A stretch of DNA of 64,000 nt, taken from contig JAVTLE010000015.1 of the NCBI GenBank assembly GCA_033439295.1, positions 1,860,001 through 1,924,000 on the forward strand. Reading direction: 5' to 3'. Under the pieces are notes generated by a model. That model worked only from the letters and a program-made list of their open reading frames with translations. It was not told the DNA's origin and ran no database searches. Both the position numbers and the translations under genes were made by a program. Below, one piece after another: positions 1 through 64,000 of the stretch (position 1 is its first letter; every line of letters starts with the position of its first letter). Source of the DNA: Deuterostichococcus epilithicus (Eukaryota; Chlorophyta; Trebouxiophyceae; Prasiolales; Stichococcaceae).

Positions 1-478
1 TGTCCGTCTGGAAGTCAATTCGGATTGGCGCTGTGATCAAACGTAACTCTGACAGCATCAGAGCGACTCGGGTCACGCAGCAGCTGCTGCCGGGCAGCCA
101 TGCCCCTTCCAAAGTGCTACATCTTCTGCGCCAGGCTGAGATATGTGCCGGCGCCGTAGGCGTGCAGCACGCGATTTGCGGAGTGTGCCGCACGGCCACG
201 GCCCGCCTGCGGCACCAGCTGCTGCACGACGGAGCCGGGGCCTGGCCGCTGGGTCGAGGACGCCACAGCGTTGGGTCACAAGGTGCACCCAGACGTCCTG
301 TGCCACTGGCATGGCAGCATTGATGCAAAAACAGACAGCAACATCTAGTGGCATGGCACCGTCAGCAACGCGAGGAGCTGCACAATGCTGAATCTCCTGT
401 CGGCAGCACTTATGTTACAAATTGGACATTGCACAGCAATTCCTGACACCGCAGACACCCGCACACGTGGCACTGCAG
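1..478. other. Left flank without an assignable exon
   Basis: Upstream of the first confident SGNH exon. The 422-478 stretch stays open in the frame of that exon and may be coding. I see no clear signal peptide, RNA gene or repeat, so N-terminal exons here or beyond the edge remain possible. Confidence 0.4.
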
Positions 479-2709
479 GTGTTTGTGCCGGAGTCGGGGT
501 GCGAATACTTCCAGTACAACCGCGCAGAGGTGCTGGAAAACTTCCAGGGGGAGGCAACGGACATCCTGGTCGTTGGCGACTCCTTCATGCGGCAGCTGTT
601 TGTGCGGCTGCTGCACCTCATGCGCGGCCAGGTGCGCTGGCGGGGCAGGCAGGCACAGACTGCTGCCTAATCAAGTAGAGTACTTTTTCCACTCGCTGTC
701 TGCTGTCTTGTGCAGATAGATGCGTCGACCTTGGCACCACAACGTGAAAATGGGCATTTAATCATCAGCATCACCGATCACAAACCCTGCATCATGCTGA
801 CCTGCTGCCGCAGGAGCGGGTGGGTGACTATGACAACCGCGCGGCTGATTTCCTACACCGTGCGAACTAACTGCTTTGTCTGCAGGAGCGGGTGGTGGAC
901 TACAAGATCCACACGCACGCGACGTACGCGGTGTGCGACGCCGCCGACGCCTTCCAGGCGGCGCCCGCCTACCGGGCGCGCATGACGGCAGACCGGGAGG
1001 CCCTGTACTGGAGCCTCAGCAGCTTCTTTCTGCAGGCGCTGGACGTGGGGGGCGGCGCACGCTGGGCCGCCTGCTCCAAGCCGCCGATGCAGGTTAGGCT
1101 GGTTCTCAGAGGAGAACTTTGCGCGCTGCGCTCCCCAGGAAAGGGTGTCTCGACTCAGCGCCGCAACTCAATGCAGCTGCCTAAGCTGCCGCCTGCCCAG
1201 ACTTAAACGCCTGCACTTTGAACTCTGGTTCTGCAGGTGCACTACATGTTTGCCTCAACGTTCAAGCAGCAGGTCCGCGACCTTCCGCGCTACAGAAGGG
1301 GCGGGCATGCGACCACGACTCGCGTAGACGTCCTCATCTCTGTCATGGTGAGTCACTGCCATCCGAGCATTTCAGGCAATCCAGGCCATGTCTGCGCGCG
1401 GCTGGCTGCGGCTCCTGCTGCACCTGCCGCACGCGGCCGTCAGTGATGGTGCACGTGCACAAGACGCCCAGCTGCGCAGGCGCTGCCTGGACGAGGCAAC
1501 GAGGGCCGCCACGACAGCGCAGCTGTGCACGCGGCGGCACATCGAAACTGCGCCAGAACTCCAGGTCGCCTGCCACGCAGTTCTGGACTTCGGAGCACGA
1601 AGCGCCCGCAGACTGGCTGGAGGAGCTGCAAACCCTGGCGGTCCAGCCTTGGGTGCGCCGCGTCTTCCTGGTGGGCATCCCCACCGCGCGCGTGGACCCC
1701 GAGCTGCAGCCGAAATACACGGAGGCGCGCGCCGGACCCTAGCTCCCACATCCCTAGTTGACCCATGACGCATCCTGCACCTGTGAGGGAGGAGGACGCC
1801 CCTCTTCTACTGCGGTTTCGTGGCCCCACGATCCTCCCACCATCCCGGAGCGGTGGCGGCAGGCCGGTGGGCAGGCGGCGCTGCAACGGGTGGCAGGCTC
1901 CTCGGACGGGCCTGCTTCGCTTCGCAGTCCAAACTGCTGACCCCTCAGACTGTTGTTCACGAGTGAGTGCTGGCAAGGCTGCCGCTTGCCTTGGTCCCAC
2001 TGCTGCACCGCAATCACTGATCACCCCTTGCATGTCCTGCGCTCATGTCAAACGTGGTTGTGTGCTGCTTCCCTGTTGCAGGCCTACCACAACCGCAACC
2101 GCATGATGCGGGAGTGGGCGGCCAACCAGACGCGGGGCGCCTACTTCATCGACTTTGACGCGTTGGCGCACGCGCCCGGCGTGCCTGCGGCCTGTGGCGC
2201 GCGAAACAAGCACTACAGCTGCCACCTGCGCAGTCCTGGCCTCAGTGTTGACGGCATCAACTACTTCCGGGACCCTAACCTTCAGGTTACCGCTTTCTCA
2301 CGTCTTCCTATGTGGCCGCGGCCGCAGAGGACACGGCGCAGTTGCCCTGGCAGCTGCCAGGGCAGGCTGCTTGCTGGCCATGCAACACATTTCAAGACCA
2401 GCCAGCGTGCAGAGCCCGCATGAACCCTGCAGCCGTGCTGCAGGTAAAGAGGCCTCCTGTCTGGGAGCTTCAAGTGCCGGCGGCAGTCGTGGCATGCTGC
2501 ATTGCACGTGCAGGCAGCGCCAGGCGACTGGTGTCTTCTGTGCTTTCCCTGACGAATTGGCACACCAACAAAGATGTTTCCACTCGCAGGAGCCCCTGAA
2601 GGATCTGTTCAGCAGCGAGGACGGAAAATGTTATGATGACATGAATGCCGCCGTCTGGCAGCTGTACTTCAGCATCGCCATACGGGGCGCAACGCCACTG
2701 ATTTTGTGA
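479..2709 (+). CDS. SGNH/GDSL-hydrolase-like protein (5' end uncertain)
   Basis: Six phase-0 exons can be placed: 479-631, 886-1092, 1237-1347, 1581-1724, 2082-2285 and 2590-2709 (TGA). The first carries a hydrophobic strand followed by VVGDSFMRQL, the GDS nucleophile block of SGNH hydrolases, also seen in plant PC-esterase/TBL-type proteins. The fourth has a strand of the form RRVFLVGIPTARVD, as expected for the central sheet. The fifth ends near LSVDGINY, where this fold normally has DxxH. The open frame runs back to 422 and the true N-terminus (signal or anchor) was not found, so earlier exons may lie to the left. The fourth intron seems to use a GC donor at 1725; if it is not spliced, the frame stops at 1742. 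Likely a secreted or Golgi acyl-transferase/esterase relative; substrate unknown. Confidence 0.72.
811..838 (+). repeat. Decayed copy of the start of the next exon
   Basis: The intron of the SGNH gene holds a CAG followed by GAGCGGGTGGGTGACTA, 72 bp before the real exon start at 883-902 (CAG then GAGCGGGTGGTGGACTA). The polypyrimidine-like lead is similar too. It looks like a partial tandem duplication of an acceptor plus exon start, now decayed. Confidence 0.6.
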
Positions 2710-3163
2710 TCGGGGTTGGAATGAAGTTGAGTTATGGCTCCGTTGAATGACATCAGCGACCCCCAGTAGATTTACTGACATGAAGCTGCCGCGCCGCCAT
2801 CCTGTACATGACCGACGAGTGAGTGAAGACTCGGAAACGTGTTCCATTGCATGCTCAGTCAGATATTGTACGAAGCTTAGATGAGAGCATGTCAAGTTTG
2901 ATCATTGCTGGGTAGGCTCAATGCTCAACCAACACTGAAGCATGTACGAACCAAAACGCCATGTGATGCGTTGTCCATGCAGCCCTCAAGCAGCGAGCCG
3001 GGTTGCTTTGCATGTTCTCATGTGTGCTTCCGATGGAACACGTGCCTGCGACTACGGCATACAACGTCTTCCAGCCCGGGCAGCGTGCACGACTGCAGCT
3101 GCGGGTTGGCATGTCATGGGCCGCGCTGTGCGCTGACTGCAGCGGCACCGTCGCGCCCGGGCG
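2710..3163. other. Intergenic, convergent 3' ends
   Basis: Lies between the stop of the SGNH gene (+) and the proposed stop of the coiled-coil gene (-). No coding exon, RNA or repeat recognised. Confidence 0.5.
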
Positions 3164-4888
3164 CTAGGGTGCCTTGGCCGCCGGGGGTGCCTGTGGCAGT
3201 GCGCGCCCTTGGGAGCCTGCAGGTCCAGAAGCGCCACCTCGACGATCAGAGCACACTGCCCAGTTCTGTGCCCAGTTCTGAACGGTGGCATGACCCCAGC
3301 GTGGGCGATCAGGCCAGCCGCGCACGACTGCCGCCCGGCAGACAACGCCGAGATAGTCGTCAAATGCGTCCAAGGCATCACGCTGCGGAAGCGTCTCCAG
3401 TGCATGCCAGCAGCAGGCACACCTGTCGCCAACTGTTCGTCCAAGCGGGCCTGCAACGCCTGCAGCGTCGCCTCCAGAGCGTCCAACCTTTTCGCAAGCT
3501 GCACGCAAATATACAGCGTCAGAAGCAAGTCAGTGAGCTTGGGTGTGAGCAAGCTCGAGCTCGACCGGAACTCGTCCTCACATGCGGCCCACAGGTGCCG
3601 AGGCCCCCTCTTATGAGGAGGTTTGCTGCCGCTGGGGTTGCGTCTCACTTCCGCAGAGCGGCTGTGCCGCTCCTGTTCTCCATGTGTGCGTGAAGCTCAC
3701 TACAACCACCGAGTGCCGGACGCCGCACCTGGGCGCGTGGTTCCTCAAGGTGCTGCTGCACCGCCGCCGCCGCCTCCGCAGCGTCTGAAGCCTCCTGCGG
3801 ACGGCATACAGTGTCGAGCAGCTATTTTGTGCACATCGGCGCAGCTGCTGCAGAAACTATCCTGCAGCACACTAACACCCAGCACAACCACCAAAGGCTG
3901 TGCATGCCCGGCACTGCCTCGAACGCTGAGCACAGGGAAAGTTCGCGCTGACAGACCTTGGCTTTGGCCTCGTCTTCTTTGGCTTTGGCCTCGTCCGCTA
4001 GCCTGAGCTCCCACTGTGCGTACTTTGCCAGGCAGACGATGACTGCGATTTATGCCCATGTATGCACTCAGCGCCCTTCAGCACATTACAAGAGGGTACG
4101 GGGCGGCACCCAGTGCGTTGGCTACTGATGCAGCCACGCATGCAACTCGCTCAGCCATGTTAGATGATCAGAAAGACAGCCGTGTAGGCCGCTCACCGGC
4201 AGACGGAATGAGGGCCACAAGCAGCTGCCAGAAGTGCCAATCCCACCTGCACGCCCGAAAATGTTGCTCAGCTCCTGCCAGCCACTTGCATCATCCTGCA
4301 TTCGGTGCATGATCGACCGATGGGCATACACGCACAATGCTGAGCAGAAAACCACGAGATGTCAGAACCGCGGCACCAGTTCCCGCCGCACAGACGGGCT
4401 CGCACCTGCCGACTATGGGGGGCGACTCACGCTTTGCAAACACCACCTCGGCGCTTTCCAAAAATGTGTACTGCTCCTGCGCAACACCGCTGGCGCCTGC
4501 AGCATTGCCTGGGCTGCCCGCCGCAGCACCATGAGCGGCGCCGTCGGCAGCGGCTCTGCCATTGCTGGCTCCGCTGCCGCTGGCGCTGCCACCTGCACTG
4601 CCGCCCGGGCCAGCCTGATTGCCTCCTGCTGCACGACGAGTCCTGTCAGAACAAGGATGCAAAGCTGCACGTCAGAAACATAGATGCGCACGCAGCGATG
4701 CCCTCACCCGCTGCGTGCGGCCCCGAGCCTACACTGGTTGCGGAGTCTGACCGCGCCCTGACTCCCGAGCGCAGCCTTGCAATCTGTGGCGGCAGAGCCA
4801 CGTGATGATCACCCCCTGATCGCTGCGCTTGTCCGTTCGCTGATGTGAACACCTTCGCAGCGTTTCTTGCAAGTCGCCTGGCGTGCAT
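3164..4888 (-). CDS. Predicted coiled-coil protein with Arg-rich N-terminus
   Basis: Exons that join in phase: 4853-4888 (ATG; MHARRLARNAAK), 4708-4783, 4431-4642, 3957-4013, 3729-3794 and 3423-3498, plus a less sure last exon ending at the stop at 3164. The leader is rich in Arg and Ala with no acidic residue, like a mitochondrial targeting sequence. The later exons are helical: one has an internal EAKAKEDEAKAK repeat, the next is Ala/Glu rich, and the third (LAKRLDALEATLQALQARLD) is a clean heptad stretch. The 4431-4642 exon is open in two frames; I chose the one that fits the neighbouring phases. Family not recognised. An inner-membrane coiled-coil protein is a guess. Confidence 0.4.
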
Positions 4889-5520
4889 ATGAGCACGAGG
4901 CGTTCAACAGTCACCGCCGCCACAGAGGCTGACGCTGCGGAGGAGTGCGAGAATACCCTTTTTCCCAGGCCACTTCGTTTGCAAGCTCCGATCTGCTGCG
5001 CCTCCTGGCGCGCTGACGTGGCGCACACTTCGCAACATTCCCTGCGGCGTAACCATGCTGCACGCCTCATAACTGCGATCTCAAACGAGCCTGAAATTTC
5101 ATCAAGTGTGAGAGGAAGAGCTTCGCCGCATGTGGAAAGGAAGCTGGTAGCTGTACCAGGAGAAGCTGGCTTCACAGGGTAGCTGGCTTCTCAAGTCGGA
5201 AGGCCGTCTCAAGCGCAGACACACATGCAAACCGGCGCCATGGTGTTTGGCAGAGATGTGCGCTTTGATCCCACACCTTCAGCAGTGTGCTCTGTGCCAG
5301 TGGCGGTTGCGGTCTATCTGTCTTTTGAGACAGGTCGAGTCTGTAACATAGAGGCTGCTCCCTGCACCGCGGAGTGCAAACCACTGCTTTAAGTGCACCG
5401 ACTGCCAACGGAGGGCCTGAGCCCGGCAGCTGTGATCTGCAAGAGTTGTAAGCATGCTGTCCGCCTTTTCTTGCGTTCCTCGGACCTGACCTCGAGGCGG
5501 AGTCATGCTCAAAACTGCAG
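4889..5520. other. Gap between divergent genes; may hide 5' exons
   Basis: The membrane-protein gene to the right lacks its first exons and they should lie here. An open stretch at 4920-5180 (+) contains a Cys pair and could be one, but no phase-consistent splice to 5521 was found. No other feature seen. Confidence 0.35.
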
Positions 5521-6737
5521 GCCCTTCGAGGTGCCCGAGATGCGTCGCAGTCTGTTGCCGACGCCGTTTACCAGCATGCAGACGCGATCCAGGTGAGCAA
5601 GCGGTCCAGCAGTGGCCACAATAGGTGGTGAACCAGTGACCTCACTCACTATCTGAGACCAGCGAAGGTCCTTAGGCATTCTTTCGTGTTCAAATGCAGC
5701 ACCTGGCAGAGGCGTTGGAGGAGGAGGTCTCTAGCTACACGCAGGAGCTGGCCGCTCGGATCGCACTGCTGCATGACAGCGCCGGCAAGATCAGCAATGC
5801 AGGTGCGATTGTGCGCGGCTTTGGCACCGCTGTTCGATCTGCACTCCTCAAGCGTGCCGCTGCGCCGCTATGCACTCACATATGCAGGCAGGGGAGTTTC
5901 CTGCAAGCAACTGACGCCACCGCCGTTACTCGATGCGCCATCCTCCTTCGCGCAGGCTTGGAAATTGCACGGACTGGCGACCGCATCGCGTTGTGTGGGG
6001 AGCACATCGCGCTCGGCATCCAGCAGACGGTCGTCGTCTTTGCTGCCAGCATGCTCACGGTGGTGGCAGGCATCTTTGGTACGCAGCCTGCCGCTCCATG
6101 AAGCACTGCGGATCTTCGTCGCACTTCTGCATCGCCCAACTCAGCACGTCGTGGCGCTGCTCGGCCCGCCCTGACACGACCAAGATCTTGATGCCATCTG
6201 CTTGTGCCTGAACCTGCAGGCTGGCGGTACCTGGTGCTCGGCTGCATGCTGCTGTGGCTGTCTGGGTTCGAGCTGGCGAGCCGGAAGCCGGCGGCCAGCC
6301 AGCAGCAGCAGCAGCAGCAGATCCACGAGCAGGGCAAGCAGCGCTGGGGCGACGGCGGCCCGCCGCAGCTGCACAGCCCGCGGCAGGCAGCTGACGGCGC
6401 CGCAGCGGCTCCGAGGCGGGTTTCCTTCGAGCAGGACGCCCTCGGCGGCGAGCACGCCGGGAACGGCGGGGCGGGCGGCCGGCATGTCGAAAACAGCGAC
6501 GGTTCTGCGACAGTCTCGGCGTCCATGGGGCGACCGGAGGCTGGCGGCGGCACTCGGAACGAGGTCCTGGATGGTGTTTATATTAATGTTGACGCGGCAG
6601 CGCCGGTGACAAGGGACCAGCCAGGCGGCCAGGTTGCTCCGCGCGCGCTGGACGTGGCCACGCAGCTGGCGTCGCAGATCAGGGAGTCGCAGACTGCTCG
6701 AGACCTGGCGGCGGCGTCGCCGCAGCAGGCGTCGTGA
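5521..6737 (+). CDS. Coiled-coil, two-TM membrane protein (5' partial)
   Basis: Four exons join in phase: 5521-5592, 5700-5802, 5956-6078 and 6220-6737 (TGA), giving the last 271 residues. Order: an amphipathic coiled coil rich in Ala, Glu and Gln (ends near LHDSAGKISNAG), then two adjacent hydrophobic segments (TVVVFAASMLTVVAGIFG and YLVLGCMLLWLSGF) with only WR between them, then a long hydrophilic tail starting with seven Gln encoded by CAG repeats. A coiled coil before a tight C-terminal TM hairpin resembles the KAR5/GEX1/Brambleberry nuclear-fusion family, but the Cys-rich N-terminal domain that would prove it was not located. Treat the family as tentative; the gene itself is well supported by phase. 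Confidence 0.62.
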
Positions 6738-7178
6738 CGTGTCTGGGAGACATGCCTGTGGGGGATGGGAGTTGATCTCTAGCCGCCAGATCCAGCCAGA
6801 TCCAGGAGGTGTGGAAGTGAGGACTAGAGAGGGCATACGAAGGCACACAGCTTCTTCAGAGCCGACGATGGACATGAATTGGATTGCCACACCTGACGCT
6901 GCGGTCAGCGCCAGCCTTATTTGATATCTACCAATGCCGGGGCCTGTGAGCTCCGTGCATGTCATGGTGGAATCTGTTTGCAACACCGACTTTTGAGAGG
7001 TCGATAAACGTCCACCATTCAGCGATCGTATTTCAAACTTTACATCTTTTTTCTTCATGGGAAAAATCGAAACCACAAACTGTAAAGAATGAGAGGCCTT
7101 CGGTTGGTTGGCACATGCGGCTGCCACTGTTCGTGCAGCGATGTCCACATTCCATCTCGCCTGGCGAAAGCACATCCA
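6738..7178. other. Convergent intergenic spacer
   Basis: Between two 3' ends. On the minus strand TGTAA (plus TTACA at 7040-7044) lies about 135 nt past the lipase-like stop and fits the usual green-algal polyadenylation signal. On the plus strand a TGTAA occurs near 7080. AT-richer than the flanking genes. Confidence 0.45.
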
Positions 7179-8948
7179 CTAATCTCGCCTGAACTTTTGA
7201 GTCTGCAGGAAGTTGACCACGAGCTCAGCGACCCCTGCATCCCACATGATGTCGCTGTGCTGCAGGTGCACCTCTGCAAAATCGGTCTCGAGGCCAGTCA
7301 GGCGTGTCTCGTCCACCGCCACGGTGCCGTCTGAGGGGCCTGCAGCAACAGCAGCTTGACTGTAGAAATGACGAGCATGGTCTGACGGATGTCGTAGACA
7401 CTGGAGCTGCGCAACTGCTGGGTGGCTGCTGCTGCGACTGCTGCTGCCTACCACCTCGGCTCGCGCTGGTGCATGATCCACACAACCTCGTGCTTCGCGC
7501 CACTCCGGCTTCTGCAGGTGCCATGCCTCTTCATCGTAGCGGGGACTGTGGTTGCTATGCCCCATGGCTCCAGCTTCTGCAACCGCTGTGCCCAGGGGCA
7601 GCGCCGTCAGAGCTGTGCCCCAGGGCAGCGCCGTCAGATCGGGTAGCAGATAGGGTTGGGCAGACTGACCTGAGAAGAAGCGGAAGGCGGTGGTGAGCCA
7701 GCTGACGGGGTGGCCGGCGCTGAAGGAGCGCGTGCCCGCAATGATGCCCACCGGCTGCAGCGGCGGCGGCCACTGCTTGCCCTCCTCCAGCTCGCACCCC
7801 AGGTCCATCCCTGCCCGGCCATCGTGATGCCGCTGGTCATGCATGTGTGAGCGACCAGCGAGTTCCGAGTCGGCACTGCAATGCGCAGCGACGTCGAGAC
7901 TGCGTCGGCATGGCTGACAGGGCAGCCCCGATCAGCTGCTGCCGAGCGCGCCACACCCACCCGCCTTGCCGTAGATGCGGCTGAACACGGTGCTGATGGG
8001 AAAGTGCAGGCCGCGAAACCGCCGCGCCACGCAGCTGCCCGCATTGGGCGGCGCCAGCATGCAGCAGCCCTTCCACCTGATACCTCCTGCCAGGGGCAGG
8101 CCTGAGCAAGTGAGCCGACGCTGCTGCATAACCCATTGGCAAAACATGCCACGGGCATGAAAACGATGTGAGAACACTGCGCTGCTCCCGCCGAACAGCA
8201 CCACATTCCCTGCCTCACCTCGGTCTGGCAGCGCCTGTATGTGTCGCAGAATGCTGCGAGCAGAGGTTTGGCACACGTGAGATATTTTTTGGTAAATGTC
8301 GGCCTGAAAACTTCAATTCTTGTATATAAAAATCTGACCGAAGCACACAGCTCACATGCCGCCAAGGCTGTGCGTCACCGCCCAGATCTCTTCCTCCTCC
8401 CCTGCCACCTCCTTGATCTCCTTTGCCACCCGGTCCGCCAAGTCCTGTGTGCGAATTTAGAGCAGGTTTACGCCGCGCTTCGTGAGTGCAGTAAAGGGAG
8501 GCACCGAGTCGGGAGTGCAAGGTGCTTTGAGTGCACATGAGACTACAAGCTCATCTAGGACTCAGGAGGTGTCATCAACTCGCACCTTGATGGTGTAAGC
8601 CCGGGATGGGTACTCGATGATGTGCGCCCGCCAGCCTGTGCGCTGTTTGATGTGCCTGATCAGGCAGCAAGCATCGATATGCTGAGTCCAGCTGAGCTCT
8701 GCACGACGTAATGCAATTCACTGGGCATCGCGAGGGCTGAGACTATGCCGAGCGCACGAACACGAATCGATGCGCCGAGGTGCACATTCAGGAAGCACAC
8801 ACTTTTCGAGCTTCTCCATGCACTTGGCGTCACGTAGCAGGCCATGTAGCAGGATGACAGTCGGCTGACTCTGTGACTGACTGGCAATTTGTGACGATGC
8901 GTTTGCAGGCTTCACGACTGGTGATGTTCCTGCAACAGCACGCTGCAT
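7179..8948 (-). CDS. Alpha/beta-hydrolase, lipase-like
   Basis: Seven exons join without a frame break into 255 aa: 8803-8948, 8586-8655, 8356-8444, 8219-8253 (35-nt exon), 7961-8086, 7670-7810 and 7179-7339. The strand-turn VILLHGL gives the oxyanion region; VTHSLGG is the nucleophile elbow (Ser); GPSDGTVAVDETRL carries the acidic residue; and HLQHSDIM supplies the His. MLAPPNAGS follows the elbow as in the bacterial and plant small-lipase/PGAP1-like group. The triad is complete, so an active serine ester hydrolase is likely; substrate unknown. No signal peptide is obvious, so a soluble or organellar place is inferred. The start at 8948 is the first ATG of the open exon; an acceptor just inside it leaves a longer N-terminus possible. 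Confidence 0.87.
7586..7639. repeat. 27-bp tandem duplication in an intron
   Basis: Two near-identical units beginning CTGTGCCC and ending GCGCCGTCAGA lie head to tail inside the last intron of the lipase-like gene. Confidence 0.7.
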
Positions 8949-9265
8949 TCTTCAGGGCAGCTGAACCACGCCGTAAGATGTCGGAACCGATCCTCTAGAT
9001 GACGAGTTGATGGTCGAAGGGCACGAATTGAGATGTCGTTCACTGAGAAGAAGGTGGATGACAAAACGTTGCGTGAGCTGCAGCTTGCTGCAGTCAGCTG
9101 CACATCATCGGCTGATGGTTCCTGTGTGCTTCCCTGTGTGACTCTGTCCTTTGTCTCATGTGACCAATGGTGTGTGGTGAACGCCGCTACGATTCAAATT
9201 AAGGTCCCTCGGAAACTCAACTACAGCTACAGACGGCAGAGCAACGCACGCTGCGGGTGCTTGGC
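8949..9265. other. Spacer between two minus-strand genes
   Basis: Holds the 3' end of the AP-2 mu transcript and the upstream region of the lipase-like gene. No other element seen. Confidence 0.45.
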
Positions 9266-12127
9266 CTATATTCGCACTGAGAAATCCCCGGCCTTGCACA
9301 CCTTCCTGACCCACTTGTCTACCTGCAACGCGACGTAGAGGAGCTGCTCAGACAGACGTCTCAGACGACATGTCCGGACCACTATGCCATTGATCGGTGA
9401 CAATATTGAGGAGAGCAGCAATGCATGTGGACGGAGAAACTCCAACTCAAGCCAGGCGCACCTTTTGGTTGCTCTTCTCCCACACTTTGAGGTACTGCAC
9501 CCGCAGCCCGCTGGCACTGTACATGGGCACCTGCGCGAAAACGGCACTAATGACGCTACAGCAGAGGTGACAAACGATGCAAATTACAGCTTGCAGGCAT
9601 GAACAGTACGTCCATGAACTGCACTTGACCAGGCAGCAGCCTTTGCAGCGTGACAGGCTGGTGCCCGGACGATTCAAGCAAATTTGCAGCATGATCAGTC
9701 GCTGAGCAAGCGTGAGCACATGTGGACCCTGCGACTGGATCTCTTGGGGTGGCATGGCGGAAGGCCGCCCACCTGGAAGCTCAGCTGGATGGGCGGTCGG
9801 GTCCATGGCTTGCGCTCCTTCGTTGTCGAGATCAGCTCCACGTTCGCCACCAGCGAGTGCTCCTGTTCGATACTTGAGGTTAATGCCTGAAAGTCCTCTC
9901 ATGAAACCCCGTTTTCATCCCGTGCCACAGCAATGCCAGAGTGCGTCCAAACTACATACACACCGCAATCCTCGCAGCCAAGCAAGAGGCAGCGGCGCAC
10001 AAGCACGCACCTGGACGCCTGTGAACCGCTTGATCTTCCACACAATGGCATTGCGCTTGGCATCGTACTTGGCCTTGCCGATGCTCTGCACGATATCCGC
10101 CGACGCCGTCTGGTCGGGCACTGGAATTGTGATCACCGTGTTGATGGCAAACACCTTGAGCTCGTAGGCGGACGCCACCTTCAGATTGATCTGCGCGGAA
10201 GGCGTGCCGCGCTTTCAGCTGCCAGACACGCGACCCTGCTGTGAGCCAAGATGCTGGGCGCCATGCAACCGCCGTGCGGACATGGCCGCAGTGTGGCTCA
10301 GCCCACTTAGATGACAGTCTGACTGTACAAGCGATCCGTCGACCTGAGCTTGGAGAGGGGGCAGATTGGGCAGGTTGCATATCAGCCCGAGGCCCCACCT
10401 CCAGGCGGGTGCGGCTCTGCTCGTTGACGACCGGCAGCACGCGGAAGGGCAGGTGGATGTTGTCGGAGCAGCGGTAGGCCATCAGCTCGAACTCACCGTC
10501 GGGCGGCACGAAGCTGACCACCTTCTCCGCATTGAAGCGCCCCAGGTTGACCGACTGGTGGAACTTCACGTCCTGCGGGGGGTGAGCAGCGGGGTTGGTG
10601 CAAAACCTGCAAGAGTCCCGGCACCTCACGTGATGGCAGCGCTGCGGCCTGCCGTGCTGGCCGGCCCTCACTGACGGAGGGAAGCGAATCGACTACGTGC
10701 CGGTTTGAAGTTTGGTTAGAGGCTTGGGTCAACTCTCAACTCACCTCCACTTTGTCGTTGAGGCCGATCTTGATGTCGGGCATGCCAGTCAGGAACGCCT
10801 TCATGATCATCTTGCCAACGACGTCGGAGCGCAGCACTTCCCCCTTTGCGTTCACCAGCACGTTCACCTCCTCGACGATGTCCAAGAACACCTGTCACAA
10901 CGCGACGCTGTTGTTTCGAAGCCCAAATCTGGTGCTGAAGATGTCAAATCGCTGGAGTCTCAATGCAGCGGCGAGCCGCAGCACAAAACGTGCTGCCAGC
11001 GGTCAGGCAGCCAGACGAGCAAGAGAGGAGCTTACCTCATTCTTCTTATACTTGATGCCCTCTCTCCGCCAGCCGACTGCGCCTGTGACCTGTTTCAGCG
11101 GTGCACAGCCACGTTAGCCCTTCGGGCCACCGAACAGTCTGCACTTGGTGAAGCTCTGCCTTTGCACGCGTCCCTCTTGCGAGGCCCTGCTGTTTGGCTG
11201 AGCTGAGATGAGACGGTGCGCTCACCTGCAGGGTCGACTGCGCCGCTTTGTCTTCCCGTTTCTGCCGTGCGGCCTCCGTGATGAAGCCCTTCTGGAATAT
11301 GTACTGCTTAAGAATTGCCGGGTCGGCCATCTGCGGGTAGCCAAAGTCCATGACCTGCACAACCGCAGGCGCGCACGTGGTGGAAGAACTGCTCTGCACT
11401 CGCGAACGGTATCCACGACACAGGCTGGAGCACAGCCGACGCAAGCGACACATTGGTCACCTCGTCCAACAGCTCGTATATCAAAACGAAGTTGTTCTTG
11501 ATGGCCGCCTCCGAAAACTCCTCCAAGTAAGATTGGAAGAGCACCACCAGCTGCGTGTGTGCCGCAGCGGCGTCTCAACGGCTCTTCCATGCCGCAATAC
11601 CCACGTTGTGCTCCTTGGCATGCAAGCATCCTGTTGTTTGCGTGCCGTATGTCGAGGCATGTCCACATGCCATGGTCAAAGCCGACAGGCAAAGCCTGCT
11701 CCATGCCTCGTACCTGCTTCATGAAGCTCATGGCGAGCATTGCATTCGCGTTCTGCTTCGTGACGAACAGGATGTAGACGTCGTTATGCCGGAAGTACAG
11801 GAACGACACCGAGCCGAGCAGCCGCACTGGCGTGAGCGCAGCGGCGCTGTCGGCGCCCCGCACATTGAGAACGTGCGTCCGGAACGCTGATGGCAGGCTC
11901 CGGCTGCGGAGTAAACGGGGAGCTTTCAGTGTGTTGGGTGTAAGAATCAACGTGCAGGGCACAGTGCAGTTTGACTGGGCTGCTGAGCTGGCGGGCGGAC
12001 GCCATATCCGGACGCCTCCAGGCGCCGCCCAATGCCGTGCACAAGACACTCACTCGATGTCGTCACGGTACAGCCGCTGGATGAGTATGTCGCCCTTGAG
12101 ATTGAAAAAGTACACAGCAGAGAACAT
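9266..12127 (-). CDS. AP2M: AP-2 complex medium (mu) subunit
   Basis: About a dozen exons encode a full mu-adaptin. N-terminal longin-like part: MFSAVYFFNLKGDILIQRLY at the start codon (12125-12127), then NNFVLIYELLDE and FGYPQ. After a linker comes the mu-homology domain: WRREGIKYKKNEVFLDIVEE, FVPPDGEFELMAYR, LPFRVLPVV, a WKIKRFTG strand, VELISTTKERKPWTRPPIQ and VPMYSASGLRVQYLKVWEKS, ending in WVRKVCKAGDFSVRI and a stop at 9266. The C-terminal VPM.SASGLRV..LKVWEKS signature is the plant AP-2 mu type rather than AP-1 or AP-4. The protein sorts tyrosine-motif cargo in clathrin endocytosis at the plasma membrane. Its start faces the gamma carbonic anhydrase gene across about 590 bp. Confidence 0.95.
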
Positions 12128-12716
12128 GCCGCACGAGCTATCTGGGAGCCCAGTTCTGGCAGGTGGCCTCAAGCATCACAGCAGGCCGGCGTTTGCCATG
12201 CAGGATCTTGTAAACTGATAAGCAGGCTACGTATGTGTCTCGTAACAAAGGATGTGACCGAAAACGCCAGGTACGTGACGTGACTCGAGGATCGGTGCTT
12301 CGAATTTTCAGTGATAGCTGCGATGTTGAAACGCTGCAGCATGCACAGAAGCGGCTGTTGCGTCACTGACGCAGACCTATGATGCGGCGCACCAGTCACA
12401 GCGACTATGCACCTCGGTCGTCCGATGCTCGAGACCTCGAGTTCGTTGAGGGTCGATGATGCGCTGCCACCTCCGCACTGTGAGCAACGACCCCTGGCGC
12501 AGATGCTGGCGTGCAATTGCCCGGCCAGATCGTGCAGTCTGGCCGCTTCCCGTTCTGGCTGTGATCCCTGAATGCTGCATCATTGCCCACTGATCGGCGC
12601 GCCGGTGGCGGCACGAATAGCCCGCACAGGCCGCATCCAGCCGGGCTTATTGCAAATTGCAGCCCTATTTGGATCCTTCCTCGCCAGCAACGCCGGGCCT
12701 GGCGGGCCCGATAGCC
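12128..12716. promoter_or_regulatory. Divergent intergenic promoter region
   Basis: About 590 bp separates the start codons of AP-2 mu (-) and gamma carbonic anhydrase (+), so both promoters must lie here. No specific box could be named. Confidence 0.4.
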
Positions 12717-14319
12717 ATGTCTGCAGCGTTCTGGAAGGGCGTCGGCACCGCCACGCGGAGAGCAGGCCAGGCGCTGGAGAGCTTGGGACTGGGCCTGCAG
12801 GGTCGGAATGGCTACAAAGAGTCTTGTGAGTGGGCCTGGCAACAAGTGCTAGCGTGTTCTAAACACTTAGAATCCCCTCGACGACATCCTGCATCGCTGC
12901 AGGCGCATGACAACACGAGTCACGTCTTTTGTCTGTGCGCCGCAGTGTCAAAGCACCGCACCCTGCAGTCATTTGAGGGCACGAAGCCGCAGCTGGGCAA
13001 GGACATCTTTGTGGCACCCAGCGCATCGGTGATCGGCAGCGTCACGCTGGGCGACCAGTCGTCGGTGTGGTATGGCGCCATCCTCCGAGGTGAGTTGACG
13101 CAGGTCCGCCACGCGTCTGCTGCATGATCGGCTATAGTCCGGGATTGTCATACCGAGCTACATTCTGATGTGCCTGCGCTTCGACACGTGGAGCTCCCCT
13201 GTAAGCATCTCATCCAGATTTGATCGACCGCCAGCCGGATTCGCAGGCGACGTCAACAGCATCAGCGTGGGGAGGAACACCAATATTCAGGACGGCGCGG
13301 TGGTGCACGTCGCGCGGCATTCGCTGGGCAAGCCCGCGCCCACCGTGATCGGCAACAATGTCACGATAGGTGAGGCGTTCGTGATTGTACAGCGCCGCGG
13401 AGGAGGAGCACCTCAGTTGCAGCTTTTCAGGGCATGATGATGCCACGCATCAGACATTTGACCAGAGGTTCTTAGTGATTCCTCGGAGTGAGTCTCGCAC
13501 ACAGGGCACGGCGCGACCATCCACGCGTGCACCATCGAGGACGACTGCCTAGTGGGCATGGGGGCTACAGTGCTGGATGGCTCCAAGGTGCGGCGGCAGT
13601 TGCTGGCGGGTCGGGGGTGTGTCATGTCTGTCTTACGCATAGTCGGACTTGAATACACAGGTAAACTCACTGGTAATCTGGAACCCTGCACGCAGGTGGA
13701 GAAGGGCGCCATCGTCGCCGCGGGTGCGCTGGTCACGCCCGGCACAGTCGTTCCGTCAGGTGAGCAGCGTCCCTTTGCTCGCTGCTGCTCTGGCCCCTGT
13801 CCCGATGTCCCCTGTGCTGTGCAGCTGCGCAGCTGCAGGAGATGGGTCCCGCCCCCGCTGTCGCCAGCCGAGTGTGTCGCAGTCACGACTGCACGATCAA
13901 GTTGTCTTGCCCATTCTCAAACCGCCTGCTCACAGTGGCCGCCCTGCTGAAACCCTAGAAACCCACCCCGCAGGCGAGATCTGGGCGGGGCGGCCAGCCA
14001 AGTTGCTGCGGAAGCTGGAGGACACGGAGGCAGCCTTCATCTGCCGCTCCGCCGACAACTATGCGGTGCTGGCGGGCGACCATGCGATTGAAAACGCCAA
14101 AACCTTCCCGGAGGTGGAGCTGGACAAGGCGCGCCGGCGGGACCGCCAGCTGCGGGACCCCGACTACGACAGCCACATGGGCCTCATGGTCAGCCCTCTT
14201 CCCTGTCTGGTTTCCCTGTTTCCTTCCCCGGGCAGGCACCACTCCCCTCTGCTGTGTTTTTCCAGGAGGCCTGCAAGAGCTTGCTCTGTGTCTCGCAACC
14301 TGGACGAAAGGAGCTGTGA
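12717..14319 (+). CDS. Gamma-type carbonic anhydrase (mitochondrial complex I)
   Basis: Seven phase-consistent exons: 12717-12825, 12946-13089, 13247-13369, 13505-13587, 13696-13759, 13974-14188 and 14266-14319, giving 263 aa. The core is a left-handed beta-helix: IFVAPSASVIGSVTLGD, SVWYGAILRGDVNSISVG and NTNIQDGAVVHV, then TIGHGATIHACTIED. The three zinc-ligand histidines of Cam-type enzymes are all present (VVH, GH, IH). The GEIWAGRPAKLLR turn and a charged C-terminal helix match plant and algal gamma-CA subunits of the complex I matrix arm. The N-terminus is basic and amphipathic, as for mitochondrial import. The last exon is uncertain: splicing at 14315 into an exon near 14572 would give a different short tail. 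Confidence 0.94.
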
Positions 14320-15226
14320 GTGTTGCAGTCGTAGTTTCCCGGCAGCACCTGTCAGCAGTGCAGTGCCTTCACATATCCTGGACGGACTCGTGCTATATGT
14401 GTCGTGCTCTGCCATTCTGTATTTCTGTCAAGGCGTACAACTTCAGGCATCGCGCCATCCCTGTGCTGCTGCCACGACGCCCTTCCTGCTGGCATGCCAT
14501 GCAATATCGTTTCCTGCATTACGCATGCTGATAATCGCCGACATTCCTTGCAGAGGGACCCTGACACACGTGAAGTGGTAACCACCGCCACGCACACCTA
14601 GGAGACGGTCGAAATGAGCGCCGGCGGATGCTACGCTGGGCGCGGGCTGCCAAAGGATATCGCGGCCATGTTCGCCGCGCTTGCAACAGCGCCGCGCGGC
14701 GCAGCACTTTGCAATTCCTGAGAAGAAGACTGCGAACGAACGCTCGATGCACTGGGTTGTAAGCGGTACAGTCGCACTGCTGCTGATGAGGACTGCAGAC
14801 CCTGCACCTGAACAGCAACTGGCACGTGCCGGATACCGGGTGGCATTCAGAGCACGCCCGTTTCGGCATCACAACTTCGTGCGAGTCCACCGGTGATGCG
14901 AGGTCATTGCGAGGCCAACTACACAGTTACAGAGGCAGATCGTTGAGTCTGAACACTGGGTTGCGAGTCTCGGTAACTCGTACGATCTCGATCCCTTGAA
15001 ATTCAGCGCTTGCTTTGTGTGGCTGGGGCGGAGATTGCAAGCTTCTTTGAGTTTGCAGATAGTGAGCCGAAGTCTGCTGGTCGCTGTTGCTGCTGAGGGA
15101 TGTGATCCAATACCTTGAGCGCGCACCCGGGTTGCGACGCCCCAGCGCAGCGTCATGTACGGACAAAGCATTAAACGTTGCGACTTCAAGCTTTGATCCA
15201 GGTGGCAGGCTCTTCAGCACATAAGC
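14320..15226. other. Intergenic region
   Basis: Between gamma carbonic anhydrase and the SLC25 gene, both plus strand. It may include an alternative last exon of the former (14572-14601). No other coding signal or repeat recognised. Confidence 0.45.
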
Positions 15227-18200
15227 ATGGCCCCAGCAGCGCAGTCTGACGCCAGCCCAGCGGCGTCGCAAACGCTGCAATTCCCAACGACCGTGGCGCA
15301 GGCCACCAAGCTGCTGGTGCCGCCGCCGGAGCTGCCGGAGGAGAAACGCGCCCAGATCTCCAAACTGTTTGACGAGTTCGACGACAACCACAATGGCAGC
15401 CTGGACGCTGCAGAGCTGCAGGTTTGTTTCCTGCGCACTGCGTTCACGTGATGAATGTGCAGCTGACGGCGCGCAGCTCGGAGCAAATGTCTCGTCATCG
15501 TCCAGCCTGTGTGATAATGAACGCGCTCAGACGTTGAGTATGTTACAAACACTGTTGCTTGTGCATTGGTAGGAGCATTCGCCCCGTTCATGCAGCCTTG
15601 GCGGCGACGCCGCCAATGTGGTGAGCGGTCAGGTAGCTGACGCCTTCGTCTGTCACCTTGCAGAGTGCGCTGAAGGCGCTGGGCCTGCCGAGCTCGCGGG
15701 AATACGTCAAAAACATCCTGCAGCAGTACGACACGGACGGTAATGGAATGGTGCGCGTGTCATGTCAGTGTCTGGACTCTGCTCAAGCTGCATATGCTAG
15801 CGCCGCTTAACGTGCTATGTGTCACCCAAAGCAGTGTCCACCAACCTTGATGTGCGCGATTGCGGTGCTCCGCAGCCCCGGCCCGTGGCCTTGGCTTCGG
15901 CCAGTGATAGAATTATGAAATACACGGATGTTGCGCTGCTGCAGGTGGACCTTGGCGAGTTTTACGACTACATCGCGCGCAAGGAGGATGCCATCTTCCA
16001 GACGTTCCAGGACCTGGACATCGACGGCACCGGCGAGGTGGACGAGGAGGAGCTGCTGCGTGCGCTGCGGTGAGCGCTGGGCGGTGGTTGAAGGTTCCCT
16101 CAAGTGCAGCTATCGCAAGGGCGGCGTCCGCGGAGGATGGTGCTGCCACTCCACTCTCGGCATGGCGCAGTGAGGGCCTTGCCAAGGCAGCGCCCCACCT
16201 CGGGACGCATCGCAATCCTGGGTTGGGCCTGCCAACGTCCGGCGCCCGAGCCAAAGGCGGTGGCCCCCCGCGCGGGGCGGGGGGGGGGGACCTGCCCAGC
16301 ATGCGAGGGCACCCCTGAGCCCACCAGTCGCACACTGGGGCCTAGACAGCAGCAAAATTGGACGCAGTGCAGTCGATCGCTGCCAGGAGCCTGAGCCTCT
16401 GGCGCGTCTCACATGCCCCCAGCATCCCACTTCGCTGCTGCCTGCAGCGACTGGCTGGCAGCGGAGTGCGCACCGCCAGTGCACAGCCGGCACACTGAAT
16501 CTGGCCGAATTCAGCAAGAATCTGGCCGATTCTGCCGAAAAAACCTCGCCGCTGCAGGAAATTGGGCATGGACAAGGTCAAGCCGGAGGATGCGGAGCGT
16601 ATGATCCAACTGCTGGACCGAGACGGGGATCGCCAGGTGCCTTCTTAGGGTGTCTGGAGCCCCTTTGGAATACTTCTCCCAGTGAACACCTGTCCGTGCT
16701 CTACTGCAGGACACTGTGCAGCGTTCCTGTCTGTTCAGGCACACGCGTCTGCTTTCCAACCGCTAGTGCCCCCCTTCTCGCCGGACCACTGCACAGGACG
16801 CGGCGCGGCAAATGAGGGGAAGACGATCGCATAGGCCTGTGCTGCTCTTGCCTTGCTTCGTGCTCGAACCTCACTCATGCTGTTGCATGTCATGACCTGC
16901 AGATTGACTACGAGGAGTTTCGGCGCTTTGTCGTGCTGCTACCCGCCAACCAGCTGTCGGAGGACGGCATTGTGGCGTCCTGGATCGACTCTGCTGACTG
17001 GATGAGCGGCATCGAGTACAGGCAAGTCAATCCATAGGGCACCAGTCCGTTTGTTTGGTGTGTTACCACCCTTGGCTGAGCCTGGCGCCGCTGCAGCACT
17101 TTCGAAAGCGGCTGATGGCCGGCAGGCGAACTGGTCGTATAAAGAGTTTGCGCAGTTTTGAGCACAGCTCAAGGACGGGATCCTTCTTGAATTTCATAGA
17201 TGGCTGTCTCGACCCCTCGCAAATGCAGGCTAAGTCTGGCACCGCCGCAGCACGTGCACGAGCGGCTAGTGGCGGGCAGGAGACAAGGCGGTCTTGACAC
17301 CTCGCTGTTGGATGAGAGCTGAAAGGGCACTATGTTGAATCTCTTAAGGCAACCTTTCACGATATGCTCCACAGTGCAGGCTGCGCCTGGCGCCGCAGAA
17401 CCTGCACAAGCGGCTGATGTGAGGACACATCACGAGAATGGTAGTCCCGCAGACGGCTGGTTCTAAATCCGGCCCGTGCAGGCTGAGCCTGGCGCCGCCG
17501 CAACACCTGTACGAGCGGCTGGTGGCGGGCGGCGTCGCAGGCGCGGTGTCACGCACGGCTGTGGCCCCCCTGGAGCGGCTGCGCACCATGATGATGGCCA
17601 CCGCAACCGGCAGCCTGCCGGAGACTGCGCACCGCATGTGGGCCGACGGCGGTGTGCGCGGCCTGTTCAAGGTGCCAAGGGCCTTTCGCAATTGCCTCCA
17701 GTCAGCGTCCGCCAGCATGCACAAGCAGCTTCTGTCTGCGAATGAGGTGCATGCTGCAGCTCGACTGTAGCCGCTGCATGCGCACAGCTGCGGGTCGCCT
17801 GCTCGAGTCCGCCGAACGATGCGGCGGGCTGCCGGTGCGCAGGGCAACCTGGCGACCGTCACGAAAGTGATACCGCAGACGGGGATACAGATGGCGGTCT
17901 ACGACTCTGTGAAAGACTACTTCCAGGCGCTGGAGCCCGACAAGAAGCTGACCAACCTGCAGCGCCTGGCAGCAGGTGTTGGGAGCCTCTTGTCCACAGG
18001 CTGGCAGCCTTGCGCTACCAGGTCCTCACAGAATAATCGCAAAATCACCATCTCTAGTCCCCAGTGGCTTTGAATGCACACGTCCAGCATGTGATCGCAA
18101 ATGCGATGCCATCGCCTGCACCTACGGCATGCAGGCACATGGCAGCTGCATTTACAGAGGCGCTGTGTCAGCGCAGGCACCTCTGCGGGCGCCGCTTCCA

Positions 18201-20209
18201 CGCTGGTGACTTACCCCATGGTGAGCTGGAGGCCTTGCACGCCTCTGGGGCGGCTTGCAGAAGCCGCGCCACAGTGGCGCGGGTTCAGAATGGTGGCGCT
18301 TGATGTGGCTGCAGCTGCTGTCGGCGCGCACCTGCTTGAAGCCACAAATGCGCAGTGCCTCAGGAGTGAGTGCAGGACCCAGCTGACCATTGGACCCCTT
18401 CAACACGCAGGAAAACCTGCGCACGCACGTGTCGCTTGGGCGGAAAGGCGGCTACATGAAGATATTGGGAGACATCTACCAGGACAGGGTGCGACTGTTG
18501 CTCAGACCTCCCTCCTCTGCAAGAAAGAAGATTCGATCGAGCTGGGACCGTCAGAGCTCTGCCACGGCTTGAAAATCTGTGCATGCGCCGAGAGCTGCCC
18601 TGTGGCTGCACAAAAGCGCAGCTGTTCGTCTTGAGAGTTTCCCTTCTGCATCTTTCCTCTTGCATGCAGAAGGCCGGTGCGCCCAGTCGATGCCTACTGC
18701 ACCTCTGGCAGCAGACAGCTTGCTGCAGGACCGCCTGACGCCCGGCGCCGCCCTCGCAGGGCCTAGCGCGCGGCGTCTATGGTGGCTTCGGCCCCTGCAT
18801 GGTCAACACGGTGACCACCGTGGGGCTAGGATTCTTCAGCTACGAACTGGGCTGCGACTTTTACAAGAGCTACATCCTCGACACACACCGAGCCCCGACC
18901 CCAGGTGTGCCTCCTTTTGCCGGAACTGACACGCCTCGCAGGCAGTCTCTGTGTGTGGATTGGGGCCTCAAGCTGCATGCTGGGCTGCGACGTCTGCAAC
19001 AGCTGCGTCCTCAACACCCGCCGCGCCCTGATGCCGGGCGCGTCGTCTTCAGCGATGTCCCCTGCCGGAGGCTGGCCTGGCCATGGCCCCCCGCCGCCTG
19101 CCGGGGGAACAGAGCTGGGCTGGCCGGGTCGCGCATCCAGATAACTGTACTCGGGAGGTCGAACGCTCATGGGGTCCAGGTCCGGCATGAGCCGCACACG
19201 GCGTGCAGCTTGCTGACCACTAGCGCTCCTTCATTGGACGCCCTGCACCTCTTGCACCGTATATCTGTCCCATCTGATGGACGCACTCGCCGCCGGTGGC
19301 GCTCACGGCAGCGCGGTCTCCAGCATAGCCTTGCTGACGGTGCAGTGCCGTCCCTCTGACCGCAGGCGAGCGAGGCGTCATTGCGGGCTGCTCCGCAATC
19401 GGAGTCATGGCGGCGACGATGCCCCTGGAGGTCATGGCGCGACGGATGCAGGTGCTTGCACAACCTAATACTCGACCTCGCTGAAAGCATTCATGATCCA
19501 CCCCATGGCATGATTGATACACTAGGTGCACGCTGTCAGGCAAGCCGTCCTGCTTCTCTACCGCAGATACAAGGTGCACCCGGATACCCTGTCAAATACA
19601 CCAGCATGGTCGATTGCGCCAGGTGGGTCTACTTCGACAGCGTGGCGGCGGTGGCAAAGCCCTGCTCAAGCTGCAATGACACCATGCCAGTGACGTCGCT
19701 CGATGCAGTCAGCTGTTTCGCTGAAAAGGCTTCCCTGTGCAATGTGGCTGCTTTCCTTCAGGGTGCTGATGCGGGAGGAGGGACCAAAAGCATTTTATCG
19801 CGGGACCATGTCCAGCTGGATGAAGGTGCGAACAAGACTGTTCAATGTTCACAAGGCGCGAGAGGTGGTTACCCTCGAACGTCGTCTGTGCGGATGAGCC
19901 TAACAACAGCGCAAGTGAAATGTGGGGAAATGGACATGACAACCTGTTTCTTCCCGAATGTCCACACAGGTTGTACCTAGCATCGCCATCGTGAGGTACA
20001 TGTATGAGGTGAGTGTTCCTGAAACTGGAACACTTCTTACCAGGCAGCTTCAAGAGTCTCATGCTGGAATTGTGCCACCGGAACCCAGCAGCATGGAGAC
20101 GTCTGTCGCCTTGCCCGGTGCGCAGGTCATCAATGCGTTCACCGGCCAGGGCACGAGCATCCGCAGCTACCGCGGCCCACGCCCGGAGAAAGCCGGGGCC
20201 GAAGCATGA
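15227..20209 (+). CDS. Calcium-dependent SLC25 carrier (APC/SCaMC type)
   Basis: Fifteen exons join in phase to 507 aa: 15227-15421, 15664-15750, 15945-16069, 16558-16636, 16903-17021, 17482-17671, 17843-17975, 18177-18220, 18411-18488, 18760-18904, 19366-19451, 19567-19622, 19762-19825, 19970-20008, 20126-20209. The first five encode four EF-hands (DDNHNGSLDAAE, DTDGNGMVDLGE, DIDGTGEVDEEE, DRDGDRQIDYEE). The rest are three mitochondrial-carrier repeats with PLERLR, PMENLR and PLEVMA signatures; the third lacks the basic residue in the sixth position. This EF-hand plus carrier fusion is the ATP-Mg/phosphate carrier family of the inner mitochondrial membrane, gated by cytosolic-side calcium. 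Intron 5 starts with GC (17022). Several introns carry decayed exon copies. Confidence 0.95.
17074..17425 (+). repeat. Three decayed copies of the start of exon 6 in intron 5
   Basis: Copies begin at about 17075, 17229 and 17380, before the true exon start at 17482. Each shows GCTgAGcCTGGCgCCGC followed by a stretch encoding variants of QHLYERLVAG. Spacings are 154, 151 and 102 bp. The second and third copies keep a preceding TGCAG acceptor; the third meets a stop soon after; none has an obvious donor. They look like serial tandem duplications that lost function, though use as cassette exons cannot be ruled out from sequence alone. Confidence 0.8.
18958..19045 (+). repeat. Decayed copy of the end of exon 10 in intron 10
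   Basis: The stretch encodes LGCDVCNSCVLNTRRALMPG, 133 bp after the real LGCDFYKSYILDTHRAPTPG at the end of exon 10 (to 18904). The nucleotide match extends upstream to a shared GGATT. The donor site is lost in the copy (GGGCG in place of AGGTG). Confidence 0.75.
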
Positions 20210-21083
20210 TGTCCGCCGGCACGGCAGGGCGAGACACTCGGCATCCGTCGGCCGGGCCAGGCCCCGAAGGGTGCTGCCGGTCCACTGAGGGCGGGCGCCC
20301 GTCCCGGCCTCATGTCACTCCCATGCGGGCTGGGAGGCGCGCGGTGTGCAGGGCGCCACGAGAGATGGCGCCAGGCTGTCGCCCTGGCAGTCAGGCGAAT
20401 GCTCCGTGCGGGTGTCACGAGGTCCACCGCCCGGATGATAAGGGGAGGTGCACTACGGCCCCTGGCAGCCAGCAGGGTGGGAACCGCAGCGAGAGGTGTT
20501 GATGACCAAGTATGAGAAGTGCAACAATGCCACGCATTGTATTGATCAGTTCTCAGCACATTTACAGGCCCCTTGCAAAAGCAGCGTGAAACTTGTACAC
20601 TCAGCCTATTCTTGTTGGTTCTGGCTCATTTGAGCTCGGTTTTCTTGCCGCTGGATTGCTGCTGCCGGAAGTGGCTAGGCCGCTGGCTCAGCCTGCTGAG
20701 GGTGTCTTCCATTCTTTGCTGGCTCGTGAATTTTCAGAGCCTTTGCATATGCAGACACTACTGACTCAAATCTGTACGCAGCGCTGCCTCGGATGCCTCG
20801 TTTCCTTAGTTGCGGGGACAGTAGCTGCCTCGGATGCCTGTCGGGTCAGGGTTCCGACTCCATTCACGCTGCTCTCGGGCGACACAAAGCCCTATTCGAC
20901 CGTTGCCTCGCTCTGAAATTATGAACCCTGAACCAGAGAAAACGCTTCAAACGGCTCCATCGTTCAAATTCTCGAACCGCACGCACTTACTCTGGCCTCT
21001 GTGATCGCCTGCAGACGACCTGTGGGTGCCGCGCCTGCTCTGCCAGAGCCGCTGCACTGCCCCTGCTACAGCCCCGCATCAAC
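20210..21083. other. Intergenic region with a short direct repeat
   Basis: Holds the 3' UTR of the SLC25 gene and the upstream region of the KEN-box gene. A 15-bp repeat, CTGCCTCGGATGCCT, occurs at 20784-20798 and 20825-20839. No coding exon recognised. Confidence 0.45.
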
Positions 21084-21984
21084 ATGGTCGCATCAGACAG
21101 CCACCAGCACACGGGCGGGGCCAGCAGCAACAGCGACTTCCATTCCTTCTCAGTATACACCAGCCCGGGCCAGCATCCGTGCCATCCGTGCAGTAGCATG
21201 GACGTGTGGCATGATGAGAAGGAGAACCAGCTGCCACTGGGCACGCCTCCAGGGCAGGCCTGGCACGCCAGCCCCGGCTTCAGCGGCCGGCCAGACGCAT
21301 CGGCAGCTAACAGCGGCGCGCAGCCGCACGGAGACAAGGGGCCGGGCGGCAAGGATGCGCCGGGCCCCAAGCAGGCGTCGAGGGTGCCGTTGCGGAACAT
21401 CACGCCGCTCTTCTCCCGCAAGGTATGTGCTGCGCTGCAGCCGCCTGCGCATTGCTCAGATGCAGCCTCATAGTCTTTGTTGCCGTCCTTGATGCGATCG
21501 CGGCTGAACCCTGCCAAGAGCTGCCGCGTTTCAAACTCTTTCCCACTGACCGATGCACGCCTGGCCACTGTCAGCGCATGGCCGGCCACGCCGCTTCGGC
21601 GTCGTTCAGTGCATCATGCGGGCTGTACGCATTCGTTCGGTGGCGCCTGACGCATCTCGTGCGTCGCGTGCAGGGCTCGAAACTCAAAGCAGCGAAGAGC
21701 AGCTCGGACTCGCAGGATAAGGCCGGCAGCCGGCGAGGCGTCAAGGTGTGCTTCCATTGCTTCTGGACATCTGCCGTCCACTATCGCTAGCGTTTGCTGC
21801 ATCAACCGCGGTTCAAATGGCTCCCAGTTCGGAGTTTGAAAACTGAGACGTTGGTGATCAAGCACCAGCCCAAATCACCTTTTGTCTTTGCGCACAGACC
21901 GCCCTCGACAGGGATGCGCAACCTCTGCGGTCAACTGTGCAGACACGGTCGGCGGTGCAGCCCTCGATGCGCAGCTTCCGATGA
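21084..21984 (+). CDS. Small disordered protein with KEN box and D-box-like motif
   Basis: Three phase-0 exons, 21084-21422, 21674-21745 and 21898-21984, encode 165 aa. No fold is recognisable. The chain is Ser/Gly/Pro rich in the middle and basic toward the C-terminus (SKLKAAKSS, SRRG). Two short motifs stand out: EKENQ near residue 47, a KEN box, and RVPLRNI near residue 100, which fits RxxLxxI, the destruction box. Both are read by APC/C-Cdc20/Cdh1 in cell-cycle proteins such as securins, cyclins and spindle regulators. A mitotic regulator turned over by APC/C is therefore a reasonable inference, not a family match. Exon 1 begins at the first ATG of the open frame and ends in a canonical GTATGT donor. 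Confidence 0.65.
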
Positions 21985-22552
21985 CTTACTCCACTGCAGT
22001 CGACGCTGCAGCAAGGCGGCGCATCTTGCAGTCGTTGCATCCGTCCTAGCACTGCAACGACTGCTGTTTACAATGGATTGCTATTCAATATGCCACGAAC
22101 TGGTTTCTCTGTCGTTGTTGGGCATACCTGCCGAGTGCGCATGGCTCACGGCGGTATCGCAGGATTGGTTTAAATGTTGGTCATGTCCGGTCGTTTGCAC
22201 GCTTTGGGGTTTATCGTATAGGTGCTGGTCTCAGCGCCGTGTTGAAAAAGTTGTATTTCGACGTGTTTCGTCCACCATCTGCAAGCTCATCCCTGCGTGC
22301 GCATGCTGCACAAGGGCGGGGGCCACCTCGGCCGCCACAAAACACAAACTCGAGACTGTTCTTGACGCCAGCCTAGGCGCACGCCACGGTTGTCTTCCTA
22401 CCTCGTCTCTCGATGCGTGCCGACAACGTCCTGAGTAATTCCTACAGCTGCTAGGCACCTCGGCGACAGCCACAAAGTGCAAACTTCCCCATATAGGACG
22501 CAGCCACCCCAGCGCCCTCCTCGCATCTAGCCTTGTGCGCTCCCCGTCAGGT
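21985..22552. other. Convergent intergenic spacer
   Basis: Between the 3' ends of the KEN-box gene and the 1559-aa gene. No coding exon or RNA gene recognised. Confidence 0.45.
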
Positions 22553-22735
22553 CTGCCGCAGCGCCTGCGCCTTCCACCAGCATCAGGGCTGCCCCGGCCC
22601 CCGCGCCCGCAACGCCTGCAGCTTGGAGTCGACGCGCCCCAACTTGGCGCTGCCCCTGCGCCTCCCATCAGAATCAAGGCTGCCCCAGCGCTTGCGCCCT
22701 CAGCGCCTGCAGCTCGGAGTAGACACGCTCCACGT
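22553..22735 (-). repeat. Tandem duplication of the 3' coding end (about 91-97 bp unit)
   Basis: The end of the last exon of the 1559-aa gene (minus strand, ending LQALRAQALGQP and stop at 22674) is followed downstream by a decayed second copy that would read LQALRARGPGQP and stop (near 22585-22640). The unit is 91-97 bp with a small indel, and lies outside the coding sequence. Confidence 0.7.
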
Positions 22736-25700
22736 CCGCCCGCCGGTCCAGTGCCCGCGAGTTCCAGCCCGCCAGCGGCCACCACGCCGGCTTGGGCAGG
22801 TCCTTGTAGAACTGCGGGCGGCCCAGGAAATAACAGTGTTTTGACTGCCAGCAGCGGGCGGTTCGCAAGGTGAAAGAATAGGGCACCATGGGACGCGCCT
22901 GGCCCATGTCCAAGCGATGGCGCTCTTCATCAGGCGCATGCTGCGACCCTGGGCCGGGCGGCGCACCGGCAGGCTTCCGACGAGCCGCAGGCAATAGCAG
23001 ACAGGCGCAATCACCCACATGCAGGAGCAGCACGCCTCAACAGCGGCGCGGAGGCGCACGCACAGCTGGCCCGCCGCCCTGACGCAGGTGCTTTGCTGGT
23101 GCACCTGCCCAGCCGACCTGACAGCGTCCAATACACAGGGGCAGCAGGGCAGCTGCACCGGAGCTGCGCGCGCACGTTTGCGACAGGCTTGAGGCCGGCG
23201 GCGCGACGCTCCGCCGCCAGCACCTCCCGCAGCGCGCCCTTGGTCACCTTCATGAGTTCCTTGGACTCCATGCCGCGCGCCTGCCGCGGCAGCTGTGGCA
23301 CCCACCGCCCCGGCCCCGCGTCGTCCTGTGTGGCGCAGCCGTGCAGGGTGAGATCCCCCTGACGTCAATGGGCAATACTTGCGGCGGGAATTAGAGAGCC
23401 CGGGAATCAGAGAGCCCAGCAACTGGGTCGGGCTTGTGCTAAAGCTGCCAGGCAGCCCAGTGCAGGGCGTGGCAGACTGGTAACAATCAAGGTATGCTGG
23501 AAAGAATTTTGAGTTGGTCAAGAGCTCCACGAGTCCAGTGGTCATGCAGCAGCCGCTGCAAATTCCTCTTGCACAGACATCGCGCGCAACTGCAAAAAAT
23601 ACCAGTCCAGCAGAGGTGTCGCACAAGCATCGCGGTGTGTCCCGCCCGCATGCCGCGCACCTGAGCAGGAGGTGGCCGCTGCTGCGCGCCGGCCTGTGCA
23701 GCCGGCCCCGGCCCGCCTGACGCCGGCGGCTGCTGCGCCGCCTCCGCAGGCTGCTGCGCTGCTGCTGGCGTGGCGCCAGGCTGCGGCCCCGCAGCAGCTT
23801 GGGGTGTGCTGCTCGGCTGGAAAGCTGCAGCCAGCGTCGCGTACTGGGCCGGTGTCTGCTGGGAGGCTGGCCGATCCTGCGACGCGAGCCGGTGCTGCTC
23901 GTGCTTGCGCTGCAGGCTGGTGTGCGCGGGCGCGGGCGTGGGCGCGGGCGCGGCGGCCGCTGCTCCGCCGGTCGCCAGCGTTGAGGCGGGCTGCTGGCTG
24001 ACCTGGCTGCCGCCCAGGCGCTTCTGCAGTCAGAGGCACGTGCACGGGCCTTCAGCTGAAGGCTGTTCAATTTTTCAAGAGGATGTCGCCGATGCAACGT
24101 GTGAAAGGCAGGGAACCGAAGCCAGGGTCCACACAATCGTGGAAACACAGGCCGGCAGATTGGGCAAAGCCGGCTCAGTGAGAACATATGTGTGCTGCAG
24201 CGACAGCAAGCGCAGCGACTGCGACAGGCGCAATAGCAGGAACGGCGCGGGTCGCTGTGCGGGTTGCAGTCATTCGACGCACCCGGGGGTCGCGCGAGGG
24301 CGTCGGCGTGGACGCGCGCAGCAGCGCCCGCAGGCCGCCGTCGTGGCGCAGGAACCTTGCGTACTTGGGGTCGGTGATGTCTGCCTGCAGTGCCGGCTGC
24401 TCCTGCGGCGACAGGTAACGCGAGGCTACAAACACTAGAGTGAAGTCTGCGGTGAGCCTGGTGTCCGCCTGTGACGCCGGCGACTCCTGGAACAGGGGGC
24501 GACAGAGCACTTGCTGCCACGAGTCCCAAAGAGGTCCTCGCTCTGGCAGGCAACATGATCCCTGAACAAGCACAGCGAACTACGCAGTGAGCCTACTCAA
24601 CAGTGCGTATGGTACAGTATCGATGCAGCTCGGCTGTCTGCACCAGAGCTGTGTAAGCTCAGTGCAAGAAGCTGCTGAACTCTGTTGGGAGCAAAGAGCT
24701 GCGCGCATGCAGCGGCTCCCACCAACGAGCGGGTGCCCCGGAAATTGCTTCACCTGGCTGCCGTCCGGCCCCGCGACGGCCTCGCCAGACGGCGCCTTGG
24801 CCAGACGGCCGGCTGGCGGCGGCGCCGCGTTGCCGTCGGCCTGCGTCCCGCCTACCGCCTGCATCGCCTCGAGCGCGTCGTCCGGCCCTGCGACGCACGC
24901 AGCAATCGTGAACCATTCAAGTCGTATTCGTCAACACGTTGCGAGACCCTGCCTGTGCAATGATTTGTACTCGTGCGGCATGCCTCCTCAAGCACTCCCT
25001 GCACCGTTGCGCGACATTAAAATCAGATCTGACACCACAGGCAAGCACATGTAGGGTCAGCAGTGCGCGCACCTGCCAGCGTGGGGTCGTACTCGGAGCT
25101 GGGCAGCAGCCGCCCGAAGGAGTGGCTGCTGCCCGCTGGGCTGTGAGCGTCCGGCAACGTCATATGCGGCTCGTCGAGCGGCGGGCTGCCGGCTGCGCCA
25201 TCGGCTGGCTGCGTCAGCGGCAGAGGCTGCGTCGTCTGCTGTGACGGCGGGCGCTGCGGCGACTGCTGCGTGCACTGCCGCGTCGGCGGCAGCAGCGGCG
25301 GCGGCGACCCGACGTCGGCGTCACTGCCACCCTGCTGTGACGCCGGCAGCTGCGTCAGGACGTCGATGCCATCCTCTCGGGCCAGCTGGATGCACATTTG
25401 TGAATCAGTGTGTCGGACTTGTACTCGGGAGCTCAAGAATGACATGGTGGACACTGCTGTTGAGCGGCGACGCAGGAGGTCGAAGCTTGCTGTCTGAAAG
25501 CTCCCCCGCCAAGCTTGCTGTTGAAGCTCCCCCGCCAGGTGCAAGCAGCCACAGGAGGACACACCTCCAGATTGCTGTTGTGGGTACGAGGCCCGTGGGT
25601 TCGAAGCGAGTACTGCAGCCAAGCCGCTCTTGGACACCATCTTGTGCCGGCGCTGCATACTTGGCAAGGGGCCTGCAAATGCTTTGCAGGCCAGTGCACT

Positions 25701-28700
25701 GGCCCTGCTGCGTCTCTTGAGACACACCTGGGCCATCTCGCCAGCAGTGTCCAGCGCCGCTGCCATGGCGTCTCGATGCGCGGCGCCCTTGCTGCCCTCA
25801 GCCGGCTCGCGGCGGGTTTTCCCCTCCGCCGCGCTGCGGTCGCTGCCGACGCCATCGTGAAACGTGCCCAGCCGCCGCGCCTTCTTCATGCCATGGCGGC
25901 GGCCCGGGCCGCCCCCCCCTGTGGCGTCAGCGGCCTCGTCGGCGCTGTCCGGCTGCGACAGGAAGTGCTTGAGGCTGGCGGCAGCGGGGCTGCCTGGAGA
26001 CTGCGCCGCAGGCGCGGCCGCCGCTGCCACCACTGCTGCTGGTTTGGAGTTGTCGCCGGGCGCATGATGCTGTTCCGGCAACTTGGAGCTGGCCCCGGCT
26101 GCCGGCGAGACGTGGGCGTCGCCGCCTGCAGCCCCGTCGGTTTTGCCAGAGGCCTCCCCCGTTGCTGCCTGCGTGGCGTCGCTGTCGTTTGAAGAGGATG
26201 CCTCGCTCTCTGACGACCCGCTGCTGCCGCTGCTGCTGCTCCGCTGCTGCTGACGCTGCTGCGGCGGCACTGCAGCGGCATACGCCGCAGCGGCTGCCCC
26301 AGCAGCGCCACCAGCTGGCGGCGCTGCTGCTTCGCCGCCTGCAGGCCTGCTGCCGCCCGGCCGCTGCTCCTCTGATGCTTCCTCAGACTCCTCCGACTCG
26401 TCACTGCCGCTGCCACTGCTGCCGCTGCTTGCGCCGTCAGCATCGCTGCCGCCACCGACTGCCGGCTGTGCGGCGTCCTCCACGGCGGCTGCACCGCCCT
26501 GCTGCTGAAATCGCGGTGTGCCTGCACCCTCCTCGTCGCTGCTGCTGCTGGCGCCGCCACCGCTGCGGCCCGCACAGTCGTCGGACCCTCCCTCGATGCC
26601 GGAAATTTTCTCGTCGCTGGCGCTCTCCTCGCTGCCATCACTCTCCTCACTGCCGCTGCTGCTGCTTTCTGAGGCAGGCGCCGCCTCTGGCTTGCTGGCA
26701 GGTGCCTTGGCCGGCGCAGCAGCAGTGACTTTGACGCCTGCGGCGGCCTTGCCCGCCGGCGCTGCCACTGCTTGCACTGCAGCGGCTCCAGCCGCAGGCT
26801 GCCTGCCTTTTGGCTCGTCGTCAGACCCTTCCTCGCTGGAGGAAGCCGTCTCGCCAGAGCTGGTTGCCTGCGCGTCGCCGCTGTCGGATTCCTCGCTGCT
26901 GGACGCCTGAGCCAGCTGTGCTGCCCGTTCTGCTGCCGACTCCTTGGGCGCCGCCTGCCTGGCCGCCGTGGCTCCCGGCGCAGATCCTGCCGCAGCTAGT
27001 CTGGTCTTGGTCGATCTGCGCTTGGCCTTCGTGTTCACTGCCGCCGGCGCCGTAGGCTGCGCGGCCGCAGCCGGCTGCCGCGCCGCGGCAGTGCCGCGCA
27101 ACCGACCACCCGTCTCGCCGCTGCCAGATGAGGACTCCTCCTCGCCACTGCCGGATGACGAAGCCTCCTCGCTGCTGGAGCTGGGCGCAGGTCGTCCTGG
27201 CCGTCCTGGCGGGACCGCTGCGGCGGCGGCCGGAGCTGGCGACGTCGTCTGCCGCTTTGCGGATGGCGCCGCGGCGGCCTTCCCCGCCTTGCGCTTCTTG
27301 CCCTCCGCCTTGCCTGCCGGCTGTGCCGCCTTTGCAGGCTTGGCGGCGGGCTCGCTGGTGGGCTGTGCCGCTGGTTCGGTGGATGGCTTAGCCGGCGCTG
27401 GGCCTGACTTTGACGGCATTGCGGCGCCAGCGGCCGCGGCCGCGGCCGATGCCGATGTGGCAGCACGCTGTTGCTGCTGTGCTGTAGCCACAGCCGCAGC
27501 ATGCTCCTGCTCCCGCTTCTTCCGCCGCCTGATCTGCGACTTGCTGAGGCCTGCGTCCTCTTCCGCTGACGATGGGATTGCACCGTCGCAGGTGGGCACA
27601 GCAGGCGCGGTGCCGGCTGCTGCTGCGTCCTCTGCCTCCTGCTTCTGCTTCTTTGGCTTCTTTGCCTTCTTTGCCGGGGCGGCGTCAGCAGCGACCGCCG
27701 CCGCCTCTGCCTCTGCCGCCGCTGCCAGCTGGGGTTCGGCGGCGCGCTTCGCCCTTTTGCCCTGGCGCGGGCTCGCCAGCGGCGCCGCAGCCACCTCCGG
27801 GGCAGCTGCAGCCTCCAGTGCTGCCGCTGCTGGCTCGGCAGCTGCAGCGCGCTTGGCCGGTTTGCGCTTGCCTGCCGTTGCTGCAGCTGCATCCGGCGCT
27901 GCTTCAGTGGGCTGTGCCGCTGCTCGCAGCTCGGCTGCGTGCTTTCCCTTTTTGCCCTGGCCTGCGGTGGCCGGCGCGGTGGCGACAGCCGTCACAGCCT
28001 CTGCAGCCGCAGCAGTCGCCGCCAACTTTGCCAACTTTGCCTTCTTGCCTTTGGCTGCTGCTGGCGGCTTTGTGGCATCTGCCACATGCGGTGCTGCCTG
28101 CGCTGCGGCGGCTGGCTGACCGACGACTGCTCGCTCTGCCCGCCTCGCCTTCTTCCCCGTCGCTGCAGTCTGAGCCGCCTCGACGGCCGGCAGCGTTGCA
28201 GCGCCTGCGGGCTCGCCGTCCGCCCTCTTTCTGGCACGCTTGCTGGGCTTGGCTGCGGTGGCCGGCGCCGCGGCCAGTGGCTCGACGGCAGTGGCTACCA
28301 GAGCGGCAGCTCTCCGCACCGCCTTGGCTGCCAGCGCGTCTGCTGCTGCCACCTCATCACCGCTGCTGCTGGCATCCCCGCCAGACGAAGACTCCTCGTC
28401 AGAGGAAGAGGCCTCCTCGCTTGACAACGATGGCTGCGTAAGGCCCGAGGGCTGCCATGCCGCCTGTGACTGCCGGGCCACCAGGGCCGCCGCTGCTGCA
28501 GCACCGCTGCTGGGCGCTCCCTTGCCAGATGCCAGCGGGAGCAGCCTCAATCTCGGCAGCCCCTGCACGGGTCAAAAACTGCCTTGTCAGCCGCATGGTC
28601 AGTGCAATGCGCAAGCAACTTAGAAGATGACATCACTTGTTCCTTGCTCTCGCTTGCGCTTCAATCTCAGGAGTCGCAACTTTCAGCCTGTCACTAGCTG

Positions 28701-29544
28701 GTGTTGTGCAAGCGAATGGAGACGAAAGATTCGCAATGGCAAGGCAGGGTTGCCAGACGCTCGTTTGCCTGCGCAGGCGACCTGGGCACAGCTGCTGCTC
28801 GGTTGCGCTTCCTGCAGGTAGGCGCGGCTGCAGCACCACCTTCCAGCAGGCTTCCTTCACGGGTCTGCAGACGGAAAGGGGGGCTCGACAAGATGACTGA
28901 CGTAATTGCATCGTCACATCATGCGGTCATTGTCACAGCATCACAGCGCCTCGCGGGGCAACAGTGCAGGGTCCAAATGAGTTTGTCTCGGATACTATCG
29001 TTGATGCGGCTCAGTACCTGCACCTCTCTTGGCGGCTGGGCCATCTCGGCGTACACCAGGCGCCCTTCATGCTGCAGAGCGCCTGCAAGGCACACAGAGG
29101 CGGCTTGGATTGTTGGCTCGAAATTTGATCAGACCGTGGATACTTCTGTTCTTCGGCTCACTCTATGCAGGCGCAGCCTCACCTCCAAGACTATAGTCGT
29201 CGAAGACGTGGAACAGCCGCGGCACCGGCTCGCCTGTGGCGATTTGCACCCGTGTGCAGGCCGCATTGGCCTCCGGGTGCAGCTGACGGTATTTGTGCGT
29301 AATCTCGTCTGCATGGCGCAGAAAGACAGGCTGTGAGATGCCGGACTCACACGTATAGTTTGCACACAGGTTCTGCCGCCGGCTGGCGCCGCCCACCTTT
29401 GAGCGCCTTCACGTCGGCTGTCGGCGGCAGCAGCACTACCAGCCGCGATTGAGCGTGACTCTGCGCATGTTTTGCCTCCACGAAGACCTGCCAGCGTCTC
29501 TCCTCTGGTTGATTGGGCACGACGAGGGCCCTCGAGTTTCCCAT
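22674..29544 (-). CDS. 1559-aa orphan protein with long acidic-Ser/Lys-Ala middle
   Basis: Ten exons join in phase: 29397-29544, 29183-29308, 29018-29082, 25728-28562, 25073-25385, 24754-24887, 24283-24561, 23661-24023, 23176-23325 and 22674-22940. The first 113 residues look like a beta-grasp (ubiquitin-like) domain: RLVVLLPPTADVKALKDEI, a helix KYRQLHPEA, then VPRLFHVFDDYSLGG and EGRLVYAEM. One 945-codon exon is disordered, alternating Ser/Glu/Asp runs with Lys/Ala blocks (KKAKLAKLA, GKKGKHAAE) as in Nopp140, treacle or coilin-type nucleolar proteins. After an Ala/Gln/Pro linker, a compact C-terminus contains FYKDLPKPAWWPLAGW. Location in nucleolus or nuclear bodies is inferred from composition. 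The folded ends match no family I recognise. Confidence 0.8.
25482..25536. repeat. Tandem duplication in an intron of the 1559-aa gene
   Basis: Two units, 25482-25510 and 25511-25536, both contain AAGCTTGCTGT and AGCTCCCCCGCC. They differ by a 3-bp indel. Confidence 0.65.
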
Positions 29545-30096
29545 GGCTTGCTCAGTGCATGACTGCCTGCACTTTGTATGGCTGCGCGGCCTGGAACACT
29601 CGGAGCGAGACTGTCCTTGAGGATCTCGTGCGGAAATCAGGTGGAACGGCGAGGTGCGATACCGGACTTGGGCGCAGGCGCAGCGCAATGCAATCATGCT
29701 ACAGGGCGCCTAAACCGCGTGCTGCGCTCGCTGTGTGCTGTGCTCGACCGCACCCTGATTGCTGGCTGGCAGGCAGACTCCAGCTGGACCTGATCTTCCT
29801 TCGATGTTCGAGTTGGAGTGAGTCACAATGTACGAGGAACATGAAATCTGAATGCCACCTGAGCAGCAAACCCAGGTATGTGCGCCGGCAGCATGCCGCA
29901 AGTGCGGCGGCGCACGAACGCTAAGACCGAACTCATCCTAGTCTGGAACGCACCTAGAATCTAAGCAAAAAAGCGAGCAGCAACCCGTGCAACAACCTCA
30001 CGTTCGCAGTTCACGACTTCGGTTGACCATGGAGCGCCATGTGTGGGCGGTTCCTTTCTGCCGTCCTTCCATGCCATGAAGCACGTGTGCTTGGCC
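29545..30096. other. Spacer between two minus-strand genes
   Basis: Contains the upstream region of the 1559-aa gene and the 3' UTR of the helicase gene. Nothing else recognised. Confidence 0.45.
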
Positions 30097-33000
30097 TCAG
30101 AGCGCCACCCGGAACACCAGCTCATCCGCGGTCTGTGCATACATCTCGTCCAGCGACGACGGGTACATCGTGTCGGCGCAGCCAGCGCCCAGAAGCGCCA
30201 TCTCCGCAATCTGTTCCACCGCCGCGTTGATGTCCTCGTCCAGCTCACGGCTGCTGCCGCTGTCGGCGCCTTCCTGGCCGCCTGTGCAGCGCCATGAAAC
30301 GGTTTGTGCACCAGCTGGTGGCATGTACTAAGGATGCAAAGTTGCTCGTCAGGTGAGCTCTGTGGCAGGTCTATTGTGCAAAGACAAGGCCACTCACCGG
30401 CGCCGAACAGGCGGCCCGCGTCGACCTCCGCGCCGCCACGCAGCAGCGCCTGCATGTGACCGGAGCCGGCGCCGCGATAGGCGCCCCGGGCCGCGCAGAA
30501 CTTGATGAGCTCGCGCCAGCTCTCGTCCTGCGATCCAAAGGACGATCCTTGAAACACATCCTCCTGGCGATGACAGCCTCCCCGGCATGGCCTGAGCATG
30601 CTGGCACGCAGCTCCGCATGAAGCCCACGCACCATCAGGCTCAGCAGCGGCAACAGTGCTGATCGCACACCGCCACCGCTCAATGCCGATTGTCAGACAG
30701 GCTGCTGCGACCCTCGTCCCGCCTGCTGTGCCAAACCTCAGGCCCCAAGCAGCAGCGCACCTCCATGAGCAACACAGGGTGGCCGACGACCACCAGCAGC
30801 GCCTTGGCGCGGGTGATGGCCACGTTGAAGCGCTTGGGGTTGCGCCAGAAGCCCAGGTGCAGGTCGGCCGCCTCGCCGCCTGCGGATGCGTGCACTGGCG
30901 GCGGCAGCGTCTCCGGCCTGGACAGCACCGTGGAGATGAACACAATGCGCTCCTCCTGCGGCATGACAATACATCATGGGTGTGTGTGAAGGAGCCAAGG
31001 GAGGTTTGCTTGATGAACGAGCAGCTGGACTGCCACTGCGGAGTTCTGCTCAGCTTTTGCACATCCTACGAAGGCGCGATGGAAGGGAGCAGGTGACCTT
31101 GATCAGTTTACACAAGTGCCGCGTGGGTGTGGCCAGCATGCCGGTCCGCTCCCCTGCAGTCGCTGACGACCACTGCCGAAGACTATCGGGGGCATATGCT
31201 GTAACAATAGATTCCCCAGGAAAGCAGCTCTGTCCGAGTTTGATTGGTCGGTTTTGTCGCACCTGGCCTTGGTAGTCGTCCACTGTGCCGACGCGGATGG
31301 CGCCAAGACCCCGCTGCCGGAACAGCAGCCGGATCTTCTGCACCTGTGGCGACGCAGGCGGGCAGGTGCGTCAAACAGCGGGCTTGGCTGTGGATCTGTC
31401 TGTGGACCGTTGGTTCCCTTCCCTCGAAGGACCCAATGGGGTTGTTTTATCCTGCCCCGAACAGCACATCACTTCGCATATCTCGAAGTCCTGGCTTGTG
31501 CCGGAAGGCTTGCAATTGCCGGCAGGCAGGGAGGGGCAATGCGCCAGTATGCACCGGGAGCCGCAGCGCGCGCGCGCCTGCTTCCTGTAGGTGGCGATGA
31601 CGCCGATGTCGGCCGGCGTGACGCCCAGCGCGCTGCCGGCGTGCTGCGCCAGCAGCCCAGCCACAAGGTCCACCAGCACGCCCGCCTCCACCGGGTTGAA
31701 GTACGACGGCGCGTCCCCCTCCCGCATCTGCGCGCCTGTTTGGGCAAAGGAGGCGTTGCCGTGCTTCGTGAGCTGGTTCCATAATGTCTCGTGTTGATTC
31801 GGGGCACGTTTATGGAGGGTCACGCAGCCGCGTCCACGCGCCTGCCGGGCACGGCATGCAGCGCGTTATCGCGCACAAGCAGTCACAAACGCCGACTTCG
31901 TCTTGAGCTCGAGGTTGCAACGACTCTGCAACCCCGCCCGCTACTCCAGCTGATGGGACTCCCTTGGAACCTTCAAGCTCAGCCTCTCAGCATCAGCGGC
32001 AGTCAGGATCGCACACACCTCGGACGCCGTAGAAGAGCGTCGACGCAGGCAGCAGGTCCTCATTGAAGGACTCCTCCTCGCTGCCGTTGGTCGCCTCCTC
32101 CTCCTCCTCTGCGTCTGCATCTATGTCGGACGCCGCGGCCGCCGCTGTGCCTGCAAGAGAGTAGACAGCGAGCTGGCGTCTGTCGAGTGGTGCACAGCAC
32201 GAGCGATGGCGGCAGAGCTGCTTTCACCTGGCAGATCAGGCGACGTCAATGGGCAAGGGCAGTAGCACCTATGAAGTGCCCACCTGCTGCCTGGAGGATG
32301 TTCCATCGCGGCGGCAGCACCGAATCCGGGCTGGCGGCTGAGATCAGCGAAGACTGCAGCATGCACGACAGAGAGATGTTTGAAGATTGAGATGTGTGAC
32401 TGCATTCAAACTATCTCCATAGGAGCGCCTGCATAAACAGACTTGGGGCGCCGGGGCAGCGTGCTGCTGCTTTCTTGCTGCGTGGAGTGCAGCAAGAAAG
32501 TTCAGGCGTACCTGGTAGAACATGCGGGACGGCAGCTCCAGCAGCTGCTGGTGCGACCTGTAGTTCTGCACGAGCATGCCTGCGGGAAAACACACAGCGT
32601 GCACATCACGAGGAAGCTAGAAGCAGCGAAGACGTGCGCCAGCTGATGCAGTCTCCCGCCAGTTTCATTTCCTGATGCACGTGGCAGCAGCTGTCATGGA
32701 ATAGGATGTGCACAAAGGCGCACTGGTTGGCGCGGCGATGCCTTGCTGCGCGTACGCGGGCGCCAGGCGCTGGTGGTGTGCCATCAGGCGCTCCAGCAGC
32801 GACGTCGCCAGACCGTGCTGCTGCGCATGCTGCGACCGCACCACCGGGCCCAGCTGCCTGCAGCCGAGGCACAAACCAGCCATGAGTACCGCCAGCGACG
32901 GGCCCTGCCTGCTGTCCTGGGCAGTTGCTGAGGAAGCACAGGCAGCTGACATTGCCACCACGGTTTGTGCGTACGCAGCAGGCCTGGAAGTTGGGTGGAC

Positions 33001-36000
33001 ACGCGGCGTCGACATGGCCAGGCTGTGCAAGGCAGCATGTGTCCAGTGGGGCGTCGCACCGCGGGTCGCCACACAGCATGACGGTGCCGCCGCGCGGGCT
33101 GAGCAGGCTCAGTGGCACCAGCGCCTCAGGCTCCACGGCCTGCCCCGCCTCGTCTGCGCACCAAGCATGCGCCCCAAGACGTGTAGTGGCCGCTTCGTTC
33201 GCACCCATGCTACCTAGTGTTGCTTGCATTGCTGACGAGATTGATCACGGTCTCCAGCACATGTGAAAAGGAAAGTGCCGCACCAATGAGCACATGGGTG
33301 AATGAGTTCTGAGCCGGCGCAGAGGTTGCTGCGTCCGCATACTGCCCTTCTCGCATGATGCCTGCAAACAAGGTGAATTGCGTAGAGTCGCTTGCAGGGT
33401 CGTTTGCCAATCCAACCTCACCAGTGTGTCAAATCGGCATGGGCGGCCTGACTGGACCCCGCACTTTGCGCAATGCGCTTTACAGTGCCGTTTGAACGCA
33501 AGCGCTGTCCTGCCGTGCAGCCGATGCACAGCGGGAAGAGGCCAACGGCTGTGGTTGTGCCAAATGCCTCATGCCCACCTGCCGCGCTGCAGCTGCAGAC
33601 GACGATGCGGAAGCCGCGCAGCTGCGTTGGCGACGGCAGCGCAAAGGCGCGCGTCTGCTCGTCCAGCAGGCAGTACTGCAGCGTATCCTCCTTGGCCTGT
33701 GGCGCCACAGAAGGAGCTTGGCAGTTGACAAGGTTCGGGTGCATCCGCGGCGACATGTGCATGGCGACTCGGCAGGGATGTCAAGGGCCTTCGCAGGCCC
33801 TTTGCATGGGCATGAGGCAGCTCATGGAGACATGGAACCGGGGTGGTGGCCGCGTCATTGCACGTGTGCTTGCCTGCGGCGGCGGGCGGCGCGGGTCGTT
33901 GAGCCGCAGCANGGCGGCGGGCCTGATGCCCGCAGCGCCCAGCGCACTGACCAGCAGGTCCGCACTGCGAGGGGATGCGAACCAGGTCGCAAGCTGGCAG
34001 GCCGCATCTTGGGCATCATGTGCAGCACTGATGCCGGGAGGATTGCATCAGCAGAGTCAATGCTACTGTTTTGGACTGCGCTGCAGCGGACCTGAAGTTC
34101 TGAGGCGCGCACAGCAGCAGCCGCGACATGGGCATGCGGTGGAAAATCTGCGGCCAGCAAGCATCAGGTCAGCGCATCTTTGCCATGCATGGATCAAACG
34201 TGTGCCATCAGCGTTTTCAGCATCTTGGGGCTGCCAGAGTCGGGGGGGGAAATCTACAGCATGATGCGGAGTTGCGATGCTGCTGCATACCTGCAGCGCT
34301 GTCTCCACCAGCGTGACCTGCACGGATGGTGGAAATGGCTGGTTCGACTTTATTATTATGTTTCGCTGAGAAACCATTACTACATGCAATGCACACGCCT
34401 TGAGGTCGCCGCATCGAAGCACAGCCACAACAGCACCGAAATGGCAGTTGCATTGGCACGATTCTGGCACACCGTCTTGCCGGTGCCTGGCGGGCCGTTC
34501 AGCGCGTAGATGGCCTCGCCGTTGGAGCACAGCATCGCTGCGACCGCGCGCCGCTGCTCTAGGTTCAGCAGCTGCGCGCCGTGCTCGCTGAGTGTTGCCG
34601 CCACTTCCTTGAGCCGAGCTTCCGCCGGCAGCGCCGCCTGCGCAGGGTTGCGACAGCAATATCTCAGCAATGGCATGATGTATGGAAATTTTTTCCTGAG
34701 GGCACTGCCAGCAGTGCCAGCACACCAGGGTCTGTACCTCTATCCATCGCACAGCAGAGCAAAGTCGAAGTTCTGGATCTCCTGATACGCAACACTGCGG
34801 TATGCAATCGGCAACGCCAACCCCTGAGAGACCAGGTTCGCATAATCATGCACGCTGGGATCCACGCAATCCGAAGCATTGCAGCGCACCCGCAGCGCGG
34901 AGCCGTTGAGCGGTTCGTCCTCATCGGGCAGCAGCTGCAGCGTCGGGGGAGCCGCAGCGGCGGCCAGCGCGGCGTGCATGCGCCGGAAGGGCGTGCGGTC
35001 GAAGGCGAAGCGCGCGTGGAACAGGTCCTCCTTCCGCCGCTGCTTGTGCCTGGCAGCAGGTAGCAGCCGCGCTGCGAGCTCAGTTTGTGCGCGCGGCACA
35101 TGACGGAGCAGCAAGGGGGAGCACTGCCAGTGTGTGTGCCCCAAGGCGGCCTGAGGTTTCACCCCTTCCCCTGCCGGCAGGCCTTCTGCTTGCCTCTGAT
35201 GCTTTGAAATCTGACGTCCGTGGTGGCAGCACCCTGGGTCTCAGGGCAGCACTGGGGGCCTCGGGGCGACGAACATCTAAGGCCTCCAAGGAGCGGGACC
35301 TGACATGACAAACCGCACCAGAAGGTGTCAGGCGGCGCGAGGAGGCAGGAGTCGCCATCGGTGGCCATGAGCGCTGCGGCATATTCCGTGGACGGGTCCT
35401 TTTCGGAGCGTAGGAACACCGCGTCGCCCGCCAGTAGTGACGGGCGCCCCTGCGGTGTCAGCGACGACTGCATGCTGAATCAGCTGTGCTTCAACCATTT
35501 AAGACGGCCAAGCAGGCAGGCGGCGGGACGGCGACAGGGTGGGGGGCGTGGCTGCTCGATGCAATCCTGGGGGCCTGGAGGCTGCACGCAACTGCAAGCA
35601 TGTGCAGAGCTCCCGAAATTTTGAGGGGCGCGGCCCTCGGAGTCGTGAAGGCCGCACTTCCAGGATGCCGGGCGCCTCCAGCAACAGCAGCGCCGGCCAC
35701 ATGCTGCTGTTCGCCCGCCGGTCCCAGGCCAGCAGCGTCAGGCTGGGCCCGCGGTACGCTGTTCGTGCCTCGTTGCCTCGGGTGTCGCCGCCGAGGTCAC
35801 CCACCCTGTAGTGTAGGCTACTGTCCGAAAAGGTGGCCTGGCGCAGCCGGGTGTTGAAGATGTCGTACCTGTGCGAGCACCAAGTGACATCAGATCGTAG
35901 GCTGAAAAGGCATCATGCCGTGAAACAGCGGTGCATCTCATGTCGTCGGACGCACGCATCTCACACATGCCAGATTGCAAAGCTGGCCTCACACTTTCGT

Positions 36001-37825
36001 CAAATTGCACCGACTAGTCTTCCAAGCTGAGCACATGTCGAACTTTTGAACGCCGATGTGCTGGCATGCCGGCATGGCATCTGGGTCGCGCACCGCTTCA
36101 CATCGGCCTCCATGGTCGCCTCCTCGATGAGCAGCAGGCGCTGCAGGCGCTGAAGGTGGCGCATTGCGCCAGCGTGCTGCCCGTTCCTGAAGCCATCCTC
36201 CAGTTGGTGCGCCTGCCGGGAAGGAAATGTGGCGAGGATCTGGACGGAGGCCTCTTCTTCATGGTTGTTTCACCTTGTGTCACATGTCACCTGGCCGTTC
36301 CGTGATGCCCGACCTGCGAATGCCTGGCCCAGTGACAACTCACAGGCCTAGTGCAAAGGAGCATCTGGCGCAGAGCTTTCCTCATCTGAGGGGCGCTAGA
36401 CCACCGCTCTGCAACCCAAGACAAGCCCGGATGCACAGTGGCAACAGAGCCCTATAGTGCCAGCCATCAGCAACAGGGACGCCATCCATCGGCAACAGGT
36501 TCACAGTTGTCAGGGGCACCTGCGGCATGCCAAGCGGCAGCGAGAGACTCACCAGGCGGCCGCCGGCAATGCCGCTCTGAGCGAACGCTGGCGTTGCAGC
36601 CTGCAGTGTTGCAGCCGCCTGCCCAGGGTGCAGCGACCTGCGTCGCCGCAGAAGGCCTCCATCGCCGCCATGCCATCAACCCCGAATGACACAGAATGAT
36701 GCATGCGCAAATGGGCTCTGAATGGCCCACGCCAGCAGCACAGGGCTCAGCGGCGCGCACCAGCCTGTGGTCGCACTTGCGCACATCACAAGTGCGCTCT
36801 CAACGTCTCACAAGCAGCCGCTTGGCGCACCAGGCGAGCAGGTTGGTGAAGGGCGCCGGCGGCGGCTGCCACACGCGCGGCGGCGTGTCAAACAGCGCCC
36901 GCAGGTGTTCCGCAACGAAGGGCTTGGCATCCGCGGACAGCAGGGCGTCGAACTGCCGGAGGCTGTCCACAAGCGCCACTGTCACCCGCCTGCCTGCGCA
37001 TCATGTGGCGCGTGGTCAGTGTGGTGCGTGTTGGGCTGGTTTGGTACGAATTGCAGGGTGGCGCCCGCGCTGAGCGGCTGTCGGGGAGCCCATTGCTGAC
37101 CACCTTCATCGACACCTGCTGCTGGCGGAATCCCTGGCGACACTGTGACATCGCAACCCAACATGTAACGACAGCCGAGAGCTGTCCAGCGACACGGGAC
37201 CTCACGGCTGCACCTGTCACGCCGCTGCCAGGCAGAGTTCAAGTATCAAGGCCCGAGCAACAGGGTGTAGTGGGAGAGCAATTTGGCCTACGAGGCGCCC
37301 GCCAGGCCGCTCACCTATAACAGCAGCCCACCAGCCGGGCATGCCTGGCAGGGGGCAGCGGCAGGGCGGCGCCACCTCGCGCAGTGCCAGCTCGTCTGGA
37401 ACAAGCAGCGTGAATAGTACAAACTGCTGCAGCACTCCCGCCTTCGGCCTGCGGAACACAGTTGTTACGCTTTCGCAGTGCCGGACACTCCTCGTCTATG
37501 GGTCTGCAGTGACACCTCGAAGTGCTTGACGACCAACGCGCTTGGCTAGCATGGAGACTCATCGTGAAGGTGATGCAATCAAGCCCGCCGCAAGGACGGC
37601 AGCTGTGCTGCAACAGGTTCTGATATCAAACCCAGAGGTGTTGCAGACTGTTTCTGGGCTCTTGAGGGACGCACTGCCGGTCCGTCTCCGCGGAGCAGTC
37701 GACGGCGACGGCGACGATGTATTCGTCGGCGTTGCGGAACAGCACGCACATATCCTCGCAAGCGCCGGCCCCCTGTCCCTCCGCTTCGGCCTGGCCAGCG
37801 TCCTGCAACACGCCAAAGCTCAAGG
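30097..37825 (-). CDS. MOV10/SDE3-like superfamily 1 RNA helicase
   Basis: More than 20 small exons cover a full MOV10/SDE3 chain. N-terminal part: CVLFRNADEYIVAVAVDC (Ig-like region), QFVLFTLLV, RLLLIEEATMEADVKRYDIF and LLLLEAPG-ILEGRPSLLAGD. Helicase core: motif I LNGPPGTGKT (34473-34637), a 27-nt exon VTLVETALQ (34291-34317), Ia LLLCAPQNFSADLL, motif II DEAGQAVEPEAL (33060-33153), III GDPRQLGPVVRS, IV MLVQNYRSHQQLLELP, then GVIATYRKQ, VGTVDDYQGQEERIVFIST (V) and RFNVAITRAKALLVVVG (VI). Stop at 30097. MOV10/SDE3 proteins act with Argonaute in RNA silencing and 3' UTR remodelling. Introns after 33874 and 31576 seem to start with GC. The 5' end is unclear; the gene upstream ends at 38036. One ambiguous base lies at 33912. 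Confidence 0.93.
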
Positions 37826-38035
37826 CTGCAGCTCTCTGGCACGGTGTCTGAAGCTGCTAGTGAAACCCAAGTTATGCCAGAGCAGCCGGAAGCCCCAAGG
37901 CAGGGCGAGCGGCAGTGAACCCGGAACCCTGCGGCGGCACTCGTCTGGCTGCTGGGAAGCGACCCAGCGTCACTGCATCTTGCGAGCAGCGTACGCCCAG
38001 TCGCGCGTCAATGTCTCGCAAGGAGCAGCAGGCAG

Positions 38036-41000
38036 TCAGCTCCAAGCTTTGGGATCACAACCCTGCAACGGCAAAGCACTCACCCGCGGCTGCCGCGCCG
38101 ACCGCGCCGCAAGGCCAGCATCGTCGAAGTAGCTGAAGGTGCCCGGCAGTGCCGGCGCCGCAGCCACGTCCACGAGGTGCACGCGGTGCTGCGGCGGCGC
38201 GTGGCACTTGAGGCGGAATTGGCGCAGGAACATGGCGCCGGGCGCGCCCCGCAGCNTGGCCGCGCCGGAGGGGTGCGCCTCACTACGCCTCCTGCCGGGG
38301 GCCGCCGCTGCAGGTGCGTTGCGATCGTCGCCCGGCTGCTCCGGGGTGTGCCTCGGGCTGGTCTCGCCGCGGCGGCCGCCGGTGACGTAGCTGCCGCCGG
38401 CGCTGCTGCCCGCCGCAACCGCCTCGGCCTCCGAGACGAGCTGCCGCACGCCGAAGTCCACGTCTGCGCTGACGGACACCCCGCCAGTCGCGGGCTGCAG
38501 GAGCGCCGTCAGCCCGTGCTGCATTGCGCCGGTGTGCAGCCGCACCAGGCCGCCGCCCGCCATCCAGCGCGCGGCCGCCACCGGCATCTGGGAGCGCGCG
38601 GCGCTGGGAATGGCGGGGAGGACCGGCACCTGGCGCAGCGGGTGGGCGCAGGGTTGCTTTGAGCGGCTTGTGTCTTGCTGGGTCAACCTGGCCAGTGCTG
38701 TCCGAGCGAGGAACATCGCCCTCACGAGCGGGTGTGTATGGGAACCTCGCAAGAGGCAGTGCCCAATGATGCCTGGTCACACACTGAGCCAGAGAGGAGT
38801 GAGGCAAATGCCTGCAAGGTCCGCCGTTCTGCACACAGCAGCAGGAGGTGTGCAATTCAGCCAGAAGAGCCGGGGTTGTACCGGGGCAGCTGTGGCCGCC
38901 TCCGCCCGCGCCAGCAGCTTTCCGTCGGTGCAGCACTGCAGCAGCGCGGCGCGCACTTCCTCTACCGGCGCGTTCGGCATCAGGAAGCGGGTGCGGCCGC
39001 CGGGGTACGTGATGTTGTTGCCACCCGCAGGCCTGACATCTGCCCCGCCTAGGAACTCCTGCGGGAAAGCAATTGCGCAGCATGGAAAGACGGCCAGTGT
39101 GCTCCTGCTTGTCGCCATGAGCTGCTCTCGGTGCAGGCAGGGTCCTTCCAGATGGGGGGCCAGGGCCGTCCGCCACTGGCAGATGGTTCTCTGTGAAGAA
39201 CAATCAGTGTTCATGCCGTCAACCGCCTGAGAATCCGTGTGCGCTGCCGCAACACCTGCCCAGCCGCGTACCAATTGACGCAGCTGCAGGATGGCGGCCG
39301 CCAGGCCGGCGAGCTCGCCGCCCGGCATGCCGCCGCTGGCGTCAGCGGCGTACGCCAGCTGCAGCCAGGGCACGTCGGCGCNGCGGCCTGCGAGCTCCGC
39401 CGCAGCGGCCGCATCGGCGTCCGCCCGCGCGGCTGCGAGCGCGAGCGCCTCAGCGGCTGTGAACACCAGCGCCCGCGGCAGGCGAGGGAACTCCACCTGC
39501 ATGTGGTGTGATTAGCACACAGCGGCACAAGCATCAGGACTGTGAGACTGCCTGCAGTGCTGAGCAGGTGGGTGAGGGGATGCGGCCGGCCCTGAGCGAG
39601 GCTGCGCTTCCGGAGACGTGGTTGTGAGCCACATCATCCTGATAACGTCACGCATTGACACACAGGGGGGGATCATCGCAACGGCGGGTGCAGCACCTGA
39701 ATGCGTATGATGATGTTGTTGATGACCTGCGCACGCATCGATGCACTTCGATGCACAAGGTAAAGGGGCAGTGGTGAGAGGAGCGTGCAGCTGCCTGCAG
39801 AACAGCCGTGCAGTTGCCCATGTCGCCACATTGCCCACTCAGAGGGTGCATCGCACTCACAAAGCTCAAAATTCGGCAGACAGAACTCACCATCGGGATG
39901 TGCTCGGGCCCGCATGACTCGTACAACGCGTTATTGGGCATCACACGAGCTGCGAGGCAGACGTGACAGCACCATCAGCAGACGGCCGCTGCAGCCGAGC
40001 GGCATGTCCGCCTTATGCACATGACCTTTCCCAATGTGAGACAGCCTGCGTCCAGCCCTCACCAGCATGTCGCGCGGCTGGCTGTTGCAGGCCCAGCTGC
40101 TGCGCAGCTGTCGTCTTTGGGCCCTGCTGCTGCGCAGCTGGCTGCCGCGGGGCCGGCCGCTGTGGGATCTGCGGCTGAGCGGCTGGATGCTGCACGACTG
40201 GCTGCTGAGGAGTTCTCGGCTGCACTGCCGGCTGCCGCGAGCTTTGTGGCTGCACAGCTGGTTGCTGTGCGGCTGGCTGCTGCGGGCTCCGTGGCCGCAC
40301 AGCTGGCTGCTGCACAGCTGGCTGCTGCAGGAACTGCGGCTGCGCAGCCAACTGGTGGGGAGCTGGCTGCACTGCTATTTTCTGCGGGCTGCTTGGCTGC
40401 ATCGCTGGTTGCGGCACGACTGGCTGCTGTGGGGTCTGCGGCTGCACGGCCGGCTGGTACGAAGCAGGCTGCTGGGCGGCCGGGCTCTGCGGACTCTGCG
40501 GCTGCGCGGCTGGCTGCTGCGCTTCGCCAGTGCTCATCAGGCGCGCACCGCCGAGCCGCGGCTCTGTCAGCACCAGCAGCCGCTGGGCAGACGGCCGCTG
40601 AGCCCTTGGGGAGGGCCGCACGTTCTGGAGCTGCAGCGGCCGCACCTGCTGCGCAGCAAGGTTCGCCCTCCGGGCTGCCGCCCGCGTCTGACGGCCTGCC
40701 GACCGCGGTCGAGGCGCGCCCGAATGCTGCGGGCGCGGCCCAGTTTGCTGCCGCGGTGGCCCGGACGGCTGCTGCGGGCGCGAATGTGGCGCAGTCGGCT
40801 GCTGCGGCTTGGGGCGTAGCCCAGCCGGCTGCTGCGGCCGCAGCGACACCCCATCCGGTCCTGGCACTGTCGCCTCTGCGGTCGCCTCCACGCCGGAGCC
40901 CGGGATCCAGTCCGGCAGCTGCGGGCTGGTGCGGCCGCCGGAATACAGGGCCTCCGCTCCAGGCAGCAGTCGCAGGCCCCGCGGCGCAAGGCCGGTGCCG

Positions 41001-41405
41001 GAGGTGCGCTCGCCAGTGGGCCCGAAGCGAGCGATCGGGCTCGATGACAGCTGCTCCTGCGGCGGTGGGGTCCCCGGCGCCGCAGCCCCTGCTGCCGTAA
41101 CGCCCAGCTTGGAGCGCGGGAACCAAATCTGCATGCTATTGGGCGGCGCCGTGTCACCTGCGGTGGCACTGAGAGCACAATGTGTGAGCGCCATGTGCGA
41201 TGCCTTTGGTGGATGTGCAGCATGTGCAATTGTACAGGAGCTCCTGGTCCAGGGCCAAAGCCCGGGCCAAAAGCGCCATGGCAACGCTCCTCTGAGTCTT
41301 ACCTGGCGCTAGCTGCACAGGTTCATTGCCGGCTGACCGCGCGCGCTGCGTGTAGCGGTGGGTCGGCTGACTTCCCAAATCCCCCGACATGCTTGGAGAG
41401 CTCAT
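38036..41405 (-). CDS. 760-aa Gln/Pro-rich orphan protein
   Basis: Seven exons join in phase: 41303-41405, 40063-41157, 39891-39949, 39697-39726 (30 nt), 39272-39496, 38882-39058 and 38036-38629. After a short leader, residues about 130-390 are a low-complexity tract made of QQPAxQPQ-like units, encoded by CTG/GCTG-rich DNA that shows degenerate repeats at 40080-40520. The C-terminal 340 residues look folded: NNALYESCGPEHIPMVINN, a helical Ala-rich stretch, ITYPGGRTRFLMPNAPVEEV and FRLKCHAPPQHRVHLVDV. I recognise no family. A Gln-rich activation-type region joined to a conserved-looking domain suggests a transcription or mRNA regulator, but that is a guess. Ambiguous bases at 38256 and 39382. 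No intron is needed between 38083 and the stop. Confidence 0.7.
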
Positions 41406-42073
41406 TTTTTAGGTGAAGTTACGCACAGACAAAGATGGGCATCGAAGCAACTGTTGCTGAGTCAGGCCGTGTGGCTGTCGATATCCAAAACTGGGCGCAC
41501 CCCCGCAAAAGCACGGTGTTCACTATCTTGGGCTGTTTCACAACTTCGAGACAGTTTTCAACACTGTGCAAGTAGCATTGGGAAGGCTGCGAGGTGACTT
41601 TTCTGATCTGGACACTGATCTGGCAAACCACGGTCAGGGAGGTCGTGCTAGCTATCTTCTGCCTGGGACCTGCTGCAAGCGCAAGCCCTCTCCTGGTGCA
41701 TCTGCCGTTAAAGGTCCATGTGAAACGTACAAAATATTGAGTGTGAAGCTCGTTCGAGGTCCGCCGGTTGGCCTTCAGAACAACTGCGGCGGCATGGCAA
41801 ATCAAGACCAGCGGAGTGCTTGTCATCCCGACAAGTTGATGATTAAATGTCAGTGCCACACAAGCTGATGATGTTACGTCATTGCCGAACCGCTCCTGAG
41901 CCCAAAATGTTGCTGATGCTGCTGATGCCCTAGTGTGCAGCATGCCGCAGTCACATGCCTCGACCAATTGAGGCCGTGTTCACGCGGCGGCCGCTGTGCC
42001 GGCCAGGAAACTGATCTACGCTCGCTTCGAACAAGCACGGCCTGGTTTGCCATTTCCGTGGTTGCACTCAGAA
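41406..42073. other. Spacer between two minus-strand genes
   Basis: Upstream region of the Gln/Pro-rich gene and 3' UTR of argininosuccinate synthase. An open reading frame on the minus strand (41419-41967) has no family match or splice support, so I do not call it. Confidence 0.4.
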
Positions 42074-45000
42074 TCAGACGATCTGCCCGGGCGACGGTGC
42101 CACTTCTGGTGACGGACGCGACTTGCCCAGCGTCCTCAACCTGCAGTGAAGGGGCAGGGCGCGACATTCAGCACCGCTCTGCTGCCCAGCCAGCCACAGA
42201 ACGCAGGCATTCGTGCACGAGAGCCTTGCGGTGTACGTAGCCTCTGGGGCAACGCCCGCTGACATTTCTGAGCTTTGCTAGGGCGCATGGGCACAGAGCG
42301 AGTCAGCGAGTGATTCCAATGCAATGCGTGGCGGAGTGCCAGCACAAAGGTCCAGGAGGCGCACCGCAGGGCCTGCAGCTTGATGAAGCCGGCGGCGTCG
42401 GTCTGGTCGTAGGCGCCGGCATCGTCCTCGAACGACGACAGCTGCTGGTTGTACAGGCTGTACGGGCTCTTGCGGCCCACCACGATGACGTTGCCCTGCC
42501 AGGGGACACGTCGCCCGGTGAGCTGCGGATGACAGTGCATCTGCAGCAAGCGTGTTGACGGCGCAGCTTGGCGCCATGAGTGGTGATGCAGCTGACAGGC
42601 CCTGTGCCTAGCACTGCGCGGATCCGCCCATGTGGCGGTCCCAGTGGCCAGCCTCTGAGAGCCGTTGCAGAGGCGTCCGCTCGGGGCGGTGCCACCCCGA
42701 GATCCAGCACACGCAAAACGCAATCCTTGCAGTCTGCAACAGCGATCCATCTGCAGACACATTCACACCTTGTAGAGCTTGAGGCGCACGGTGCCGGTGA
42801 CAAACTCCTGCGTCTGGTCAATGGCGGCCTGCAGCGCCAGGCGCTCCGGGCTGTACCAGAAGCCGTTGTACAGCAGCTCAGCGTACTTGGGCATCAGCTC
42901 GTCCTGCGGTTTGTTGGGAAGCAGTGGTTTTTGGGTCCATCGAGAGCAGCATCCGAATGGTCTGGAGCGGCTGCAGGTTTGTGGCGATGCCGTGGTGAAG
43001 GCACCAACAAAAGGGCCTCCATCGAGGCTTCGCTGATACGTTAACACCTGACGACTGCCAACCGCTCCGCAACAACTCGTCAAACTGGCTGGGTGGCAGT
43101 GCATCATGTCCACGATACTGGCAGCAGCCCGGCCGCCGCGCCGTGTGCCATGACACACGACGACACCTGAGACTGCGTGCCAGCCCGCAGGCGCCCGTGT
43201 GGCCCCCGGCCACAGCGCCCAGGCCGCTCAATGCAGCGGTGACGCCCTCTACGAGCCTGTCTGGTTGTTTCACGCCTGTTGCTCTAAACCCTGACCCCAA
43301 ACTCACCTTCAGGTGCGCCTCGCCGCGGTCCAGGGTGATGGACTCGATGGCGCGGTGCGCCTCCAGCAGCACGGTGCCGCCGGGCGTCTCGTACACCCCG
43401 CGCGACTTCATGCCCACGAAGCGCGACTCCACGATGTCGATGCGCCCGATGCCTGCGTGGTGCCGGCGCGCGGCACGCAGGCGCGTCAGCCATGACGCCT
43501 CCAACAGCACGTGCCGGTAGACCTGGGGAACTGTTGGCAGACAGGCGATGGACATCTGCCTGACGGGGCTGCAGCAGGGAGGCGGCCGAGCAGGCGTGCT
43601 GCTGTAGCGAGGCGTGCTCAGGCTGAAAACCCTGCTTCCGTTCGTGACACCCCTTGGGCCTGTCCTCAGGTCCGCCGGGCAGCATCATTTTCCGCGGTTG
43701 AGTGAGGCGCACCGTTGTCGCCGCCGACCTTGTTGAGCTCCGTCAGCAGCGTCGCCGGCGACATCCGGATGCCGTCAATGGCGACCGGATCGCCCTGCAA
43801 CACACGATCAGCCGGCTGGGTGGCGGCTTGAACAGAATCCTTGTAATCGCTGAGGCTGGGACCAGCTCCAACTGAGGGATGCTGTGGATTGTGATAGATC
43901 ATGTCGAATGGGTACGAGGCCCGCTGTGCTAGCCGCGCGTATCCGGTGACACCCAACCACCACTCATTGCCAGATTTGGTATTGAAACGAGTTCCGGGCT
44001 GGCACAGCAGATCGGCACCTTCTCAAACTCCATCTCGATGTAGGTGGGCTTGTCGGGCGCCTTCTCGGGCGACACCGACCGCGTAAACATGGACTCCTTG
44101 GGCTCCACCCACGGGTCCTCCAGCGCGTTGCTGCATTCCGTCAGGGTTTAGGGTTTCAGGGTTTGCTCTTCGCATGGTGGATTACACGCGTCAGCGCACA
44201 CCGCACTTGGGCCCGTGTGCGCCGCATCGCACACAATGATGCGCCTCCAGGCATAGCAGGCCACAAACTCACGGCGCCATGCGGCGGCGGCGGCTGTCGC
44301 ACAGCCGCCGCGCCCCCGCGAGAGCCGCCCAGCAGTCGAGGTTTCATATGCTAGAAGGCAGGCGCAGCCTGGCCGAGTGCCCCACCTGCAAGGGCAGCGC
44401 AGCGGGCACAGGCATCAAATGCATCAGAGGAGCGCAGGTGCATCCCCTCAGCCCCGAGCGCGCACCCCTCGTAGGAGATGTGGAGTAGGTTGGCGTCCAT
44501 GGAGAAGGGCGGCTCGCCGCGCTTGGCGGCGGGCACGGGAATGTTGTTGGCCTCCGCATACTCGATGAGCTTGGTGCGCGACAGCAGGTCCCACTCCCGC
44601 CACGGCGCGATGACCTTGATGTCCGGGTTCAGGCCGTAGTAGCTGCGCGGGAGGGGATGTGAAGGGGTTGGGAATCGTGGCGGGGCGGCTCGGATCAGCA
44701 TGAGCTGCTGAGGAGCGACGGAGAGGGGATGAACATTGACAGCAGTTGGGGGAGCAGCTCTGGGTGCCGTGGCAGGGCTTGCGTGAGAGCACTGGGGCAG
44801 ACCCGCGTGCGGCTGCTGAGGCAGCTGGCCCACATGCGGGATAGCTTGTGGCTGACGTCGGTCAGCAATCAGACTGCACCTGCTCACGGGCTCAGGCTCC
44901 TGAGGGCCCACACAGACGCTGTGCAAGCAGCGGTGCCCGCCGCGCGCACTAAGAGCCAGCCCCGCTCCCGCCAGCCGGCATGTGCACAAAGAGAGTACGG

Positions 45001-46235
45001 CCGACAGGGTTGCGCGAAAGGAGACTCACCCAAGCTCGAAGCGGACCTGGTCGTTGCCCTTGCCGGTCGCGCCGTGCGACACGGCATCGGCGCCCGTCTC
45101 ACGCGCGATCTCGATCTGCCGCTTCGCGATGAGCGGCCGCGCGATGGATGTGCCCAGCAGGTAGATGCCCTCGTACTTCGAGTTGGCCCTGGGGTACGGG
45201 TTGAAGGGTCACAAGCAGCGGCCGGCGAGGGATTGTAAGGCAGTGTCCGACAAGGCAAGCTCCCCCGCTGCACTGTTTGACCACTGTCGTGGGCTACAAG
45301 CGCAGCCACGCTAGGACGCAGCGCCCGACCGGCGGCAGCAAGTACGACAACTATCGGGGTTCAGCGCCTGACTGGCAGCGGCGAGCCTTGCGAAGTCACA
45401 CTGATGCGCGCCCAATGCTGCGCAGGAGACCGCTGTGCAGCTGCCCGAGCCTTGCATGTGCATGCCGGCAGCGGGGCAGCAGATGACGTCTTTGGAGAGA
45501 GTCCCACCTGAACATGGGGAAAACGAAGTCGCGCACAAACTCCTCGCGCAGGTCGTCGATGTAGATGTCCTTCACGCCAAACTGCTCAGCCTTGCCGCGC
45601 ACGGGTGACAACTCCTCGCCCTGCGGGGCAACAGATTCTAGAGGTCCGAGATTGGTTCCAAGGGTGCCCTTTTATCGTGACACTCGTGCACAGCTGCAAC
45701 ACAGCGCAGGCAGCTCTTGTGCATGCGCACCAGACAGGCGCGCTCCAGCAGGTGCTACCCTCGGCCAAACACTGTCCCGCACGAGTTGCACATCAGACAG
45801 ATCACCGCACAGGTGTCTGATGGCAGCACTCGTTCTCCTCCCAGCCGCTCAAGTCATGCGAACACGCCTTGGATGGACTGCCGTGACGCTTGGCTTCCAG
45901 ATTCCGCCTTCAGGCACGGCAACAGCAGGCAGCTCGAGACCCACCTGGCCCAGGTCGGCAGTGAAGGTGACGACCTCGCAGTCGTAGGTGTCCTGCAGCC
46001 ACTTCAGGATCACGGACGTGTCCAGGCCGCCGGAGTACGCCAGCACCACCTTGTTGATGGAGCGCTTGTCCATTTTGCGCGCTGAGACCCGCACCGTGCG
46101 CGGCCGCGCCGCCGCGGGAGGACGCGCCGCCGGGCGGCAGGGCGCCGGCNGCGCCGNGCCGCGCAGCGCGCCCCTCTGCGTCATCAGGCCGGGGGCCGGC
46201 ATGGCTGGCGGGGCCTGCGCGGCGGGAGGGCGCAT
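42074..46235 (-). CDS. ASS: Argininosuccinate synthase
   Basis: Ten exons join in phase to 470 aa: 45945-46235, 45508-45620, 45030-45188, 44466-44642, 44019-44130, 43713-43794, 43307-43452, 42769-42903, 42365-42495 and 42074-42140. [18 protein letters not shown] is the ATP-PP loop; later blocks include [63 protein letters not shown] and [20 protein letters not shown], all typical of the enzyme. It joins citrulline and aspartate in arginine synthesis (EC 6.3.4.5). The first about 55 residues are Ala/Pro/Arg-rich, a likely chloroplast transit peptide. The very C-terminus (a 22-residue tail after GFIKLQALR) is lineage-specific and less certain. Ambiguous bases at 46150 and 46157 fall in the leader. 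Confidence 0.97.
44145..44166 (+). repeat. Telomere-like TTTAGGG element inside an intron
   Basis: AGGGTTTAGGGTTTCAGGGT carries one perfect and two imperfect plant-type telomere repeats within an argininosuccinate synthase intron. Short enough to be chance or a telo-box. Confidence 0.4.
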
Positions 46236-47348
46236 GCGTGTTGCACCATGTGGCGGGACCGGCGCCTAGAAATGGGAGCCACAGGTGAAGTGGTTGGTCC
46301 TGCACAATGCAGCTGGGCGCTCTGACGTCGCCACTGTGCCAGGACCCGGCCGCGCTGCCCTGAGCAGACGCAACCTCGTGCCAGATCTGTGTGCACACTG
46401 TGCTTCAGGCGGGCCATCGGCACAGTGCTTCAGGCGGGCCGCCGGCACTGTGAGGCAAGTCTGTTCCGATAGCCCCTAGCCGAACTGCAAGGCATCATAG
46501 TCAAATTTTGCAGCATGGTGGAGTATGTGCAGCATGGCTGGCAGGTTTCTGCCAGCCCGCTGAGCTGCCGCTTGCAGGCAGGTGCGCCGCCTTGGAGACT
46601 TTTGCCATTGAAGCAGGCTGCAAAGGGCGCGTTCGATCTATTCCATGCCGAACCGACCTTTTCGAGCAGAGAGGCACTATTCATCAGCCGTTTGCGAACA
46701 CGTAGCGGTGCGAGATCAGCTTAGGGTTGATGCATTACACCTCGGAGAGCAGCCGCGATCAATCATCCAACCTCGCGTTGCCCTTGTCGTAATCATCTCC
46801 ATATCACAGATGGGGGAGATCTGGTCCGATTTTGCTGTTCAACCCACCTGAGAGAAGCTTGTGTCACGTGGTGCGGTGAGAGGCGTACTCGTGGAGGCCG
46901 ATGCAGTTCAGACGCAGCAGGATGGTCAACGTTACAATCGCCGATATCTAGATACAAGAAAGTTGCAGTTTGTTGCTGCGCCGTGCGCGGATTGTGACCA
47001 GGTGATCGGTTGCCTGATGACTGCTGCTTCCTACTTGCTCCGCCTATGCACGTGAGCGGGTGCGTGCCATTTTAAGGCCGATTTGGCATCCCACACTCTT
47101 CAGTATCACTGTTGATCTGCTCTCGGCTGCATTCTCTACAGTGCGGCCATTGCGCAAGACGGTCAGTGCCCCTTTGCCGCGCGAGCTCACAGTAGTCTTC
47201 GGCGGAAGTCCTGCTCACCTGCTGGCTGCGGCTACAGTCGAGCATATCGCAGCTCCAAAAGACATGTTCTGCAGCTTCCATGTCTGTATGTCTGCAAGAT
47301 CAGCCACAGCCTATGGCAGCGCCTACAGTGCGATAGGCGATGAGCTGC
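46236..47348. promoter_or_regulatory. Upstream region of argininosuccinate synthase
   Basis: About 1.1 kb between the ASS start codon and the stop of the next minus-strand gene. It should contain the ASS promoter and 5' UTR. Apart from the 25-bp tandem duplication at 46401-46450, no motif could be named. Confidence 0.4.
46401..46450. repeat. Two 25-bp tandem units upstream of ASS
   Basis: TGCTTCAGGCGGGCC is repeated head to tail (46401-46425, 46426-46450) with three differences in the last ten bases. It lies about 165 bp upstream of the 46235 start codon, so it may sit in the 5' UTR or promoter. Confidence 0.75.
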
Positions 47349-49070
47349 CTAGGTGCTGATGCTTGCTGGGGACTGCGCCGCCTCAGAGGGGACGCCCATC
47401 ACTGCAGACAGCGCATCCTGCAGGCGGTTGACGAAGGACTCGAAGGCGCCCGCGGTGGAACTCAGCAGTTCCTGCAGCTCCGCGGCGTTAGCTGTCAGGT
47501 TCGATGTCAGCTGGTCCTCTGTGGACGGCGCTGCCGCTGCCGTCGTCTCCATAGAGGGAGCCGGCGACAGGACGGAAGGCGCCTGCTGCGGAATGCCAAG
47601 AAAGACTCTGTGATTGACTGTGCGACTGTCAAATTGGTGAGGCGCCGTGGGATGCAGGTCATGCTTATGTTCAGGCAATGAAGCATGTGAATGGCGATTT
47701 GGGCATTGTGCAGCTTCAGCGACCAGCTGACTCAAACTTGTGCGACCTCAAGTTGCTGGGCGTAAAGTTGCTGGGCAGTCGTGCTGCTTTGGCTGCAAGA
47801 GCAATAGCGTATGACAGTCGCAGAGTGAGCATGTGCACCTGGATCTGGAGGAGCTTGCGGGTCGCCGCTGCAGCGGCTGCCGAGGAAGCGCTGGCGGCGG
47901 GTGCCGTGTTGGCAGGAAGCGTGGTGTCAGCGATCTCGGAGATCCACCCTGCGAACGACACCACATCGAGACCTCAGACGAGCAGTATATTCCATACAGC
48001 AAATACTAAGCAATGCTACAGCACTTGTGAGCTATGCAGACTAAGCATCCGTCGGCTGTCGGCTACATCATGGCATGGGGTGCGTGAAGACACACAGCCA
48101 TCACGCATAGCAAGGACACTTGCCTGCGAGATTAAGCTGCAGCTGGGTCGACAGAATCTGCGCAGATAAATTGCGGCGTCATCATCAGCAAACAATCGGC
48201 ATGGTGATGAGGGCCGCCTTCCTGCATAATTCTACTGGCAGTTGTGGCCATCGCAGGTCATGCATCTCGACAAAGCACCTCAATGATGCCTCATGAAGCG
48301 CTTGATCAGCCGTCTACTGAATGCTGGCGGCGGCGTGCGACAGACAGACTATGCAGCAGGGCTGACGTACGCACCTGCAGGCCCGCCAGGGTGTGCTTGC
48401 TGATGACGGCAATGGGGTCGCTGGTCACTGTTGTGAAGTCGCTGCTGCTGGCAGCCTGCAATGTGTTGACAAAAGGGACGTGACTACAGCAATCTTGTAC
48501 AAACACGGGCTGCCTTCTCGCCCTTAATTCCTGCAATCATGACATCCGCCGCCGCCGCATGGCGGATAATGTTATCGGATCTTGAAGAGGAATCGTGGTC
48601 AGTAACAGACCTGCTGAACTTGTGCTGTCAGTATCGCTATGCAGCACCATATGTCTCTTGGCGCATCATATGGTCCTTGGCGCATTATCATGCATACATG
48701 AGTATGCGCATGTGCATTGACGCACCGACGCGGCGGCGGCGGATCCAGACGAAAGCTTTGAAGGCTTCGACGGCTTGTTGCGTTGGAGCACCGAGCGCCC
48801 TGCAGCAGCGCGTGCTTCCTTTCGCGCAGCAACACGACGGGACGAGCACTACAGTCCCAAATGGAGACACGCACGTCCGCTCCTCGCTCACGCACCGAGT
48901 CGTGCTGAGGACCGAGTCGTGCAATCGGCGACAGCAGGTGCTTCTAGTGATACTTTTGCGGTTCGTGCAAGCCTTGCGATAAGCTCGCCTGAGGAAGGTG
49001 ACGCCTCGATTGCCGGCGTTAGGCACGCAGCCAGGAGCAGGCCCAGCAGGATAGCTGAAACTGCCTTCAT
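47349..49070 (-). CDS. Small predicted secreted protein
   Basis: The first exon (48954-49070) encodes MKAVSAILLGLLLAACLTPA, a clear signal peptide with a likely cut after IEA. A second exon at 48375-48455 (DFTTVTSDPIAVISKHTLAG), a third ending near 47835 (helical, ISEIADTTLPANTA, then Ala-rich) and the last, ending at 47349 (NLTANAAELQELLSSTAGA, helical), all have splice sites. The phase between exons two and three does not fit, so a small exon is missing or misplaced. About 170 residues, no Cys pattern, no family recognised. Secretory-pathway entry is the only function-related statement the sequence supports. Confidence 0.5.
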
Positions 49071-49656
49071 GTTGCACCGCGGCCCCGCGGTCGATGAGCT
49101 CAGCACGCACCTGCCTACCAGCGTGCTTCCGATTGACACGATGCGGCACCTCCTTCGTCCCAGTAACACGCGACTGGGGTCGGGCCGCATGCTCGATCTC
49201 ATCCCCCAACCTCCGTTTCGATCCGCCGATGCTTCCGCCAAATGCGATAGCCGAATTAGGTCGCTGCGAACAAACCCTATTACATTGTTGTCAGTCCTAT
49301 TGGCCACGTGGCAGATCTGACTGCTCGGTCAAATGTCCTTTCCTGCGTCACGGAGTAGTTCGCTTTTTGACGTATGACACAAATGTCGAGTTGGAGCGGT
49401 TTGAACTCCACTGAGCCTGTCGCTCATTTGCCGCTCACGAAACCGTGCGTTACGCACGCCTGTCGGACACAACACAGGTGGTACAACACAGCGCATGCAG
49501 CTGCGCGACGGATCGGATCTGCTTCTCGCCTCCTGCAAGATCCCTTCCGATGACTTCAACGGTGCTGTGATCGCTCGCACCTGACGCGGTATCATCATAG
49601 CGGGCAAAGTTGGTCCTCGAAACGCACACTACAGGCGGGTGCCAGGGGTCGCAGCC
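49071..49656. promoter_or_regulatory. Divergent intergenic promoter region
   Basis: About 590 bp between the start of the secreted-protein gene (-) and the AT-hook-like gene (+). Both promoters must lie here; no specific element named. Confidence 0.4.
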
Positions 49657-51153
49657 ATGGTCGATCTGGCGGCGTGGACTCCTCGAACCTTCGAGGCGCT
49701 GCTCATGCTTCCCTCTCCGGGCGACGGCACCGCGTTGCTTGGCCCGTCCGCGGGTAACCTCCCGCGCGCGCCTTACTCCGGAAGCCAGTCTCAGCCGCAG
49801 GATGCGGCGCAGACGCCGGACGCGGCGCCACTCAGCTTCAGCATATCAGAGGAGGAGCTGGACTGGCTTGCGTCGCTGACGGACATTGGCAGGCCTGCGG
49901 AACCGATTGTGCCAGCTGCGGCGCTGACCGGCTCAGCAATCAGCTTCTCAGCAGAAGCTTCAGCAGATGGAATGCAGCCACAGTTGCTGGACAAGTGCCT
50001 GCTCTGTCCGCCGGAGCCATTGCATCGAGCGGCGACGGCCCCGCTGGACTGCTGGGCAGCGGCCGCCTCCGCAGGCGGTGAGTGTCAACACAGCTGATGT
50101 CAAGCACCACAGCCTGCAAGACCGCATGTGGAGGGATCTCCAATCTTCATCGAGATGTCTCGCGTCATCTCAAGGCTCCTGAACCGACGCTGGGACACCT
50201 GCTTCTTGCAGGCACAGAAGTAGCGGATGAGGCCCAGCCGCAGCTGTTGGCACACCCTCATGACCAGGCGTTCCTGGAAGAGGTGCAGCTCTGGAACGGC
50301 GAGTCGTCGCTTTACTCAGGTGACGACACTGCTGGGTGACACCGGTGCCCTGCAGGTACCTGCACGCATGCTGCCCGCCGCATTGCTAGCTTTGCAAGAC
50401 TGGCCGATCAGCTGCTCCTGTTGCACTGAAAGTCGCTGCATCTTGTGCGGTCCTGACAGAGTGCCTTGCCGTGCAGCGCCGTCCCCGGACGCCCCTGGCG
50501 CGCCCGGCAGCTCGGGGCAAAGCCGACGCTGTCACCGCGAGCGACTGTCACCAGCGGCAGCGCCCCATGCCACGAAGAAGCGCGGCCGCCGGCCTGCTCT
50601 GAAAAGCGCCTTCCAGCGGGACATCGAGGTACATCAGTGCGCTCACGGGTGCCGAGCTGGATCAGCGGCGCGGGCACACCTGCCCGATCGCAGTTGGCTG
50701 TCGTGGCGTGACAGGCCGCGTGTATGCTGCCTGATGTTGAACCCGACGATGCTGCCATGGCCGTGCCTGCAGCTTTTCACGCAGCGGGTTCGCGTGGAGG
50801 AGGAAGCCAGAGGGCATGCGAAGCAGCAGCCGACGCCGGGTGACGTGCCCCAGCAGGGTGTGCCGCAGCAGGCTGGCCAGCAGTGCCGGCAGGATGCCAC
50901 CGGCGCCAAGGTTCCTGCACAGCATATATCTGCCGGACCAAACGTCCCGACAGCAGCCGTCCAGCAGCCCAATGTCTCGCTGAACGGCGTGCCGCCGCCG
51001 CTTAGGACAGCCACCTTGGCGCCACTAGGCGTCCTAGATGCTGTCAGTAGGGGCTTAGCATTGCGGGACTTGCAGCAGCAGCAGCTGCCCAGTCCAGCCG
51101 TGCAGCAGCCGCAATTAGATGCGGTGGAGGTGGAGGTTCATGTGATGCACTGA
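49657..51153 (+). CDS. Nuclear-type disordered protein with AT-hook-like motif
   Basis: Four phase-consistent exons: 49657-50077, 50212-50319, 50477-50628 and 50773-51153, giving 353 aa. The N-terminus is mixed hydrophobic/acidic (LSFSISEEELDWLASL, activation-domain-like). Exon 3 encodes KKRGRRPALKSAFQRDIE. The RGRRP core resembles an AT hook (GRP flanked by basic residues), although the canonical motif is RGRP. The final exon is Gln/Pro-rich with QQQQLPSPAVQQPQ before the stop at 51153. No zinc finger, bZIP or homeodomain is visible. A DNA-associated regulator is inferred from the basic patch plus acidic and Gln-rich regions; no family match is claimed. Confidence 0.65.
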
Positions 51154-51950
51154 TTTGCACATAGAACATATCATACATACGGGTGAACTTCCTGAAACGC
51201 AGCTTGGTCTCACTCGGGTATCTACCTAGCTGTTGGCACTGAGGTTTACTCGAGATATCATGTACGCACTGCAATGTCTGTCTTCAATCGTGATCGCACC
51301 AAATAGGACTTATTCGATTGTCGCACTGCCAGCACTACAACCCACTGCATTCACACTGCGGAACAATGTCAGAATCGCTGTGTCGCGCACGCCAGCACGT
51401 GTACTTCGAAGAAGCCGAAACGCATTGGTCCTAATGTTGAAAACGGAATTTAAGAGGTGCGGCGCCACCAAAACTCTGCTGCGTTCCGCCGGCCGCCGCC
51501 GCAGCAAGTAGAACATGCTGCAACAGCGGCCGACAGAGCGCTTGCAGAAGATCCGCAAGTCTTGGATCAGTCACCGCGCGTTGTGCCAGGTGGCGTACTG
51601 CCGCGTGCATGTAAGCACAACGACGGGCCAGCCCTGAGCTGGCTAGCGGGAGGCACCATGAACAGAAATGCGCGGAAAGCAGCTGCGGAAAGGCAGGCAC
51701 GAGAGCGGGCGAAATCAGCGGCCAGTTGGTCAGGGCCAGCTGATAGGAGGTCGGGCTGGGGGGATAACACTGTCACGCTGCCACAGAGTGCGTTCCGATA
51801 GTTTTTGGCGTGTGACCGCCGCTGCCGCACGGCGCAGCCATGCTGGCGGCTGTACAGCCGGCCGGCAGTAATTGGAGGCAGCAAGCGCCGTCAGAGACGA
51901 AGGAGCGACTCGGCCGTCGAGCATGAAACAGCCGTAACTTCAGGAGCTGT
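51154..51950. other. Convergent spacer with a possible 47-aa ORF
   Basis: Between the 3' ends of the AT-hook-like gene and the three-RRM gene. A short plus-strand ORF at 51658-51801 starts MNRNARKAAAERQARERAKS and ends in PQSAFR; it is basic and helical but has no splice partners or family match. Coding status unknown. Confidence 0.3.
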
Positions 51951-52326
51951 TTACGAGGAAGGTCCCTCTTCTTGCCCTGGCCACTGCTGGCCGCGGGGCT
52001 CCGTGACGGGGCGCTGCTGCCCGCCATAGTAGCCGCCACCAGATATGGAGGTGGCGGCAGGACCGCCACCAAAGGCGCCTCCACCGGAGTATGCCTGCTG
52101 CCGCCCACCGCCCGGCATGGGTGACATCATGGGGCTGCCGTAGCTTGGGCCGCCGCCGCCGCCGAGCTGCATTGCCGCCAGGCTGGCGCCGAGGGAACCG
52201 ATGTCAGCAGGGGAGCTGATGCCGCTGCTGGCGCCGCTGGGGTACCCCATCGTGTGCGGGGCCATGCCGCCGCCGAAGCTGCCACCGCCTCGCCGGCTAC
52301 CCGCAGCGGCCTGCTGCTGCCACTCG

Positions 52327-52358
<32 letters not shown>

Positions 52359-55123
52359 AACCTGCTGCTGTTGCATGAGCAGCATGCCGTACGACTGCTG
52401 CGCCGCCGTCTGCTGCGGCATTACCTGCTGCGGGGAAGGCGCGACAGATCCATACAGCTGGTTCTGCTGGTAGCCGCTCAGTGGCAGCCCCTGCAGCTGC
52501 GTCATCGTGGGCATCATCATCCGCGTCCCTGCGTGCAGGACCAGCTTAACCATCAGCATCCAGCAACAGGCGTTCACTGCCTGACTTTGACGTATTGCCA
52601 GCACGCCAACGAGCAACGCATCTGGCCAAGCACTTCTCGTGTGCTTCTGCCGCATGGAAAGTCTTTGGTTCAAATACGTATTGGGGCCGCGGGAGGTTGG
52701 CCCCTCCCCAAGGATACGTGCAGAGGAAGGCACACCCATAAAGGGGTGCATCATGCCCGGCGCCTGGCAGACGACCATCCCGCCGCCCGGCAGCTGCTGC
52801 AAGCCATAGCCGGCGGCGGCGGCCGTCANCATCGGCGCCGCCGCCATCGCGGCGGTGGCAGCCGCGGCGGCGCGCGCCTGGTGCCGGCCCCACGACAGCC
52901 GCAGTACCTTGCCGCCCATCTGCAGCCCATTCAGCCCTGCAGCCAAATCAGCACCAGAATTACCTCAATAATCGATGAGTCTGTGCACCGCTCCTTGTGG
53001 CAACCGTGGTTGACCCACCATTTGCCTCCAGAGGTCGGACAACGGGCAGGCAACAGGCGGCGCTTGTGGCAGCAGCATGTGGCTTGGAGAGGACAGCGAC
53101 CTCAGGATCGGCAGCCGCACCGAGGATGGCCATCACGGCATCGCTGTGGTGCTGGTATTGAGCAAAGCCATAGCAGTTCTTGCGGAAAACACGCATGTCT
53201 AGGAGCGCGCCGAACTGCTCCAGGTACCCCTGTGGCACATTCAAGTGTAGCTTCAGCGGCCTTGCATGCTTGTTTACAGCAGGTGCATGCCGCTGCACCT
53301 CACAAGCGAAAAGGGTGGAGGTGATGCGGCAATGCGGTGGTGCAGCGGAGCATCTTGGCACTAAGCGGCAGCAACTGCGAGATGGCAGCAGCTGCGCAGA
53401 TAATTGAGTGGAAGATCATGTCGCACCCGCAAGTCGTCGTCCGTCACTTCTGGAGAGATGCTGCCGATGTAGACGTTTGCGTTCAGCGGGTCTGCCTGCA
53501 AGCACAGGCGCGGCCAGTGAGCTGCCGGCAGCGCTGCCAAGCTTGGACATCGTTCTCCAAGCACGGAGCACTTTATGCATTCGCAGACTGCAGGGCTGCT
53601 CAAAAACGTCTGCCGCTGCGCTTGACGCAGCACATGCGACCTTGCTAAAACATAAATTGCATCATTTTGAGGCACAGCCTCATCAGCGATGGAAAAGAAC
53701 AGCACTGCGGAAAGCGCGTGCCTGGTCAACGGTGGTGTAGTCGATGCTCTGCATGGCGTCCTTCTTGTGGTGCGCCCAGCCGCAGCGCACGGCACGGCTG
53801 CCGATCTTGGCGCCGCTCATCTGCGCCATCGCGTTCTCCGCGTCCGCCTTGGTGTAGAACGATGCAAAGCCGTAGCCCTTGGATCTGTGTGCACAGAGAT
53901 GCCTGGTAGGTTGGGGCATGCAGCGATTTGATGGCTGCAGTGGGAGCGCGCCGCCGAGAACTTCGAGCTCATGACACAGCCTGCTGCGCATCGTGTGGGG
54001 CTCGAGAAAATTGCAGAAAAGGGCGTGAATGTGGCAGAGCAACAACACAGCAATGAGGCCTTGAAACAGATCCAAGCGCTGCTGCGAGCGCGAGTTTGCG
54101 CGCACCGGCCAGTGGTGAGGTCCCAGACGACGCGGGCGTCGGAGCAGCCGCCTAGCGGCTGTGCGGCGGCCAGCAGCATGGTGTCGTCCACCTGTGAGTA
54201 TGACAGGTCTCTAGCTTGTGGAGTGCACAGCAGGGACGCGAGGCTTGTGATGAGCCGCCTGTGCGGCTGCAGAGCCGTGGGTGTGCCAATTACGGCTCGG
54301 ATGGCGCCGCACAACCACAGCCGGACACAGGGCATCCTGGAGGCAGCATCAAACAGCACGCTGCACGTCAATGTGGAGCTGCATGTGGGCATTGCCTCAG
54401 CAGCCAGGTCCCCGACGAAGATGTGAAAGTGGTTGGAGGTGTCGGGGCGGGTGTCGCGCTGCGATGCCCAGTTGACGCGTACCTCCTGGCCGTACAACAC
54501 ACGCCTGTCGATGGATTGCAAAGCCAGCGCCGCGCATCTGCAACAAAGGGATGTGCTCGCATTGGTGCTTGAGGCAGACCAGCAGCGTGTCACTGCCACC
54601 GGGCAGCTAGAACAGTGAACGAATGTCGTGAGGTGCTGTGCAAGCGGTGGCAAGGTGATGTGGCACGGGCGAATGGCATTGCAAGCCATCGAGCTGTGGC
54701 CAGGCAATTGCAGGACGTCGCGTGCCATGCACAGCAAGCAGGACAGGGTTCCTGCTGCAGGCAGACGGCTCACCTGGGGTCGTAGTAAGTCACGAAGCCG
54801 TAGCCGGCACTCAGGCTTGTGAGCTTGTCGCGTATGACCTTCACCTCCTGCACCGCGCCCAGGGTGGAAAAGATCTCCAGCAGCATGGCCTCGTTGACTG
54901 ACGGGTGCAGTTTGCCGATGTAGAGTGATCGCGAGGCCTCGGGGCGGCCGGAAGCTGCCTGCGCCGCCGCCGCCGGCGGCGGGGCTGCAGCCTCACCGGC
55001 ATCCGCTCGTGGCGCCATTGCGCCAGCTGTGGTGCCGACGTCATCCTCGTGGCGCGGCTGTGGCGGCTCCGCGCCGCCGGAGCTGCGGGTGGACAGCGGA
55101 GGCTGCCCCAGGTCGTGCGACAT
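51951..55123 (-). CDS. Three-RRM RNA-binding protein (UBP1/RBP45/TIA-1-like)
   Basis: Starts at 55123 (MSHDLGQPPLS) with an Ala/Pro-rich leader. RRM1: SLYIGKLHPSVNEAMLLEIF then AGYGFVTYYDPR; RRM2: HIFVGDLAAEVDDTMLLAAA then SKGYGFASFYTKADAENAM and CGWAHHKK; RRM3: NVYIGSISPEVTDDDLR then CYGFAQYQHHSDAVMAI and VLRLSWGRHQ. The C-terminal exon is Gln-, Met- and Gly-rich with a polyglutamine tract coded by CAG repeats (52329-52358 on the plus strand as CTG). Three RRMs with the SWG block at the end of RRM3 and a Gln-rich tail define the plant oligouridylate-binding/TIA-like group, which bind U-rich introns and 3' UTRs and enter stress granules. One ambiguous base at 52829. Confidence 0.93.
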
Positions 55124-56564
55124 GACACCGCCTCACGTGGAGTATGTGTCGATCGCTTGCGAAGCGGCCGGGAAGAGGCGCCGGACAACGCCGCGATGCG
55201 CGGCGCTGCCTTGGATGCAAAGGGGTGCGAGGTGCTGTCCGTTCGCTGACCGGAAGTTTTTTGCGTGTTCAGCGCCGGCGCTCCATGAGGGCCAAAACGT
55301 CGGTGTCGCTTCCTGCGAGTGCAGCATAGGAAAGACCTCACCGGCGGCCCGTTGCATCAGTCGATCATCCGTTAGCGCCATGCGCCTGGGCACAGCCGTC
55401 CTAGCGGCTGTCTGCGTCATGACCAGTGATGACTACAAGCGCTATGCACACTCAGCCAGTTGCACATTAAAAGCGATGCGGATGTTGCACATAGAGCGGT
55501 GCGAAGTGCAGATGTCTGTCTAGCAACGCAGCGCGGACTCTGCATGACCTCCTTGGGGATGTCAGCACTGTCCCGCATTGTGCGGGACAATGCGGGACAA
55601 TGCTGATGCGTGTGCGTGGGTTCCTGTCGGCCGCTCGCTACCTGGCCGTCACTCCCTCGGCGCCGAGTGCGACACGCAGGAAGCGCACACCGCATCAAGG
55701 CGCAGAGACTCTGTCTGGCAGAGCCGGTAGGTAGATAGCAGGTGCACAAGCCTAGCTCATAGATGTTCTACAGCCGCGCATGAACACGGTTTACGGCGTT
55801 GATCAAGGGAAACACCCCTATCACACAGAGACCCATTGGCATGCCCAGCCTTTGCTCGTAACCCTGATGTAGGGGTCGTGGTACAGTGTTACTGACGCGC
55901 AAGTGTTACCAAAAGGGGTGTCAGCAGCATCCGCCATGTCAGGGCTTGCCAAGCATGCAGACGGCTCTAGAGTGTTACAAACAGCACGAGAAGCCTTTGG
56001 GGCGATCTGCCACACAGAACGCTGCGGCAGCCGGCAGCTGCTACTGGCCAGCCTTTTGAAACAGCTGGGGTTTGCCAGCGCGTGCCCACCTTGTCAAGGA
56101 GAATCGTCAGGTGGAAGGGATACGTGCAGCGTGAGGTCACACCCTTGCACCGGTCGTTTGCCGTCCGCGTCCTGGTTTCGCCCAACTCAGGCAGCCGTCG
56201 CTTCAGCCGAGGATACGGCGTGCGAATGTGGCGCGCGGGAACCAGGCAGGAACCAAGAAATAAACGAAAGAACCGGAAATGGCCTGGTGTGGTTGGTTCT
56301 ATTGCGCCATCAAGACGGGAAAGTGAAGAAAATATGCCTCGCGTGCTGACAACATGACTCATCATGACTCGGATATTTTTGTCACGACGACACCGATGAA
56401 CGCCTGTACCTTAGTACCGCTTCGTGTACTGCCGTTCCAAGCTGAATCCCTCAGACTCATCTGACCTAATCTGCAAAGGAGCTTGTAACCATCCGCACAT
56501 CACAAACGGGTCGAAGGAGGTTTTGGTACGTACGAGGCAACGTTGCCTCAAACCGCCGCCGTAT
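55124..56564. other. Intergenic region with a short hairpin repeat
   Basis: Upstream of the RRM gene and downstream of the DnaJ gene, both minus strand. At 55568-55602 TGTCCCGCATTGTGCGGGACA forms an inverted repeat and GCGGGACAAT is then repeated. ORFs here have no family or splice support. Confidence 0.4.
55568..55602. repeat. Inverted repeat with an extra direct copy
   Basis: Arms TGTCCCGCA and TGCGGGACA flank a 3-bp loop; a second GCGGGACAATG follows at once. It lies about 450 bp upstream of the RRM gene start. Could be a protein-binding site or a small fold-back; function unknown. Confidence 0.55.
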
Positions 56565-59437
56565 TCAGTAAGCATAGCTGTTGAAACGGTACCCAAACCT
56601 CTCGTATATCTCATCACAGTGCGGCAGCTGCATCTTTCGCGCCTTCTCCCTGTTGCCGAAGCGGGAGGCGCGCGCCTGGTCCACCTTTTCCCTGCAGCGG
56701 CAGGACGTGCAATCCTTTATAAGGAGAAGATCGCTTTTTCCGCAGGCACTCAGTGCCTGACATATGTCACAAGCAAGCCCACAGGTGTTGCAGCTCACTC
56801 TGGGAATGCCCTCACCTGTGGCACCACCGCTCCAACCTGTCCTTGTACTCAACCTCTATATTCTGCGGTGCACCCAGTGGCAACTTTGTCAGTCGAAGAG
56901 CCGCACCGCCGCAATCAGTGCCTGCCAGATACAGCAGCGCTGTGCAGGACACGATGCGTGATCAGTGCTGCCCAGGAGGCCGACACCGCAGCTGCCAGAC
57001 TCGAGCAAAGCAGACACTCTTCTGCAGTTTCACACGTGAGCGCTGCAGTGTCTGAGATGCCTCCGCGGTGGGCCGGGGGCCGGCGGCGACAGCCTCAAGG
57101 ACAGCATCTGCAGCTGAACGGGACCTATCCCCTCACCGATTCTAGCCGCACGCGGCTGCTCGAGCCCTTGGGGTAGCTGCGTGAAAAGTCGGCGCCCGCC
57201 TTCGAAAAGAAGGGCACGTTGTAGCGCTGAGTGTGGTGCGCCTCGGCGTAATCGCCCCGCTTGTCCAGGCTCACCGCCTGCAGGGAGCGGCGCTCACGGG
57301 TTGCTTTTGAGAGCAGCAGCTCAGACGGCCGTGGGGAGCCGGTCTCGATTCACCTCTTACTCCGGACTGGCCGCGCATGTCACAGATGTGCGATGGCTCT
57401 GTTTGGGCCTCCCGAGCTGCTCTGGCCAACTTCAGGACCGGCCGGCGCAGGAACATGAGCAAAGTGGTTCTCGCACAGTGCATGTGCCACGCAGACAAGA
57501 ATGGCAGTGAGCCGCACCGGCTCGAGTGTGACCGGCAATCAACGACCCTGCCATGAAGCGAACCGAGATCGGGCCGCTGACTGAGGATCTGAGGCCCCAG
57601 CTGAGCATGGGCGCCCACTCAGACTCCAAAGGTAGAGGCGCACCGGCTCCGACTGCGTGGACATGAAGGTGAAGGCGATGAGGATGAGGATGGGGATGAA
57701 GTGCAGCAGCTGCGCGTAGGGGCTGGCGGGCTGCTGCGGCTGACCGCCCGCGCGCGGCGGCGGGCGCGGCCCAAAGGGCCCCCCAAAGTTGGTGTACACC
57801 CTCGTCCTGTGGAAAGGCACAGTGCATCGTCGATGCAGTGAGGATGCATCGCCCAAGGGAGAATCGTCCGCACGACCGTTCCGGCGGACTGACAGGGTTA
57901 CCACACCCCATTACACAGGCTCCGCCCAGCCAGACCTTCCAGCAGCCGTCGCCCCCGCTGGCACTGGTTTCAGCCAGACCAGCCTCGACTCCGTCCTCAA
58001 CTCCAGCCGAGGCCCGAGGCTGTGCCGCGGAAAGGTGCCCACCTGCCGCCGCCAAAGCCGCCGCCAAAGAACATGTTAAAGATCTCATCCGGGTCGAAGC
58101 CCTCCTGCTGGTACATGCCGCGTCCCCCACCGCCGCCGCCGCGCCGCCCCAACTGCTGGTGGGGGTCCTCGACGCCGAAGCGGTCGTAGTTGGCCCGCTT
58201 GTCAGGGTCGCTGAGGCAGGCGTAGGCTCTCGACACCGCTGCGCACAGGCAATATTGCCTTGGTTCACAACCACCTGCTGGGCGGCGACCGGCCTGAAGC
58301 GTGCTTTGCAGGCAAGCAAGGGACAGCCTTGCTTGGGCTAAACTAGTGCACAGCGGCCACTGAATACAGCGAAGTCCTGGAAGGGATGCCATAAACTGTG
58401 GTTGACAGGCGCCAGGTCAAAGGTGGCTGCTCCGGGTGGATTGCCCCACACAACCCTGGAAAGTACCTTTGAATGCCTCCACGGCACCTGCCGCCTGGTT
58501 CTTGTCCGGGTGCAGCTTCAGCGCCAGCTTCTTGTAGCCGCGCTTCAGCTCGTCCTCCCCAGCCGACTTTGTCACACTCAGCATCTCGTAGTAGTCCTGC
58601 CGGGCATGGAGGCGAGTTTGTCAGGTGCGAACCGAGCAGAGGGTCCGCTGCCAAGCATGCGCCCAGCAATCGAGATGAGGGGGTGCACCAAACTTCTGGA
58701 TAGCCGAGCGAGTGGTTGCTCGTCAAGGGCACGGCATGATCAGCCGTGGAAGGAAATAAGATCCATACTCGCTGCCACACTCGCTGCTCACCTTTGTGGC
58801 GATGATCTTGCGCACGAGCTGCCGCTGCTCTAGCGTGCCCTGATCCTGCAGGGGCCATGTGGCTCGCCTCAAGTCACAGCGGTGCAGAATGTCCTGTTTA
58901 CATCGTGCTTGCCATGGATGGAACCATGCATGTCCAGGATTCCAAGTCCACTTGTCCATGTAGCAGCGATGCATTGCTTCGCTGGTACCTTCTTCGGCTC
59001 CGCGGGCCCTTCTGCAGCAGTGCCGCCGCCGCCGCGATTGTGCAAACCGGCGCCTGACATGCCTGCGGGCGTCGCGCCAGCGGACGCACTGGCTGACCTG
59101 CTGGCCGAAGACGCCTCCCCGCTGCTCTGTTTGCGCTGTATCTCCCTCTGCACCTTGTTGGCCTGCGAGCGCATAGACAATCAGGAGTGTGTGGATGTAT
59201 ACGAAGGGCCTGCATGCGCAGAGCCGCACTGCTGCGCTCCATTGGTCGAGGGCTGCATCGCTGGGGACTACGTACATTCTGCAGCACTATTCAGCCCACC
59301 TCGTGTGTCCAGTGTGGTGACAGCCGTGCCGCCTTCTCGGCGAAACGCTGCGCCTTTGCAAAGTCACTTGCGGCGAGGGCGTCGCGCGCGATACTGAGGC
59401 ATCGTTGCCCTTCTTCTCTGTTGGACGCGTCCGCCAT
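56565..59437 (-). CDS. DnaJ protein, DNAJB12/14-like (ER membrane)
   Basis: Nine exons join in phase to 389 aa: 59300-59437, 58989-59162, 58792-58845, 58467-58596, 58043-58238, 57644-57806, 57137-57277, 56816-56862 and 56565-56691. The N-terminus ([29 protein letters not shown]) is the helix common to this subgroup. The J domain starts [20 protein letters not shown] and has the HPD motif ([11 protein letters not shown]), then [17 protein letters not shown] and a Gly-rich linker with [12 protein letters not shown]. One TM segment follows ([16 protein letters not shown]), then the DUF1977 region with [18 protein letters not shown] and a C-terminal helix [19 protein letters not shown]. Such tail-side J proteins recruit Hsp70 to the ER surface for membrane-protein quality control. 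Confidence 0.94.
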
Positions 59438-60324
59438 TCCGGCAGGGACCTATGGTTAACAAAGTACTCTTACGCTCCCAGAAGATGAACTGTCGCGCAG
59501 AGCAGTTCAAGCGAATTGGCGTGCATGATGCGATCACCCTTGCCTTATGGTGCTCGACCTCGCCTTCGCTGCCTCACTTCCTGTTGCTGCCGCAGCAGTG
59601 AATCCTAAATCAAGGCTCAGATGCCTGCAGCCATGCCCGCTGAGGTGCGGTGCTGCACTGACGTGCAAACTCTTGACCTGTAATATTGTATAGGAGCGGC
59701 AACTGCAGCCACACGCGCACAGGCAATCGAGGCGAAGGCAGGATGAGGCACCTATGATCAAGCCCGATTTGACGAATGCGAAATGCGCTGGCAGGTCGCA
59801 GGTTGGCACACTGTGGAAGTCGATTGCTCTCGACGAAGTGCAAAACCCTTTTCACGGAGCGCACGTGTGATGACGCAAGTCGAAATCGTGATTCGCCAGA
59901 GCCCGCTGCTGCTCCCATGAAACCCCATCGTCACTTGTTGTTCCCTCTTGTGCCTGCTGCTGAAGCTTCTGCAGTGGACCATCAGTGACTTCTCACTGAC
60001 TTTGAACGCTACACGCGGTAGACAACCCTGCTGCTACAGGCTGTCCGCGGAGTTGCATTGGCAGTGCATGGGTCTGGGCCCTAGTCGCGACAAGACCATG
60101 GTACGTCGTGTCGTGTGTGAAAGCCTCCAGCAGTCGATTCGATGTGACGAGCTGCATGCTGTTGAGGCGCCAAGTGATTGAGGTAGCAGGGGGTGCGCCT
60201 CTGCAGTTGGCTGCACCGAGCTCGCACAATCTGGAGCCCATAAGAATCGCGCTCATTTTAGGCCTCTCTCCTGCCCGTGACAGTTTTCAAGCTCCCGCTG
60301 CAGCCTCGGCTCTGCACCCCAATC
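59438..60324. promoter_or_regulatory. Divergent intergenic promoter region
   Basis: About 890 bp between the start codons of the DnaJ gene (-) and MsrA (+). It should contain both promoters and 5' UTRs. No coding signal or repeat of note; no named element. Confidence 0.4.
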
Positions 60325-61856
60325 ATGGCAGCGTGCTGCGCCGCCGCGCTTGCGTCCAGCATGGCGCTGTTCAGGCCCTCACCGCGGGCGGTCACTCAAC
60401 CGCAGGCGCCGTGGCCCAAGCCCGGGGAGGAGGACCTGCCTCGGGCGACATTTGCTGCGGGGTGCTTCTGGGGACCCGAACTGCTGTTCCAGCGCGTTCC
60501 CGGCGTTGTGTCGACTGCCGTTGGATACACAGGCGGCCACGTCGAGAACCCCACCTACGAGCAGGTCCGCCACTTTGCCCTTGCAGCCTTGGGATGTTGA
60601 ACATTCCGTTGACTGTTGGAGCATCAACATCTGCCTCGTGCAACCTGTCATGCGTGCTCTGCAGCGGCAGGACTGCCCATGCGGGGCCCTGCATGATGCT
60701 CTTGAGCCTGACTGTCCCAACACGATGAATTTCCTCGCACCGCAGGTGTGCAGCGGCAGGACAGGGCACACAGAGGCTGTGGAGATGACCTTCAAGCCCG
60801 ATGAGGTGCGCATTTGCCGGTTCCTCCATTCCATTTCTCCTCAGGACTGGGCAGGTAGCCACATGGAGTAACACACGTGGGGCATGTGCTGCCAGCAACA
60901 ATGAAGCAGTGACGCAAGCGTGTGCCCCACATGCGCTCCTTGGCGGCGCTGCAGCTACAGCCTGGAACCTAGCATATTGCCCTGCGTGCTGGCCTGGAAG
61001 TCAATGATCAAGTCCTGGCAACCCGTGTGCAGGTCACCTACCAGCAGCTGGTGGACAAGTTCTTCGAGAACCACGACCCGACGACGCTGAACCGGCAGAA
61101 GAATGATGTCGGGACGCAGTACCGCTCGGGCATCTACTACCGCACCGAGGAGGAGAAGCAGGTGTGATCTCGCATCTGGCGCTGCTGCAGCGTGGCAGGA
61201 TCCTGGCACGGCTGAATCATCCGTGAAGACGGTGATGCGGCGGCGTAGAAGAAATGTGCACGCCAACCTCCGCAGTGCACATCGATGTTGCCGCCGGTTG
61301 CAGCAGATTGCGGCATTGCAGCAGTAGCTCTACTGCAGAAGCGTTTGGCATTTGGTGTGGCAACAAGGGTAGTCTAGGACGCTCTGCCAGTGGTGTCGAA
61401 CCTGCTTCCCGGCGCGATGCAGATCGCCGAGGCTGGCAAGGCCAAGATTCCAGGCGCGGTGACGGAGATTGCAAAGTTGACGACGTTCTACCCCGCCGAG
61501 TCATACCACCAACAGTACCTTGAGAGCGTGAGTTACATACTGTGGAATGGGATAGATGCAGCCGAGTTCGCAGTTGTTTGCGTCGTCCGCATGGCTGGCA
61601 TGAACCTAAACAGCAGCCATGTGGAGACTCTGCCAAACACAAGTCGGGCGTTGCTGAGCAGGGCGGGCGGGGCGGTCGACCCCAGAGCGCACGGAAGGAG
61701 TGCAACGACCCCATCAGGTGTGGTTGCGAGCGGCGGCGGCACCCAAGTTGCATGTTTAGCAGTCTTTGGAGCTGTCAATCATCCTGGCTTGCTCAGCGAA
61801 TGTCGGCTCAAAAACTCCACAGCAGCGCCTCTTTCCTCTGCAGGTGCTACGGATAA
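60325..61856 (+). CDS. MSRA: Peptide methionine-S-sulfoxide reductase A
   Basis: Six exons join in phase to 200 aa: 60325-60564, 60746-60805, 61033-61161, 61423-61527, 61662-61717 and 61844-61856. [20 protein letters not shown] contains the catalytic [74 protein letters not shown] and [12 protein letters not shown] are the remaining family blocks, and the end is CNDPIRCYG, the usual MsrA terminus including a 13-nt last exon. The nucleophile is Cys (TGC), not selenocysteine as in one Chlamydomonas MsrA. It reduces methionine-S-sulfoxide in proteins using thioredoxin. The first about 35 residues are basic and Ala/Ser/Pro-rich, a possible plastid transit peptide. Confidence 0.96.
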
Positions 61857-62392
61857 GGACGTGCTACGCAGGAGTTGATGATGCAACCAATGGCTTCACG
61901 GCCTTCTGTCGTGGTGCAACAGATATCACAAGCCCTGACATCTGGCAAGTTGACGTGTTGCAAATGTCGCTAGAGAGCCAAATTCTGCGTGAGTGCGCTT
62001 GTGCCCCTCCGGGCGATGGTCCACACGATACCCGTTTGGAGCACTTCTTCGCGAGAGGCATACGTGTCCACTTGCTACAACTGTGTTGATCAATGTTGTG
62101 AACTGGGTGGAAAGGCAGTCCAACAAACGTGTTGCCTCACAGAACACACCACGCAAGCTTGCAAGCTTGCAGCATCTCCGCCACCTGGATGTGCCCTGGC
62201 TTACCACCGTTTATGTTCTTTTCCCAAGCCCAAAATCCTGAGCCCAAAATCCGCCATGCTTAGACATGCAAATTGCAAACGACCAGATCCCGCAGTCTGT
62301 CTAGAGCCGAGACAACTGTCAGACGTACCAAACACGTCGTGTCACTGCCCATCAAAACATCGCGATCCGCACCAGCAATGTATTGCCACCGG
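61857..62392. other. Convergent intergenic spacer
   Basis: Between the 3' ends of MsrA and the Sas10/UTP3 gene. No coding exon or RNA recognised. Confidence 0.45.
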
Positions 62393-63403
62393 TCAGAAGC
62401 GGCGCGACTTGCTGATCTTGGCCTTGATGCCGGTGGCTTCGCCGCCGTAGCCCGCAGTCTTCTCTCGGGGCGCCTGCACCTGCCCGCCGCGCCGCACCTG
62501 GTGCGACACACGGATGATAAGTCAGCAAACCCGCGACACGGAGACTTGTGTATTTTCGGTTATGTTTTTGGCTTGTGGTTTCTGCACACTGTGCAAAGTA
62601 CAGCCGAATGGCCTGCCTCTGCCTTCGACTGGCTCTGCCTCCACAACCTGGCCAGATGCGCAGGAATTCCGACGGGCCGTGCCATCCTCCAAACGCCACC
62701 GCTTGCCTGCGAGGTACAAGTTGATCTGAGAGCAAAACCCGGAATGAGGGCCGGACAGCACCGCTCGCACCTTGGCCTTTTCGAACTTGTTGCGGTTGGC
62801 CTTGCGCGGGTTCTTGCCCGCCTTGGCCCGGTGCGGCGTCAGGCCGCGGTTCTTCTCTATCGCGCTGGTGATCTTGCGGGCGCCGTCTGCCGCCGGCTCT
62901 GGCAGCGGCGGCAGCGTCTCTGACGGCACAGCGCGCAACTCCTTGCGAGCCTTCTTCTTCTCTGAGGCGGGCGCCGCCAACGCCTATTGTTGTGTGTGTG
63001 GAAGAAGGCAGTCAGCCCAACGAGTGCGGGAGTGCTGCAAGCTTGAAAGTCCGTGGGGGCCGGCGGCGACAGCTGAAGTCCTCACAAGCCAGCATGCTGT
63101 GTTGCTGCCAGCCCGTGGTAAGTTCGCTTTGCAGGTCGTCGTGCCAGGAGGTTCCTGCTGGCTCGGAGATGGTCTGTCCTGAGACTCCACCGCAAAAGTG
63201 GACAGTGCGAGTCGTATCATGGCGAGTAACGACGCTCTGCTGAAGCTGAGGATTCATCACCTGGTACGCTGGGTCGTCCTCGTGTGTTTTCCGCTTTGCG
63301 CCGCGGTCACCGCCCGCGTCCGCGGCAGACTGCCGTGCGCGCACGCCGTCATACTGCGCTCGCCGCTCGTGCAGCGGCGCCTTGACCGGCAAGTCCTCGT
63401 CGC
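62393..63403 (-). CDS. Sas10/UTP3 family protein (5' partial)
   Basis: Three exons are placed: 63261-63403, about 62771-62968 and 62393-62499 (TGA). The middle one reads RKITSAIEKNRGLTPHRAKA then GKNPRKANRNKFEKAK and the last ends GYGGEATGIKAKISKSRRF. This is the C-terminal Sas10/Utp3 signature, NRGL.PHR.K..KNPR followed by a basic end. The protein belongs to the small-subunit processome in the nucleolus and is needed for 18S rRNA maturation. The first placed exon starts with an acidic stretch (GDEDLPVKAPLHERRAQYDG). The N-terminal part and the U3-contacting region were not found and probably lie in 63404-64000 or beyond the right edge. Confidence 0.87.
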
Positions 63404-64000
63404 CTGAAGACAAGCGGGCCACGAGTACACTGATCAGCTGTGAGTTTGGGGTCTGCGCGCGAGAGTACACACCCCAGGGGAGCCGACTGCTGGGCGGTGC
63501 CCGGGGGAATGCATCGCTGGCGCCGGACTGTCGATTGCTGGGTGGGACCGAAGAGGCAACTACCCCGACGAGACTCCCCAAGGCGATGGTTTCAGCAATC
63601 GCATCGTTCCGGGCGCCCCTTTGGGGAGGGGGCCACCTGCGACCGGGACATTGATCTGCGGCGTTCACGTTGAGAAATAAACCAAGTGCAACCCTCGAAA
63701 GGCCGGCGCCCGGGTGCGTCAGGTGACTACGATTGGTTGGATGCACAGCCACCCCGCCATTGTGTGACCAAGCACGTGGCACGCTGATGCCCCGGAACAG
63801 GGAACCGAAGCTGCTGATGCAACGGGTTGCTTGGAGCTGACATCGTGAGCACCCTCGATGGAGTTCGAAAGGGGCAGATGTCGCTTGGCAGCCAGCGGCT
63901 GCTGCAACCTGTTTTGCACGCTGGGTTTTGCACCTGCTGAACAGGATGCGCTCCACATGACAACGCCACGCGATTGCACTGTTGCCGCTGGACACCGATC
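63404..64000. other. Right flank, probably intron or 5' part of the Sas10/UTP3 gene
   Basis: The minus strand is open for long stretches here, but no exon could be tied to the family. No other feature recognised. Confidence 0.35.

Follow-up and report, generated by a model that had tools for sequence, protein, structure and literature searches.

Decayed copies of an exon start within the preceding intron of a carrier gene suggest intron growth by tandem duplication across splice sites in the alga Deuterostichococcus epilithicus

Three degenerate copies of the exon 6 head lie in intron 5 of an EF-hand mitochondrial carrier gene in Deuterostichococcus epilithicus. In our best explanation, to which we give a probability of roughly 0.76, these are what is left of a series of tandem duplications across the acceptor between intron 5 and exon 6, one instance of a neutral growth of introns that would operate throughout the genome. 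We favor this reading because the copies exceed chance, are found only in direct orientation and near their source, and have no dispersed relative that our search could find; because copied exon heads precede the exon and copied tails follow it, with some likeness on the intron side, a non-coding-like decay and longer introns where copies occur; and because a potato gene provides the precedent of a duplication crossing an intron–exon boundary (PMC4974935). Against it stand a greater loss of the intron-derived side than a plain neutral model predicts, a somewhat low number of intron-only duplications, the lack of significant likeness in 15 of 27 flanks, half of the six spacer pairs and all but one of the six tail pairs, the absence of any in-frame stop from 33 copies, and exon labels that come from a simple HMM.

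The gene lies in what we call the window, the whole 64,000-nt stretch that was analysed (C13:1860001-1924000 of a 46.8 Mb assembly in 21 contigs); coordinates without a label refer to it. One contig of the assembly encodes PsaB, with photosystem I chains as its best solved matches and green algal ones at the top, which points to a photosynthetic eukaryote and probably a green alga. When its 15 hand-modelled exons are joined, the translation has no internal stop, and Pfam finds N-terminal EF-hands and Mito_carr in three stretches, the makeup of an EF-hand mitochondrial carrier, which we take to be SCaMC/APC-like. The two copy-bearing introns are 460 and 461 bp long, and the remaining twelve measure 115–271 bp save intron 3 (488 bp). 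The features of concern are:

15227..20209, + strand, EF-hand and mitochondrial carrier gene, 15 exons, 507 aa (hand gene model; Pfam)
16903..17021, + strand, exon 5 (hand gene model)
17022..17481, + strand, intron 5, 460 bp, GC-AG, donor GCAAGT after an exon-final CAG
17074..17129, + strand, copy 1 of the exon 6 head, preceded by CTTG, acceptor AG absent
17130..17227, + strand, spacer i2, with in-register likeness to i3
17229..17277, + strand, copy 2 of the exon 6 head, 42/49 identical, TGCAG at 17224-17228
17284..17378, + strand, spacer i3, with in-register likeness to i2
17380..17419, + strand, copy 3 of the exon 6 head, TGCAG at 17375-17379, with 17380-17418 followed by GTGAGG
17421..17481, + strand, spacer i4, the shortest of the spacers
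17482..17671, + strand, exon 6, presumed source of the intron 5 copies (hand gene model)

The copies correspond to approximately the first 40–55 nt of exon 6, at 77–87% identity. They start at about 17074, 17228 and 17379, and exon 6 at 17482 (hand model), giving start-to-start distances of 154, 151 and 102 bp. An earlier note on this DNA had reported three degenerate exon 6 heads within 17022..17671, a span that equals intron 5 plus exon 6, with these same spacings and with an AG acceptor before two of them; all of this was borne out, TGCAG preceding copies 2 and 3 and copy 1 having no AG. The best local alignment of the exon 6 start with intron 5 scores 67, where 2000 dinucleotide shuffles reach at most 32. 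Taken singly, each against 2000 shuffles, the copies score 57 (shuffled maximum 30), 67 (28) and 47 (29). The note had also proposed aligning all four sequences and named identity at the level of chance as the adverse outcome; in the six pairwise comparisons among the copies and the exon 6 head, no score was equalled in 500 shuffles. When all 14 introns of the gene were compared with all 15 exons, a score of at least 36 was seen only for intron 5/exon 6 and intron 10/exon 10, and the best reverse-complement score was 28. A search of the 46.8 Mb assembly with 17074-17481, skipping very common words, returned only the segment itself and the exon 6 start, and we reject an introner, transposon or other dispersed element on the basis of that search.

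How much was duplicated along with the exon starts can be judged from the spacers. A first local test of the six pairs found only i2–i3 notable (39/1000 shuffles). When the copies serve as anchors for a global test, i2–i3 scores 15 against a null of -9.8 (P 0.002; 0/2000 with slightly different ends), i2–i4 shows weak in-register likeness (P 0.026) and i3–i4 gives P 0.10. The 40 nt before copy 2 match those before exon 6 at 22 positions (P 0.0036, the null being unrelated intron tail pairs); the other five of the six 40-nt tail pairs in the array are not significant, and a gapped 60-nt test of the exon 6/copy 2 flank gives P 0.24. Since i2 and i3 are alike in register, intron 5 has probably undergone tandem duplication of a module of about 150 bp, made up of intron end and exon start; the last step most likely involved a shorter unit or a loss of spacer. 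The earlier note's proposal, that a module of acceptor and exon start was duplicated in tandem more than once, remains the best fit, upheld by i2–i3, by the tails of copy 2 and exon 6 and weakly by i2–i4, and left without help from i3–i4 and the five other tail pairs.

In the mechanism that we propose, a segment of about 100–155 bp lying across the intron 5/exon 6 acceptor would have been tandemly duplicated again and again. With the spliceosome using the last acceptor, as we suppose, the protein would be unchanged, and each extra exon start would become intron and decay. The same neutral filter would retain copies of exon tails after donors, as at exon 10, and the outcome over the genome would be a lengthening of introns. 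End-joining repair after staggered breaks, or after paired nicks with fill-in, is the likely mutational source, and unequal exchange or slippage may later have expanded the arrays. The duplicated units would have been contiguous even where the likeness between spacers is gone.

The second pair detected in the gene is the mirror image of the first, a copy of an exon tail in the following intron instead of exon heads in the preceding one. Its intron-side flank shows no likeness (P 0.61).

18760..18904, + strand, exon 10, whose tail (18847-18898) is copied in intron 10
18980..19031, + strand, decayed copy of the exon 10 tail, 41/52 identical to 18847-18898, donor lost

The prevalence of such copies was estimated in 248 kb of the same genome, comprising the window, 17 stretches of 10 kb and 14 kb next to match-rich stretches, an extension that lifts the match rate slightly. 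Outside the carrier gene, exons were labelled with a simple, self-written HMM gene finder, for which the hand model had served as training set. On the carrier gene itself the finder recovers the internal exon boundaries; its errors there are a fusion with the upstream gene, a shifted start of exon 1, an extra exon at 16448-16465 and the calling of copy 3 as an exon.

Exons of at least 60 nt were compared with their neighboring introns, counting scores of at least 36 as matches. There were 33 matches in 664 tests, against 1/664 for unrelated introns and 5/664 for reverse complements. Preceding introns account for 18/332 and following introns for 15/332 (reverse-complement controls, 3/332 and 2/332). 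The matches are strongly polar: 16 of the 18 in preceding introns involve exon heads, 0–11 nt from the exon start (P 1e-11 against random placement), and 11 of the 15 in following introns involve exon tails, 0–8 nt from the exon end (P 5e-7), while a match has about a 15% chance of lying within 11 nt of an exon edge, head or tail. One doubtful case, at 22554-22732, is counted among the 18, and two weak or low-complexity matches (window minus 36001 and L032 4150) were kept among those in following introns. This rule of heads upstream and tails downstream, mostly clear, follows from what splicing tolerates.

About one intron in ten (32/332) bears a match to a neighboring exon, and these introns are longer than the others (median 474 vs 278 bp, P 1e-5), in part because long introns are a larger target. 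The copies span 24–80 nt of exon, mostly at one edge, and by eye usually lack the second splice site. When the window and the 17 stretches of 10 kb were compared with themselves at a score of at least 40, we found 48 direct pairs 30–800 bp apart, among them repeats other than exon copies, and 2 direct pairs 2–9 kb apart; inverted pairs numbered 0 near and 4 far. Near direct pairs scoring at least 42 are present in 10 of the 17 stretches. Three arrays resemble that of intron 5; in the last two below, the weakest copy is 41/80 identical.

L018 7340-7881, decayed heads at 7340, 7535 and 7645 before the exon start at 7836
L018 5548-5915, decayed exon heads before the exon, two copies of the exon start at 5869
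L018 4846-5227, decayed exon heads before the exon, two copies of the exon start at 5148

Three other repeats were noted during this work. The doubtful case at 22554-22732 (minus strand) is a 91-bp tandem duplication of 81% identity that, by eye, seemingly spans a gene's stop codon. L023 9569-9732 is a contiguous, apparently recent 82-bp tandem duplication of 95% identity. At 40095-40521 lies an imperfect repeat cluster rich in GCTGCACAGCTGGCT units, perhaps a low-complexity coding tract.

Under exonerate-like scoring, matches of 80% identity or more to an intron lying within 3 kb in the same gene involve 5 of 364 exons and make up 0.45% of the 59,039 exonic nt; the scan gives no such match to the reverse complement or to unrelated introns. 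Exon 6 of the carrier gene is not among the five exons at this cut-off. A published survey gives exon–intron matches of 0.08% in fruit fly, 0.06% in nematode and about 2% in human, with its long introns (PMC9013439). The excess over fly is thus about sixfold, as a rough guide only, the methods being different.

Intron-side likeness is also seen beyond intron 5. Spacer tests in three arrays, that of intron 5 included, gave P <0.05 in three of six pairs (i2–i3, 0.002; C4j 7472-7534 vs 7581-7644, 0.004; C4j 5748/5869, 0.042) and 0.086, 0.186 and 0.484 in the others. Among 27 edge-touching cases the intron-side flanks are alike at P <0.05 in 12, and in seven of these none of 300 shuffles reached the score. 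The seven comprise C17j 9298, C17j minus 16638, C4j 5183, C4j 10002 and window minus 41386 on the acceptor side and L032 9635 and C4j 10192 on the donor side; two are doubtful as introns, the exon start at C4j 5183 being misplaced (by eye) and window minus 41386 resembling a duplication over a stop codon. The remaining 15 flanks, those of exon 6/copy 2 and exon 10 among them, show no likeness at P 0.05.

The exon-derived parts seem to be better preserved. We simulated neutral tandem duplications on 209 exon-intron-exon triples, a simple model, which predicts 2.3–3.1 exon-edge pairs for each intron-only pair. Outside the window's arrays we observed 25 edge loci and 3 intron-only loci (P 0.02–0.06, rising to 0.13 when the repeat cluster at 40 kb in the window is included as a single locus). 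Of 51 rows, the edge count omits 12 intron-intron rows (3 among the intron 5 copies, 6 from the 40 kb cluster and 3 others), 7 exon-exon or ambiguous ones and 2 without labels. The alignments tend to stop sharply at the splice site: 21 of 30 exon-edge pairs, at 16 of 25 loci, run no more than 8 nt past it on the intron side. In the simulations 4–33% do so, depending on the identity band, and 30–37% overall; tested against 37% and 27%, the excess has P 0.0002–1e-6 by pair and 0.006–0.0001 by locus. Two of the nine exceptions (C4j 4990 and L027 6116) begin at CAG and were, by eye, mislabelled by the finder. A plain neutral model, with tandem duplication and uniform decay, accounts for the main pattern yet fails at this sharp stop, and in that strict form we reject it. 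It seems that the exon-derived sequence of a duplicated unit outlasts the intron-derived sequence. Any of four causes could account for this: gene conversion by the exon, a weak constraint, the way in which cases were ascertained, or a model that is too simple.

The first two of these amount to a different history, in which duplication was followed by refreshment of the exon-derived part through gene conversion from the exon, or by its constraint as DNA or RNA. We regard this history as tentative, if worth serious attention. The sharp stops speak for it, as does the difference within the three arrays, where all ten exon-derived pairs reach P 0.000 (500 shuffles) while only half of the spacer pairs pass P 0.05; on the other side, the arrays were ascertained by that same exon-derived part, the simulations are simple and the pattern has been seen in one genome only. 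A bolder and rather doubtful extension would make splice-site-spanning duplication a main engine of intron growth and have conversion or constraint keep the exon-derived parts, leaving a stock of spare exon edges. If true, these edges would be splice-competent and could be a source of new exons and alternative isoforms.

The spacers and flanks without likeness would also be expected if exon-limited pieces and unrelated filler had been inserted from templates during break repair, instead of contiguous segments being duplicated in tandem. One spacer, C17j 9211-9251 (= L030 5211-5251), between an exon-head copy and its source, does hold telomere-like TTTAGGG filler. TTTAGGG/CCCTAAA occurs 27 times in the 248 kb sample against 4.5 expected, about six times as often, and is present in 5 of 32 copy-bearing and 14 of 300 other introns, a hint of break repair. 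Even so, templated insertion of this kind appears unlikely to us, given the spacer pairs that are alike in register, the placement of the pieces at exon edges and the lack of near inverted copies. Local duplications in direct orientation only, with occasional filler, fit the end-joining of staggered breaks (PMC5730883).

The copies might instead have been kept for a function, as alternative acceptors, short cassette exons or poison acceptors leading to a truncated EF-hand protein. The acceptors of copies 2 and 3, at 7.5 and 7.7 bits, do rank at the 36th and 42nd percentile of gene-model sites and at the 96th–97th percentile of decoy AGs. If the copy 2 acceptor were used, the frame would stay open for 30 codons, to a stop at 17320-17322 (by eye). 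Copy 3 runs directly into a stop unless the GTGAGG behind it serves as donor; the resulting cassette (17380-17418), which the gene finder calls an exon, would have 39 nt, stay in frame and add 13 residues. This putative donor, however, has no G at -1 and scores only at the 14th percentile among donors in use, and the intron left behind the cassette would be 63 nt, unusually short where 90% of sampled introns (limited to 70–700 bp) exceed 138 nt. Copy 1 has lost its AG, by eye neither copy 1 nor copy 2 has a donor behind it at the corresponding position, and the copies cover at most 49–55 of the 190 nt of exon 6, no whole exon with both splice sites being found.

Decay bears on the same question. 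Read in the exon frame, the 33 copies of the sample have a dN/dS of 0.70 (bootstrap 0.55–0.92), and 19 of them contain frame-changing gaps. A free copy compared with a constrained exon should give a dN/dS of about 0.55, by estimate and not by computation. Set against that value, 0.70 gives no sign of a general protein-level constraint, and the copy set looks non-coding-like. Coding alternative exons are not supported as a general explanation by these two figures. In their favor, no copy has an in-frame stop within its aligned part, perhaps fewer than free decay gives, and copy 2 differs from exon 6 by five synonymous and two non-synonymous changes, too few to decide. Taken together these data make functional retention improbable; of the two fates that the earlier note had offered, decayed debris and a reservoir of alternative acceptors, they favor the former. 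As for chance resemblance of GC-rich DNA, for which composition alone could be cited, it is rejected as the origin of the copies with practically no doubt, in view of 0/2000 shuffles for each copy and the 33 matches in adjacent introns against one in unrelated introns.

Duplication across splice sites can be compared with several known systems. In the potato RdRp gene a tandem duplication across an intron–exon boundary formed a new intron, dated with the help of relatives (PMC4974935); here, extra exon starts were seemingly swallowed serially by a single intron, and similar cases are met with elsewhere in the genome sample. Tandem exon duplication and mutually exclusive exons (PMC9013439) likewise leave exon-like sequence in an adjacent intron, whereas the present copies are partial, mostly of one edge, usually without the second splice site and non-coding-like. 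The Rogers model of intron gain by duplication of an exonic segment holding AGGT (PMC3443670) also involves tandem duplication with splice sites inside, but our unit already spans an existing splice site, such that an intron is enlarged and not created. Tandem duplications are known from the repair of staggered breaks and paired nicks (PMC5730883, citing Schiml 2016 and Vaughn & Bennetzen 2014); they too are direct and local, sometimes with inserts, while ours are deduced from old remnants only.

The proposed mechanism is of a known kind, described from single cases, and its prevalence in D. epilithicus is unusual and may be new; a search of titles and abstract openings turned up no study that surveys an algal genome as a whole for partial duplicates spanning splice sites. 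To judge from the sampled sequence, such duplication looks like a common route of intron growth in this genome. The lengthening of introns in compact genomes is seldom visible, and here its remnants can still be read, offering a means of testing how fast local duplications arise, how splice signals decay and how short exons are born.

The donor of intron 5, at 17022, is GC, as are about 13% of the donors chosen by the gene finder, a share that the finder may inflate.
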